A DNA stretch of 44,001 nt, taken from positions 1 through 44,001 of the forward strand of contig JAAYNA010000012.1 in NCBI GenBank assembly GCA_012521105.1, written 5' to 3'. The notes below the pieces were generated by a model. That model saw nothing but the letters and a program-made list of their open reading frames with translations. It was not told the origin of the DNA and searched no databases. Position numbers and translations under genes: made by a program. The DNA is from Clostridiaceae bacterium. GTDB lineage: Bacteria > Bacillota > Clostridia > DSM-8532. Shown here piece after piece: positions 1 to 44,001 of the stretch (within the stretch, counting starts at the first letter, position 1; each line of letters starts with the position of its first letter).

Positions 1-604
1 TAGATATTGCATCGGGGTTTTCAAGAATTTCCTTATGGGATTCGGCAGAACCAAAGGTGGTTACAACACCTTCACCTACGCGGGCGATAATGGTTTGTTC
101 ACCTGCGCCTCCTACTAAGCGGTCGATGTTTGCCCTAACTGTAACTCTCGCTTTTGCCTTCAATTCAATTCCGTCTTTTGCAATGGAAGCAATAATCGGT
201 GTTTCTATAACTTTTGGGTTTACGCTCATCTGTACTGCTTCAAGCACATCCCTGCCGGCAAGATCTATTGCTGCCGCTCTTTCAAATCCGAGAGGAATAT
301 TTGCACGCTGTGCTGCGATTAAGGCATTAACAACCTTGTCCACATTACCACCCGCAAGATAGTGTGCTTCAAGCTGGTTAATTGAAACATCAAGCCCGGC
401 TTTCTGAGCCTTAATTAATGGGTTTACTATCCTTGATGGTGTAACCCTCCTGAGTCTCATACCTACAAGGGTTATAATTCCAACCCTGACACCGGCTGCT
501 GCCGCTGAAATCCATAAACCAACGGGAACAAAGCTGAAAAGCAATGATAAGAATAAGACAATAGCAACAATTATAACAAAAATTGCAATCATGCTTCCTG
601 GCAT
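1..604 (-). CDS. floA: Flotillin-like membrane microdomain protein FloA (3' end outside window)
   Basis: Reading leftwards from the ATG at 604, the frame stays open to the window edge, giving about 201 residues; the C-terminus is missing. An AAGGAGG ribosome binding site lies just upstream. The protein opens with a hydrophobic membrane segment (about residues 4-36), followed by [20 protein letters not shown] and [20 protein letters not shown]. These are typical of the bacterial FloA/YqfA family. Family knowledge: FloA oligomerises in functional membrane microdomains, acts as a scaffold for signalling and secretion proteins, and affects membrane fluidity. It lies 94 bases downstream of an NfeD-family gene on the same strand, the usual nfeD-floA operon. 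Identification is firm; only the C-terminal assembly region cannot be checked. Confidence 0.93.
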
Positions 605-698
605 ATACAAAACCTCCTTAACAGAATTCAAATTAAATAATATAGGGTTTAAAACTCATTTGCGGGCAAAAAAGACTGTTTAATACTTTATTATGTTA

Positions 699-1196
699 TT
701 AAATTGATTTAACAACTATTCTGCGCCCTGCAACTTCAGTAATTCTTACTTTTGTGTTTTTGGGAATGTATTCACCTTCACTGACAACGTCCAGTCTTAA
801 TCCATCAAACTCGGCTGTGCCTGAAGGCCTTAAAACTGTAAGAGTTGTTCCTTCCTTACCGACAAAATATTCGAGATCATCGGTTCCAATATACCCGGCA
901 TTTTTAGTTAATGACTCGTTCAGAATCAGGGTTTTCGACAACCGTCCCTTTGTTGCCGAACGCAGAATTATTTGTAATGCCACACCCAGAATAATGAGTA
1001 AAAGCACTATCATAACAAGCGCCTCAAATGGGGTTGAGGCAGTCAGGATAATTCCCGCTATCAGCAAAACGATGCCAATCCCGCCCGAAACGCCAAACCC
1101 GGGAGTAAACATTTCAATTATTAGCAGAACCAGACCTAAAAGAAGAATTACCATCTGATATATTTGCATTCCATCCAAAAAACTAAACACATTCAT
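699..1196 (-). CDS. NfeD-like membrane protein with C-terminal OB-fold domain
   Basis: 165 residues starting at ATG 1196, with an AGAGGGGG ribosome binding site about 8 bases upstream. Hydrophobic segments occupy about residues 10-80 (MVILLLGLVLLIIEMFTPGF, then two closely packed helices). They are followed by a soluble region with the NfeD OB-fold signature: VGKEGTTLTVLRPSGTAEFDG and a terminal strand ending in RRIVVKSI. The short form lacks the serine-protease domain of long NfeD proteins. Family knowledge: NfeD proteins are encoded next to flotillins or stomatins and are thought to partner with them in the membrane. Here floA is the next gene downstream on the same strand, which fits an nfeD-floA transcription unit. 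Confidence 0.9.
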   Translation of the reverse strand: MNVFSFLDGMQIYQMVILLLGLVLLIIEMFTPGFGVSGGIGIVLLIAGIILTASTPFEALVMIVLLLIILGVALQIILRSATKGRLSKTLILNESLTKNAGYIGTDDLEYFVGKEGTTLTVLRPSGTAEFDGLRLDVVSEGEYIPKNTKVRITEVAGRRIVVKSI

Positions 1197-1335
1197 TTAC
1201 AGCACCCCCTCTTAATGGTTATTCCTCTAATTACATTATATTCTTAATATCTGTTAATTAAAGTTAACCCGCTAAATCATACAGTTTTCCGGTTCAAATG
1301 TCGTTTTTATCTGGATTCAGTTGTTCTGGTGGCAA

Positions 1336-2181
1336 TTATTTTGGCACATATACTGTAAATACAGTCCAGTTATTATCTCTTTCCACTTTAATTTTACCGT
1401 TGTATTTTTGCATAATCTTCTTTGTTATAGCCAGCCCCATACCTTCGCCATTTTTTTTGGTTGTAAATCCTGGTTCAAATATTCTGTCTATAATGTTTTC
1501 AGGTATTCCGGATAATAATAAAAGCTTCCAAATCTTCTTTTAATTCAATCTGTAAAAGCCTGCTGTCAGGTTTTTCACAAAGCTCTGAAATTGCATTATC
1601 TATAATATTCCCAAGTATCCTGCACAACTCCCATGAAGGAACAGGAGGATTTTCAAAAGGGGAAGAGACAAGGATTTCAGTATTTATCCGGTTTTCCTCG
1701 CAAGTCATTAGCTTTGCCTGCAACAGGGCATTAACAGCAGGGTTTGCGGTTTTTAACACACGGCTGACAGTATATCATTATATACTTTATTAATATAGTT
1801 CCGTGCTTCACCATATTCATCCATCTCTATTAAACCATAAACGACCTGAAGATGATTTAAAAAATCGTGTCTTTGTGCCCTTAAGGAATTGTACAGGTTT
1901 TCAACCGAATCTAAGGCTTCCTTTATCATAATGTTCTGCAGATTGACGTCTATTATATGGTAAATATCACGCATGGAGAAAAAAACAGCCACAAATGACA
2001 GGACGGTAATTGATATAATAAATATCTGTTCACTGACATCAGAATCTGAAAAGAACGATTTGGGTGAAAAAAACAAATATAAAAGTAAAGCTATTAAAGC
2101 AGCAATTTGCATTATGTCTGTAAACAGTGTAATTATTACAGCCTTTCTTATTTTAAAGCGTATAGCTTTCACAAACTCCAA
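1336..2181 (-). pseudogene. Spo0B/citrate-type sensor histidine kinase, broken by two frameshifts
   Basis: Three consecutive minus-strand frames together encode one kinase. Frame one (2181-1753, TTG start) has two membrane helices (about residues 13-38 and 51-69), then a dimerisation helix with phospho-acceptor RAQRHDFLNHLQ (His105), typical of SPOB_a kinases. It stops just after DILSAV. Frame two continues with VLKTANPAVNALL and the ATPase N-box ILGNIIDNAISEL, and stops after IIIRNT. Frame three continues from about 1508 to the stop at 1336 with [16 protein letters not shown] and [12 protein letters not shown], the G boxes. Break one fits one extra GT (GTGTGTTA for GTGTTA, plus-strand 1757-1760). 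Break two fits loss of one copy of an 8-base GGAATACC repeat near 1505-1512. No response regulator gene lies beside it. It is non-functional unless the sequence is in error. Confidence 0.82.
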
Positions 2182-2282
2182 CCCCTGAAGGATAATTAAT
2201 TTTTATATGCATACCGGCTTTTATCTAATTATAGCACAGTTTGCAGAAAGGTACATTTGGAGTTTGCAAATCTGCCAGTGTA

Positions 2283-2954
2283 TTAAGCACCTATCGTATG
2301 ATTATCGGGTATCACAATGGGTTCAAGTTTTGGAAAATCGTACTGATTTATCCCGATATTTTTCAGAAATTCTATCGCGCCGTTCAGATTTTTTCTAAAT
2401 GTAAGACCTTCCCCGCGCATAGCCATTATCAGCTGATTGTTTTCCCATTCAAGAAAACGAATATAATTCTCTCTTTCCCGTAAATAAGGCTTAAGCTTGT
2501 CCTTATAGTCCGGATTGTCAAGGATTTCAGAACATATAAAGAAATTGCAAACATATGATCGATAACGTGGTGAAAGTGTGCAACCCGAACCAGAACGGAC
2601 AAAAGGGCATGTCCTGAAAAAGACAGAAGTATCTGTAACGTTACCACCCAAGGGTACAAGGCCATCCTTCATCATTTTTTCGTGAAGTATTATATCGTAA
2701 CTTCCTTTTACAAGAATATGATCATCATGTATAACAGTATCAGGCATGCTGATAATACTGTCCAATACGGCCAATCCTTCTTCCGAATGGCACATTCTTT
2801 GGATCTCCACAGGGTAAAACTTGGGAGAGTAATAGCAGCAACCCCTGTTTTTTATTTGGCTTAAGCTAACACCTATTAAGCTTGAGCACCGTGAACACCC
2901 ACTGTAAGCAAGACGTGGAATTCCCTCATCAAAATCTATATATATAAAAGCCAT
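2283..2954 (-). CDS. Cysteine-rich protein resembling YkgJ-type zinc/iron-chelating proteins
   Basis: About 223 residues from ATG 2954. This start is preferred over an ATG 18 bases further upstream because GAGGG stands immediately before it. No signal peptide or membrane helix is visible. Cysteines cluster as GCSRCSS, RGCCYYSP, RMCHSEEG and then TCPF...GCTLSPRYRSYVCNFFIC. This last block has the spacing and flavour of the C-x(n)-C-x-(I/L)...RP.VC...C segment in YkgJ/CxxCxxCC proteins. The C-terminal third (KPYLRERENYIRFLEWENNQ) looks helical. The family is thought to bind Zn or Fe, possibly an Fe-S cluster, but its biochemical role is not established. It stands alone on the minus strand, downstream of an AT-rich gap. 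The family call is an inference from the cysteine pattern. Confidence 0.5.
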   Translation of the reverse strand: MAFIYIDFDEGIPRLAYSGCSRCSSLIGVSLSQIKNRGCCYYSPKFYPVEIQRMCHSEEGLAVLDSIISMPDTVIHDDHILVKGSYDIILHEKMMKDGLVPLGGNVTDTSVFFRTCPFVRSGSGCTLSPRYRSYVCNFFICSEILDNPDYKDKLKPYLRERENYIRFLEWENNQLIMAMRGEGLTFRKNLNGAIEFLKNIGINQYDFPKLEPIVIPDNHTIGA

Positions 2955-3256
2955 ATTAACCCTCGATTTCATAACAAAGTCGTGTCAAAAAGAGAAATAA
3001 TGGAGAATAAGCCATATTCAGAAAGCAAACGCCACATAAAGGCATAAAAAATTATATAAACTGTATTTATACCAAATCAATGACGATTTTTTCCGACATG
3101 GTTTGATTTTTTTAAACAATATTTCTCTTGCTTTTCTTTTCTTTTATTTCTTCAAAAATCTATTAATTTTGGATTTCAACATAAAAGGCATTATAGAGGG
3201 TTTAACTTGCCTTAAATATTATTTGGTATATAATATTTTAAGGAGGGGTTTACAAA
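2955..3256. other. AT-rich divergent intergenic region
   Basis: About 300 bases between the divergently transcribed Cys-rich gene and the DNA methyltransferase. It is very AT-rich with several T runs (3103-3140). Apart from a possible promoter next to the methyltransferase ribosome binding site, no gene, repeat or clear hairpin was seen. The short open frame at 3103-3291 has no ribosome binding site or protein-like composition and is not called. Confidence 0.5.
3207..3234 (+). promoter_or_regulatory. Possible sigma-A promoter of the methyltransferase gene
   Basis: TTGCCT (3207-3212) and TATAAT (3229-3234) are separated by 16 bases. Transcription would begin around 3241, right at the AGGAGGGG ribosome binding site (3241-3248). 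The leader would then be nearly absent, which makes this only a candidate. Confidence 0.35.
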
Positions 3257-4657
3257 ATGCAGGCATCGAATTTCTATCCAATTTCTCTTGATGAAATAGA
3301 AGCAAGAGTTGCTAAAAGGTTTAAAAAAAATAAAACTCAAAGATTTGAAGATAACGAATCTCTTGATAATGTAAAAGAAATAATAAACGAGTTTGGTGAA
3401 AAGATAATACGGGTTGACGGGGAAATTCCCATAGATTTACCTGTTCAAAATGAGGATAGGTTTTTGTTTATCAGTTATGATCAGTCAAGTTTAACACATG
3501 GTTTACATAAATATCCCGCTAAATTTTTCCCGGAATTGCCCCGATGGCTGATTAAGCGTTATTCAAAAAAAGGAGATTTAATTATTGACCCGTTTTCAGG
3601 AAGTGCCACAACAAATGTAGAAGCGCTACTGGCAGGCAGGCATTCTGTAGGTATAGATGTTTCACCTTTTTCCAGATTTATTGCTAAAGTGAAAGTAACT
3701 CCCTTGGACGAATCTGAACTGGAAGACTGCAAAAACAGAATGATGAGTATGTTGGTTAAATATAATCCTGGAAAAGTGTCAGCTCTTGATATACCTTCTT
3801 TTCCTTATCGTGACAACTGGTTTAATAAAGAAATTGTTTTTGAACTTGCATATATTAAAAAATGTATTGAGAATCTTGATACTAATGAGGATATAAAAGA
3901 TTTTTTCAGAGTTTGCTTTTCATCAATTATTCGGTCTGTCTCAAATGCAGATGATAATTGTACCAGAACGGTAATTCGTAAAAAGCTCAACAAGGTTGTG
4001 AATCCCTCTGATGCACTTGTAAAGTTTGCAGAGGCAATACTTACCAATGTATCTAAAATGACAGAATTTTCCCGTTTATGTCCTGATAATATAAATGTCA
4101 CTTTTCCTGATAATATGGATGCCAGGGATATAAAATATGAAAAGGAGACATTTGATCTTGCACTGACTTCTCCACCTTATGCAAATGCAGTTGATTACCC
4201 AAGAACGCATCAACTGGAAACATACTGGCTGGAGTTTGCTCGAGGGTCCCTTACTCCATTAAAGAAAAAGCAGATTGGGACAGAGAGTGTGTCGGCTAAA
4301 GATTATAGGGAATTACATCTGATTGGGGTAAAAGCGGCTGACGAAGTTATTACAAAGATATACAATAAAGACCCGCGCCGTGCTTATATTGCGTATAAAT
4401 ATTTGAAGGATATGCAGAAGAATTTGCAGGAAGTTTATAAAGTTCTGAAATATAATGGCAAATACATAATAGTTGTTGGAAATAACAGAATTCGAGGCGA
4501 AGTATTTGAAAACTGGAAATATATACTAGCCATGGCCGAAAAAGTTGGATTCAGGTTAGAGAATTATTTTGCATCAGAAATCATTAAGCATTTTATTAAA
4601 GTTCCGCGGGAAGAGCGGATTGATACAGATTGGGTTCTGGTGCTGAATAAAGAATGA
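3257..4657 (+). CDS. DNA methyltransferase with TSPPY motif (putative m4C/m6A modification enzyme)
   Basis: 466 residues from ATG 3257, preceded by AGGAGGGG at the right distance. Motif order: THGLHKYPAKFFPEL (about 80-93), then the S-adenosylmethionine-binding loop DPFSGSATTNVEALLAGR (111-128) with acidic VGIDVSP (131-137), and then the catalytic TSPPY at 304-308. TSPPY is usual in amino-methyltransferases that make N4-methylcytosine, although it does not settle the modified base. The 165-residue stretch between motif I and TSPPY may contain the target-recognition region. It ends VGNNRIRGEVFENWK...DWVLVLNKE, typical of these enzymes. A small nuclease-like gene follows 22 bases downstream, suggesting a two-gene restriction-modification unit. 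Composition is more AT-rich than the transport operon to the right, compatible with acquisition by transfer. Confidence 0.85.
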   Translation: MQASNFYPISLDEIEARVAKRFKKNKTQRFEDNESLDNVKEIINEFGEKIIRVDGEIPIDLPVQNEDRFLFISYDQSSLTHGLHKYPAKFFPELPRWLIKRYSKKGDLIIDPFSGSATTNVEALLAGRHSVGIDVSPFSRFIAKVKVTPLDESELEDCKNRMMSMLVKYNPGKVSALDIPSFPYRDNWFNKEIVFELAYIKKCIENLDTNEDIKDFFRVCFSSIIRSVSNADDNCTRTVIRKKLNKVVNPSDALVKFAEAILTNVSKMTEFSRLCPDNINVTFPDNMDARDIKYEKETFDLALTSPPYANAVDYPRTHQLETYWLEFARGSLTPLKKKQIGTESVSAKDYRELHLIGVKAADEVITKIYNKDPRRAYIAYKYLKDMQKNLQEVYKVLKYNGKYIIVVGNNRIRGEVFENWKYILAMAEKVGFRLENYFASEIIKHFIKVPREERIDTDWVLVLNKE

Positions 4658-4679
4658 GTATGGAAGGAGATGCAGTGGG

Positions 4680-5174
4680 TTGAGCAGCGATGAATTGAGG
4701 GGACGACAGGCCTCTGTAGACGGGTTTGCCCATGAATATATAACTGTCGGAATACTGATGAAGAAATATCAAAACGTATCCCTTGTTGATCTGCCCCTGT
4801 CCCCTTATGATGTGATTGTTGTATTTAAAGCAGAAGATGGCTCGGAAGATATTATTCGTGGGCAGATTAAAACTGCAAAAGCTTCTATAAGTTTTACCGG
4901 CGGAACCAGGGGTGGTGTTGACAGAGCATATATATCAGGTGTTAAAGAGTATATTCAAACAACAAAAACATCTGACGTGGTAATTGGATTAACTCCTCTG
5001 TCCAACAACTCCTTTGATCTATATTTTGTTCCCACAGTTTTAATTGAAAAATTAAGTCAAAAAAGTATTTCTATAAACAGAATACAGGCATTGAAAAACA
5101 ATTATGAAATCTTTGAGAGATGTAAAGACAGAGATTTTGTACTTAATAAATGCAAAGAGTATGGTATATTGTAA
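4680..5174 (+). CDS. Putative restriction endonuclease, PD-(D/E)XK-like with QxK core
   Basis: 164 residues from a TTG at 4680, with GGAAGGAGA about 10 bases upstream. The ATG frames just before it terminate within a few codons, so TTG is the only credible start. An early helix FAHEYITVGILMKKY (about 16-30) carries a glutamate. It is followed by SPYDVIVVF (Asp44), a short turn, and IIRGQIKTAK (Gln62, Lys64). This E...D...QxK arrangement is the usual core of PD-(D/E)XK nucleases of the Holliday-resolvase or type II restriction type. The second half has the strand VVIGLTPL and then FDLYFVPTVLIEKL, which often finish such folds. It lies 22 bases after the methyltransferase, so a restriction function is the natural inference. 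A Vsr-like or orphan nuclease role cannot be excluded. No specific family was recognised by sequence. Confidence 0.6.
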   Translation: MSSDELRGRQASVDGFAHEYITVGILMKKYQNVSLVDLPLSPYDVIVVFKAEDGSEDIIRGQIKTAKASISFTGGTRGGVDRAYISGVKEYIQTTKTSDVVIGLTPLSNNSFDLYFVPTVLIEKLSQKSISINRIQALKNNYEIFERCKDRDFVLNKCKEYGIL

Positions 5175-5304
5175 TTAATCTATATTTAAGTCAAATCAAT
5201 ATAGTGAATAAATCATGTAAAGACCATTTCAAGGCTTCGAAGGCTTGACTTCATTAAACTATATGATATTATTGATATGCAACATCTAAATATTAAAACT
5301 AACG

Positions 5305-5413
5305 TCATCTCCAAATTCCTTTAGGAAGCGGGGGACCCGTTTTTGGGGTGAAGCCTGTGCATCAGGCAGGGCAACTTGGGTGCCCTAACCCGTCAGCTAA
5401 CCTCGCAGGAGTT
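5305..5413 (+). ncRNA. ydaO/yuaA-type cyclic di-AMP riboswitch
   Basis: The conserved blocks of the ydaO aptamer appear in order: CCAAATTCC, GGAAGCGGGGGACCC (5324-5338), TTGGGGTGAAGCC (5343-5355), a GCCTG...CAGGC hairpin, then GGGCAACTTGGGTGCCC, AACCCGTCAGCTAACCTCGC. CTCC (5309-5312) can pair with GGAG (5408-5411) to close the element. Family knowledge: this RNA binds c-di-AMP and usually switches off downstream genes for ion transport, osmoprotection or cell-wall metabolism. Here it precedes the SulP transporter and the Mrp antiporter genes. Confidence 0.93.
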
Positions 5414-5415
5414 AT

Positions 5416-5462
5416 CCAAGCGTTGTGTCTTTGTCGTTATGATAGGCCGGCGCTTTTTTTTG
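5416..5462 (+). terminator. Possible riboswitch expression-platform terminator
   Basis: AAGCG (5418-5422) can pair with CGCTT (5451-5455), followed by a run of eight T residues from 5454. It lies directly after the c-di-AMP aptamer and before the SulP start. The stem seen by eye is short with a long loop, so the exact fold is uncertain. Position and T run fit ligand-dependent termination. Confidence 0.5.
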
Positions 5463-5507
5463 TGGGAAAATCCGGCTGTGCATAAATATCTTACAGGAGT
5501 GGTTTTT

Positions 5508-7049
5508 TTGAAAATATCATGGAAGCGATTACAGGGTGATATAATAGGTGGAATTACCGCAGCGGTTGTAGCACTTCCTCTTTCGCTGGCTTTTGGAATT
5601 GCCAGTGGGGCGGGTGCCGAGGCCGGCTTATATGCATCAATTTTCGGAGGACTTACCGCGGCTTTATTTGGCGGGTGTGGTGTACAGATTACCGGCCCTA
5701 CAGGCGCAATGATAGGAGTTTTGGTGGCCATTGTCAGCCAGTATGGCGTAGGGGGTATGCTACTGGCCGGTGTATTGGCAGGTTTGATGCAGATTGTTTT
5801 CGGCTTGTTTCGTTTCGGTAAATTTGTAAAATACCTGCCTCAACCGGTAATCGCAGGCTTTACGAACGGAGTATCAATATTATTTTTTATGACAGCCATC
5901 GATGATGCCAGAAAGACTCTTTCTATTACTGTGATTACTGCTTTGTCGATCGTTTTGGCAATACGTTTTTTAAAAAAGGTGCCGGAATCTTTGTTTGGGC
6001 TTACTGTTGGTATAATTGCCAACGAGCTTTTCATTAAAAGCCCGCATGTTGTTGGTACTCTTTCCCTTCGTGCACCTAAACTGGCTTTTGACATCATGCC
6101 TCTTGGTAATATCGGTCATTTAATTATACCGGCCTTTACTATTTGTCTTTTAGGCAGCATCTCAGCTTTGCTATCCGCAGAGGTTACAGATGAAATGGTT
6201 GGTGCCCGGCATGACAGTAACAAGGAGCTTATAGGCCAGGGGTTGGGGAATATTGTATCTTCGTTGCTCGGCGGTTTACCCGTATCCGGGGCTGTGGCCC
6301 GTTCGGGAGTTAATGTACATAGCGGGGGCCGAACTCGCTTATCTGGTATCCTGCATTCTATCTTTCTGCTGATTTTGGTTCTGATTCTTGGTCCGATTGT
6401 CAGACGTATACCTTTAGCCTCATTGGCAGCAATTCTGATGATTGCTTCACTACGCACGGCTGATTGGAAAAGTTTGAAGCTTATGTCACGCGCCCGTTGG
6501 AGTTATGGGGCAATTATGACTGTTACCACTGTTCTGACAGTGATACGGGATTTAACCATTGCAGTGGCAGTAGGAGTTGTTTTATCGGGAATTTTTGCAC
6601 TGGCTGAGTTGGCTTCTTCACCTCGTGTAAAAACAATCGGGGAGAAAATTATTGAATCATCTGTCAGCTCTTTTCACCCTGATGTTGATATAATTGCTTT
6701 TCATGGACCTTTGTTTTTTACCGGAGTAGAGCATATGAGGCGCTGTGTGAGCGAAGCATCTGAAAAACCAATTCTGGTATTTGATTTCTCTGATGTAGCC
6801 TTTATAGATGAAACCGGAGCTCTTGCAGTTAAAGACCTGGCTTGCCGGCTTAAGGCCGAAGGTAAGCGAGTATATATAGGAGGGCTTAGCAGAAAGCCTT
6901 TAAGAATATTGATGAGAATGGGTGTGGTAGACAATTTGGGCAGGAATTGTGTGTACAAAAGCTTGAACAGGGCTGTAAAAAGAGTATCAGACGAGGCAAC
7001 TCAGGCTGAGCCCTTTGAACATGTATTAGTTCCCCGGGAGAATGCCTGA
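5508..7049 (+). CDS. SulP-family anion transporter with C-terminal STAS domain
   Basis: The start is set at TTG 5508 (CAGGAGTGG just upstream), giving 513 residues. The frame is open further upstream, but that part is the riboswitch and its terminator, not protein. The product opens ISWKRLQGDIIGGITAAVVALPLSLAFG (quoted in part: GGITAAVVALPLSLAFGIAS), the SulP N-terminal signature. It continues with ITGPTGAMIGVLVAIV, QPVIAGFTNGVSILFF and roughly ten or more membrane helices to about residue 420. A STAS domain closes it (VFDFSDVAFIDETGALAV). Family knowledge: SulP proteins move sulfate, bicarbonate or other anions by Na+ symport or exchange. Together with the Mrp Na+/H+ antiporter genes 64 bases downstream, a Na+-coupled bicarbonate or other anion uptake role is attractive but inferred. 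Confidence 0.9.
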   Translation: MKISWKRLQGDIIGGITAAVVALPLSLAFGIASGAGAEAGLYASIFGGLTAALFGGCGVQITGPTGAMIGVLVAIVSQYGVGGMLLAGVLAGLMQIVFGLFRFGKFVKYLPQPVIAGFTNGVSILFFMTAIDDARKTLSITVITALSIVLAIRFLKKVPESLFGLTVGIIANELFIKSPHVVGTLSLRAPKLAFDIMPLGNIGHLIIPAFTICLLGSISALLSAEVTDEMVGARHDSNKELIGQGLGNIVSSLLGGLPVSGAVARSGVNVHSGGRTRLSGILHSIFLLILVLILGPIVRRIPLASLAAILMIASLRTADWKSLKLMSRARWSYGAIMTVTTVLTVIRDLTIAVAVGVVLSGIFALAELASSPRVKTIGEKIIESSVSSFHPDVDIIAFHGPLFFTGVEHMRRCVSEASEKPILVFDFSDVAFIDETGALAVKDLACRLKAEGKRVYIGGLSRKPLRILMRMGVVDNLGRNCVYKSLNRAVKRVSDEATQAEPFEHVLVPRENA

Positions 7050-7113
7050 GTGATATGCAGGTTAACAACTTAAGCATTCTGCGTGCATTTTTAAAATTAA
7101 AAAGGAGGTTCTC

Positions 7114-7692
7114 ATGCGCGGGCGAAGGTTAGTTTTGTTTATTCTGCTGTTAATATTTTGGTTTGTGATTTCTCAGGAAGCCGATCTGCAGCACATTCTG
7201 GCCGGTGTGCTTGTTGCCTTTATTACAGTTTGGTTTTGGCAGGATCTTGACACAAGGCAACCCGGTATTCTGTCTTTCAGGGCACTGCTTAAGCTATGCC
7301 GGTGCCTTGTGTTAATAGTCTGGTATATCATTCAATCCAATATTGCTGTAATTAAGACTTTGCTTTTTTCAAATCCGCCGGTGAACCCGGTTTTTGTGGA
7401 ATTTGAACCTGGAATAAAGAGCAAATGGGGCAGAATACTTTTTGCAACCTGCATCACGATAACTCCGGGCTCGGTGACTGTTGATATTGACCCCGAAACG
7501 GGGAGATTTCTCGTACACGCTCTTACAGAAGAAACTGCAGATGGCATCGTTAATTGGCGGATGATTGATGAGATTAAAAGTTTGGAAACACAAATGCAAA
7601 GGGGGGCAGAGCATGTTGTGGATAATGGCAGGTTATATGGCTTTGATACTGGTAATACTCGTTCGGGCAATTATCGGTCCAACGGTGATTGA
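7114..7692 (+). CDS. mrpE: Mrp/MBH antiporter subunit MrpE
   Basis: 192 residues from ATG 7114, with AAAGGAGG upstream. Two hydrophobic segments near the N-terminus (LFILLLIFWFVISQEADLQH; VLVAFITVWFW) and one around residues 65-85 are followed by the MrpE hallmark FATCITITPGSVTVDIDPET and FLVHALTEE. MrpE is a small membrane subunit required for assembly and full activity of Mrp-type Na+(Li+)/H+ antiporters. The family is usually about 160 residues. The last 27 residues here (HVVDNGRLYGFDTGNTRSGN onward) are encoded inside the next gene mrpF and look like read-on rather than a conserved domain. First gene of the Mrp block, second in the riboswitch-led operon. Confidence 0.92.
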   Translation: MRGRRLVLFILLLIFWFVISQEADLQHILAGVLVAFITVWFWQDLDTRQPGILSFRALLKLCRCLVLIVWYIIQSNIAVIKTLLFSNPPVNPVFVEFEPGIKSKWGRILFATCITITPGSVTVDIDPETGRFLVHALTEETADGIVNWRMIDEIKSLETQMQRGAEHVVDNGRLYGFDTGNTRSGNYRSNGD

Positions 7693-7915
7693 TCGTCTTA
7701 TTTCAATTAATGCCATCACCAGCAAGGTAAGTGTGATAATTCTGTTAATTGCGTTTATCAGAGGCGAGCATGGATTCATTGATATAGCCTTTGTCTTTGT
7801 GCTGTGCGGATTTGTTGGGGGGCTCTGGATACTTGGAGTGCTCACATCCGGTGACTGGAGGCTTGAAGAGAAAGGGTTGAAGTTTCAACCAAAAAGAAAG
7901 GGTAGTGTCGAATGA
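7613..7915 (+). CDS. mrpF: Mrp/MBH antiporter subunit MrpF
   Basis: 100 residues from ATG 7613. This start has AAAGGGGGG just upstream and removes a 16-residue non-hydrophobic leader that the longer frame would add. Three membrane helices: MLWIMAGYMALILVILVRAI, SVIILLIAFIRG, and the segment FIDIAFVFVLCGFVGGLWIL. The motif RAIIGPTVIDRLISIN is diagnostic for MrpF/PhaF/MbhB. It overlaps the end of mrpE by 80 bases and mrpG by 4 bases (ATGA), so the three small subunits are tightly coupled in translation. Role: small membrane subunit of the Na+/H+ antiporter complex. Confidence 0.93.
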   Translation: MLWIMAGYMALILVILVRAIIGPTVIDRLISINAITSKVSVIILLIAFIRGEHGFIDIAFVFVLCGFVGGLWILGVLTSGDWRLEEKGLKFQPKRKGSVE

Positions 7916-8220
7916 TTAAGTGGATAGCGTATATCTGTTTCACAGGAGCGTTTTTGTCTTTTTCGTTGGGGACCTTAGGGCTGTTCAGATTTCCCGATCC
8001 ATATACACGTATGCATGCTGTTAGCATAAGTGATACCCTGGGTGTGGGGTTAATTGTATGCGGATTGTTTATACTTAGCCCAAGCTGGATTCTTAGAATA
8101 AAACTGGCGGTAGTTTTATTTCTGTTCTGGATTCTTAATCCTACTATGTCGCATTTAGTGGCCAAAGCCGGTATTATACATGGGGTAAAACCTGTGAAAG
8201 GCAAAACTGGAAAGAGGTGA
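7912..8220 (+). CDS. mrpG: Mrp/MBH antiporter subunit MrpG
   Basis: 102 residues from ATG 7912, overlapping the mrpF stop in ATGA. Three hydrophobic helices. The MrpG signature is clear: GTLGLFRFPDPYTRMHAVS followed by DTLGVGLIVCG. The end is LVAKAGIIHGVKPVKGKTGK. MrpG/PhaG/MbhC is a small membrane subunit that works with MrpE and MrpF at one edge of the antiporter complex. The next gene begins 4 bases after its stop. Confidence 0.94.
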   Translation: MIKWIAYICFTGAFLSFSLGTLGLFRFPDPYTRMHAVSISDTLGVGLIVCGLFILSPSWILRIKLAVVLFLFWILNPTMSHLVAKAGIIHGVKPVKGKTGKR

Positions 8221-8224
8221 GGGT

Positions 8225-8476
8225 ATGAATTTTGCAGCTGCTGATTATTGGATCATGACCCTTTTACTTATCCTAATTGTGGCTTCTTTAGCAATGTATT
8301 TTATAAAGGATTTATTACATGCGATTATTGTATATGGTGCGTATAGTTTAACTATGGCTCTTATATGGCTGCAGATGAATACTCCTGATCTTGCCATTAC
8401 AGAAGCTGCTGCCGGGATATGCATGACTGTGTTCATGATGATAGTAATATTCCGTACAAGCCGGAAGGAGGAATAA
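8225..8476 (+). CDS. Small DUF4040/MbhD-type subunit (C-terminal MrpA segment as a separate gene)
   Basis: 83 residues from ATG 8225. Three hydrophobic helices, with the conserved acidic helix NTPDLAITEAAAGICMTVF. This corresponds to a DUF4040 domain that in Bacillus MrpA is fused behind the large NuoL-like part. In archaeal membrane-bound hydrogenases and in the split Mrp type it is a separate subunit (MbhD). In solved complexes such helices line a proton or ion path. Its being a stand-alone gene shows that this operon belongs to the split-MrpA type. Confidence 0.88.
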   Translation: MNFAAADYWIMTLLLILIVASLAMYFIKDLLHAIIVYGAYSLTMALIWLQMNTPDLAITEAAAGICMTVFMMIVIFRTSRKEE

Positions 8477-8478
8477 TT

Positions 8479-8772
8479 GTGAAGGTAAGAAATTTGCTGA
8501 TTTTAATTATAGCTGTGCTTGCCGCCTATGGAATGCTGCTTGCGGTGGCAGAGCTGCCTCCCTACGGCATGCCCGACAATCCAATCCACAACAGTGTTTC
8601 GGAGCGTTACATCAACGAGGCATTGGAAGAGACCGGTGCTTTAAACATGGTCACATCAATTGTGCTTGATTACCGGGCATACGATACTATGTTCGAGACA
8701 ATTGTACTTTTTACTGCAGCACTTGCTGTGGTTATTACCCTTAAAACTTCAGCAAGGGAGGGAAAGGGATAA
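8479..8772 (+). CDS. Small MbhE-type subunit (MrpA C-terminal/MrpB N-terminal segment)
   Basis: 97 residues from GTG 8479, which has GGAAGGAGG about 8 bases upstream. A longer frame starting inside the previous gene is rejected. One N-terminal helix (LLILIIAVLAAYGMLLA), a short outside segment with a conserved-looking ETGALNMVTSIVLDYRAYDT, and a second helix ETIVLFTAALAVVITL. The LDYRAYDT...E.tVLFTA pattern matches MbhE and the corresponding C-terminal part of MrpA. It sits 2 bases after the DUF4040 subunit, and its stop is immediately followed by the next ATG. Confidence 0.87.
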   Translation: MKVRNLLILIIAVLAAYGMLLAVAELPPYGMPDNPIHNSVSERYINEALEETGALNMVTSIVLDYRAYDTMFETIVLFTAALAVVITLKTSAREGKG

Positions 8773-9198
8773 ATGAGGGATTTTATATTAAAACAGGTGG
8801 CTTCGATAATTTTGCCCTTTGTCTGTATATATGGGTTTTATGTTATTCTCCATGGCGCTGTTTCGCCGGGAGGTTCTTTTGCCGGAGGCATTATAGTAGG
8901 GCTTAGTTTTATTGCTTTTTCTACCGTTTACGGCATTGAAAAGTGCCGTGCAAAACTGCCAGAGAAAGCTCTTGTCTGGACAGAGAGCTTTGGTACTCTC
9001 TGGTATGGAATAATGGGTATGGCAGGTATTATAAAGGGAGCTCCCTTTTTGGCAAATAAACTGGCAGGCATTGACGTTGGAGTGCCGGGAAAGCTTATAT
9101 CCGGGGGGCTTATTTCGTTTATAGGTATTGGCGTGGGTATCAGAGTAGCCAGTACAATAATAACTTTGTTCTTTACTATGATGGAGGAAGAGTTGTGA
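8773..9198 (+). CDS. mrpB: Mrp/MBH antiporter subunit MrpB
   Basis: 141 residues from ATG 8773, directly abutting the previous stop. Four hydrophobic helices. The MnhB-domain signature is present: YVILHGAVSPGGSFAGGIIV, then a long loop, then KLISGGLISFIGIGVGIRV. MrpB is a membrane subunit of the cation/proton antiporter. The gene overlaps mrpC by 4 bases (GTGA), continuing the tight translational coupling of this operon. Confidence 0.93.
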   Translation: MRDFILKQVASIILPFVCIYGFYVILHGAVSPGGSFAGGIIVGLSFIAFSTVYGIEKCRAKLPEKALVWTESFGTLWYGIMGMAGIIKGAPFLANKLAGIDVGVPGKLISGGLISFIGIGVGIRVASTIITLFFTMMEEEL

Positions 9199-9578
9199 AA
9201 ATATTATTAGAAAAACTGATCATTAACTATCCATATTTTGCTGCTGTGATTTTATTTATTATTGGAGCTCTTACAGTGTTAACCCGATCAAATCTGTTCA
9301 AGAAGCTGATTGGCATTAATATAATGGAAAGCGGTATTTTTCTTATGTTTGTTGCTGCAGGCAATATAAGGGGAGGAGCGGTACCAATTTTAGAGGAAGG
9401 CAGTTCCAGGTCTGTTTATATCAACCCGCTGCCGTCAGCGTTAATGCTTACCGGTATAGTTGTCAGTGTAAGTGTAACTGCTTTTGCATTGGCGCTTATT
9501 CTTCGGCTATACAAGGAATATGGTACCACTGATGCCCGGCGGATAGCAGAAATAAGAAGCGGGGTGCTAAAAAAATGA
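9195..9578 (+). CDS. mrpC: Mrp/MBH antiporter subunit MrpC (NuoK-like)
   Basis: 127 residues from GTG 9195. Three membrane helices as in NuoK: YFAAVILFIIGALTVLTR, then KKLIGINIMESGIFLMFVAA with its conserved glutamate, then a third helix LMLTGIVVSVSVTAFALALI. The motif INPLPSALMLTGIVV is characteristic of MrpC/MnhC. The insertion RGGAVPILEEGSSRSVY lies on the outer side between helices two and three. It shares ATGA with the next gene, mrpD. Confidence 0.94.
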   Translation: MKILLEKLIINYPYFAAVILFIIGALTVLTRSNLFKKLIGINIMESGIFLMFVAAGNIRGGAVPILEEGSSRSVYINPLPSALMLTGIVVSVSVTAFALALILRLYKEYGTTDARRIAEIRSGVLKK

Positions 9579-11071
9579 TGACAGTGATAACAGATAACCT
9601 ACCGGTATTTGTCGTTATTGCTCCTCTTTTCGTTGCCTTTATACTTCCAACATTTGCCCGAAGGCTGAGGTTGGTGGAGGGACTGGTTATCATTGCCAAT
9701 ACCTTATGGATTGCAGGTGCAGCATATTTGGCATCCATTGTTCTTTCACAGAATGGTATTCCAATTACCTATGCCCTCGGTGGCTGGCAGGCTCCATGGG
9801 GTATAGAGTTAAAGGCGGGAAGTCTTGGTGCCTTATTTATACTGATCATTGCAGGTGTCAGCTTGATGGTGTCTTTTTTTGCCAGAAACAATCTCACAGA
9901 AGAGGTGGGCAGTTATGAGCGGGTAGCCCGGTTCTACGTTCTTATTCTGCTTTTAGGTGGTGCTTTGGCGGGAATGGCGGTAACAAACGACCTTTTTAAT
10001 GTCTATGTCCTTGTTGAAATAGCAACCCTGAGCTGCTGTGGTATGGTGAGTGCCCGAAAACATGCCCGTGCTGCTGAAGCTGCCTTTACATACCTGATCT
10101 TGGCTACTTTAGGCTCTATCCTCGTGATGGGTGGGATTGGTTTTATTTACATAATTACCGGACACCTGAATATGGCCTTCGCCTCTCAGGAACTGGGCAG
10201 AGTCTGGCAGAACAGCCCCCATGTGGTATGGATGGCGTTCAGCTTTTTTCTGGTTGGTTTTGGAGTTAAGGCGGCTGTTTTTCCATTGCATGTTTGGCTG
10301 CCCGATGCACATTCCACTGCTCCTGCTCCGGCCAGTGCAATTTTATCAGGACTCGCTGTTAAAGGCTATCTGATTTGTCTTTTGAAGATTTTATACAATG
10401 TATTTGGGCAGACATTGATGCAACAGTATGCTGTGCAAAGGATACTTGTAATTGTCGGCACATTAACGATAATGGCCGGTTCCATATTGGCTTTGACACA
10501 GGATGAGCTTAAACGCAGACTTGCTTTTTCTACTGTTGCACAGGTAGGATATATTTTCTTTGGTTTTAGTCTTATAAATACAAAAGGTTTGTCGGGCGCA
10601 TTATTTTACCTGGTCAGCCACGCAGTGATTAAATCAACGCTGTTTTTAGCAGCAGGCGCAATGATTTCTGCAACGGGGGAGGGAAAAATCAGCGGCCTGG
10701 CAGGTATCGGCCGTAAAATGCCCATAACTGTGGCGGCATTTACAGTGGCAAGTCTGGGCCTTATAGGCATACCGCTGTTTTCGGGTTTTATAGGAAAATG
10801 GTATTTACTCCTTGGAAGCATGGAGGCAGGGAGCGTAATCCCGGCAGTTGTGATAATTGCAGGCAGTGTGCTTTGTGCTGCTTACCTTCTTCCGGTTATT
10901 CGGGTGGCTTACTTCGAACCGACACCGGAGGTTGATGTTAAGGATCCTGGTCTTTCACAAAAGGTTGCCTTAATTGTGCTGGCAGCGGCTGTGGTGATTT
11001 TGGGAATTTTGCCGGGACCTTTCATGGAGTTGGCTAATATGGCAGCTACTGAATTATTGGTACTCAAATAG
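9575..11071 (+). CDS. mrpD: Mrp/MBH antiporter subunit MrpD (NuoM/N-like)
   Basis: 498 residues from ATG 9575, overlapping the mrpC stop. About 14 membrane helices. Residues essential in this superfamily are present: Glu148 in NVYVLVEIATLSCCG (helix 5) and Lys232 in GFGVKAAVFPLHVWLPDAHS (helix 7). The following SAILSGLAVKGYLICL carries the helix-8 lysine region. MrpD is one of the ion-translocating antiporter subunits, related to complex I NuoM/NuoN. It is the first of three such large subunits in a row here. Confidence 0.92.
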   Translation: MMTVITDNLPVFVVIAPLFVAFILPTFARRLRLVEGLVIIANTLWIAGAAYLASIVLSQNGIPITYALGGWQAPWGIELKAGSLGALFILIIAGVSLMVSFFARNNLTEEVGSYERVARFYVLILLLGGALAGMAVTNDLFNVYVLVEIATLSCCGMVSARKHARAAEAAFTYLILATLGSILVMGGIGFIYIITGHLNMAFASQELGRVWQNSPHVVWMAFSFFLVGFGVKAAVFPLHVWLPDAHSTAPAPASAILSGLAVKGYLICLLKILYNVFGQTLMQQYAVQRILVIVGTLTIMAGSILALTQDELKRRLAFSTVAQVGYIFFGFSLINTKGLSGALFYLVSHAVIKSTLFLAAGAMISATGEGKISGLAGIGRKMPITVAAFTVASLGLIGIPLFSGFIGKWYLLLGSMEAGSVIPAVVIIAGSVLCAAYLLPVIRVAYFEPTPEVDVKDPGLSQKVALIVLAAAVVILGILPGPFMELANMAATELLVLK

Positions 11072-11095
11072 GGGTAGGGGAGGGGAGTTGGGACA

Positions 11096-12538
11096 GTGCC
11101 TGATCTTATTTTTGCTTTATTAAGCGGAGTGGTTGGTAGTCTGATTATTGCGGTGATACCACAGGTTAGAAACCGTCTTAGAAACTTTGCTGTTTTGTTT
11201 TTCTGTGCAGCCGGTACTTTTTTCAGTTGGCGGGTTGCTATAGCTGTATTTGCAGGAGAAAGCGCCGAAATATCAGGTGAGATTGGAGGATTTCCCTTTG
11301 TTCTCAGCCCTGATCCATTAGGAGCAGTTTTTGGACTGATTGCTTCAACGCTCTGGCTTTTTGCTGCTGTATATTCTTTTGGATACATGGCAGGTAAGAA
11401 TAGACAGCGAAGCTATTTCACCTTTTTTCTTCTGGCTTTAAGTGCGACTCTCGGAGTGGCTTTTTCAGGTAACCTGATAGCATTGTATCTGTTTTATGAA
11501 CTGCTTACCTTTGCCACATATCCTTTAGTCATTCATGAACGCAGTGCCGAAGCTATGAAAGCAGGAAAAAGATATATTCTGTACAGTCTTTCGGGTGCAG
11601 GAGCAATTTTGATTGCAATTGTGGTAACGTATAGCCTGACAGGAAATGTTGATTTTTCCGGTGAACCAATATTAGCCGGTCATCGAAGTTCGGGATTAAA
11701 CTTTCTGCTAATTCTTTTTATTATTGGATTTGGCGTTAAAGCAGCTATAATGCCCTTACACCGATGGCTGCCTGCGGCGATGGTTGCTCCGACACCGGTG
11801 AGTGCCTTGCTTCATGCAGTAGCGGTAGTATATTCAGGTGCCTATGGAATTTTACGTGTTGTGTATTCGGTGTTCGGACAGGAACTTATGAGGACGCTGA
11901 GTTTTAGATATATTTTTTCCTGGGTTATTGCTTTCACTATTCTGGCAGGAGTGATTATTGCCACAAGGCAGGATATTATGAAGCTTCGCCTGGCTTATCA
12001 GACTGTAAGCCACCTTTCATATATTCTGTTGGGTGCCTTTACACTTCAGCCATGGGGTTTAGCTGGAGCTGTGATGCATATGATCAGCTATTCCATGCTA
12101 AAAATTACCCTGTTCTTTTGTGCAGGGATTATTTCGGAACACTCTGGCAAAACCAGGGTCAGCAGCATGGGTGGTATAGGCAGGCAGTTTCCGGAAACTA
12201 TGGCGGCCTTCGGCGTTGCTACCCTTGGAATGATTGGAATGCTGCCTTTGAATACCTTCTGGGGCAAATACTATTTAATGAAGGGAAGTGTTGCAGCGGG
12301 AATGTGGCCTTTCGCACTGGTATTAACGGGTAGTGGAATTATTAATGCTGTCTGTTTTATTCCCGTTGTTGTTAATGCCTTTCGTGGAGAAAAAGCTCAC
12401 ACAAACTCCGGGCAGAAAACCGGGGTTGCCCTTATGCTTGCCCCAACACTTATTTTGGTTGTAATTGCACTTTTTACAGGGCTTTGGCCGGGAATGGTCT
12501 GGCCGGCAGTTCAGGCTGTTGTTAACTGGTATTTTTAG
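11096..12538 (+). CDS. Second MrpD/NuoN-like antiporter subunit
   Basis: 480 residues from GTG 11096, with GGGGAGG upstream. Multi-spanning membrane protein of the NuoL/M/N superfamily. Glu135 in YLFYELLTFATYPLV and Lys215 in GFGVKAAIMPLHRWLPAAM are retained, so it should be competent for ion translocation. Later: PTPVSALLHAVAVVYSGAYG and RLAYQTVSHLSYILLG. It is clearly paralogous to the upstream mrpD but diverged. Family knowledge: split-type Mrp and MBH-like operons of thermophilic bacteria and archaea carry extra MrpD-type genes. Bacillus-type Mrp has only MrpA and MrpD. Confidence 0.88.
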   Translation: MPDLIFALLSGVVGSLIIAVIPQVRNRLRNFAVLFFCAAGTFFSWRVAIAVFAGESAEISGEIGGFPFVLSPDPLGAVFGLIASTLWLFAAVYSFGYMAGKNRQRSYFTFFLLALSATLGVAFSGNLIALYLFYELLTFATYPLVIHERSAEAMKAGKRYILYSLSGAGAILIAIVVTYSLTGNVDFSGEPILAGHRSSGLNFLLILFIIGFGVKAAIMPLHRWLPAAMVAPTPVSALLHAVAVVYSGAYGILRVVYSVFGQELMRTLSFRYIFSWVIAFTILAGVIIATRQDIMKLRLAYQTVSHLSYILLGAFTLQPWGLAGAVMHMISYSMLKITLFFCAGIISEHSGKTRVSSMGGIGRQFPETMAAFGVATLGMIGMLPLNTFWGKYYLMKGSVAAGMWPFALVLTGSGIINAVCFIPVVVNAFRGEKAHTNSGQKTGVALMLAPTLILVVIALFTGLWPGMVWPAVQAVVNWYF

Positions 12539-12555
12539 AGAAGGGAGATACTTTT

Positions 12556-14484
12556 ATGTTATTTGTAATTCTTCCGGTTATTCCCCTGATAGGAGTACTT
12601 TTGCTGTTATTAAAACGAAACAGGGCTATTAATTTACCCTTTGTTGCAGGTATTACGGTTCTTGTACTGGGAAGCCTGGGTCTTAAGAGCGTTTTTGCGG
12701 GAAATGGATTAACATTCAGATTACCGCTTCCGGGCCCGTTTCAGCCAACTTTTCAGGCTGATCCGCTATCTGCCATATTAGTTATTTTAACTGCTTTTCT
12801 TTTTTTCGTGGTCTCTGTATATACACCGAAATATATGAAACATGAAGGCGGGATAAAGGGATTTGAAGCCTGTATGCTACTGACTTTTTCTGCTGTTTTA
12901 GGAGTTTTTACGGCTGGTGATTTAGTAACCATGCTTCTTTTCTTTGAACTTATGACCATTACCTCCTGTTTCTGGGTTATTCACAGATGGAATGAAGAGG
13001 CAATTAGAGCAGTTTTTTTCTATTTGTTCTTCAGTATCATTGGTGGACTGTTCTTAGGCTTGGGAATTGTGATGATGGGGGCAGCAACAGATGTTCTGCC
13101 TGCTGTTGGTGGGGGAGTTGTTATTCCTTCGGATTCTAAAAAGTTTGTCCTTAGCATGGTACTTTTAGTAGCGGGCTTTGGAATAAAGGCAGGCATGGTG
13201 CCTCTGCATCTTTGGCTGCCCCATGCCCACTCGGCAGCACCTGCACCCGGCAGCGCACTATTATCGGGGCTGCTTATTAAGGTCGGAGCATATGGCCTGA
13301 TAAGGGTGGGCGAGTTTGCTGGCTGGGGCATCAGAATGGAAAGTGAATTAAACCGGATGGGACCGGTTCTTTCAGTTTTAGGTGTTTGCACAATGGTGGC
13401 CGGTGTAACTGCAGCATTATTACAGAGTGATGCCAAGCGTCTTTTAGCATACCATAGTGTCAGCCAGATGGGCTACATTATTCTAAGTTTGGGTATTGCT
13501 GTTTTTATGGGCGCGGATGGAGGTCTTGCCCTTACAGGTGCTGTTTATCATATTGTTAATCATGCTCTGTTCAAAGCTGCGCTGTTTTTAGGTGTTGGTG
13601 TTATTTATATTCATACAAATGAAACTAATTTGTATAAACTCGGTGGTCTTTGGCGCCATTTCCCGGTTACAGCCGCACTCATGTTACCTGCTGTTCTGGG
13701 GATAGCCGGTGCACCGGGCTTTAATGGCTACGCCAGTAAGACTATGATGCATCACGCTGTCAGTGCTGCTGCGAAAACGGGCACAGGATGGATGTTATGG
13801 GTGGAACGGTTGTTTACTATGGTGGGTGTAGGCACAGCCGCATCTTTTACCAAGTTGTATTACCTGATGTTTCTTGGAAAGCCCGCCGGAATTAAGGTGG
13901 CAAAAAACAGAGCTCACAGCCTGCAAATAGCCATGGGTTTATTAGCAGTTGTTATGATTGCAATTGGAGTTGTACCACAGTTATTTCCTGATATTGCAGC
14001 AATACCGGCTGTACAGGCATTAGGTATGGAGAATGCTTCTAATACCTTAGCCGGCATATCATTCTGGAATTTTAGTGATATCTTCAGCATGCTCATTACC
14101 TTAATTCTAGGCATGCTGGTATGCTGGATTGGTCTTAAAAGCGGAGTATTTCACCGGCAGCCCCCTTCCTGGTTGACACTGGAAGGGTTGGGAAAGCTGG
14201 CAGGTCAGGGGATTTTGGCTCTGTCGAACAAGGCGGCAGAGTTGTACGGCTCTGTGGTAAAATGTATCCGCAATTCAGGCAGTATGATGATTCGTCGTAT
14301 ATACTCTGTCTTAGGTAAATTCGGGCAAAACAGAAATAGCACCACCGGTGGGGTTACGCTGTCATGGATTAGCGCTGATACTGCACTTATAATTATCGCA
14401 TTAGCCTTCCTTATTGTATGGTATACCCTTATTAATCCCGGTTTGTCCGAACAGAGGCTAATCTATATGTGGATTGATAATTAG
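12556..14484 (+). CDS. Third, long antiporter subunit (MrpA N-terminal/NuoL-like)
   Basis: 642 residues from ATG 12556, with AGAAGGGAG upstream. NuoL/M/N superfamily core: QADPLSAILVILTAFLFFVV, Glu131 in LLFFELMTITSCFWVIH, Lys211 in GFGIKAGMVPLHLWLPHAHS, RLLAYHSVSQMGYIILSLG and HIVNHALFKAALFLGVGVIY. It is about 150 residues longer than the two preceding subunits. The C-terminal part has additional helices (SMLITLILGMLVCWIGL; the last one near TALIIIALAFLIVWYTL), reminiscent of the long lateral extension of NuoL/MrpA. It probably takes the place of the large N-terminal MrpA portion. Last gene of the operon. No clear terminator was seen before proS. Confidence 0.87.
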   Translation: MLFVILPVIPLIGVLLLLLKRNRAINLPFVAGITVLVLGSLGLKSVFAGNGLTFRLPLPGPFQPTFQADPLSAILVILTAFLFFVVSVYTPKYMKHEGGIKGFEACMLLTFSAVLGVFTAGDLVTMLLFFELMTITSCFWVIHRWNEEAIRAVFFYLFFSIIGGLFLGLGIVMMGAATDVLPAVGGGVVIPSDSKKFVLSMVLLVAGFGIKAGMVPLHLWLPHAHSAAPAPGSALLSGLLIKVGAYGLIRVGEFAGWGIRMESELNRMGPVLSVLGVCTMVAGVTAALLQSDAKRLLAYHSVSQMGYIILSLGIAVFMGADGGLALTGAVYHIVNHALFKAALFLGVGVIYIHTNETNLYKLGGLWRHFPVTAALMLPAVLGIAGAPGFNGYASKTMMHHAVSAAAKTGTGWMLWVERLFTMVGVGTAASFTKLYYLMFLGKPAGIKVAKNRAHSLQIAMGLLAVVMIAIGVVPQLFPDIAAIPAVQALGMENASNTLAGISFWNFSDIFSMLITLILGMLVCWIGLKSGVFHRQPPSWLTLEGLGKLAGQGILALSNKAAELYGSVVKCIRNSGSMMIRRIYSVLGKFGQNRNSTTGGVTLSWISADTALIIIALAFLIVWYTLINPGLSEQRLIYMWIDN

Positions 14485-14581
14485 CCGGTTATGTAAAAAA
14501 TACAGTAGCTATCAAAAAAACTATGGTATTATGGAATAAATACGAATGCCCTGCAGAACCCTTTGAAAGGATTGGTGTTGA

Positions 14582-16279
14582 ATGTTAATAAGAAACTTAC
14601 TGGGAGAAAGAATGAAAGAAAAACCCGGTGATGCCTCCCTTATAAGCCATATATACCTGCTTAGAGGTGGTTATATACGTCAGGTTTCCAATGGCATATA
14701 TTCAATGCTTCTGCCTGCAAAAAGAGTTGCTTCAAAAATTGAGAATATTATTCGTGAAGAAATGGACGCAATAGGTGGCCAGGAAGTTTTATTTCCGGTT
14801 GTACTGCCTGCTGATTTACTGAAAGAATCAGGGCGGTATGACAGTATAGGCAGTGAATTGGTGCGCTTTCAGGATCGGACCGGTCATGACATGGTTCTTG
14901 GTATGACCCATGAAGAGGCTGCTGTTCATTTGGCAAGGAACGAAGCTTTATCATATACTAAATACCCTTTTATGATATATCAGATACAAACAAAATTCAG
15001 AGATGAACCCCGGTCAAGGGGCGGTCTTATTCGTGTCAGAGAGTTTACTATGAAAGACGCATATTCTTTTCACACATCACACGATGAGCTGAAGGAATAC
15101 TACGATAGGGTTTTGGAGGCATACCATAGAATTTTTGAGAGAGTAGGTCTTTCCCAGGTCATATCGGTGCGTTCAGACTCTGGTATGATGGGTGGTGATG
15201 TAGCACATGAGTTTATGCTGCTGACCAATGCCGGAGAAGACACAATTGTTCTATGCGAAAAATGCGGTTACAAGGCTAATATGGAAGTTGCCGTATCAAA
15301 TGTACCTTGTAGTACAGACAAAGAACAGCCACTTGAAGAGGTATATACTCCGGACATAAAGGATATAGATTCCCTTGCCGCATATTTGAACATACCTGCA
15401 AGCAAAACAATGAAAGCAACTGTTTTCTCAGTTGAAAACTCATCCAGGCCCCTGATTGTTTTTATACGTGGTGATTTGCAGGTAAACGAGGCAAAACTGA
15501 GGAAAGTTGTTAAATCTGACATTGCACCTTTCACAGCTTATGACGCAACTGATTTAAATTTTGGCTTTATTGGTGCTGTTGGATTGGACAAAAACAAGGT
15601 GGATGTACTGTTTGATTCATCCCTCAGGGGAGAAAACAATACTGTCTGCGGTGCAAATAAAGTTAACTATCACTTAAAAGGAGTAAGTATCAGCAGGGAC
15701 ATAAAGGATGCTGTTTTTGTTGATGTTGCCAAGGTTAATGAGAATGATTTGTGTATTCATTGCGGGGGTAAACTGTCACTTAGAAGGGGTATTGAGGTAG
15801 GGAATATATTTCAGCTGGGTACAAAATATACCGAGAGTATGAACATGACATATATTGATAAGGACGGCGAAAGGAAACACCCCGTAATGGGTTGTTATGG
15901 CATTGGCGTAGGAAGGCTTATTGGCTGTATTATTGAAGCACACCATGATGATTTTGGACCCATTTGGCCAAAGACAGTTGCACCGTGGCAGATTCATATC
16001 TGTATGCTGAATGGCAATATTGAAGAGGTAAATAAGGCTGGACAGGGTTTATATGATAAACTTGGCAGAAAGTTTGAAGTTATTTTTGATGACAGAAATG
16101 CAGCAGCGGGCATTCAATTTGCCGATGCCGATCTTTTGGGCGTACCTGTAAGGATTATAGTAAGTAAACGCAATGTTGAAAAAGGCGAAGTTGAGATTGT
16201 TACCCGCGATAAAAAAACAAAAATGGCTGTACCCATTGACCACGTGGAAAGCAGGGTCAAAGAACTGCTAAGTGAATAA
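14582..16279 (+). CDS. proS: Prolyl-tRNA synthetase, bacterial type with editing domain
   Basis: 565 residues from ATG 14582. Cytoplasmic class II synthetase that charges tRNA-Pro with proline. Motif 1 region: GGYIRQVSNGIYSMLLP. Motif 2: FRDEPRSRGGLIRVREFTMK (residues 139-158). Motif 3: MGCYGIGVGRLIGCII (436-451). Between motifs 2 and 3 (about 230-390) lies the YbaK-type insertion that removes mischarged alanine. It is followed by an anticodon-binding domain to VKELLSE. Full length for the family. It follows the antiporter operon by 97 bases; no T-box leader is visible in that gap. Confidence 0.95.
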   Translation: MLIRNLLGERMKEKPGDASLISHIYLLRGGYIRQVSNGIYSMLLPAKRVASKIENIIREEMDAIGGQEVLFPVVLPADLLKESGRYDSIGSELVRFQDRTGHDMVLGMTHEEAAVHLARNEALSYTKYPFMIYQIQTKFRDEPRSRGGLIRVREFTMKDAYSFHTSHDELKEYYDRVLEAYHRIFERVGLSQVISVRSDSGMMGGDVAHEFMLLTNAGEDTIVLCEKCGYKANMEVAVSNVPCSTDKEQPLEEVYTPDIKDIDSLAAYLNIPASKTMKATVFSVENSSRPLIVFIRGDLQVNEAKLRKVVKSDIAPFTAYDATDLNFGFIGAVGLDKNKVDVLFDSSLRGENNTVCGANKVNYHLKGVSISRDIKDAVFVDVAKVNENDLCIHCGGKLSLRRGIEVGNIFQLGTKYTESMNMTYIDKDGERKHPVMGCYGIGVGRLIGCIIEAHHDDFGPIWPKTVAPWQIHICMLNGNIEEVNKAGQGLYDKLGRKFEVIFDDRNAAAGIQFADADLLGVPVRIIVSKRNVEKGEVEIVTRDKKTKMAVPIDHVESRVKELLSE

Positions 16280-16294
16280 AAAAGTTTTGAAAAC

Positions 16295-16323
16295 TTGTTT
16301 TGTTCCCCGGCATCATTTATAAT
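16295..16323 (+). promoter_or_regulatory. Sigma-A promoter of two-component system 1
   Basis: TTGTTT (16295-16300), a 17-base spacer, then TATAAT (16318-16323), 32 bases before the response regulator start. The position between proS and the regulator gene supports a separate transcription unit. Confidence 0.6.
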
Positions 16324-16355
16324 AGTTTAGAATATTAAAAGAATTCAGGAGAGCT

Positions 16356-17096
16356 ATGTATAGACTGATTATAATAGATGATGAACAGAAAATTTTAGAG
16401 GGGCTGACCAATCTGTTCCCATGGGAACAGATTGGGTTTATCGTTGACGGGGCTTTTTCTTCTTCCGGAAAAGCCCTTGATTATCTGTCCAATAATCCAG
16501 TGGATGTAGTTATGAGCGACATAGAAATGCCGGAAATGAATGGTATAGAGCTTTGCAAAAGGCTGAAGGAAAAAGAAATAGAAACTAAAGTAATATTTTT
16601 CAGCAGCTATCAGAATTATGAGTATTTCCGCTCGGCGATAAAGTACCAGGTGTTTGACTACCTGTTGAAACCGATAAAATATGACGAACTGCTGCTATGT
16701 TTTGAAAGAGTTAAGGAAACACTGGATCAGGAACACCAGCAAAAGGACGAAAAATCAAAGACATATTACGAGAAAATCATTCAGAGTGTTATGGAATATC
16801 TGGAGGAAAATTACAGAAATGCGTCTCTTGATGAAGCTGCGTCCCATGTCAATTTAAGCTCCAGTTATTTATCGAAAATTTTCAAGGAAAAATCGGGTAA
16901 GGGTTTTGCCGAATGCCTGCTTGATATCAGGATGAAAAAAGCATGCGAAATGCTTGACGACATTAGATATAAGAATTATGAAATTGCGTATTATGTGGGT
17001 TATGATAATCCAAAAAACTTCTCAAGGGCTTTTAAGATGTATTATAATATGAGTCCTACCGAATATCGCAACAGAAAAAAGAACAGGGATAGTTAG
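16356..17096 (+). CDS. YesN-type response regulator with AraC DNA-binding domain (system 1)
   Basis: 246 residues from ATG 16356, with CAGGAG upstream. The receiver domain (about 1-120) has acidic pocket IIIDDE, phospho-acceptor Asp55 in VVMSDIEMPEMNG, and LLKPI with the conserved lysine. After a short linker, an AraC-type double helix-turn-helix (about 145-242) shows NLSSSYLSKIFKEKSGKGF and YYVGYDNPKNFSRAFKMYY. The gene is followed 3 bases later by a YesM-type kinase, then by a sugar ABC importer. In such loci the regulator activates the adjacent importer and glycosidase genes when the kinase detects extracellular oligosaccharides. That function is inferred from context. Confidence 0.92.
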   Translation: MYRLIIIDDEQKILEGLTNLFPWEQIGFIVDGAFSSSGKALDYLSNNPVDVVMSDIEMPEMNGIELCKRLKEKEIETKVIFFSSYQNYEYFRSAIKYQVFDYLLKPIKYDELLLCFERVKETLDQEHQQKDEKSKTYYEKIIQSVMEYLEENYRNASLDEAASHVNLSSSYLSKIFKEKSGKGFAECLLDIRMKKACEMLDDIRYKNYEIAYYVGYDNPKNFSRAFKMYYNMSPTEYRNRKKNRDS

Positions 17097-17099
17097 ATC

Positions 17100-18851
17100 A
17101 TGCTCCATAAATTTTTTCTCAGAAGATTCAGAAATTATTTTTTACTAATGCTGATACCGGTAGTTATTGTTTTTATCGTTTTTTCTTTTATTTCTTCCAG
17201 ACAACTGAATCAGCAGTTGAATCTGCAGTCTGAAAACACGCTGAAAAACATTAATACAGACCTGGATTTTGTAATCAGTAATCTGGTATACCAGAATAAT
17301 TTTATCACAAGCAATGTAAGTACAGCACTTGCTCTGAAAAGAATACTTGCTTTGCCACAGGATATAGATTATCTTGATGCTGTGAATTTAAGGAATATCC
17401 AGAGTACTCTGCGCAGCATGTCAGAGTCTTATTCTTATATAGTATCGATTTATCTTTATCTTGACGATTACGAGTATCTTTTTACATCAGACAAGGGTGT
17501 CAGACATATTGACTCCTATTCCGACCATACATGGAGAAATTACTATGACAGAATGAGTGATAACTCGAATATGGTTATTAGGAGAGTTTTACCTAAAAAT
17601 CATGGCGGTGCTGGTCAGGAAGTACTTACATTTTATCACAGCATTGATTTGATGAAAGGTGTAATTGTGGTCAATATTGATATAGAGAAGTATAAATCTA
17701 TTTTGTCGGGTATTTTAAACAAGCAACATGAATCCCTGTATTTTTTCAACAGGGATAATGAACTTTTAATCGCCCTTGAGGCGGGCAGAGAAAATGTGGA
17801 TATAGATATTGAAAAACTGATTGCCGATAAAACACGCGGTATTAATAGGCAATGGGTAAAACACAATAAAAGATGGTACCTGTTTAATTATGATTACAAT
17901 GAAGAATACGGTATTTCCATTGTTTCGATGATTTCAATGGAAGCAATGCTGTATCAGTTCAAGCAGTACCTGGGTATATTCGGAATTGTTTTTGTTATCA
18001 ATGTTTTTGTGGTATTGTGTATATCCTATATTACAACAGACAGGAACTTCAAACAGATTAATTACATGGTTGAAATATTTAATCAGGTAGAAAAAGGAAT
18101 CTATCCCAAACAACCCAAAGGAAAGACAAAAGATGAGTACGATGTTGTTATGAATAACATTATCCATCTTTTCCTTGACACGGTAAGACTGAATTCCAAA
18201 CTGAAGGAAAAGGAGTATCAGACAAATCTGGCAGAATTAAAGGCTTTACAGTCGCAGATTAATCCTCATTTCCTGTACAATACATTGCAGAGTTTTGCAT
18301 TTGAAATTGCAAAAAGAGAAGGAAAAACAGACCAGACTTCAAAAGCCATTCTTGACTTGTCGGATATTCTTAAGTATTCCCTGGCAAATCCCACTAAGCT
18401 GGTTCCGCTAAGTGAAGAGGTTCTGTATTTACGTAAGTATGCAGAAATTCAAAGGTATCGTTTTGGAGATCAGTTTATTATTTATTACGAAATAGATGAT
18501 GAATTAAGAGACTTTCCGGTATTCAGGCTTTTACTGCAGCCACTTGTTGAAAATAGCATTTTACACGGTATTCGTAATTCAAAAAAGAAAGGCTATATAA
18601 AAATTAAAGCTTTTATTCTGGACCGAATGGTGAAATTTCATGTAACCGATAATGGTGTGGGTATGTCAAAAACAGAACTTAACACATTAAGGGAAAACAT
18701 AAATAAAAGCAATAGCAACAGTATAGGCCTATCTAATGTTAACAGCAGACTGGTTTTACACTATGGAGAGGAAAGCAGTCTGCATATACGTTCGGTAAAA
18801 GGCAGAGGAACAAGTATTTCCTTTCACATACCATATCAGATAGAGAATTAA
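17100..18851 (+). CDS. YesM-type sensor histidine kinase (system 1)
   Basis: 583 residues from ATG 17100. One helix near the N-terminus (about 13-33), an extracellular sensing region of about 260 residues, a second helix (about 293-315, GIFGIVFVINVFVVLCISYI), and a HAMP-like linker. The cytoplasmic core has the His_kinase motif LQSQINPHFLYNTLQSF (His390) and an HATPase region with LLLQPLVENSILHGI, VTDNGVGM and GIGLSNVNSRL-like GLSNVNSRL. LytS/YesM-family kinases signal to AraC-type regulators. It pairs with the response regulator just upstream. Sensing of xylo-oligosaccharides is inferred from the neighbouring importer and GH10 gene. Confidence 0.92.
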   Translation: MLHKFFLRRFRNYFLLMLIPVVIVFIVFSFISSRQLNQQLNLQSENTLKNINTDLDFVISNLVYQNNFITSNVSTALALKRILALPQDIDYLDAVNLRNIQSTLRSMSESYSYIVSIYLYLDDYEYLFTSDKGVRHIDSYSDHTWRNYYDRMSDNSNMVIRRVLPKNHGGAGQEVLTFYHSIDLMKGVIVVNIDIEKYKSILSGILNKQHESLYFFNRDNELLIALEAGRENVDIDIEKLIADKTRGINRQWVKHNKRWYLFNYDYNEEYGISIVSMISMEAMLYQFKQYLGIFGIVFVINVFVVLCISYITTDRNFKQINYMVEIFNQVEKGIYPKQPKGKTKDEYDVVMNNIIHLFLDTVRLNSKLKEKEYQTNLAELKALQSQINPHFLYNTLQSFAFEIAKREGKTDQTSKAILDLSDILKYSLANPTKLVPLSEEVLYLRKYAEIQRYRFGDQFIIYYEIDDELRDFPVFRLLLQPLVENSILHGIRNSKKKGYIKIKAFILDRMVKFHVTDNGVGMSKTELNTLRENINKSNSNSIGLSNVNSRLVLHYGEESSLHIRSVKGRGTSISFHIPYQIEN

Positions 18852-19017
18852 AATAATAAAACGAGAAGAAATATCTTAAATGATGATACCTTGGCCTAAA
18901 AGAGACAAAAAACTGAAGAAAAAGAACAAGTCAAATCTCTTTTTTCATCTTGCCAAAGTACCCTATAATAACATACGTACAGTAATATAACTTATTAAGT
19001 AAGAGGAGGTCAATAAA

Positions 19018-20379
19018 ATGAAAAGACTAATTTCTATTGTGCTGGTTTGTTTGATGATCATGGCTCTGGCTGCTTGTGGTAATACATCGGATAAGCCGGC
19101 AACAGGAACAACTCCAGATACAACACAGACTCCGACAGGTAAGGGGACTGTAACAGACAGAGGTTATACAATTCCCGACGAGGATGTAACAATCAGGTTT
19201 TCCTGGTGGGGTGGCGACGAAAGAGCTGAAGCAACACTTGCTGTTATTGATCAGTTTATGAAAATGTATCCTAACGTTACAATTGAAGGCGAGTATGGCA
19301 GCAGTGACGGATATCATGATAAACTGTCAACCCAGCTTGCATCGGGTACAGCAGCAGACATTGTACAGGTTGACCCTGAAACCTTCCCTACATATATAGG
19401 CGGAGATTATTTTCACGATTTCAAAGATTTCGGGTTCGATTTGTCGAATTTTGATGAATCCTACATCGGCCTTTCCATCAATGGACGCTATGATGGAAAA
19501 CAGTTAGGTCTGCCAACTGGTATTTCGGGTGTTGGACTTCTTTACAACAAGGATTTAGCCGAAGAGATCGGAATTGATTTTACTCAGGATTATACATGGG
19601 AAGATTTAATTGAATGGGGCAGAAAGGTAAGAGAGTATGATGACAGCCTTTATCTGCTTTGCATGAACAAGGACTATATAACAAATGTGGTTGTTTATAC
19701 CTATCTGAAACAGAAGATGGGCGACACCATGTTTAACATGAATGAAAGAACAATTAATCTGCAGAATGAGGATCTTTTGGAAGTATTAAATCTTGTTAAG
19801 GCTCTGTACGACAATGAGGTTATTCCTCCTGCATCCTATATGGCAGCATACAGTGGTGATGATATGCAGTCCGATCCGAACTGGATTGCAGGCAAATATG
19901 TTGCATGCTTTACCTATGTATCTACAATAGATGTTATGGTAGCAGCAGCACCTGATCAAAACTATGCTATGGGTAACCTGGCTGTAATGAAAGATGCCAA
20001 GAATACAGGCTGGCAGAGTAACACTCCTCAGGTTCTTGCGATTACTAAAACAAGCAAATATCCGGAAGTATGTGCCGCATTCCTTGATTATTTCTTTAAT
20101 AATGAAACCGCCATGGAAACTCTTGCATGTACACGTTCAGTACCTCCAACTGCAAAAGCCAGAGAGGTTTGCGAGAGAACAGGAACTTTAAGCACCCTTG
20201 CCATGGATGGTGCAAATATAACATCTAAAATGGCCGGTCTTGTAAATGATGGTATTTCTTCCTCACAGGAAGGTAAAGCAATTATTGCAGAAGCTGTTGA
20301 AAAAATCGGATATGCTGCAGGAACACCTGAAGATATAGCTGCAAGCACATATAGCCTGCTTAAGGGACTTGTTGACTAA
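19018..20379 (+). CDS. ABC sugar-binding lipoprotein (importer 1)
   Basis: 453 residues from ATG 19018, with AAGAGGAGG upstream. Signal peptide with lipobox MALAACGN (modified Cys20), then a low-complexity Thr/Pro linker (about 24-42). The family 1 solute-binding fold follows, with VTIRFSWWGGDERAEATLAV, STQLASGTAADIVQVDPETF and a GLPTGISGVGLLYNKDLAEE hinge. It is the extracellular receptor for a CUT1-type importer formed with the two permeases downstream. The ligand is probably a xylo-oligosaccharide, given the GH10 at the operon's end. A strong hairpin separates it from the first permease. Confidence 0.92.
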   Translation: MKRLISIVLVCLMIMALAACGNTSDKPATGTTPDTTQTPTGKGTVTDRGYTIPDEDVTIRFSWWGGDERAEATLAVIDQFMKMYPNVTIEGEYGSSDGYHDKLSTQLASGTAADIVQVDPETFPTYIGGDYFHDFKDFGFDLSNFDESYIGLSINGRYDGKQLGLPTGISGVGLLYNKDLAEEIGIDFTQDYTWEDLIEWGRKVREYDDSLYLLCMNKDYITNVVVYTYLKQKMGDTMFNMNERTINLQNEDLLEVLNLVKALYDNEVIPPASYMAAYSGDDMQSDPNWIAGKYVACFTYVSTIDVMVAAAPDQNYAMGNLAVMKDAKNTGWQSNTPQVLAITKTSKYPEVCAAFLDYFFNNETAMETLACTRSVPPTAKAREVCERTGTLSTLAMDGANITSKMAGLVNDGISSSQEGKAIIAEAVEKIGYAAGTPEDIAASTYSLLKGLVD

Positions 20380-20463
20380 TAACCTGTCAAAGACAGCTTT
20401 ACAGATAAATGATTAGCAGTGTTACAGTCACAATTCACATAAGTATTAATGAATCAATAACAG

Positions 20464-20488
20464 ATGGGTGTCCCAATGGGACACCCAT
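20464..20488 (+). repeat. Perfect 11-bp hairpin between binding-protein and permease genes
   Basis: ATGGGTGTCCC (20464-20474), loop AAT, GGGACACCCAT (20478-20488). No T run follows, so it is not a standard terminator. Such stem-loops after binding-protein genes often protect the upstream mRNA segment and allow excess binding protein over permeases; that role is inferred here. Confidence 0.75.
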
Positions 20489-20552
20489 GATAATAAATAA
20501 GAAAGTTATGAGAAATTTTCCATAGAAACTTTTATTGAGAGGATGACCCTTA

Positions 20553-21464
20553 GTGGTGAATAAAAAGGCCAAGATAAGAAAATACAAGAAAAGAGACTAT
20601 CAGGCATTTTTGTACCTGCTACCCTGGCTGGTGGGTTTTGCAGTCTTGCAATTATATCCGTTTATAACTTCTCTGTACTATTCCTTCACCGACTACAAAA
20701 TTTCAGTAGCACCTAACTTTATAGGACTGAAGAATTATACGAAGCTTTTTACACAGGATCCGGAGTTTTGGAATTCACTTAAGGTAACGCTGTTGTACAC
20801 TTTATATACCGTTCCGGGAAAACTGCTTATGGCACTTGCTGTTGCAGTGTTCCTTAACCGTGACATAAAAGGTATTAACTTAATCCGGACACTATATTAT
20901 ATTCCATCGTTGTTTGGTGGCAGTGTTGCTATAGCAATTCTGTGGAAGATATTGTTCGTGGATAACGGAGTTATTAATGCAATGCTGAATACAGTCGGAC
21001 TTCCTTCACTGCAGTGGTGGGGCAGCACAAAACTGGCTCTGCGCACCATTTGTATGCTGGAAATATGGCAGTTTGGTTCGTCTATGGTTATGTTTCTGGC
21101 TGCTCTGAAAAATGTGCAAAAGGAATTATATGAAGCAGCATCAATTGATGGCGCCGGAAAAATTCGTATGTTTTTCAAAATAACAATACCTCATATTACC
21201 CCTATTATTTTCTTTAATTTAATTATGCAGACCATTCAGGCATTCCAAAACTTTACGTCGGCATTTGTTATTACAAAAGGGGGACCCTTGAAATCTACCT
21301 ATGTTTTAGGAATGAAGCTTTACACCGAAGCATTCTCGTACTTCAAGATGGGATATGGCAGTGCCATTTCATGGGTTATATTTACTTTGATTATGACAGT
21401 TACATTAATTCTGTTCCGCTCATCTTCTGCCTGGGTTTATTATGAAGATAGCGGGGATTTTTAA
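20553..21464 (+). CDS. ABC sugar importer permease (importer 1, MalF-like)
   Basis: 303 residues from GTG 20553, with GAGAGGATG upstream (a second GTG directly follows and could be used). Six hydrophobic helices. N-terminal region FLYLLPWLVGFAVLQLYPFI and SLYYSFTDYKI are typical of CUT1 MalF-like permeases. The cytoplasmic EAA loop, which contacts the ATPase, reads YEAASIDGAGKIRMFFKITI. It is cotranscribed with the binding protein upstream and the second permease downstream. No ATPase gene is present in the operon. Confidence 0.92.
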   Translation: MVNKKAKIRKYKKRDYQAFLYLLPWLVGFAVLQLYPFITSLYYSFTDYKISVAPNFIGLKNYTKLFTQDPEFWNSLKVTLLYTLYTVPGKLLMALAVAVFLNRDIKGINLIRTLYYIPSLFGGSVAIAILWKILFVDNGVINAMLNTVGLPSLQWWGSTKLALRTICMLEIWQFGSSMVMFLAALKNVQKELYEAASIDGAGKIRMFFKITIPHITPIIFFNLIMQTIQAFQNFTSAFVITKGGPLKSTYVLGMKLYTEAFSYFKMGYGSAISWVIFTLIMTVTLILFRSSSAWVYYEDSGDF

Positions 21465-21477
21465 AGGGGGGATAATC

Positions 21478-22326
21478 ATGGGAAAAGAAATGAAAAAAAT
21501 GTCGGGGATGGTTGTTCAATATCTGATAATCGCTATAATTGGTATCTTCCTGCTTTATCCGATTATATGGATGTTTTTTGCAACATTCAAAACCAATGAA
21601 GAGATTTTTGGCTCCATTAAGCTGCTGCCTAGCAAATTCAGCTTACAATATTATATTGAAGGCTGGAAAGGACGCGGAAATATAAGCTATACACAATTCT
21701 TTATTAATACATTTAAACTGGTTATACCAACAGTGTTCCTTACGGTTGCATCCTGTGCCCTGGTTGCTTACGGATTTGCAAGATTCAAGTTTCCGGGAAA
21801 AAAAATATTGTTTACTGTTCTGATTGCGACATTAATGCTGCCAAATGCAGTTATTATTATACCAAGATATACTCTGTACAATAGTTTTGGATGGATTAAC
21901 TCATACCTGCCCTTTTATGTACCTGCTTTGTTGGCATGTTACCCGTTTTTTGTCTTTATGCTGATACAGTTCATGCGGGGTTTACCGAAAGAGCTGGATC
22001 AGTCGGCCTATATTGATGGCTGTGGAACTTTAAGAACATTTGTGCAGATTTTATTACCGCTTATGAAGCCTGCGCTGTTTTCTGCAGGGTTGTTCCAGTT
22101 CCTGTGGACATATAATGACTACTTTAATTCATTGATTTTTATAAACTCTGTAAGCAAGTACCCGATATCACTGGCACTGAAGCTATCCCTTGACTCAGAA
22201 TCGGTGGTTGTCTGGGGAAGGATGATGGCTATGTCATTTGTTGCTGTATTGCCTGTTATGCTTCTGTTCTTTTTTGCGCAGAAATATTTTGTAGAGGGTA
22301 TTGCTACAACCGGCATTAAAGGATAA
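21478..22326 (+). CDS. ABC sugar importer permease (importer 1, MalG-like)
   Basis: 282 residues. The ATG at 21478 is chosen because AAAGGGGGG stands just upstream; the longer frame would add 12 residues inside the end of the preceding permease gene. Six helices, first one QYLIIAIIGIFLLYPIIWMF. The EAA-type loop is SAYIDGCGTLRTFVQILLPL. The C-terminus YFVEGIATTGIKG is the usual MalG-like ending. It forms the channel with the preceding permease. A terminator follows 15 bases after the stop. Confidence 0.92.
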   Translation: MGKEMKKMSGMVVQYLIIAIIGIFLLYPIIWMFFATFKTNEEIFGSIKLLPSKFSLQYYIEGWKGRGNISYTQFFINTFKLVIPTVFLTVASCALVAYGFARFKFPGKKILFTVLIATLMLPNAVIIIPRYTLYNSFGWINSYLPFYVPALLACYPFFVFMLIQFMRGLPKELDQSAYIDGCGTLRTFVQILLPLMKPALFSAGLFQFLWTYNDYFNSLIFINSVSKYPISLALKLSLDSESVVVWGRMMAMSFVAVLPVMLLFFFAQKYFVEGIATTGIKG

Positions 22327-22340
22327 AAAAATGTGTTTAT

Positions 22341-22367
22341 AAGCCCCCTTTGGGGCTTTAATATTTT
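22341..22367 (+). terminator. Intrinsic terminator of importer 1 operon
   Basis: AAGCCCC (22341-22347), loop CTTT, GGGGCTT (22352-22358), then TAATATTTT. It separates importer 1 from the GH10 gene. Confidence 0.8.
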
Positions 22368-22467
22368 CGTATTGATTTTACGATATATACAGTATCAGTT
22401 AAACTTCTGAAAAGATTGAATATTCGGATGGTTTTAAGTTTAGAATATCAATAAAGGAAGTGGAGAT

Positions 22468-23946
22468 ATGGTAGTAAAAGTTAAAATTACAGGAGCAAAC
22501 CGGGAGCCTGTTCCAGAGTATTTGCTTAATACCCTTTATGCAAGTGATCTTCATTTTGAGCCGGATATCCGGAAAAGCCGCATTATGCCCGATGGAACAG
22601 TGGAGCTTGAAGTTACAAAGAGTCCGTATATGCTGCATGCCAGGCTGAATATTCCACTGTACGGTAATATATGGGTTATGGCACATAATCAGGGGCAGGG
22701 TTATACAACCGATACAATAGATTTTGTTTCAGAAGCAGTTCAAACTTACATCTATGAGGCTGAAAGGATTGGAAAAGGCCTTAAACTTTCTGTTTATGCC
22801 AAAGGGCATTTGGACGCTGCTTATGAATACAAAGAGCTTTCTGAAAAAGGTATAGATCGGGATTACTGCAGGTTAAAGGCTCTTTCCCATGCGGTTTTTG
22901 CAGCTGAGGCTGCCTTGTTTGAGGCTTCTCAGGCAAAAATTGAAACAAATCCAAGGCCTGACATTCTTCTTGGATGTAATGCCTTTAAATATTCAGGGGA
23001 TAATCTTTATTCCCATTATTTTAAAAATCTTTTTAATTTTGCAACCATTCCCTTTTATTATTACCAGGTTGTTCCCGAGGAGGGAGTATTTGATTATGCC
23101 CGCAGGGACGAGATTTTAAAATGGTGTGAATCGAATGGGATAAAGGCAAAAGGGCATCCTTTGTGGTTTGGTCATGAAGGGGTTAACCCCAAATGGATGT
23201 TTGGTAAAAGTTATAAGGAGTTGTCCGGGTTTGCTGCAGAATACATCAAGAAAACCGTTACCAGATACCGCAGGCGAATAGATGTGTGGGATTCAATTAA
23301 TGAACCCCACGACTGGGCAAACTGCTTTGACTTCACCCAGGACCAGCTTATGGATCTGGCACGTATATGCTGCGATACGGTTCGCGAAAGCAACCCCTAT
23401 GCTACATCTATAATAAATGTCTGTCTGCCTTTTGCAGAGTATGTTGCAGGGAAGTTTGTCTGCTATGGCCCGGTTTTCGATCAGCCCGTGTCACCATTGT
23501 CTTTCTTTGAAAGGGCTATAGAGAAAGGTATTGATTTTGACGTAATTGGTGTACAGTTCTATTTTCCTGCCCGGGATATGGTGGCAGTAAGTCTTCTTCT
23601 GGATGAATATGCCCGGTTTGGTAAACCTATTCATATAACCGAGATTGGAGTTCCAAGCGGTCCTGCACGCGGTGAGCGGGATAATGTAGAAACGGCTGAT
23701 CCCCAGTCACAGATAGGTTTAACCAAAGGAATCTGGCATGCGCCATGGGATGAGCATATTCAGGCCGACTGGATGGAACAGTTTTATACAATTGCGGCAG
23801 CAAGGGCGGAAATAAAAGCCCTTACATGGTGGGATTTCCAGGACCCGGGTTTTATGAAGACATCCCCGTTTCTGTTTGAGGACTTTGTACCCCGTGAAAT
23901 GTATTTTAGATTGAAGGCATTAAAGAATAAAATCATGGGTTTATAG
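22468..23946 (+). CDS. Cytoplasmic GH10 glycoside hydrolase (xylanase family)
   Basis: 492 residues from ATG 22468, with AAGGAAGTGGAG upstream. No signal peptide, so it acts on imported oligosaccharides. About 110 N-terminal residues form a beta-rich domain. The GH10 barrel follows, with WDSINEPHDWANCF (acid/base Glu279), VIGVQFYF and ITEIGVPSG (nucleophile Glu392). Strand 3 reads AKGHPLWFGHEG instead of the usual GHTLVWHxQ of secreted xylanases, which marks an atypical GH10 branch. The end region has LTWWDFQDPGF. It probably cleaves xylo-oligosaccharides delivered by importer 1. An exo-acting or arabinose-tolerant activity is possible but cannot be read from the sequence. Confidence 0.85.
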   Translation: MVVKVKITGANREPVPEYLLNTLYASDLHFEPDIRKSRIMPDGTVELEVTKSPYMLHARLNIPLYGNIWVMAHNQGQGYTTDTIDFVSEAVQTYIYEAERIGKGLKLSVYAKGHLDAAYEYKELSEKGIDRDYCRLKALSHAVFAAEAALFEASQAKIETNPRPDILLGCNAFKYSGDNLYSHYFKNLFNFATIPFYYYQVVPEEGVFDYARRDEILKWCESNGIKAKGHPLWFGHEGVNPKWMFGKSYKELSGFAAEYIKKTVTRYRRRIDVWDSINEPHDWANCFDFTQDQLMDLARICCDTVRESNPYATSIINVCLPFAEYVAGKFVCYGPVFDQPVSPLSFFERAIEKGIDFDVIGVQFYFPARDMVAVSLLLDEYARFGKPIHITEIGVPSGPARGERDNVETADPQSQIGLTKGIWHAPWDEHIQADWMEQFYTIAAARAEIKALTWWDFQDPGFMKTSPFLFEDFVPREMYFRLKALKNKIMGL

Positions 23947-23960
23947 ATTGTGTAGAACAA

Positions 23961-23999
23961 AAATACCTTTGCCAAAGTTTTGGGCAGAGGTATTTTTTA
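23961..23999 (+). terminator. Intrinsic terminator after GH10 gene
   Basis: AAATACCTTTGCC (from 23961) pairs with GGGCAGAGGTATTT, allowing a wobble pair, around an AAAGTTT loop. It ends in a run of six T residues. Confidence 0.8.
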
Positions 24000-24017
24000 A
24001 TATTTTTAAAAAAGGCA

Positions 24018-24048
24018 TTGACATTGACGTTACGTAAAGGTGTAGACT
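24018..24048 (+). promoter_or_regulatory. MerR-type promoter with 19-base spacer and GTTACGTAA operator
   Basis: TTGACA (24018-24023) and TAGACT (24043-24048) are separated by 19 bases, the stretched spacing on which MerR-family activators act. Between them lies GACGTTACGTAAAGGTGTA, a dyad-containing sequence typical of TipA/Mta-like operators. It stands just before a broken MerR-type gene. Confidence 0.6.
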
Positions 24049-24069
24049 ATTCCTGTCGGGAGGTTTGAA

Positions 24070-24246
24070 ATGGAATACACGGTGCAAAAACTTGCAAAAG
24101 TGTCGGGAGTTACAGCAAGAACACTGCGTTACTATGATGAAATCGGTATTCTTAAGCCGGCAAGAATAAATTCATCAGGTTATCGAATATATGGAAGCAG
24201 GGAAGTTGACAGGCTGCAGCAAATTCTCTTTTCTGTAAAAAACTAA
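24070..24246 (+). pseudogene. MerR-family regulator remnant (DNA-binding domain only)
   Basis: ATG 24070 with CGGGAGG upstream; 58 residues. It encodes a complete MerR winged-helix start: VQKLAKVSGVTARTLRYYDE, IGILKPARINSSGYRIYG and VDRLQQILF, then stops. A neighbouring frame continues for about 15 residues with FCKKLTLSLNIL, which resembles the usual FyrelGlsLeeI continuation. This suggests a frameshift at the A-run near 24238 followed by loss of the rest of the gene. The dimerisation helix and effector domain are absent. Family members of this type (TipA/Mta-like) respond to drugs or other ligands. Confidence 0.72.
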
Positions 24247-24270
24247 CCCTATCTCTTAATATATTATTCG

Positions 24271-24300
24271 TTGACAGCTGAATTGGAATTTGTATATAGT
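24271..24300 (+). promoter_or_regulatory. Sigma-A promoter of two-component system 2
   Basis: Consensus TTGACA (24271-24276), an 18-base spacer, TATAGT (24295-24300), 28 bases before the kinase start codon. It overlaps the decayed end of the MerR remnant. Confidence 0.65.
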
Positions 24301-24328
24301 TAATGTATATAATATAGAGGTAATGAAA

Positions 24329-26074
24329 ATGGCAGACAAATCCTGGAAAGTATCTGTGTTGGCAAGGTTAATAATTTCATTTGTTATAATTCTCACACCC
24401 ATTTATGGTCTGGGTATATTTATATATAACAGTGGGTTGCAAATTTTACGCAAAGAATTGTCAAATTCAATGATTTCACAGGTGTCTTATTATTTGGATA
24501 ACCTTGAAAATGAGATACAGAGAATCCAGTTATTGCAATACGAGCTTCTGAATGATACCGACGTAAATCGAATGGCTACAATTTCCCGGATTCTTACAAA
24601 CATTGAAAGCAGGGATAGCCTGTTGAGGATTAGAAACCGGTTGTTTGCTGTAAAAAACAGCAGTGAATATATCAAGTCTTCTACCGTAATGATTCCTGAT
24701 GCGGGAAAGGAAATAACCGATAAAGATGTATCTGCATTTAACAGCGAGAAATTTGATAAAATGAAAATAATAGCAAAAGATGCAGATGCGTCCATTATAC
24801 ATGCTGACAACTCCATGTACCTTGTTGTTCCATACCCGTATTCGTATACAACCGGCAGAGATCCGATATTTATAATTATGTCCGAGCTGTCAAGGGAAGA
24901 ATTTGAAATGGTGCTGAAAGCAATGGCAAGTAATCCTGATGAAGGTGTTGCTCTTTACAATACCGGAAGTGGCAGTATTATTGCCACTGATTATAATGAT
25001 ACATTTCATGAAGAGATAAGGAAGCAGATATTTGACGGTTCTGATACATTAACAGGGAATGCCAAAATTATATCAATTGATGGAACTAAGTTTTTAGTTG
25101 CATATAAAACTTCCGGGTACTTTGACTCTATTCTGTATAAGTATGTACCTGAAAAGGCTGTTTTTGAGCCTCTGAAGAATTTCAGAACCTGGTTTGCCGT
25201 ATTTACAGCATTATCTCTGGCAGTTATTTTAATTTATTCCATATATTTATATAAATTTATCCATAAGCCACTTAATTTGTTGGTTTCTTCTTTCAGGGAA
25301 GTGAAGAAAGGAAACTTCGATATACACATTGAACACGACGTGGATGATGAGTTCAGGTTTATATACAGAAATTTCAACTCAATGGTCAGAGATTTAAAAT
25401 CTCTGATTGAGCAGACGTTTACGCAGAAACTGCTGGTACAAAAGGCTAACATGAAACAACTTCAATCGCAAATAAATCCCCATTTTCTTTACAACAGTTT
25501 TTTTATACTTAATACAATGGCGCGTACCGGGGATTATGAAAACCTCGAAATATTTACCGAACAGTTGGGACGATATTTTCAGTTTATAACCCGAAGTGCC
25601 GCCGATGAAGTTACCCTGCAAAAAGAAGTAGACCACGCCAGGTTATATACCGAGATTCAGGCTATGCGTTTTTCAAACAGAATAAAGGTATCCTTTGATG
25701 AATTGCCCGGGGAATTCTCAAATATTATGGTGCCCCGGCTGATTCTGCAGCCATTAATTGAAAATGCATTTGAACATGGTTTAAGTATGAAAAAGAATAA
25801 TGGCCTGCTGACAGTAAGTTTCGAGAAACTTGAGGATGAACTTCACATTATTGTAGAAAATAATGGAGAAGATATTACCGAAGATAAATTGGATTTTATC
25901 CGGAGGAAATTAGCCAATAAAAATGACAATAAAGAGGAAGTTACTGCTTTACAAAATATCCACCGGAGGCTTAATCTAAAATTCGGGCAGGAATATGGCC
26001 TGGCTGTTGGCAAAGGCAAAATGGGAGGATTTAAAGTTACCATTTCTATACCATATAAGGAATATATAAATTAG
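24329..26074 (+). CDS. YesM-type sensor histidine kinase (system 2)
   Basis: 581 residues from ATG 24329, which has AGAGG 8 bases upstream. An ATG 6 bases earlier lies too close to that site, and the longer frame adds only an unlikely leader. Helix 1 at about residues 8-32, an extracellular domain of roughly 250 residues, helix 2 (AVFTALSLAVILIYSIYLYK), and a HAMP region (HKPLNLLVSSFREVKKGNFD). The kinase core has LQSQINPHFLYNSFFILN (His385), RLILQPLIENAFEHGLSM and IVENNGEDI. It is followed 14 bases later by the matching YesN-type regulator. Probable sensor of a plant polysaccharide fragment taken up by importer 2. Confidence 0.92.
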   Translation: MADKSWKVSVLARLIISFVIILTPIYGLGIFIYNSGLQILRKELSNSMISQVSYYLDNLENEIQRIQLLQYELLNDTDVNRMATISRILTNIESRDSLLRIRNRLFAVKNSSEYIKSSTVMIPDAGKEITDKDVSAFNSEKFDKMKIIAKDADASIIHADNSMYLVVPYPYSYTTGRDPIFIIMSELSREEFEMVLKAMASNPDEGVALYNTGSGSIIATDYNDTFHEEIRKQIFDGSDTLTGNAKIISIDGTKFLVAYKTSGYFDSILYKYVPEKAVFEPLKNFRTWFAVFTALSLAVILIYSIYLYKFIHKPLNLLVSSFREVKKGNFDIHIEHDVDDEFRFIYRNFNSMVRDLKSLIEQTFTQKLLVQKANMKQLQSQINPHFLYNSFFILNTMARTGDYENLEIFTEQLGRYFQFITRSAADEVTLQKEVDHARLYTEIQAMRFSNRIKVSFDELPGEFSNIMVPRLILQPLIENAFEHGLSMKKNNGLLTVSFEKLEDELHIIVENNGEDITEDKLDFIRRKLANKNDNKEEVTALQNIHRRLNLKFGQEYGLAVGKGKMGGFKVTISIPYKEYIN

Positions 26075-26088
26075 GGGATGATAACGGC

Positions 26089-27774
26089 ATGTATACCTTA
26101 TTGATTGTAGATGACGAGCCAATTATTACAGATGGGTTGTATGAGGTGTTTCAAAGCCTGAAAGATTTGGAGCTTGATGTGTATAAGGCATATTCCGGGG
26201 ATGAGGCAATTGAGCTTTTGAAGAAAACACGTATAGACATTGTACTTACAGATATCCGTATGCCTGGAATGAGTGGACTGCAGCTTATGGAGCAAATTTA
26301 CAGGCAATGGCCAAAATGTAGGGTAATTTTTTTAACGGGCTATAATGAATTTGATTATATATATACTGCCATTCAATACGAAGGGGTAAGCTATATCCTG
26401 AAAACCGAAGGATATGGTAAGGTAATTGAGGCTGTTGAAAATGCTGTTGAAGAAATTGAAAAAAGTTTCAGGCTGGATGCTTTACTTCAGGAAGCCGAAA
26501 AACAGGTGGACGCTGCAAAGGAATTATTACGTGGCAATTTTTTAAATGGAGTTGTTAAAGGAAGGTTTTATAAAAATGAGATAAACCAGCATCAGTTTGA
26601 TGAACTGGGAATAAAACTCAGTGCGTCCAACGATATCATTATGCTTGTGGGGCGTTTGGATAATGTACCTAAGGGTATTCCATACTCCGAAAAAAATAGA
26701 AGAATTTACAGCGTAAGCTTAGTTGCTGGTGAGTTTTTCTCTCCATCTGTCAACTATATTTACTTCACCGATGAAAATTCATACCTAATCTGGTTAATAC
26801 AGCCCGGCGAAGGTTTGGATATTGCAGATGACTCATCCTGGCAGGAATGCCTTACATTTGTAAAGGGAAATATTGAATTAATACAAAAATCCTGCATGGA
26901 ATCAACTCAGACGTCGGTTTCTTTCGCATTGGATGACAGCCCTGCAGACTGGTTAGAGTTACCCGACAGGTTTAATACATTAAAAATGGTTTTAAACTAC
27001 CGCTTTGGACAGGATTCGGTCATGCTTTTAACAGGGCGCGGGATCATAAAGGAAGATCTGAAAGATACGCAGGAAAAAGCTAACGAGAAATTATCAACAA
27101 ACAGACTTCAGTTTGAAATACTTGCAGAAACCCTTGAGTATGGAAAAAAAGAAGATTTCTTTTCACTTATGAATGAGTTAACCGAAAACTTAAGAACAGT
27201 AAGAAGCATGCATAATATTGTAGCCCTCGAGCAGTATTCATCGATTGCGCTGGTGCTTTTATCCTACATTAACCGTTGGAACATTATAGAAAAGGTTGCC
27301 TTCAAAATAGGTATTCATAAACTTATGAGAGTTGACGAACATGAATCCTGGGATGATGCAGTAAATTATTTGTACAGCCTTGGCTCGATCCTTTTTGAAA
27401 TTCAGGAACAGGAACAGGAAGAAAGGGCACAGGATGTTATTGGGTTTATACAAAAACATATTAATGATAATATACATATTCAGGATGAATTAACACTGAT
27501 TCGCCTTGCAGAACTGGTTCATTTTAATCCTTCCTATCTTTCCAGGCTCTTTAAGCAGGTAGTTGGAATGAATATTTCAGATTATATCGGTGATATTCGT
27601 GTGAAGAAAGCAAAACAGATGCTTGAAAATCCAAATACCAAAATAAGTTCGGTGGCGGAGGCTCTTGGGTACGGAACAGCAACTAATTTTACCCGGTTTT
27701 TTAAAAAGATGACCAATATGACACCTCAGGAATACAGGGATTTTGTAAATGCAAAGCTTAAGGATACTCCTTAG
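26089..27774 (+). CDS. YesN-type response regulator with long central domain and AraC output (system 2)
   Basis: 561 residues from ATG 26089. The receiver domain (1-120) has Asp55 in IVLTDIRMPGMSG. The conserved lysine is followed by Thr (YILKTEGY) instead of the usual proline. A central region of about 310 residues has no recognisable motif, as in other large YesN proteins. AraC-type DNA-binding domain at about 460-558: HFNPSYLSRLFKQVVGMNIS and ALGYGTATNFTRFFKKMTNM. It lies just upstream of the promoter with the paired direct repeats, so it is the leading candidate to bind that element and the matching one before the binding-protein gene at 33870. That link is an inference. Confidence 0.9.
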   Translation: MYTLLIVDDEPIITDGLYEVFQSLKDLELDVYKAYSGDEAIELLKKTRIDIVLTDIRMPGMSGLQLMEQIYRQWPKCRVIFLTGYNEFDYIYTAIQYEGVSYILKTEGYGKVIEAVENAVEEIEKSFRLDALLQEAEKQVDAAKELLRGNFLNGVVKGRFYKNEINQHQFDELGIKLSASNDIIMLVGRLDNVPKGIPYSEKNRRIYSVSLVAGEFFSPSVNYIYFTDENSYLIWLIQPGEGLDIADDSSWQECLTFVKGNIELIQKSCMESTQTSVSFALDDSPADWLELPDRFNTLKMVLNYRFGQDSVMLLTGRGIIKEDLKDTQEKANEKLSTNRLQFEILAETLEYGKKEDFFSLMNELTENLRTVRSMHNIVALEQYSSIALVLLSYINRWNIIEKVAFKIGIHKLMRVDEHESWDDAVNYLYSLGSILFEIQEQEQEERAQDVIGFIQKHINDNIHIQDELTLIRLAELVHFNPSYLSRLFKQVVGMNISDYIGDIRVKKAKQMLENPNTKISSVAEALGYGTATNFTRFFKKMTNMTPQEYRDFVNAKLKDTP

Positions 27775-27843
27775 TTTTCAAAGTTTCCTGCAGCTTCTTT
27801 ATTAATAATAAATGTCTTTAAATTTTTTCGGATAGCCCGCAAA

Positions 27844-27879
27844 GTAAAAAGATGAATTAAAAGTAAAGAGATGAATATT
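27844..27879 (+). promoter_or_regulatory. Direct-repeat activator site, copy 1
   Basis: GTAAAAAGATGAATT (from 27844) and GTAAAGAGATGAATA (from 27863), 19 bases apart. It abuts the -35 of the importer 2 permease promoter. The same pair at the same distance from -35/-10 occurs at 33746. Direct repeats near -35 are usual for AraC-family activators. Confidence 0.75.
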
Positions 27880-27906
27880 GTATGGGTGGAAGAGCAGGTC
27901 TATAAT
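27878..27906 (+). promoter_or_regulatory. Promoter of importer 2 permease genes
   Basis: TTGTAT (27878-27883), a 17-base spacer, TATAAT (27901-27906), 66 bases before the start at 27972. The weak -35, overlapped by the direct repeat, fits activator dependence. Confidence 0.7.
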
Positions 27907-27971
27907 TTTTTATAGAACGAACTTAGGTTATTGTGCAGATAAATAGCATCATTAGAAAGGATGGAATAAAA

Positions 27972-28874
27972 ATGGCGGGCAATAAAAAATGGATAAGAGA
28001 GTTGCCTCTTCACATACTGCTTATTCCTGGTGTTATAGCAGTATTTATTTTTAACTATATACCGATGTTTGGAATTGTTATGGCATTCCAAAAGTTTGTG
28101 CCTGCAAAGGGATTTTTGGGTTCTGAATGGATTGGTCTGGACAATTTCAGATATATTTTCAATATGCCCAATATATGGAATGTAATACGTAACACTGTAT
28201 TTATTGCTGTTATGAAAATAATAGCCAATTTAATTGTACCAATTATTTTTGCACTGCTTCTGAATGAAGTAAGAAAGAATGCTTTTAAAAGAACCATACA
28301 GACTATAATATATTTTCCACATTTTCTGTCATGGGTTATACTTGGTGGAATTTTAATTGACGTATTATCACCAACCAGCGGTATTGTTAATGAATTTATC
28401 GGCTTATTTGGAATTAAACCTATATATTTTCTCGGGGATTCAAAATGGTTCCCATTTACACTTGTTTTTACAAACACCTGGAAGGAGTTTGGATATAACA
28501 CTATTGTATACCTGGCAGCTTTAACATCTATTGATCCTACACTGTATGAAGCTGCTGTTGTAGACGGCGCAGGGAGATTGAAGCAGACATGGCATATAAC
28601 ATTACCGGGAATTCTCCCAATTGTTACACTGATGACGGTTTTAAGCCTTGGCAATGTCCTAAACGCAGGGTTTGATCAGGTGTTTAACCTGTATAGTCCC
28701 TCTGTTTACAGCACGGGCGATATTATAGACACTTTGGTTTACAGAATTGGTATGGTAGAGGCACAGTTTAGTGTATCTGCTGCGGTAGGGCTGTTTAAGT
28801 CGGCAATATCTTTTGTTCTGGTGGTTATTTCAAATAAACTTGCCAATAAGTATGCCGGCTACAGAGTATTTTAA
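27972..28874 (+). CDS. ABC importer permease, LplB family (importer 2)
   Basis: 300 residues from ATG 27972 (GAAAGGATGG upstream); a 13-residue upstream extension of the frame is rejected. Six helices, beginning HILLIPGVIAVFIFNYIPMF and GIVMAFQKFVPAKGFLGSEW, the standard opening of LplB-type permeases for complex oligosaccharides. EAA loop: YEAAVVDGAGRLKQTWHITL. C-terminus FVLVVISNKLANKYAGYRVF is typical of the family. It works with the YtcP-type permease next to it and most likely with the large binding protein encoded at 33870, since LplB/YtcP permeases pair with that type. Confidence 0.93.
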   Translation: MAGNKKWIRELPLHILLIPGVIAVFIFNYIPMFGIVMAFQKFVPAKGFLGSEWIGLDNFRYIFNMPNIWNVIRNTVFIAVMKIIANLIVPIIFALLLNEVRKNAFKRTIQTIIYFPHFLSWVILGGILIDVLSPTSGIVNEFIGLFGIKPIYFLGDSKWFPFTLVFTNTWKEFGYNTIVYLAALTSIDPTLYEAAVVDGAGRLKQTWHITLPGILPIVTLMTVLSLGNVLNAGFDQVFNLYSPSVYSTGDIIDTLVYRIGMVEAQFSVSAAVGLFKSAISFVLVVISNKLANKYAGYRVF

Positions 28875-28891
28875 CAGAGGAGGGATTTGAG

Positions 28892-29779
28892 ATGCTGAAA
28901 AGAACAACGGGTGAAAAAATATTTGCAGTATTTAATTATATAATATTAGCTATAGCGGCATTTGCTTGTTTAGTCCCGATGCTTAACGTACTTGCAATAT
29001 CATTCAGTTCAAGCTCTGCTGCTGCTGCGGGATATGTAAGGCTATGGCCGGTAGATTTTACTCTGGCATCATATAAATATGCATTGAGCAAACAGGAATT
29101 TCTGCAATCCTTTTTGGTTTCGATGAGAAGGGTCGCGTTGGGATATATTGTTAATATGGTTATGACAATATCGATTGCATATCCATTGTCCAAGGAGAAA
29201 TCCACTTTCAGGGCCAGAAATTATTATGCATGGTTTTTTATCATTACAATGATGTTTAACGGTGGATTAATACCTACTTTTATGACTGTAAGAAAACTTG
29301 GACTTTTGGATAAAATATGGGCTTTGGTTCTTCCGGGAGCTGTACCTGTATTTAATGTTATTCTGCTGATGAACTTTTTCAGGGAGCTTCCAAAGGAAAT
29401 AGAAGAAGCAGCCTATATAGACGGAGCAAGTCACTGGACTACACTGTTTAGAATATATCTTCCGTTGTCACTTCCGTCATTAGCCACCATTTCATTGTTT
29501 GTGATTGTTGGGCATTGGAATGGATGGTTTGATGGAATGATATATATGAACAGACCTAAGAATTGGCCCTTACAGACATATTTACGGACAATTCTTATCA
29601 ATCCTGACCTGAACCATTATCAAACTTCTTCGGAAGAACTGGCAGGTATGAGAGAAGTATCCGAACGGACATTTAAGTCTGCTCAGGTTTTCCTGGGGGC
29701 AGCACCGATACTTGCAGTTTATCCCTTCCTGCAGAAATATTTCATGAAAGGGCTTGTTATGGGTAGTGTTAAAGGATAA
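28892..29779 (+). CDS. ABC importer permease, YtcP family (importer 2)
   Basis: 295 residues from ATG 28892, with AGAGGAGGG upstream. Six helices. It opens with GEKIFAVFNYIILAIAAFAC and LNVLAISFSSSSAAAAGYV. The EAA-type loop is EEAAYIDGASHWTTLFRIYL. The loop region with PLQTYLRTILINPD and the ending KYFMKGLVMGSVKG are characteristic of YtcP permeases. It forms the channel with the LplB-like partner. A terminator hairpin follows about 20 bases after its stop. No ATPase gene is present. Confidence 0.93.
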   Translation: MLKRTTGEKIFAVFNYIILAIAAFACLVPMLNVLAISFSSSSAAAAGYVRLWPVDFTLASYKYALSKQEFLQSFLVSMRRVALGYIVNMVMTISIAYPLSKEKSTFRARNYYAWFFIITMMFNGGLIPTFMTVRKLGLLDKIWALVLPGAVPVFNVILLMNFFRELPKEIEEAAYIDGASHWTTLFRIYLPLSLPSLATISLFVIVGHWNGWFDGMIYMNRPKNWPLQTYLRTILINPDLNHYQTSSEELAGMREVSERTFKSAQVFLGAAPILAVYPFLQKYFMKGLVMGSVKG

Positions 29780-29799
29780 TGCTTATCTTTACAGAATAT

Positions 29800-29848
29800 C
29801 CCACGGTTTATAAGTTATAGATTATATTCCGTGGGTTTATTTCTTTTA
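29800..29848 (+). terminator. Intrinsic terminator after importer 2 permeases
   Basis: CCCACGG (29800-29806) pairs with CCGTGGG (29829-29835), with an AT-rich, partly self-complementary loop. It is followed by TTTATTTCTTTT. Confidence 0.7.
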
Positions 29849-29941
29849 AAGGCATTATTAGTAGCAATTTTCTACGAGTCCGGTGTATTATTATGGTGCG
29901 CGTGTTATAATTAAAATATGACAGGCATTAGGAGGAGTGTT

Positions 29942-31432
29942 ATGCAAATTGAAAAAAAACTGAAATCGGTTCAATACAAATGGGGAGATCTGGGTAATGG
30001 CTTCTATAGAAATCCTGTGTTGAATGCTGATTATTCGGATCCCGATATTGTTCGTGTGAACGATGATTTTTATATGGTTTGTTCCGAATTCCATTATATG
30101 GGCATGCCGGTGTTGCATTCGAAGGATTTGGTTAACTGGGCTATAATAGGAAAGGTATATGATTCTTTAAAACACGATCGGGTATACGATAATATGGATG
30201 CTTATGCGAAAGGCAGTTGGGCTCCGGCAATAAAGTACCATAACGGGAAATTCTATGTGTATTTCTGTACACCCGACGAAGGGTTGTATATGAGTACGGC
30301 AACAAATCCGGCCGGCCCCTGGAGTCCTCTTCATGAAGTAGTGCGTGTATCAGGCTGGGAAGACCCATGCCCTTTCTGGGATGACGACGGAAATGCATAT
30401 TTAGGGCATAGTACTGTTGGAGCGGGACCTATTATTATCCATAGAATGAGCCCCGACGGAACCAAGCTTCTTGACGATGGTGTAATAGTTTATGTTGGAA
30501 AAATTGCCGAGGGAACAAAGATATATAAAAGAAACGGTTATTATTATTTAATCATTCCCGAAGGCGGAGTAAAAACAGGATGGCAGACAGTTCTGCGTTC
30601 AAGAAATATCTACGGGCCTTATGAGAGGAAGGTGGTGCTACAGACCGGCACTACGAACATAAATGGTCCTCATCAGGGTTCGCTGATTGAGTTAGAATCC
30701 GGTGAATCCTGGTTTATGCATTTTCAGGATGTGGGTACGCTTGGACGGGTATGCCATCTTCAACCTGTAACCTGGGTTGATGACTGGCCATTAATGGGGT
30801 GCGGTGGAGAACCGGTAAGCATATACAAAAAGCCCGATGTGGGAAAGGAATATGAAAGGAGACTTCCTCAGGCATCGGATGAATTTGACGAACCAAATCT
30901 TGGTTTGCAATGGCAGTGGAATCACAATCCGGTAAATGAAAACTGGTCCCTTACAAAACTACCCGGATATTTAAGTCTTGAAGCTCTATATGCAGAGAAT
31001 ATATTTAAGGCAAGGAATACGCTGACCCAAAAACTAATGGGTAATAGTGGAGTAATAACAACAGAGATGAATATAGAAAACATGGAACCCGGTCAAATAG
31101 CCGGATTGACTTTCTTAGCCGGCAGGGAAGAGAACTGGATTGGCATTGTAAAAGAAGGGGATTATTCGTTTATAAAAGCAGTTACCGGGGGAATTAGGTA
31201 CCATGGTCCGAGGATTGGATCACGCAATGTATGGTTCAGAACAGTAATTGATCTGAATGGAACCACCGAATTTTACTTCAGCGTTGACAGTGAAAGCTTT
31301 ATGCAGCTTGGTGGGCCTTGTAAATTAGAGGCAGGTTTCTGGAAAGGCGCCAGGATTGGGCTTTTTAGTTATAATACCATCAATGATGGCGGAACAGCCC
31401 ATTTTAACTGGTTCAGGTATGAAATAGAATAG
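29942..31432 (+). CDS. Cytoplasmic GH43 glycosidase (beta-xylosidase/arabinofuranosidase type)
   Basis: 496 residues from ATG 29942, which has AGGAGGAG immediately upstream; the frame's earlier ATG includes that site and is rejected. No signal peptide. Five-bladed propeller (about 20-300) with the GH43 acidic triad: Asp33 in ADYSDPDIVR (base), Asp141 in GWEDPCPFWDDDG (pKa modulator) and Glu190 in AEGTKIYKRNG (acid). A C-terminal beta-sandwich (about 310-496, starting DEFDEPNLGLQWQWNHNPVN) matches the GH43 accessory domain. Substrate is probably xylo- or arabinoxylo-oligosaccharides imported by the neighbouring transporter. Exact specificity cannot be read from sequence. Confidence 0.9.
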   Translation: MQIEKKLKSVQYKWGDLGNGFYRNPVLNADYSDPDIVRVNDDFYMVCSEFHYMGMPVLHSKDLVNWAIIGKVYDSLKHDRVYDNMDAYAKGSWAPAIKYHNGKFYVYFCTPDEGLYMSTATNPAGPWSPLHEVVRVSGWEDPCPFWDDDGNAYLGHSTVGAGPIIIHRMSPDGTKLLDDGVIVYVGKIAEGTKIYKRNGYYYLIIPEGGVKTGWQTVLRSRNIYGPYERKVVLQTGTTNINGPHQGSLIELESGESWFMHFQDVGTLGRVCHLQPVTWVDDWPLMGCGGEPVSIYKKPDVGKEYERRLPQASDEFDEPNLGLQWQWNHNPVNENWSLTKLPGYLSLEALYAENIFKARNTLTQKLMGNSGVITTEMNIENMEPGQIAGLTFLAGREENWIGIVKEGDYSFIKAVTGGIRYHGPRIGSRNVWFRTVIDLNGTTEFYFSVDSESFMQLGGPCKLEAGFWKGARIGLFSYNTINDGGTAHFNWFRYEIE

Positions 31433-31523
31433 CCCGTTCGGCTTGTAATTTTTTATTCTTATGACTTGTAATCAGGTACAATAAAATATTTATATTATAA
31501 ATACAATCTCTGGAGGACTGATT

Positions 31524-33587
31524 ATGGCTATAAACAGATGCGAATTAGTGACAAGACACAATCCTGTAATAACCAAAGTTGATCCTTTTTCTCCATTGTC
31601 GGTGGGAAATGGTGAATTTGCCTTTACAGCTGATATCACCGGGCTTCAAACATTTCCCGAAATATACAATAAAGGTATTCCAACATGTACCCAGTCCCAT
31701 TGGGGGTGGCATACCAAACCTGTCAGCGATGAAAGGGAAAGCTTTTCATTGGATGATTTTGAAAAAGAAATTTTCGAAACCCATGGCAGAAAGGTGGGGT
31801 ATTCAACTTCAAGCAAGGGCCAGGAAGAGGTTTATAACTGGTTAAGACAAAACCCCCATCGTCTCCATCTGGGACAAATCGGTCTTGATATAAAAAAAGA
31901 GGACTTAAGTCCGGTAACTGTTGAAGATATAAAGGAACCCAGGCATTCACTGGATTTGTGGAGCGGTATAATGAACAGTTCCTTTACCGTTGAAGGAAAT
32001 AAAGTTGAAACAGAAACCTTATGCCACCCAAATAAAGATCTTCTGGCTTTTAAGGTTAAATCCGGACTTTTTTCCAAAGGGAAGCTGAACATAAAAATCA
32101 GGTTCCCATATGGCTCGCCTGATATGACAGCAGCAGACTGGAACAATGATCACAGGCATAATACCGAAATAAAAGCCACGGGTGATGACTTTGTGTATTT
32201 ACACCGCACTTTGGACAATGACGTGTATTTTGTAAAAATTGTTTTTTCCAAAGGTGCAAAGGTGGAACGGACGGGGAGAAACAGCTTCTTAATCACCACA
32301 TCAGATCAGGATGAGTTGGAATTTCTGTGCTGTTTTTCACCGGAGGAAATAACCGAAAACCTTCCTTCCTACTCCGATACCCTTACCAGCAGCAAAACCT
32401 ACTGGCAGAACTACTGGAACAATGGAGGCATCATTGATTTTAAGGGCAGTACCGATAAAAGAGCCCATGAGCTTGAAAGAAGGGTTATTCTTTCTATGTA
32501 CCTTATGGCCATTCAATGTGCCGGTTCGCTTCCTCCGCAGGAAACAGGGCTTACATTTAACAGCTGGTACGGAAAATTCCATCTTGAAATGCACTGGTGG
32601 CACGGTGTGCATTTCCCATTGTGGGGCAGGGCTGAGTTATTTGAGAAAAGCCTCTGGTGGTATGGCTCAATTATGGACAAAGCCAGGGAACTGGCAAGAT
32701 CCCAGGGCTATAAGGGAGCCCGATGGCCCAAGATGACTTCTTTAAGTGGGATCGACAGCCCGTCGCCAATAGGTCCGCTTTTGATTTGGCAGCAGCCGCA
32801 TCCCATTTATTATGCAGAGCTTTTGTACAGTGTAAATCCATGTAATGAGGTACTTGACAAATACAAGGAAATAGTGTTTGAGACAGCCCTGTTTATGGAA
32901 TCCTATGCTGAATACGACGAAGAAAATAAACGATATGTTTTAGGACCGGCGTTGATTCCCGCCCAGGAAAATCATAAACCACAAATTACATTAAATCCAA
33001 CCTTCGAACTGGAATACTGGGCATTCGGTTTAAGAACCGCTAATGAATGGAGGAAACGTCTTGGCCTTGAAGTTAATAACAGATGGGATGAAATAGCAAA
33101 TAATCTGGCAGAACTACCCATGAAAGACGGCCTGTACCTTGCCCATGAGAATTGTCCTGACACATTTACCCTATTTAACTATGACCATCCTTCAATGGTT
33201 GGAGCGTTAGGGATACTTCCCGGAACAAAGGTTGATCCTGAAATTATGTTAAAAACGCTTCAAACAATTTTAGACAGTTGGCAAATGGACAGGGTTTGGG
33301 GTTGGGATTTCCCAATGATGGCAATGACTGCAGCAAGACTTGGACGTCCTGATTTAGCCCTGGATTCACTATTGTTTGATTCACCGAAAAATGAGTATCT
33401 TGCAAACGGTCACAACAAGCAGCATGACAGGAGAGATCTTCCAATATACCTGCCAGGAAACGGTGGTTTATTAACTGCTGTTGCCATGATGGCAGCAGGG
33501 TGGAGAGGTTGTAATGAACCATTACCGGGATTCCCAAAAGACGGAACATGGAAGGTTGAGTGGGAAGGGCTAAATCCTATGCTGTAG
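31524..33587 (+). CDS. Putative six-hairpin (alpha/alpha)6 glycosidase, family unassigned
   Basis: 687 residues from ATG 31524, with TGGAGGA upstream; no signal peptide. The N-terminal part (about 1-270) looks like a beta-sandwich: PLSVGNGEFAFTADITGLQT and NSSFTVEGNKVETETLCHPN. It is followed by a helical barrel: RRVILSMYLMAIQCAGSLPP, KFHLEMHWWHGVHFPLWGRA, NPTFELEYWAFGLRTANEW and DSWQMDRVWGWDFPMMAMTA. This architecture resembles GH65/GH95-like enzymes, and GNGEFAF recalls the GNG(R/E) start motif of GH95 and GH65. Candidate acids are the Glu in FHLEMHWW and those in ELEYW or WGWDFP. It lies between GH43 and the importer 2 binding protein, so a side-chain-removing role on xylan or glucuronoxylan oligosaccharides is plausible. 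No specific family is claimed. Confidence 0.7.
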   Translation: MAINRCELVTRHNPVITKVDPFSPLSVGNGEFAFTADITGLQTFPEIYNKGIPTCTQSHWGWHTKPVSDERESFSLDDFEKEIFETHGRKVGYSTSSKGQEEVYNWLRQNPHRLHLGQIGLDIKKEDLSPVTVEDIKEPRHSLDLWSGIMNSSFTVEGNKVETETLCHPNKDLLAFKVKSGLFSKGKLNIKIRFPYGSPDMTAADWNNDHRHNTEIKATGDDFVYLHRTLDNDVYFVKIVFSKGAKVERTGRNSFLITTSDQDELEFLCCFSPEEITENLPSYSDTLTSSKTYWQNYWNNGGIIDFKGSTDKRAHELERRVILSMYLMAIQCAGSLPPQETGLTFNSWYGKFHLEMHWWHGVHFPLWGRAELFEKSLWWYGSIMDKARELARSQGYKGARWPKMTSLSGIDSPSPIGPLLIWQQPHPIYYAELLYSVNPCNEVLDKYKEIVFETALFMESYAEYDEENKRYVLGPALIPAQENHKPQITLNPTFELEYWAFGLRTANEWRKRLGLEVNNRWDEIANNLAELPMKDGLYLAHENCPDTFTLFNYDHPSMVGALGILPGTKVDPEIMLKTLQTILDSWQMDRVWGWDFPMMAMTAARLGRPDLALDSLLFDSPKNEYLANGHNKQHDRRDLPIYLPGNGGLLTAVAMMAAGWRGCNEPLPGFPKDGTWKVEWEGLNPML

Positions 33588-33745
33588 TATAAAACATTAA
33601 GAAAGCATGATTTACCTTTGCTTTTAAAATAGCCAAAATTTTCAATCTGTTTAGCTTTAATTCAATAATGCCTATGTGCAAAGAACAGACAGAACAGCAG
33701 CGAAAAAATTAAAATTAGCTGCTGTTTTTGTCCATATTTCAACAA

Positions 33746-33782
33746 GTAAAGAAATGAATTCAAAGTAAAGATATGAATATTG
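33746..33782 (+). promoter_or_regulatory. Direct-repeat activator site, copy 2
   Basis: GTAAAGAAATGAATT (from 33746) and GTAAAGATATGAATA (from 33765), 19 bases apart, near-identical to 27844-27879. The distance from the second repeat to the -10 is 38 bases in both copies. Confidence 0.75.
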
Positions 33783-33808
33783 TTTAGCATTTTGAGGGTT
33801 AATATAAT
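33780..33808 (+). promoter_or_regulatory. Promoter of importer 2 binding-protein gene
   Basis: TTGTTT (33780-33785), a 17-base spacer, TATAAT (33803-33808). A perfect 16-base palindrome follows at 33815-33830, around the expected transcription start. Confidence 0.7.
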
Positions 33809-33814
33809 TATAAT

Positions 33815-33830
33815 TAATGAGATCTCATTA
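33815..33830 (+). repeat. Perfect 16-bp palindrome at the expected transcription start
   Basis: TAATGAGATCTCATTA reads the same on both strands. It starts 7 bases after the -10 of the binding-protein promoter. It could be a repressor operator. As RNA it would be a stem without a proper loop, so a DNA site is more likely. Confidence 0.6.
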
Positions 33831-33869
33831 TATTAAGTTAGTTACAATAAGATGTATTGGAGGAAGATT

Positions 33870-35558
33870 ATGAAAACAAGAGTTGTAAAAAGGTTTTCAG
33901 TTTTTGCATTGGTTGTTATGATTGTATTGTCGTTAACAGCTTGTGGGCAATCTGGAACCAAAACTCCGGACGGAACTGCTGATCCTACCACAGCACCAAC
34001 AAAACCGGCAGATTCCGATGATCTGCTTGCAAAATATGATCCACCAATTGAAATGACAGCCTGGAGATTCTTAAACGACGGAATTCAGTTTGCAGAAGGC
34101 GATGATATCGAAAATAATATCTGGATTGATTATTACAGAGAAGTTTTTGGAATTAATTTAAGTTATGTTTGGGTGGTTCCTCAGGAACAGTTTGAGCAGA
34201 AAATGAACATTGCGGTTGCATCAGGAGATCTGCCCGACTTAATGTGGCTCAACAACAAAAACTTAATTGAGCTTGCTGAAAACGACATGTTATATGATTT
34301 AACAGATCTTTATCAAACAAGAACATCTGATTTTACAAAGAGTATTCTCGAACAGGATATTACCAGCTTTAACACAGCAAAAGTAAATGGAAGGCTTATG
34401 GCTATTCCTCATACAGGATCTGCTATAGATTCACTCCAGATTTTATATGTAAGAACCGACTGGCTTGATAATCTTGGTCTGGAAGTGCCTACAACAATGC
34501 AGGAATTACTTGCAGTTATAGAGGCTTTTACCAATGATGATCCCGACCAGAACGGTAAAGATGATACCTATGGTTTAGGACTTACAAAGAACTTTATCAA
34601 AGATAACCATTTTGGAGCAACGGGATTCTTTGCAGGGTATCATGCATATATCAGGAGATGGATTGATGACGGCAATGGAAACATCGTATACGGAAGCATC
34701 CAGCCAGAAGTAAAAACAGCTTTACTGGAACTGCAGAGGATGTACAAAGAAGGGCAGATTGATCCTGAGTTCGGTGTAAAGGACAGGAATAAAGTTCAGG
34801 AATCTATTGCTGCTGGCAAAATTGGTGTTATGTATGGTGGTATGTCAACACCAGGAGCAGTTCTGAAATTCAACGCAGTAAACGATCCTGATGCTGAATG
34901 GACGGCAATTGAGTTGGTTTCAATAGATGACAAACCAGCAATGCCAATTACTAAAATGCCTGTAACAAGATACTATGCCATAAATAAAAACTATGAACAC
35001 CCTGAAGCAATAATGAAACTGGTTGAAGCAGGTTCCGCAGGGTATTCAAGAGAAAGCAAGGAACAAGCTGATGAATGGTCAGACAAGCTCAGCTATGATG
35101 AAAACGGTATTGCTGTATGGCAGTATCAGGTACTTGGGTATGAGCCTGCAAAGAAGAACCTGATTGCTCACCAAAACGTTGTTAAGGCGCTTCAGACCGG
35201 CGATACTTCAATTCTGAATGCGGAAGAACAGGGATACTACGACAGAATTAAGCTATATGAAGCCGGAGACAGAAACTACTATGGTGATGCACATATCTTC
35301 GGTACCCCAAGCAGTTTCGATATAATTAACAAGTATGTTCAGTCTAATGATTACCTGTACGATAAATTCTATGGCTCACCTACACCTACCATGGTAGAAA
35401 GAAATGCAACCCTTGAAGCTATGGAAGAAGAAGTGTTTACAAAGATCATAATGGGAGATTCCATCGACCTGTTTGATAAGTTTGTACAGGATTGGAAGAA
35501 CCTTGGCGGTGATCAAATCACTAAGGAAATAAATGAATGGTATGGTACTGTTAAATAA
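33870..35558 (+). CDS. Large ABC sugar-binding lipoprotein (importer 2, LipO type)
   Basis: 562 residues from ATG 33870 (TTGGAGGAAG upstream); the earlier in-frame ATG at 33852 includes the binding site and is rejected. Signal peptide with lipobox VLSLTACGQ (Cys25), then a Thr/Pro/Asp-rich linker. The body has QKMNIAVASGDLPDLMWLNN and LQILYVRTDWLDNLGLEVPT, with the FTNDDPDQNGKDDTYGLGLT calcium-like Asp/Asn loop. All are hallmarks of the large binding proteins that partner LplB/YtcP permeases. Its permeases are encoded about 4 kb upstream, separated by the GH43 and the unassigned glycosidase. The shared promoter element supports joint regulation. Confidence 0.92.
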   Translation: MKTRVVKRFSVFALVVMIVLSLTACGQSGTKTPDGTADPTTAPTKPADSDDLLAKYDPPIEMTAWRFLNDGIQFAEGDDIENNIWIDYYREVFGINLSYVWVVPQEQFEQKMNIAVASGDLPDLMWLNNKNLIELAENDMLYDLTDLYQTRTSDFTKSILEQDITSFNTAKVNGRLMAIPHTGSAIDSLQILYVRTDWLDNLGLEVPTTMQELLAVIEAFTNDDPDQNGKDDTYGLGLTKNFIKDNHFGATGFFAGYHAYIRRWIDDGNGNIVYGSIQPEVKTALLELQRMYKEGQIDPEFGVKDRNKVQESIAAGKIGVMYGGMSTPGAVLKFNAVNDPDAEWTAIELVSIDDKPAMPITKMPVTRYYAINKNYEHPEAIMKLVEAGSAGYSRESKEQADEWSDKLSYDENGIAVWQYQVLGYEPAKKNLIAHQNVVKALQTGDTSILNAEEQGYYDRIKLYEAGDRNYYGDAHIFGTPSSFDIINKYVQSNDYLYDKFYGSPTPTMVERNATLEAMEEEVFTKIIMGDSIDLFDKFVQDWKNLGGDQITKEINEWYGTVK

Positions 35559-35573
35559 TTCTAAACAGATGTT

Positions 35574-35606
35574 AAAAAGGGGCTTCTAAGACAGGCCCCT
35601 TTATTC
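35574..35606 (+). terminator. Intrinsic terminator after importer 2 binding-protein gene
   Basis: AAGGGGC (35577-35583), an 11-base loop, GCCCCTT (35595-35601), then TTATTCT. It ends the hemicellulose locus. Confidence 0.8.
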
Positions 35607-35842
35607 TACATAGCGTAGTCTGACCGGTGTATGCCTGCATCAGGTGTGCCCTGATAGCGGGAAACATATACCGGTGTTTTTCTGCATTTTAAGAAATAAT
35701 GAATTTCCATAGAATGACTTGTACAAAGCACAATATAATGTTAAAATGAAAAAAACATTAACTATATAAATTGCCTGTAAGATAGCAGGAAAGCGTATAT
35801 ATTTGTTACAGGCAGGTCTTGCATGACCAAACAGGAGGAACA

Positions 35843-37018
35843 ATGGGTAAATCAAACCTGCTGAGACGAAGTGCTGAGATTCTGGCAGGACTGATAATTG
35901 TGGTTACAACGGTGGTATGTACAACGGTTGGTATCAGGAATGCCGGAAACACTACAGTACAGTTAATGTCGGATAGTGAAAGTGAAAACCTCAACGTAAA
36001 TGAAGATGATGCATTTTTAGCTCAAGAAGGTACCGATGGTCTTTCTTCTGATGATATTTCATCAAATATGCATGAAGGCGATGCATACGATAATAGCCGG
36101 CAAATATCAAGTGCTTCCGGTACTCTGGAATATGATAATCCGCAAGAAATAACAGATATTCAATCTACAGAAGATGATACTTCATTACAGGAACAGCAGT
36201 CAATTTCTGATACCGTTACTCCTGTATATAAATATGTAAATGTAAGCCTCCTGAACGTCAGAAAGGGTCCCGGTTCTGAAACCGAAAAGGTTACTATGTT
36301 GCCCAAAGCTACCCGTGTCCAATGTTTTAGCGAAGACGGCGAATGGGTAAAAATAACCACCGACGATAATATTGAGGGCTATGTTTTTGCAGAGTACTTG
36401 TCGGATACTGCCCCGCCTGTATATAAATTTGTAATTGTAAATGCTGTAAATATACGTAAAGGACCAAGTACTGATACAGAAAAACTTGGAACAATTTCAT
36501 TCGGTAATAAAATCCAGGTATTTGAACAGAGCAATGATTATGTCAGGATCTTAACCAATGACGGAGTTGAAGGCTATGTATGGAATGAATACATTGGTGA
36601 TGAGATAGTTCTTGCATCGCGTTCTTCATCGGGCCAGTATTATAATTCCGACCTGGCTTCTAAAATTATCGATTATGCAAAACAGTTTGTTGGTGTTCCA
36701 TATGTATGGGGGGGTTCAACCCCTAACGGTTTCGACTGTTCGGGATTTACCTGGTATGTGTTTAAAAAGTTTAACATTAATGTCCCAAGAACTGCTCAGG
36801 AGTACTCGGGTGTAGGAACAAAAATTTCAAGGGATAATTTAAAACCGGGGGATGTTCTTTTATTCGACCGCAACAACGACTACCGGCTCGGGCATGTGGG
36901 TATTTACCTGGGAAATGATAAGTTTATTCATGCTTCTTCCCGCAGAGGTAAGGTTGTAATAACAACTTTATCGAAGTACGGGGGTAATATTCTTGGCATC
37001 CGAAGGGTAATAAAATAG
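35843..37018 (+). CDS. Cell-wall hydrolase: two bacterial SH3 domains plus NlpC/P60
   Basis: 391 residues from ATG 35843, with CAGGAGGAA upstream. N-terminal membrane anchor or signal helix (EILAGLIIVVTTVVCTTVGI), an acidic, Ser-rich linker (about 45-125), and two SH3_3 repeats (KYVNVSLLNVRKGPGSETEK and KFVIVNAVNIRKGPSTDTEK). The NlpC/P60 endopeptidase domain has Cys299 in NGFDCSGFTWYVF, His351 in LGHVGIYLG and His363 in FIHASS. The catalytic set is complete. Family knowledge: such enzymes cut peptide cross-links (D-Glu-diamino acid) in peptidoglycan, with the SH3 domains binding the wall. Its stop abuts, with no gap, the stop of a converging gene. Confidence 0.93.
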   Translation: MGKSNLLRRSAEILAGLIIVVTTVVCTTVGIRNAGNTTVQLMSDSESENLNVNEDDAFLAQEGTDGLSSDDISSNMHEGDAYDNSRQISSASGTLEYDNPQEITDIQSTEDDTSLQEQQSISDTVTPVYKYVNVSLLNVRKGPGSETEKVTMLPKATRVQCFSEDGEWVKITTDDNIEGYVFAEYLSDTAPPVYKFVIVNAVNIRKGPSTDTEKLGTISFGNKIQVFEQSNDYVRILTNDGVEGYVWNEYIGDEIVLASRSSSGQYYNSDLASKIIDYAKQFVGVPYVWGGSTPNGFDCSGFTWYVFKKFNINVPRTAQEYSGVGTKISRDNLKPGDVLLFDRNNDYRLGHVGIYLGNDKFIHASSRRGKVVITTLSKYGGNILGIRRVIK

Positions 37019-38384
37019 TTATAGAGTTTCTATTTTACCGTTTCTTAAAATATAGGTTGGTCCGAAATCTTTTTTAAGAACTTCGAATATTTCGTTTTGA
37101 ATGGTGATCCTTACCATTGGGTAGATGTAATTTTTTACTATCACAGCTCCTTCACCGGGGGTTTTCAGGTAATTTGAAATGTTTAAGCATTGTGATTCCA
37201 GCCGTTTTATTTCTTCCTGCAAATGAAATATTTCCTGTTGAATTTTTTTAGCTTTGGATTTGCTTTTTTGAGCGTCTTTGTTGAAAGACTTAAGCATTTC
37301 TTTCATTTCTGACAACTGTTTCTTTTTGGCCTGAATAACCGATAGAAGCCCATCCATCTCAAATTTCATTAATTCACGGTTAAAACCTCGAATATTAATT
37401 ATTGTTCTGTTTTCCATACGATTACCTATATCTGCGCTTTCAACACGTACATCGGCATCAATGAGCCCACCCACAATCTGCCCCCTGCCAGATTCAACTA
37501 TGACCTGTGTTGCCCGGATACGGCTGTTTCGTATATAGAATCCTACATAAACCGAGCCTTCACATATTACCTCTGCATCGGCAATGAATTTAGCGTAGAG
37601 ATTCCCCTTACATTTAATTTTTGCTTTATTTTTACCCGCAACACCACCACGTATATAAATGCTGCCCTCTGTGCTTTCAATCAGGTTCACACCGCCAATG
37701 CCGTATACTCCGCTTATTTCTACATCCTTTGTTGCCTTTACAATGAAATTATCTTCTACAGTACCTTTAATGTTAACATAACCATCAAAGTCTATATTTC
37801 CGGTGTTAAAATTCACATCACCTTTAATTTCTAAAACATCATAGACCGCAATAGTGTCTCCAACATAATGCACCGCACCATTCTTAAGAGAATATAAAAC
37901 ATCCTTGCCTTCTAGCCTTACCTGCGTGACAGAATGCTGGTCAAAAATAAGGGGATAAAGAATACCCTCATCCGGCTTGATTGATCTCATTGCCGTGTAT
38001 GTCTATACCCGGGGTACCAGGTGTTGGATCGATTCTTTCTCCCAACCAATCCCCGGTTTTAACGTGATGAATCAGATTAAGATCGTAATAATTTACTCTC
38101 CCATTATCTACTATGCATGGTTTTGGTTCGGGTACCTGATACATTTTAACTACTGAATCGGTGCCATGTACCGGAGGCTTGCCCTTTGCTATTAAAATAG
38201 GAGTATTTAAGGGCAGTTCACTATGTAATACTTCCTCAATTATTCCATAGTTTACATTTGCCTCTTTAAGAGCAGACTTTATTGCTTTAATCAATTCTTC
38301 GGGATTATCTTTATATTCGTCAGGCAAAAAATGCAATGTTATATAGGCCTCAAGCCCATTGTTACAAATATCGACAGAGAACAT
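37019..38384 (-). pseudogene. FapA/DUF342 family gene split by a 4-base duplication
   Basis: Two overlapping minus-strand frames encode consecutive parts of one FapA/DUF342 protein. Part one is 138 residues (38384-37968; GGGGGG ribosome site) and includes GKPPVHGTDSV and PTPGTPGIDIHGNEI, the canonical junction. Part two is 323 residues (37990-37019) and includes the beta-helix repeats GDVNFNTGNIDFDGYVNIKG, RGGVAGKNKAKIKCKGNLYA and a coiled coil (KKIQQEIFHLQEEIKRLESQ). At the junction the minus strand reads GAGATCAATCAAGCC. Removing one ATCA restores GNEIKPDEG and a single 460-residue frame of normal size. The function of the family is not well established (polymer-forming, surface or signalling roles proposed). 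Two separate translated halves are possible, since part two has an ATG at the overlap. Confidence 0.85.
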
Positions 38385-38600
38385 CCGGTATTACCCCCCT
38401 TTTTTCTATTGTATACCCAAACTTTTGACTTCTCAATCATACAAGACCAAATCTGGCATTACTTATGGTGTTAATGTAGCGTTTTATTATTTTTCAAAAT
38501 ATTTCAAATTAAAACATAACACAACAACTGAAATGGGCAAGTTCACCAAAACGAGGAATATTAATAAACAGTGTTATGTGAAAAATATACCAATAATGTA

Positions 38601-38629
38601 TTGACAGAGTTTTTGGTAAATGGTATTAT
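38601..38629 (+). promoter_or_regulatory. Consensus sigma-A promoter of importer 3
   Basis: TTGACA (38601-38606), exactly 17 bases, TATTAT (38624-38629). The strong -35, unlike the importer 2 promoters, suggests negative rather than activator control. Confidence 0.75.
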
Positions 38630-38657
38630 TAACTAACAACATATTTCAACTTTTTAT

Positions 38658-38676
38658 GAAGTATTTTAAATACTTC
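38658..38676 (+). repeat. Palindromic operator candidate in importer 3 leader
   Basis: GAAGTATTT, one central T, AAATACTTC: perfect 9-base arms, about 20 bases downstream of the likely transcription start and 50 before the start codon. It fits a LacI/GntR-like repressor site, but no regulator gene is adjacent. Confidence 0.6.
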
Positions 38677-38725
38677 TGAAATAATAATTAAAGTTAAAAT
38701 ATTTTAAGTTAAAGGGGGATGCACC

Positions 38726-40228
38726 ATGAAAAAATTCATACCTTTACTGCTCGTTTTTCTAATTTTGACATCTGTATGTGCAGGATGTGGAAACTCAGAA
38801 AAGACAGATGTTACAACGGGTACAAAAGAGGATAAGCCTGTATTGAACGTATCGGTTTTTGCTCAGGAACACGAACAGGCAATGTACAGGGAAGTTATTT
38901 CCCAGTTTGAACAAAAGTTTAATTGTACAGTTAACTTTCAGGTTGCAGGTGATCAATACTGGCCCGAGCTTGAAGCTGCATTAACGGCAAATGCTGCACC
39001 GGATGTTTTCTATCTTGGCCTTGGTGACATAAAAAGGCGGGTGTGGGCAGACAAAATAGTTGCACTTGACGATCTGTTAGATGTTTCTTCGTTGGACAGG
39101 ATATGGCCTGAAGCATTGAACTTATATAAATATGACGTAGAAACAGACAAACTCGGAGAGGGCAAAATATGGGCTTTGCCAAAGGATTTTTCTGCTGTTT
39201 CAATGACTGTCAATAAAGCTATAATAGAAAAACGCCGTGACGAGATTGAGGCTCTTGTTAAAGACGGGACATTACCTTTCTTTCCGGAAATAGATGAGAA
39301 CGGGAACCTTCCTGTTTATACATTTACCGAATTTGCAATTCTTTGTAAAACCCTTACATTCGAGGATCCTACTCTGCCTGATACTGCCGGCTCGAAACAG
39401 GTGTACGGCACACATCTTTGGGAAGACTTTTGTCTGCAGCCTTTTATCTGGGGTGCCGGCGGAGACTACCTGAATGAGGATGCTACAAGAGTTCTTTTCG
39501 ACACTCCCGAGTTTATTGAAGGTTATGAAGGCTTCGCCAAAATAATTGAAATGGGTGGTTCGGGTCTTTCTACCGATGAAGTTACCGGTTACCTGAAGTT
39601 CCTGGCCGGACGCTGCGCATATTTCCCATGCGGAACATGGGATGTTGGTGCATTCCAGGCTATTGAGGATGATGAATCTATTAATCCGGGTAAATCATGG
39701 TTTGATTTTGACCTTGCTCCATGGCCTATAAGTGACAGATACTCTAACCTGTCTATTGAAGAACGACAGGATAAATGGGCCGGACGTGTTGATTCGATTG
39801 GATATTGCGTATCAAAGCAGTCTAAAAATCAAAAGCTTGCTGCAGAACTAGCCTATGTTCTTTCGGCAGACGAAGAGGTACAGCGTTTCCTGGCAAAACA
39901 GGGAGGACAGGTACCTAATATTGTTTCGATGGCCGAGGGTGAATACCTGAGCGATGATTCTTATTTCCCTGAATCACGTGTAGTCTTTGTGAGAATGCTT
40001 CAGGGTCAAAATGGGCACCGTGTTCCCACATCACTTACATTCAATGCAATTTGGCATACCGAAGGATTTATTTCGGGTGTTGACAGTGTATGGAGTTACT
40101 ACGAAGGAATCGACAAGGGTGTTAAGCCCATGAGTGTCAGTGAATATTGCAGGAGTGTGCAGCCTAAAGCACAGGAGTTACTTGAACAGGCTATACAGGA
40201 CGAAGCTGCTATAAATCCAAACAAGTAA
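38726..40228 (+). CDS. ABC sugar-binding lipoprotein (importer 3)
   Basis: 500 residues from ATG 38726, with AAAGGGGG upstream. Signal peptide MKKFIPLLLVFLILTSVCAG followed by Cys21; the lipobox has an unusual cysteine at -3. The mature fold has VLNVSVFAQEHEQAMYREVI, a PDVFYLGLGDIKRRVWADKI ligand region and LKFLAGRCAYFPCGTWDVGA, typical of family 1 sugar-binding proteins. First gene of a three-gene CUT1 importer operon. No glycosidase or two-component system is attached, so the ligand is unknown. Confidence 0.91.
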   Translation: MKKFIPLLLVFLILTSVCAGCGNSEKTDVTTGTKEDKPVLNVSVFAQEHEQAMYREVISQFEQKFNCTVNFQVAGDQYWPELEAALTANAAPDVFYLGLGDIKRRVWADKIVALDDLLDVSSLDRIWPEALNLYKYDVETDKLGEGKIWALPKDFSAVSMTVNKAIIEKRRDEIEALVKDGTLPFFPEIDENGNLPVYTFTEFAILCKTLTFEDPTLPDTAGSKQVYGTHLWEDFCLQPFIWGAGGDYLNEDATRVLFDTPEFIEGYEGFAKIIEMGGSGLSTDEVTGYLKFLAGRCAYFPCGTWDVGAFQAIEDDESINPGKSWFDFDLAPWPISDRYSNLSIEERQDKWAGRVDSIGYCVSKQSKNQKLAAELAYVLSADEEVQRFLAKQGGQVPNIVSMAEGEYLSDDSYFPESRVVFVRMLQGQNGHRVPTSLTFNAIWHTEGFISGVDSVWSYYEGIDKGVKPMSVSEYCRSVQPKAQELLEQAIQDEAAINPNK

Positions 40229-40277
40229 TCATTGATTAACTGATTTGGATATCTGATATACGGGAGGCGTTGTTGTT

Positions 40278-41207
40278 TTGAAAACTAAAACATATAAAAA
40301 AACATACTTTCGTGTATTGGACAATATCTGGGGATATGCTTTCGTGCTTATCCCCATTATTGGTTTAGTAGTTTTTGTGGTAATACCACTATGCATGTCA
40401 ATATATGCCAGTTTTACAGCCTGGCCTCTTGGCCAGAAAATTACGTCTGCAAAGTGGGTTGGCCTTAACAACTACATAACAATGTTCAATACACCATTAT
40501 TCTGGAAGAGTCTTGGGAACACCTTTTTTTATATGATAGGTATTCCGATAGGCTTGGTTTTATCCATTATATATGCTGCTTTAATGAACCGGGGAACAAG
40601 GTATGAAAATGTTTTTAGAGTTATATATTACACCCCCGTTATTACAAGTACCGTTGCTGTAAGCTTTATTTTTCAGCGTATGTTTATGTCCGATGGCGGA
40701 GTAGTTAATAATTATCTTATGGCACTCGGAATCAAGAACCCTCCAAACTGGATGAGCCATCCTGGTTACACAAAATGGGTTATTATAATAATGGCCGTAT
40801 GGAAGGGGCTTGGAAGCTCAATTATATTGTATATTGCCGGTATGCAGGGGATTTCAAGAACTTATTATGAAGCAGCAAAGATTGATGGTGCCAGCTGGTT
40901 TTATACTTTCAGAAAAATTACAATCCCTCTTTTAATGCCGGTTACATTTTACTTAATTGTTACCGGTATTATCGGTGGTGCACAGATGTATGTAGAACCA
41001 AGGCTCATTTTTACCGGAAATGGCCCTGCAAACAGCACTTTTACTACGGTTATACATCTGTATGACAACACCTTTAGATATTCAAAAGCCGGATATGGTT
41101 CAGCAGTTGCAAATATACTCGGCATCATTGTGTTTATTATAACTGCCTTTCAATTTTATATTAATGGAAGGAGGGAGCGTTATGAAGAGACAAAAACAAA
41201 TAACTGA
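40278..41207 (+). CDS. ABC sugar importer permease (importer 3, MalF-like)
   Basis: 309 residues from TTG 40278, with GGGAGGC about 10 bases upstream; no better ATG start precedes the first helix. Six helices. N-terminal region NIWGYAFVLIPIIGLVVFVV and SIYASFTAWPLG; cytoplasmic EAA loop YEAAKIDGASWFYTFRKITI. It forms the channel with the following permease, whose start codon lies inside this gene (26-base overlap), indicating translational coupling. Confidence 0.91.
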   Translation: MKTKTYKKTYFRVLDNIWGYAFVLIPIIGLVVFVVIPLCMSIYASFTAWPLGQKITSAKWVGLNNYITMFNTPLFWKSLGNTFFYMIGIPIGLVLSIIYAALMNRGTRYENVFRVIYYTPVITSTVAVSFIFQRMFMSDGGVVNNYLMALGIKNPPNWMSHPGYTKWVIIIMAVWKGLGSSIILYIAGMQGISRTYYEAAKIDGASWFYTFRKITIPLLMPVTFYLIVTGIIGGAQMYVEPRLIFTGNGPANSTFTTVIHLYDNTFRYSKAGYGSAVANILGIIVFIITAFQFYINGRRERYEETKTNN

Positions 41208-42012
41208 TACTCTCGTGTTTGTTTTTCTCGCACTTGGCTCGATAGTAATGCTTTATCCTTTCATCTGGATGATATTTACTTCCTTTAAACCCAAAATGCA
41301 TATATATCTTGCCGGACTTCTGCCCAGAACATGGGATTTTTCAAGCTATATTCAGATATGGGATGAGATACCTTTGGTACGAGGGTTTCTAAACACCATC
41401 CTGTACTCGGTACCGCCGGTTTTTATCGGTTCTTTGGTATCGGCCGGAGCAGCTTTTGCATTTGCAAAAATAAACTTTAAGGGTAAAAATGTTGTATTCC
41501 TTATATTGCTGGCTGGAATCATGATTCCTTTTCCATCCATAATGATCCCACAATTTGTTATGTTTAGTCAGCTGCAAATGCTTCAGAGCCCCTGGCCATT
41601 GATTTTACCGAAACTTACAGGGAATGTACTGATGATTTTTTTCCTGAGGCAATATCTTAATTACATCCCCGACTCGGTTATTGAAGCTGCAAAAATTGAT
41701 GGCTGCAACTATTTCGATATATATCACCGTATCATCCTGCCCCTGGTTACCCCTGCTCTGACAGCCCATGGTGTATTATGGTTTATAGGTTCGTGGAACG
41801 ATTACCTTGCTCCTACAATTTTTATTAAGAATGAGAAATGGCAGCCGGTTACAGTGATGGTGGCAAAATTTAACGAGCAATATGCAATTAATACTCATGT
41901 CCCAAGAATAATGGCAGGTTCAGTTATGCTTTTGGTTCCTGTATTGATAATTTACGGAATATTTCAAAGATGGATTATTGAATCTGTTATGTTTACCAGT
42001 ATCAAGGAATAA
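41182..42012 (+). CDS. ABC sugar importer permease (importer 3, MalG-like)
   Basis: 276 residues from ATG 41182, with GGAAGGAGGG upstream. The frame's earlier ATG lies at the binding site itself and is rejected. Six helices, first LVFVFLALGSIVMLYPFIWM. EAA loop: IEAAKIDGCNYFDIYHRIIL. C-terminus GIFQRWIIESVMFTSIKE is of the MalG type. Last gene of the importer 3 operon. A strong inverted repeat directly follows its stop. Confidence 0.92.
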   Translation: MKRQKQITDTLVFVFLALGSIVMLYPFIWMIFTSFKPKMHIYLAGLLPRTWDFSSYIQIWDEIPLVRGFLNTILYSVPPVFIGSLVSAGAAFAFAKINFKGKNVVFLILLAGIMIPFPSIMIPQFVMFSQLQMLQSPWPLILPKLTGNVLMIFFLRQYLNYIPDSVIEAAKIDGCNYFDIYHRIILPLVTPALTAHGVLWFIGSWNDYLAPTIFIKNEKWQPVTVMVAKFNEQYAINTHVPRIMAGSVMLLVPVLIIYGIFQRWIIESVMFTSIKE

Positions 42013-42013
42013 T

Positions 42014-42047
42014 ACACAGAAACGCACCTTTTGGTGCGTTTCTGTGT
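42014..42047. terminator. 15-bp perfect inverted repeat between converging genes
   Basis: ACACAGAAACGCACC (42014-42028), loop TTTT, GGTGCGTTTCTGTGT (42033-42047). It lies between the importer 3 operon and the converging macroglobulin-like gene, and so may stop transcription from both sides. T-rich tails are weak on either strand. Confidence 0.65.
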
Positions 42048-42058
42048 AGATTATAAGT

Positions 42059-44001
42059 TTATTCGGTTATTTCAATTTTAGCAGTCTCTCCATATCTAAT
42101 ACTGTCTTTTACAACAGTGCCCTGGATAATAGTGCTGTCTGCAGTAAAGGAACCCGGATTTACCACACGGGCGTAGTATATTAGTGGTTCCTTCTTTTCA
42201 GTATTGCGGAAAACATTAAAGGTTACCTTCTGTCCGTCAATATTTCTGAACCACCAAAGATTTCTGTCAGGATTTATGCCTGCCTGGTATGGATTTTCAA
42301 TTGGCTTTAACCCTGAGGGGGCATAATCTGTAATTTCGTAGTGACTGTCCATTGCAGTAGGTGCAATGTCCCATTCAATTACAACTTTAATAATTTCGTT
42401 TTGTTTGAACTCGGTGGTTTCGGCTCCTGTTTTATAATCGTAATAGGTGCGTCTGATTTTTAAGTTTACATCGGGCTCAACCCGGGTTACCGGCGGTGCC
42501 TTAAACACAGATGTAACAGATACATCACCTGAAACCTCTGTTATTTTTAAGTCGCTCAGCTTTTCGGAAGGAACGGTAACTGTAATGGGCCGGCCATCAA
42601 CAATCTTTTTACTGTAGGTATTTCCATCATACACATAAGTGAAGGAAACATCGGCTGATGTGAGCTTATTTAACTCTTCCATAATAACCAGCAGTTTTTC
42701 AGCGTTTATTAATATCTTTTTGGAATAGTTATTAACAATATATTCGTACAAACCCTCCTTATGGGGTGTATCAAGTTTGGAGGCCAGGACTGCTGCAAGG
42801 GCTGTTTCCTTAAGTATTGCATCGGTATCATCCGTAGTTTTTACACGGACATATGGATTTTTGTTTTCTAAAACGGGTGCTATTTCGCTGTCATAAATGC
42901 TTCGGGCTCTTGCTGTCTCACCAACTTCTTCAAAGGCAAGAGCAAGATAAATTTTATCTTTAAGGGATAAATTTTTAACACCTGCTGCTTCTTTCAAATC
43001 AAGTAATACAGGCTCGCCCAGAACAGCAAGACCATATAATGCCGGTGCATTAATCCTTCCCGGTTCTGCAAGGATAAGGGAATAGAAGTATTGCTTAAGC
43101 CTTTGGGAACCTGCTTCATTTTTCAGTAGTGCAGACAACAGTGCCGACAATTCAACATCACTTTCGGAATAGGGAAGTATTCCATAGCCACCGTCATCTT
43201 TCTGATATTGACTAAGCTCAACTTCAATTTCGTTTGCAGTTTTTCTGTCGGGGATTAATTCATCCAACAGTAATTTCGCATTTAAGGCTATATATTTCTG
43301 ATCCAGCCTGCTTCCACCACTGTAGACAAGACTGTATAGTGCCGGGATAAATTTTCCACGCCCCGCATCGGTAAAGATTAATGTGGTAAGACCTTTTTCA
43401 CCACCGGTCAGGTCCATATTAGCCTTTAAAATATCGGTTACTGCTTTCTCTATTTCATGGTAAGATTCGGTAACGTAAATTGTCCTCCTTATACCGTCAG
43501 ACAACCCGCTTTCACTTATTGCTTTTATTTCTATATCATATACACCCGGGTTCAAATTCCACAATGGAATATTGGTGCGTTCAAAAGCTTTACCTTCAGC
43601 TGTAGCTATAAAATCAGGCATTTGCTCGCAGGTAAGCTGATAACTGATTGTTTCACCTTCCTTCAGGTCATTGCCGTAGCCGGACACACCAATGTAAGGG
43701 AAGTCGCCTTTCAGGTAAGTATTGTTCATACTATTACTGATAAAGAACGGAAGAGTCACTTTAAGTGCAGCTTCTCCGGTTCCACCGTAAAGATCGGTTG
43801 AGATACCGGCAAGGGTTACATGCCATGATGTCACGTTATCGGGTAATTTGAATGATACTGTACCCGTTCCGTCCTCACTTAAAGTTATTGTTTTAAACAG
43901 TGCGGTGTCTCTGAAGTCGCTTCTTACCTGAACCTGGCTCATGGCAGCCGGTGTAGCCTGTGCTGCATTAAACCTTACTGAAACATTTGCCGCTTCCTGG
44001 A
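42059..44001 (-). CDS. Alpha-2-macroglobulin-family protein, C-terminal part (5' end outside window)
   Basis: The minus-strand frame is open from the window edge (44001) to the stop at 42059, giving at least 647 residues; the true start lies outside. The ATG at 43942 is only internal, since sequence upstream of it (VSVRFNAAQATPAA) continues in frame. The A2M domain is recognisable: FRDTALFKTITLSEDGTGTV and FKLPDNVTSWHVTLAGIS. A helical repeat region like the thioester/complement domain follows (LDQKYIALNAKLLLDEL, YGILPYSESDVELSALLSAL). No GCGEQ thioester motif is present where it would be expected. The end is a beta-rich domain (NPYQAGINPDRNLWWFRNID) with YARVVNPGSFTADSTIIQG. Bacterial members are large envelope-associated proteins proposed as protease traps. 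No penicillin-binding protein partner is visible in the window. Confidence 0.85.
   Translation of the reverse strand, partial: QEAANVSVRFNAAQATPAAMSQVQVRSDFRDTALFKTITLSEDGTGTVSFKLPDNVTSWHVTLAGISTDLYGGTGEAALKVTLPFFISNSMNNTYLKGDFPYIGVSGYGNDLKEGETISYQLTCEQMPDFIATAEGKAFERTNIPLWNLNPGVYDIEIKAISESGLSDGIRRTIYVTESYHEIEKAVTDILKANMDLTGGEKGLTTLIFTDAGRGKFIPALYSLVYSGGSRLDQKYIALNAKLLLDELIPDRKTANEIEVELSQYQKDDGGYGILPYSESDVELSALLSALLKNEAGSQRLKQYFYSLILAEPGRINAPALYGLAVLGEPVLLDLKEAAGVKNLSLKDKIYLALAFEEVGETARARSIYDSEIAPVLENKNPYVRVKTTDDTDAILKETALAAVLASKLDTPHKEGLYEYIVNNYSKKILINAEKLLVIMEELNKLTSADVSFTYVYDGNTYSKKIVDGRPITVTVPSEKLSDLKITEVSGDVSVTSVFKAPPVTRVEPDVNLKIRRTYYDYKTGAETTEFKQNEIIKVVIEWDIAPTAMDSHYEITDYAPSGLKPIENPYQAGINPDRNLWWFRNIDGQKVTFNVFRNTEKKEPLIYYARVVNPGSFTADSTIIQGTVVKDSIRYGETAKIEITE

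Follow-up and report, generated by a model that had tools for sequence, protein, structure and literature searches.

A c-di-AMP riboswitch heading a SulP-Mrp antiporter operon is predicted to be an ON switch

Results

The sulP-mrp locus

The window (the whole 44,001-nucleotide stretch of DNA analysed, from contig JAAYNA010000012.1 of a Clostridiaceae bacterium, assembly GCA_012521105.1) carries a promoter and a structured leader followed by sulP and ten genes encoding Mrp/Mbh-type subunits, the last of which ends at position 14484.

5245..5272, + strand: promoter TTGACT-16-TATTAT (10 of 12 consensus positions; TG precedes the -10 element)
5299..5426, + strand: c-di-AMP (ydaO) riboswitch aptamer, RF00379 (full length, 91 bits)
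5375..5381, + strand: pseudoknot loop strand CUUGGGU of the aptamer (partner of 5414-5420)
5414..5420, + strand: pseudoknot 3' strand AUCCAAG of the aptamer (AAG is also terminator base)
5418..5461, + strand: intrinsic terminator AAGCGUUG...CGGCGCUUUUUUUU, the expression platform (dG -14.7 kcal/mol, z -3.25)
5495..5499, + strand: sulP ribosome binding site AGGAG, from the sequence
5508..7049, + strand: sulP, SulP/SLC26-type anion transporter with STAS domain, 513 aa, TTG start (PF00916, 203.7 bits; PF01740, 43.7 bits)
7114..7692, + strand: mrpE (PF01899)
7613..7915, + strand: mrpF (PF04066)
7912..8220, + strand: mrpG (PF03334; TIGR01300 above cut-off)
8225..8476, + strand: MbhD/DUF4040 subunit, elsewhere part of MrpA (PF13244)
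8479..8772, + strand: MbhE subunit (PF20501)
8773..9198, + strand: mnhB/mrpB (PF04039)
9195..9578, + strand: mrpC (PF00420)
9575..11071, + strand: MrpD-type subunit 1 (PF00361; Glu148, Lys232 and Lys353 in the usual motifs)
11096..12538, + strand: MrpD-type subunit 2 (PF00361; Glu135, Lys215, Lys336)
12556..14484, + strand: MrpD/MrpA-type subunit 3 (NCBIfam antiporter/HyfB models; Glu131, Lys211, Lys340)

The original prediction that a whole antiporter gene set follows the SulP gene was borne out. By Pfam the Mrp set is complete: MrpB, C, D, E, F and G are present together with parts of MrpA, a protein whose place is taken here by MbhD, MbhE and a D-type subunit, and the ion-translocating Glu/Lys motifs are found in all three D-type subunits. 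The true start of sulP is the TTG codon at 5508 (the list of open reading frames placed it too early). sulP and mrpE are separated by 64 nucleotides, and the downstream genes either overlap or lie no more than 24 nucleotides apart. The sulP-mrpE gap of the window contained no promoter-like match, and matches across the whole region were at chance level (17 versus 19.6 expected). We infer that transcription continues from sulP through the mrp genes.

A complete c-di-AMP aptamer upstream of sulP

The ydaO aptamer core, thought at first to be nearly complete, proved to be complete. The RF00379 covariance model matched positions 5299-5426 (+) over its full length (model positions 1-134) with 91 bits and an E value of 3.4e-20, the curated cut-off being 38 bits, and an Rfam scan of the whole window gave no other match. 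The loop-tail pseudoknot (CUUGGGU/AUCCAAG), a helix included in the c-di-AMP-bound crystal construct 4QLM (PMC5393176), is present. Upon comparison of 85 leaders the loop-tail complementarity was leader-specific, the score of own pairs being 15.6 versus 10.7 for permuted pairs (maximum 12.0 in 300). The host encodes a protein with a DAC (c-di-AMP cyclase) domain, and the 5299-5426 RNA would be expected to bind c-di-AMP. The same genome also has OFF leaders of conventional layout, which govern citrate synthase genes, and a wall-enzyme leader in which the pseudoknot strand is itself the ribosome binding site.

The aptamer is conserved upstream of SulP orthologues, 32 of which were collected, all from uncultured anaerobic Bacillota. 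Covariance-model matches of 73.9-102.8 bits to RF00379 preceded 28 of these genes; two of the other four had the aptamer core motif and two lacked the aptamer or were cut off. Most of the orthologous leaders have a promoter of the TTGACT-16-TANNAT type positioned as in the window.

The terminator base lies within the pseudoknot

The aptamer heads sulP as originally predicted, but it is not directly adjacent: the intrinsic terminator at 5418-5461 lies in between and had been overlooked, as had the promoter at 5245-5272. The foot of the terminator stem (AAGCG...CGCUU) is formed by the same CCAAG that belongs to the 3' pseudoknot strand of the aptamer, the three nucleotides AAG being common to both structures. 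When AAG was held by the pseudoknot the dG of the terminator rose from -14.2 to -9.3 kcal/mol, a cost of about 4.9 kcal/mol. The terminator stem begins three nucleotides inside the pseudoknot strand in 25 of the 34 parsed leaders of the sulP family (several of the remaining leaders were mis-parsed at this step, and terminators were then re-parsed from the first U-run). The AAGCG/CGCUU base is invariant in all 21 aligned leaders of the family and, owing to this invariance, covariation cannot prove selection on both uses of the overlapped bases. As controls, 84 further c-di-AMP leaders were taken from the same phylum; 56 of them have a terminator-like hairpin starting at the pseudoknot end or up to 86 nucleotides beyond it. 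A genuine overlap of terminator and pseudoknot was found in none of the 84, as the two that were flagged were mis-folds on inspection.

The rule of White et al. is that an aptamer overlapping the terminator gives an ON switch and one lying apart gives an OFF switch (PMC9337991), and in the fluoride riboswitch the same pseudoknot/terminator topology results in an ON switch (PMC11077080). As the pseudoknot strand is the terminator base, the logic of the fluoride riboswitch argues that c-di-AMP should block the terminator and turn the operon ON. Hence, the SulP-Mrp leader is most likely a c-di-AMP ON switch, a polarity for which we consider the argument strong. The original prediction passed over this terminator; the overlap predicts ON control rather than the usual OFF.

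An ordinary OFF switch would have c-di-AMP promote the terminator, such that SulP and Mrp are made at low c-di-AMP (K+ shortage or high salt) when Na+ extrusion is helpful. Na+ export under high salt makes physiological sense, and only OFF behaviour was found for c-di-AMP riboswitches in the literature searched, coverage of which was partial (PMC6488665, PMC9960051, PMC9337991). However, such a switch requires an antiterminator that forms only in the ligand-free state, and no conserved partner for the terminator 5' arm was found; an antiterminator inside the aptamer was therefore rejected. In most sulP leaders no aptamer strand except the pseudoknot loop paired with this arm better than shuffled sequences, whereas in roughly half of the controls an antiterminator pairing of the kind characteristic of OFF switches is present. 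Moreover, the terminator base is occupied by the ligand-stabilised pseudoknot, whereas two OFF-type leaders of the same genome (L098 and L099) have a separate terminator 14-16 nucleotides downstream. We regard OFF control of this operon as unlikely.

It is quite improbable that the leader binds c-di-AMP but is a poor transcriptional switch acting mainly through translation or through a third structure, formed by the aptamer tail and an element further downstream, ahead of the ribosome binding site of sulP. About 17 of 28 leaders carry a conserved CUUGGUACCACU-like element whose sequence complements the tail AGUGGUCCAAG (mean -11.3 kcal/mol versus -8.6 for shuffles, with 77 of 5000 swaps equally good), and some terminators look decayed (L045, L046 and L049), weak (L057 and L062) or poor in their U-tract (L056). 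However, the element is absent from the window's own leader, the complementarity is only weakly leader-specific and most sulP-family leaders retain a strong terminator with a U-tract. Sequestration of the ribosome binding site by an aptamer strand (ACCCCG/CGGGGU) was also considered and rejected; it is confined to some leaders and the pairing is lost when either side changes.

Riboswitch and antiporter genes as one unit

An mrp set of the same content lies next to sulP in 28 of the 32 orthologous loci. In exceptional loci the aptamer and sulP are found ahead of an ATP synthase or hydrogenase cluster, and the ATP synthase in a related variant has a Na+-type c subunit. A search with the leader pattern found it in 6 of 391 genomes of the class. 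That the riboswitch governs sulP alone, with mrpE under its own promoter, is very improbable: three loci (L055, L063 and L066) retain the aptamer at sulP without mrp genes, but none of 15 loci has a promoter-like site in the sulP-mrpE gap, and in two loci that have lost sulP (L095 and L096) the aptamer and terminator stand directly 5' of mrpE. Given the aptamer, the single conserved promoter, the lack of a promoter-like site before mrpE, the conserved gene order and the position of the aptamer just ahead of mrpE where sulP was lost, c-di-AMP control of SulP and Mrp in one transcript, as originally proposed, is well supported.

SulP is unlikely to be a BicA-type symporter

The suggestion that SulP might contribute to bicarbonate balance was weakened. 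Alignment of 30 SulP orthologues placed Ser219 (30/30), Ser223 (29/30) and Val263 (30/30) at the positions of the BicA Na+ ligands Asp258, Thr262 and Thr302, and SulP scored 277.9 against the BicA model (cut-off 880). Because the Na+-binding residues are absent, Na+/bicarbonate symport by this SulP appears unlikely from its sequence, and BicA-type bicarbonate symport was rejected.

Discussion

We consider it probable that a single-promoter SulP-Mrp transcript is under a c-di-AMP ON switch that raises export. Transcription from the promoter at 5245-5272 would give an RNA comprising the aptamer, sulP and the ten-gene antiporter set. When c-di-AMP is absent the terminator hairpin would displace the weak pseudoknot and transcription would stop. 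When c-di-AMP is bound the pseudoknot would be held, depriving the terminator of the three pairs at its foot; RNA polymerase would then read into sulP-mrp. High c-di-AMP would thus increase the exporter set, with the Mrp complex presumably expelling Na+ or K+ in exchange for H+ while SulP transports an anion. In known systems high levels of c-di-AMP go with ample K+ and the absence of hyperosmotic stress, and the messenger generally shuts importers and favours exporters, a pattern that an ON switch for an exporter set fits. The pseudoknot may also form without ligand, which would give a weak switch or constitutive read-through.

The ON polarity predicted from sequence would have no counterpart among the c-di-AMP riboswitches in the literature searched, all of which are described as OFF switches, and the layout is kept in about thirty relatives. 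We somewhat favour the view that this is a naturally inverted c-di-AMP riboswitch, in which a lineage fused the pseudoknot strand to the terminator base and thereby converted an OFF switch for importers to an ON switch for the ion-exporting SulP-Mrp set, with related variants on ATP synthase and hydrogenase genes. c-di-AMP control as described shuts K+ and osmolyte import via OFF riboswitches, and activation of export by c-di-AMP is known at the protein level. If the prediction is true, an ON version placed on genes for anion transport and cation/proton antiport would be a transcriptional route to activate export and would link c-di-AMP to Na+, pH and membrane energetics. The leader would also be a clean test of the general rule that placement of the ligand-stabilised strand in the terminator or in the antiterminator reveals riboswitch polarity.

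Comparison with known systems

The order E-F-G-MbhD-MbhE-B-C-D matches that of the antiporter module (MbhA-H) of membrane-bound hydrogenase. The D-type subunits likewise keep the key Glu/Lys motifs, but here there are three MrpD-type subunits, hydrogenase genes are absent and sulP lies ahead. BicA (6ki1) shares the SulP fold and STAS domain, and Thr65 of SulP corresponds to the bicarbonate-contacting Thr69 of BicA; the differences are the lost Na+ ligands and Arg265 (TM10) of SulP, which is absent from BicA.

Known c-di-AMP (ydaO/yuaA) RF00379 leaders, such as those of B. thuringiensis kdpFABC (PMC6488665) and Dehalobacter ablA (PMC9337991), resemble the SulP-Mrp leader in having the full aptamer with all conserved cores, the loop-tail pseudoknot and an intrinsic terminator before the first gene. 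Their terminators lie apart (OFF), whereas the base overlaps the pseudoknot strand here (predicted ON), and their usual targets are K+ importers, osmolyte and cell-wall genes rather than SulP-Mrp. The fluoride (crcB) riboswitch also has a ligand-stabilised pseudoknot 3' strand that doubles as terminator base with ON logic (PMC11077080), although its aptamer and ligand are unrelated; in the SulP-Mrp leader three nucleotides are shared. In cyanobacteria c-di-AMP is linked to Na+/H+ antiporters and BicA/SbtA, and slr0753 has a chloride-efflux riboswitch (PMC10117731). There, too, the messenger is tied to Na+ balance, to anion transport and to genes for inorganic carbon, but through proteins and separate genes (PMC10117731), whereas here the link would be made by one riboswitch on one transcript.

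A c-di-AMP riboswitch precedes sulP and the mrp genes

The original prediction placed a ydaO aptamer before a SulP gene followed by an antiporter gene set. A covariance-model scan of the whole window gave a full-length RF00379 match there, and no other Rfam family exceeded its cut-off. The predicted leader lacked one element, an intrinsic terminator ahead of sulP:

5245-5272, promoter TTGACT-16-TATTAT, upstream of the aptamer
5299-5426, c-di-AMP riboswitch aptamer RF00379 (91 bits, cut-off 38)
5418-5461, intrinsic terminator between aptamer and sulP (dG -14.7, z -3.25)
5508, TTG start of sulP, AGGAG 8 nt ahead

Pfam assignments confirmed the antiporter set, the order from sulP to 14484 being SulP plus STAS, MnhE, MrpF, MnhG, MbhD, MbhE, MnhB, MrpC-like and MrpD-type subunits. 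A gap of 64 nt, containing a ribosome binding site, separates sulP from mrpE, and the genes after mrpE overlap or lie ≤24 nt apart. A separate mrpE promoter, which would uncouple mrpE from the riboswitch, was sought, and no promoter-like match was found in this gap or in 14 orthologous gaps. Most of the orthologous loci tested also have a TTGACT-type promoter ahead of the aptamer. The gap sizes, lack of a promoter-like match before mrpE and conserved upstream promoter support, but do not prove, a single transcript.

Upstream (3257-5174) a DNA methyltransferase gene (type II, PADLOC MTase_II) is followed by an ORF of 164 aa that matches no family and ends ~70 nt ahead of the riboswitch promoter; the two may form a restriction-modification pair.

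Distribution of the arrangement

A search of 84,980 species genomes with an aligned set of four SulP orthologues recovered 32 orthologues, which share 56-77% identity in their best segment and come almost exclusively from uncultured anaerobic Bacillota. It also recovered 17 remote SulPs lacking both aptamer and mrp. The predicted order recurs: RF00379 lies upstream of sulP in 28 of the 32 (73.9-102.8 bits) and the mrp set comes next in 28 of 32, counts that take in related genomes and a few near-duplicates. Loci L044, L051 and L067 are the same as L036, L037 and L035, respectively. By sequence, the aptamer core is also recognisable in two further orthologues, L048, which is close to L047, and L055, which a contig end truncates. 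L065 has just 108 nt of upstream sequence, and both aptamer and mrp are missing at L053. Phylogenetic spread is patchy; the leader pattern occurs in 6 of 391 class genomes, and the module is missing from the three other genomes of the window's genus.

Loci L095 and L096 carry aptamer and terminator directly before mrpE, with no intervening sulP; in L095 sulP was probably deleted, since the sulP-type sequence preceding the lost gene is still present. In L063 (8379-16418) a sulP-type leader and sulP directly precede an F-type ATP synthase operon. Its c subunit looks Na+-translocating, having the Gln, Glu-Thr, Tyr pattern of Na+-translocating rings. L055 (8-11651) has leader and sulP, then a hydrogenase cluster (the maturation genes hypA-hypB-hypF-hypD-hypE and NuoLMN-type genes), and L066 (9756-12124) has a leader, frameshifted sulP and hypA remnant. 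The theme common to these loci is ion-gradient machinery.

The L063 genome also holds an orphan sulP-type leader with terminator (L164:2363-2493), with no sulP or mrp downstream; the next gene, ~480 nt on, is an aminoglycoside-phosphotransferase-like ORF.

SulP and MrpD-type proteins

In all three MrpD-type subunits the Glu and Lys motifs known from proton-pumping subunits are present. SulP aligned best with SLC26Dg and BicA. The BicA Na+ ligands Asp258, Thr262, Gly300 and Thr302 (PMC13249358) correspond to Ser219, Ser223, Gly261 and Val263 here, and neither Ser219 nor Val263 varies among 30 orthologues; the bicarbonate-contacting Thr69 is retained as Thr65. Because Na+ ligands are replaced (Ser219, Ser223, Val263), the bicarbonate role suggested for SulP is unlikely in its BicA-type Na+-coupled import form; an uncoupled or exchange mode for some anion is more likely.

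The window's SulP subfamily (5508-7049) is ~35 residues shorter between two helices (residues about 133-140) than other SulPs of the family. Glu225 in TM8 is shared by 29 of 30 orthologues; the equivalent residue is Gln in SLC26Dg and Val in BicA.

The terminator begins within the pseudoknot

Aptamer loop 5375-CUUGGGU-5381 is complementary to tail 5414-AUCCAAG-5420. Over 85 leaders this pairing was specific to the individual leader, with a score of 15.6 for a leader's own loop and tail, 10.7 after permutation and 12.0 in the best of 300 permutations. In the crystal construct 4QLM, bound to c-di-AMP, the loop-tail pairing is present, loop UUACUCCUUCGACCC opposite tail CGAAGGAG, in a pseudoknot termed stable (PMC5393176). 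In sulP-mrp leaders the terminator stem starts within the pseudoknot strand, the AAG of CCAAG being the foot of AAGCG...CGCUUUUUU. This foot is identical in all 21 aligned leaders; stem pairing held in 84% of cells as aligned versus 23-53% when slid. By computation, a pseudoknot holding AAG would weaken the terminator by ~4.9 kcal/mol; terminators are weak in several sulP leaders.

A conserved CUUGGUACCACU-like element lies just 5' of the sulP ribosome binding site in leaders of L042, L046, L049, L054, L056, L058, L061, L064, L081 and others and is not present in the window's leader. It is complementary to aptamer tail AGUGGUCCAAG. Its complementarity is above shuffles and weakly leader-specific.

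Other c-di-AMP leaders

As controls we used 84 c-di-AMP leaders of the same class, family and phylum. A terminator-like hairpin was present in 56, none of which had a genuine terminator/pseudoknot overlap; overlaps flagged in L141 and L180 were rejected as alternative long-range folds. The window's own genome has further c-di-AMP loci:

L098:436-1833 (contig C26), citrate-synthase-type gene, 465 aa
L099:6357-7754 (contig C145), its paralogue, 465 aa
L100, 5443-5575, minus strand (contig C132), c-di-AMP aptamer

L098 and L099 each combine a CUCUUUC/GAAAGAG pseudoknot with a terminator that stands apart, ~15 nt downstream, placing each gene under a riboswitch of the usual OFF layout (L098 gene checked), which would put c-di-AMP control at the entry to citrate and glutamate metabolism. 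In L100 the 3' strand of the pseudoknot serves as ribosome binding site for a LysM/SleB-type wall hydrolase gene, by sequence a translational OFF layout, like the C. glutamicum translational OFF switch, for which a ribosome binding site doubling as pseudoknot strand was proposed (PMC9960051). The L100-type layout recurs before other genes in L119, L126, L144 and L148.

Predicted direction of switching

The sulP-mrp leader RNA is a member of the known class RF00379; its expression platform and regulon are new within the literature searched. An ON switch ahead of an antiporter set would fit the behaviour of c-di-AMP in known systems, where importers are repressed and exporters favoured. c-di-AMP riboswitches have been characterised as OFF switches (PMC9960051), and the accessible literature contained no report of an ON type or of association with SulP, the latter being new only within that scope. 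Direction here rests on structure logic. By a published rule an aptamer overlapping the terminator makes an ON switch and one apart from it an OFF switch (PMC9337991); this rule and the fluoride riboswitch topology point to a predicted ON switch. The antiterminator of the Dehalobacter OFF switch pairs the aptamer 3' strand with the terminator 5' arm (PMC9337991), as do many control leaders; in most sulP leaders no such pairing above shuffles was found. The sulP leaders resemble the fluoride riboswitch, in which the pseudoknot strand forms the terminator base (PMC11077080).
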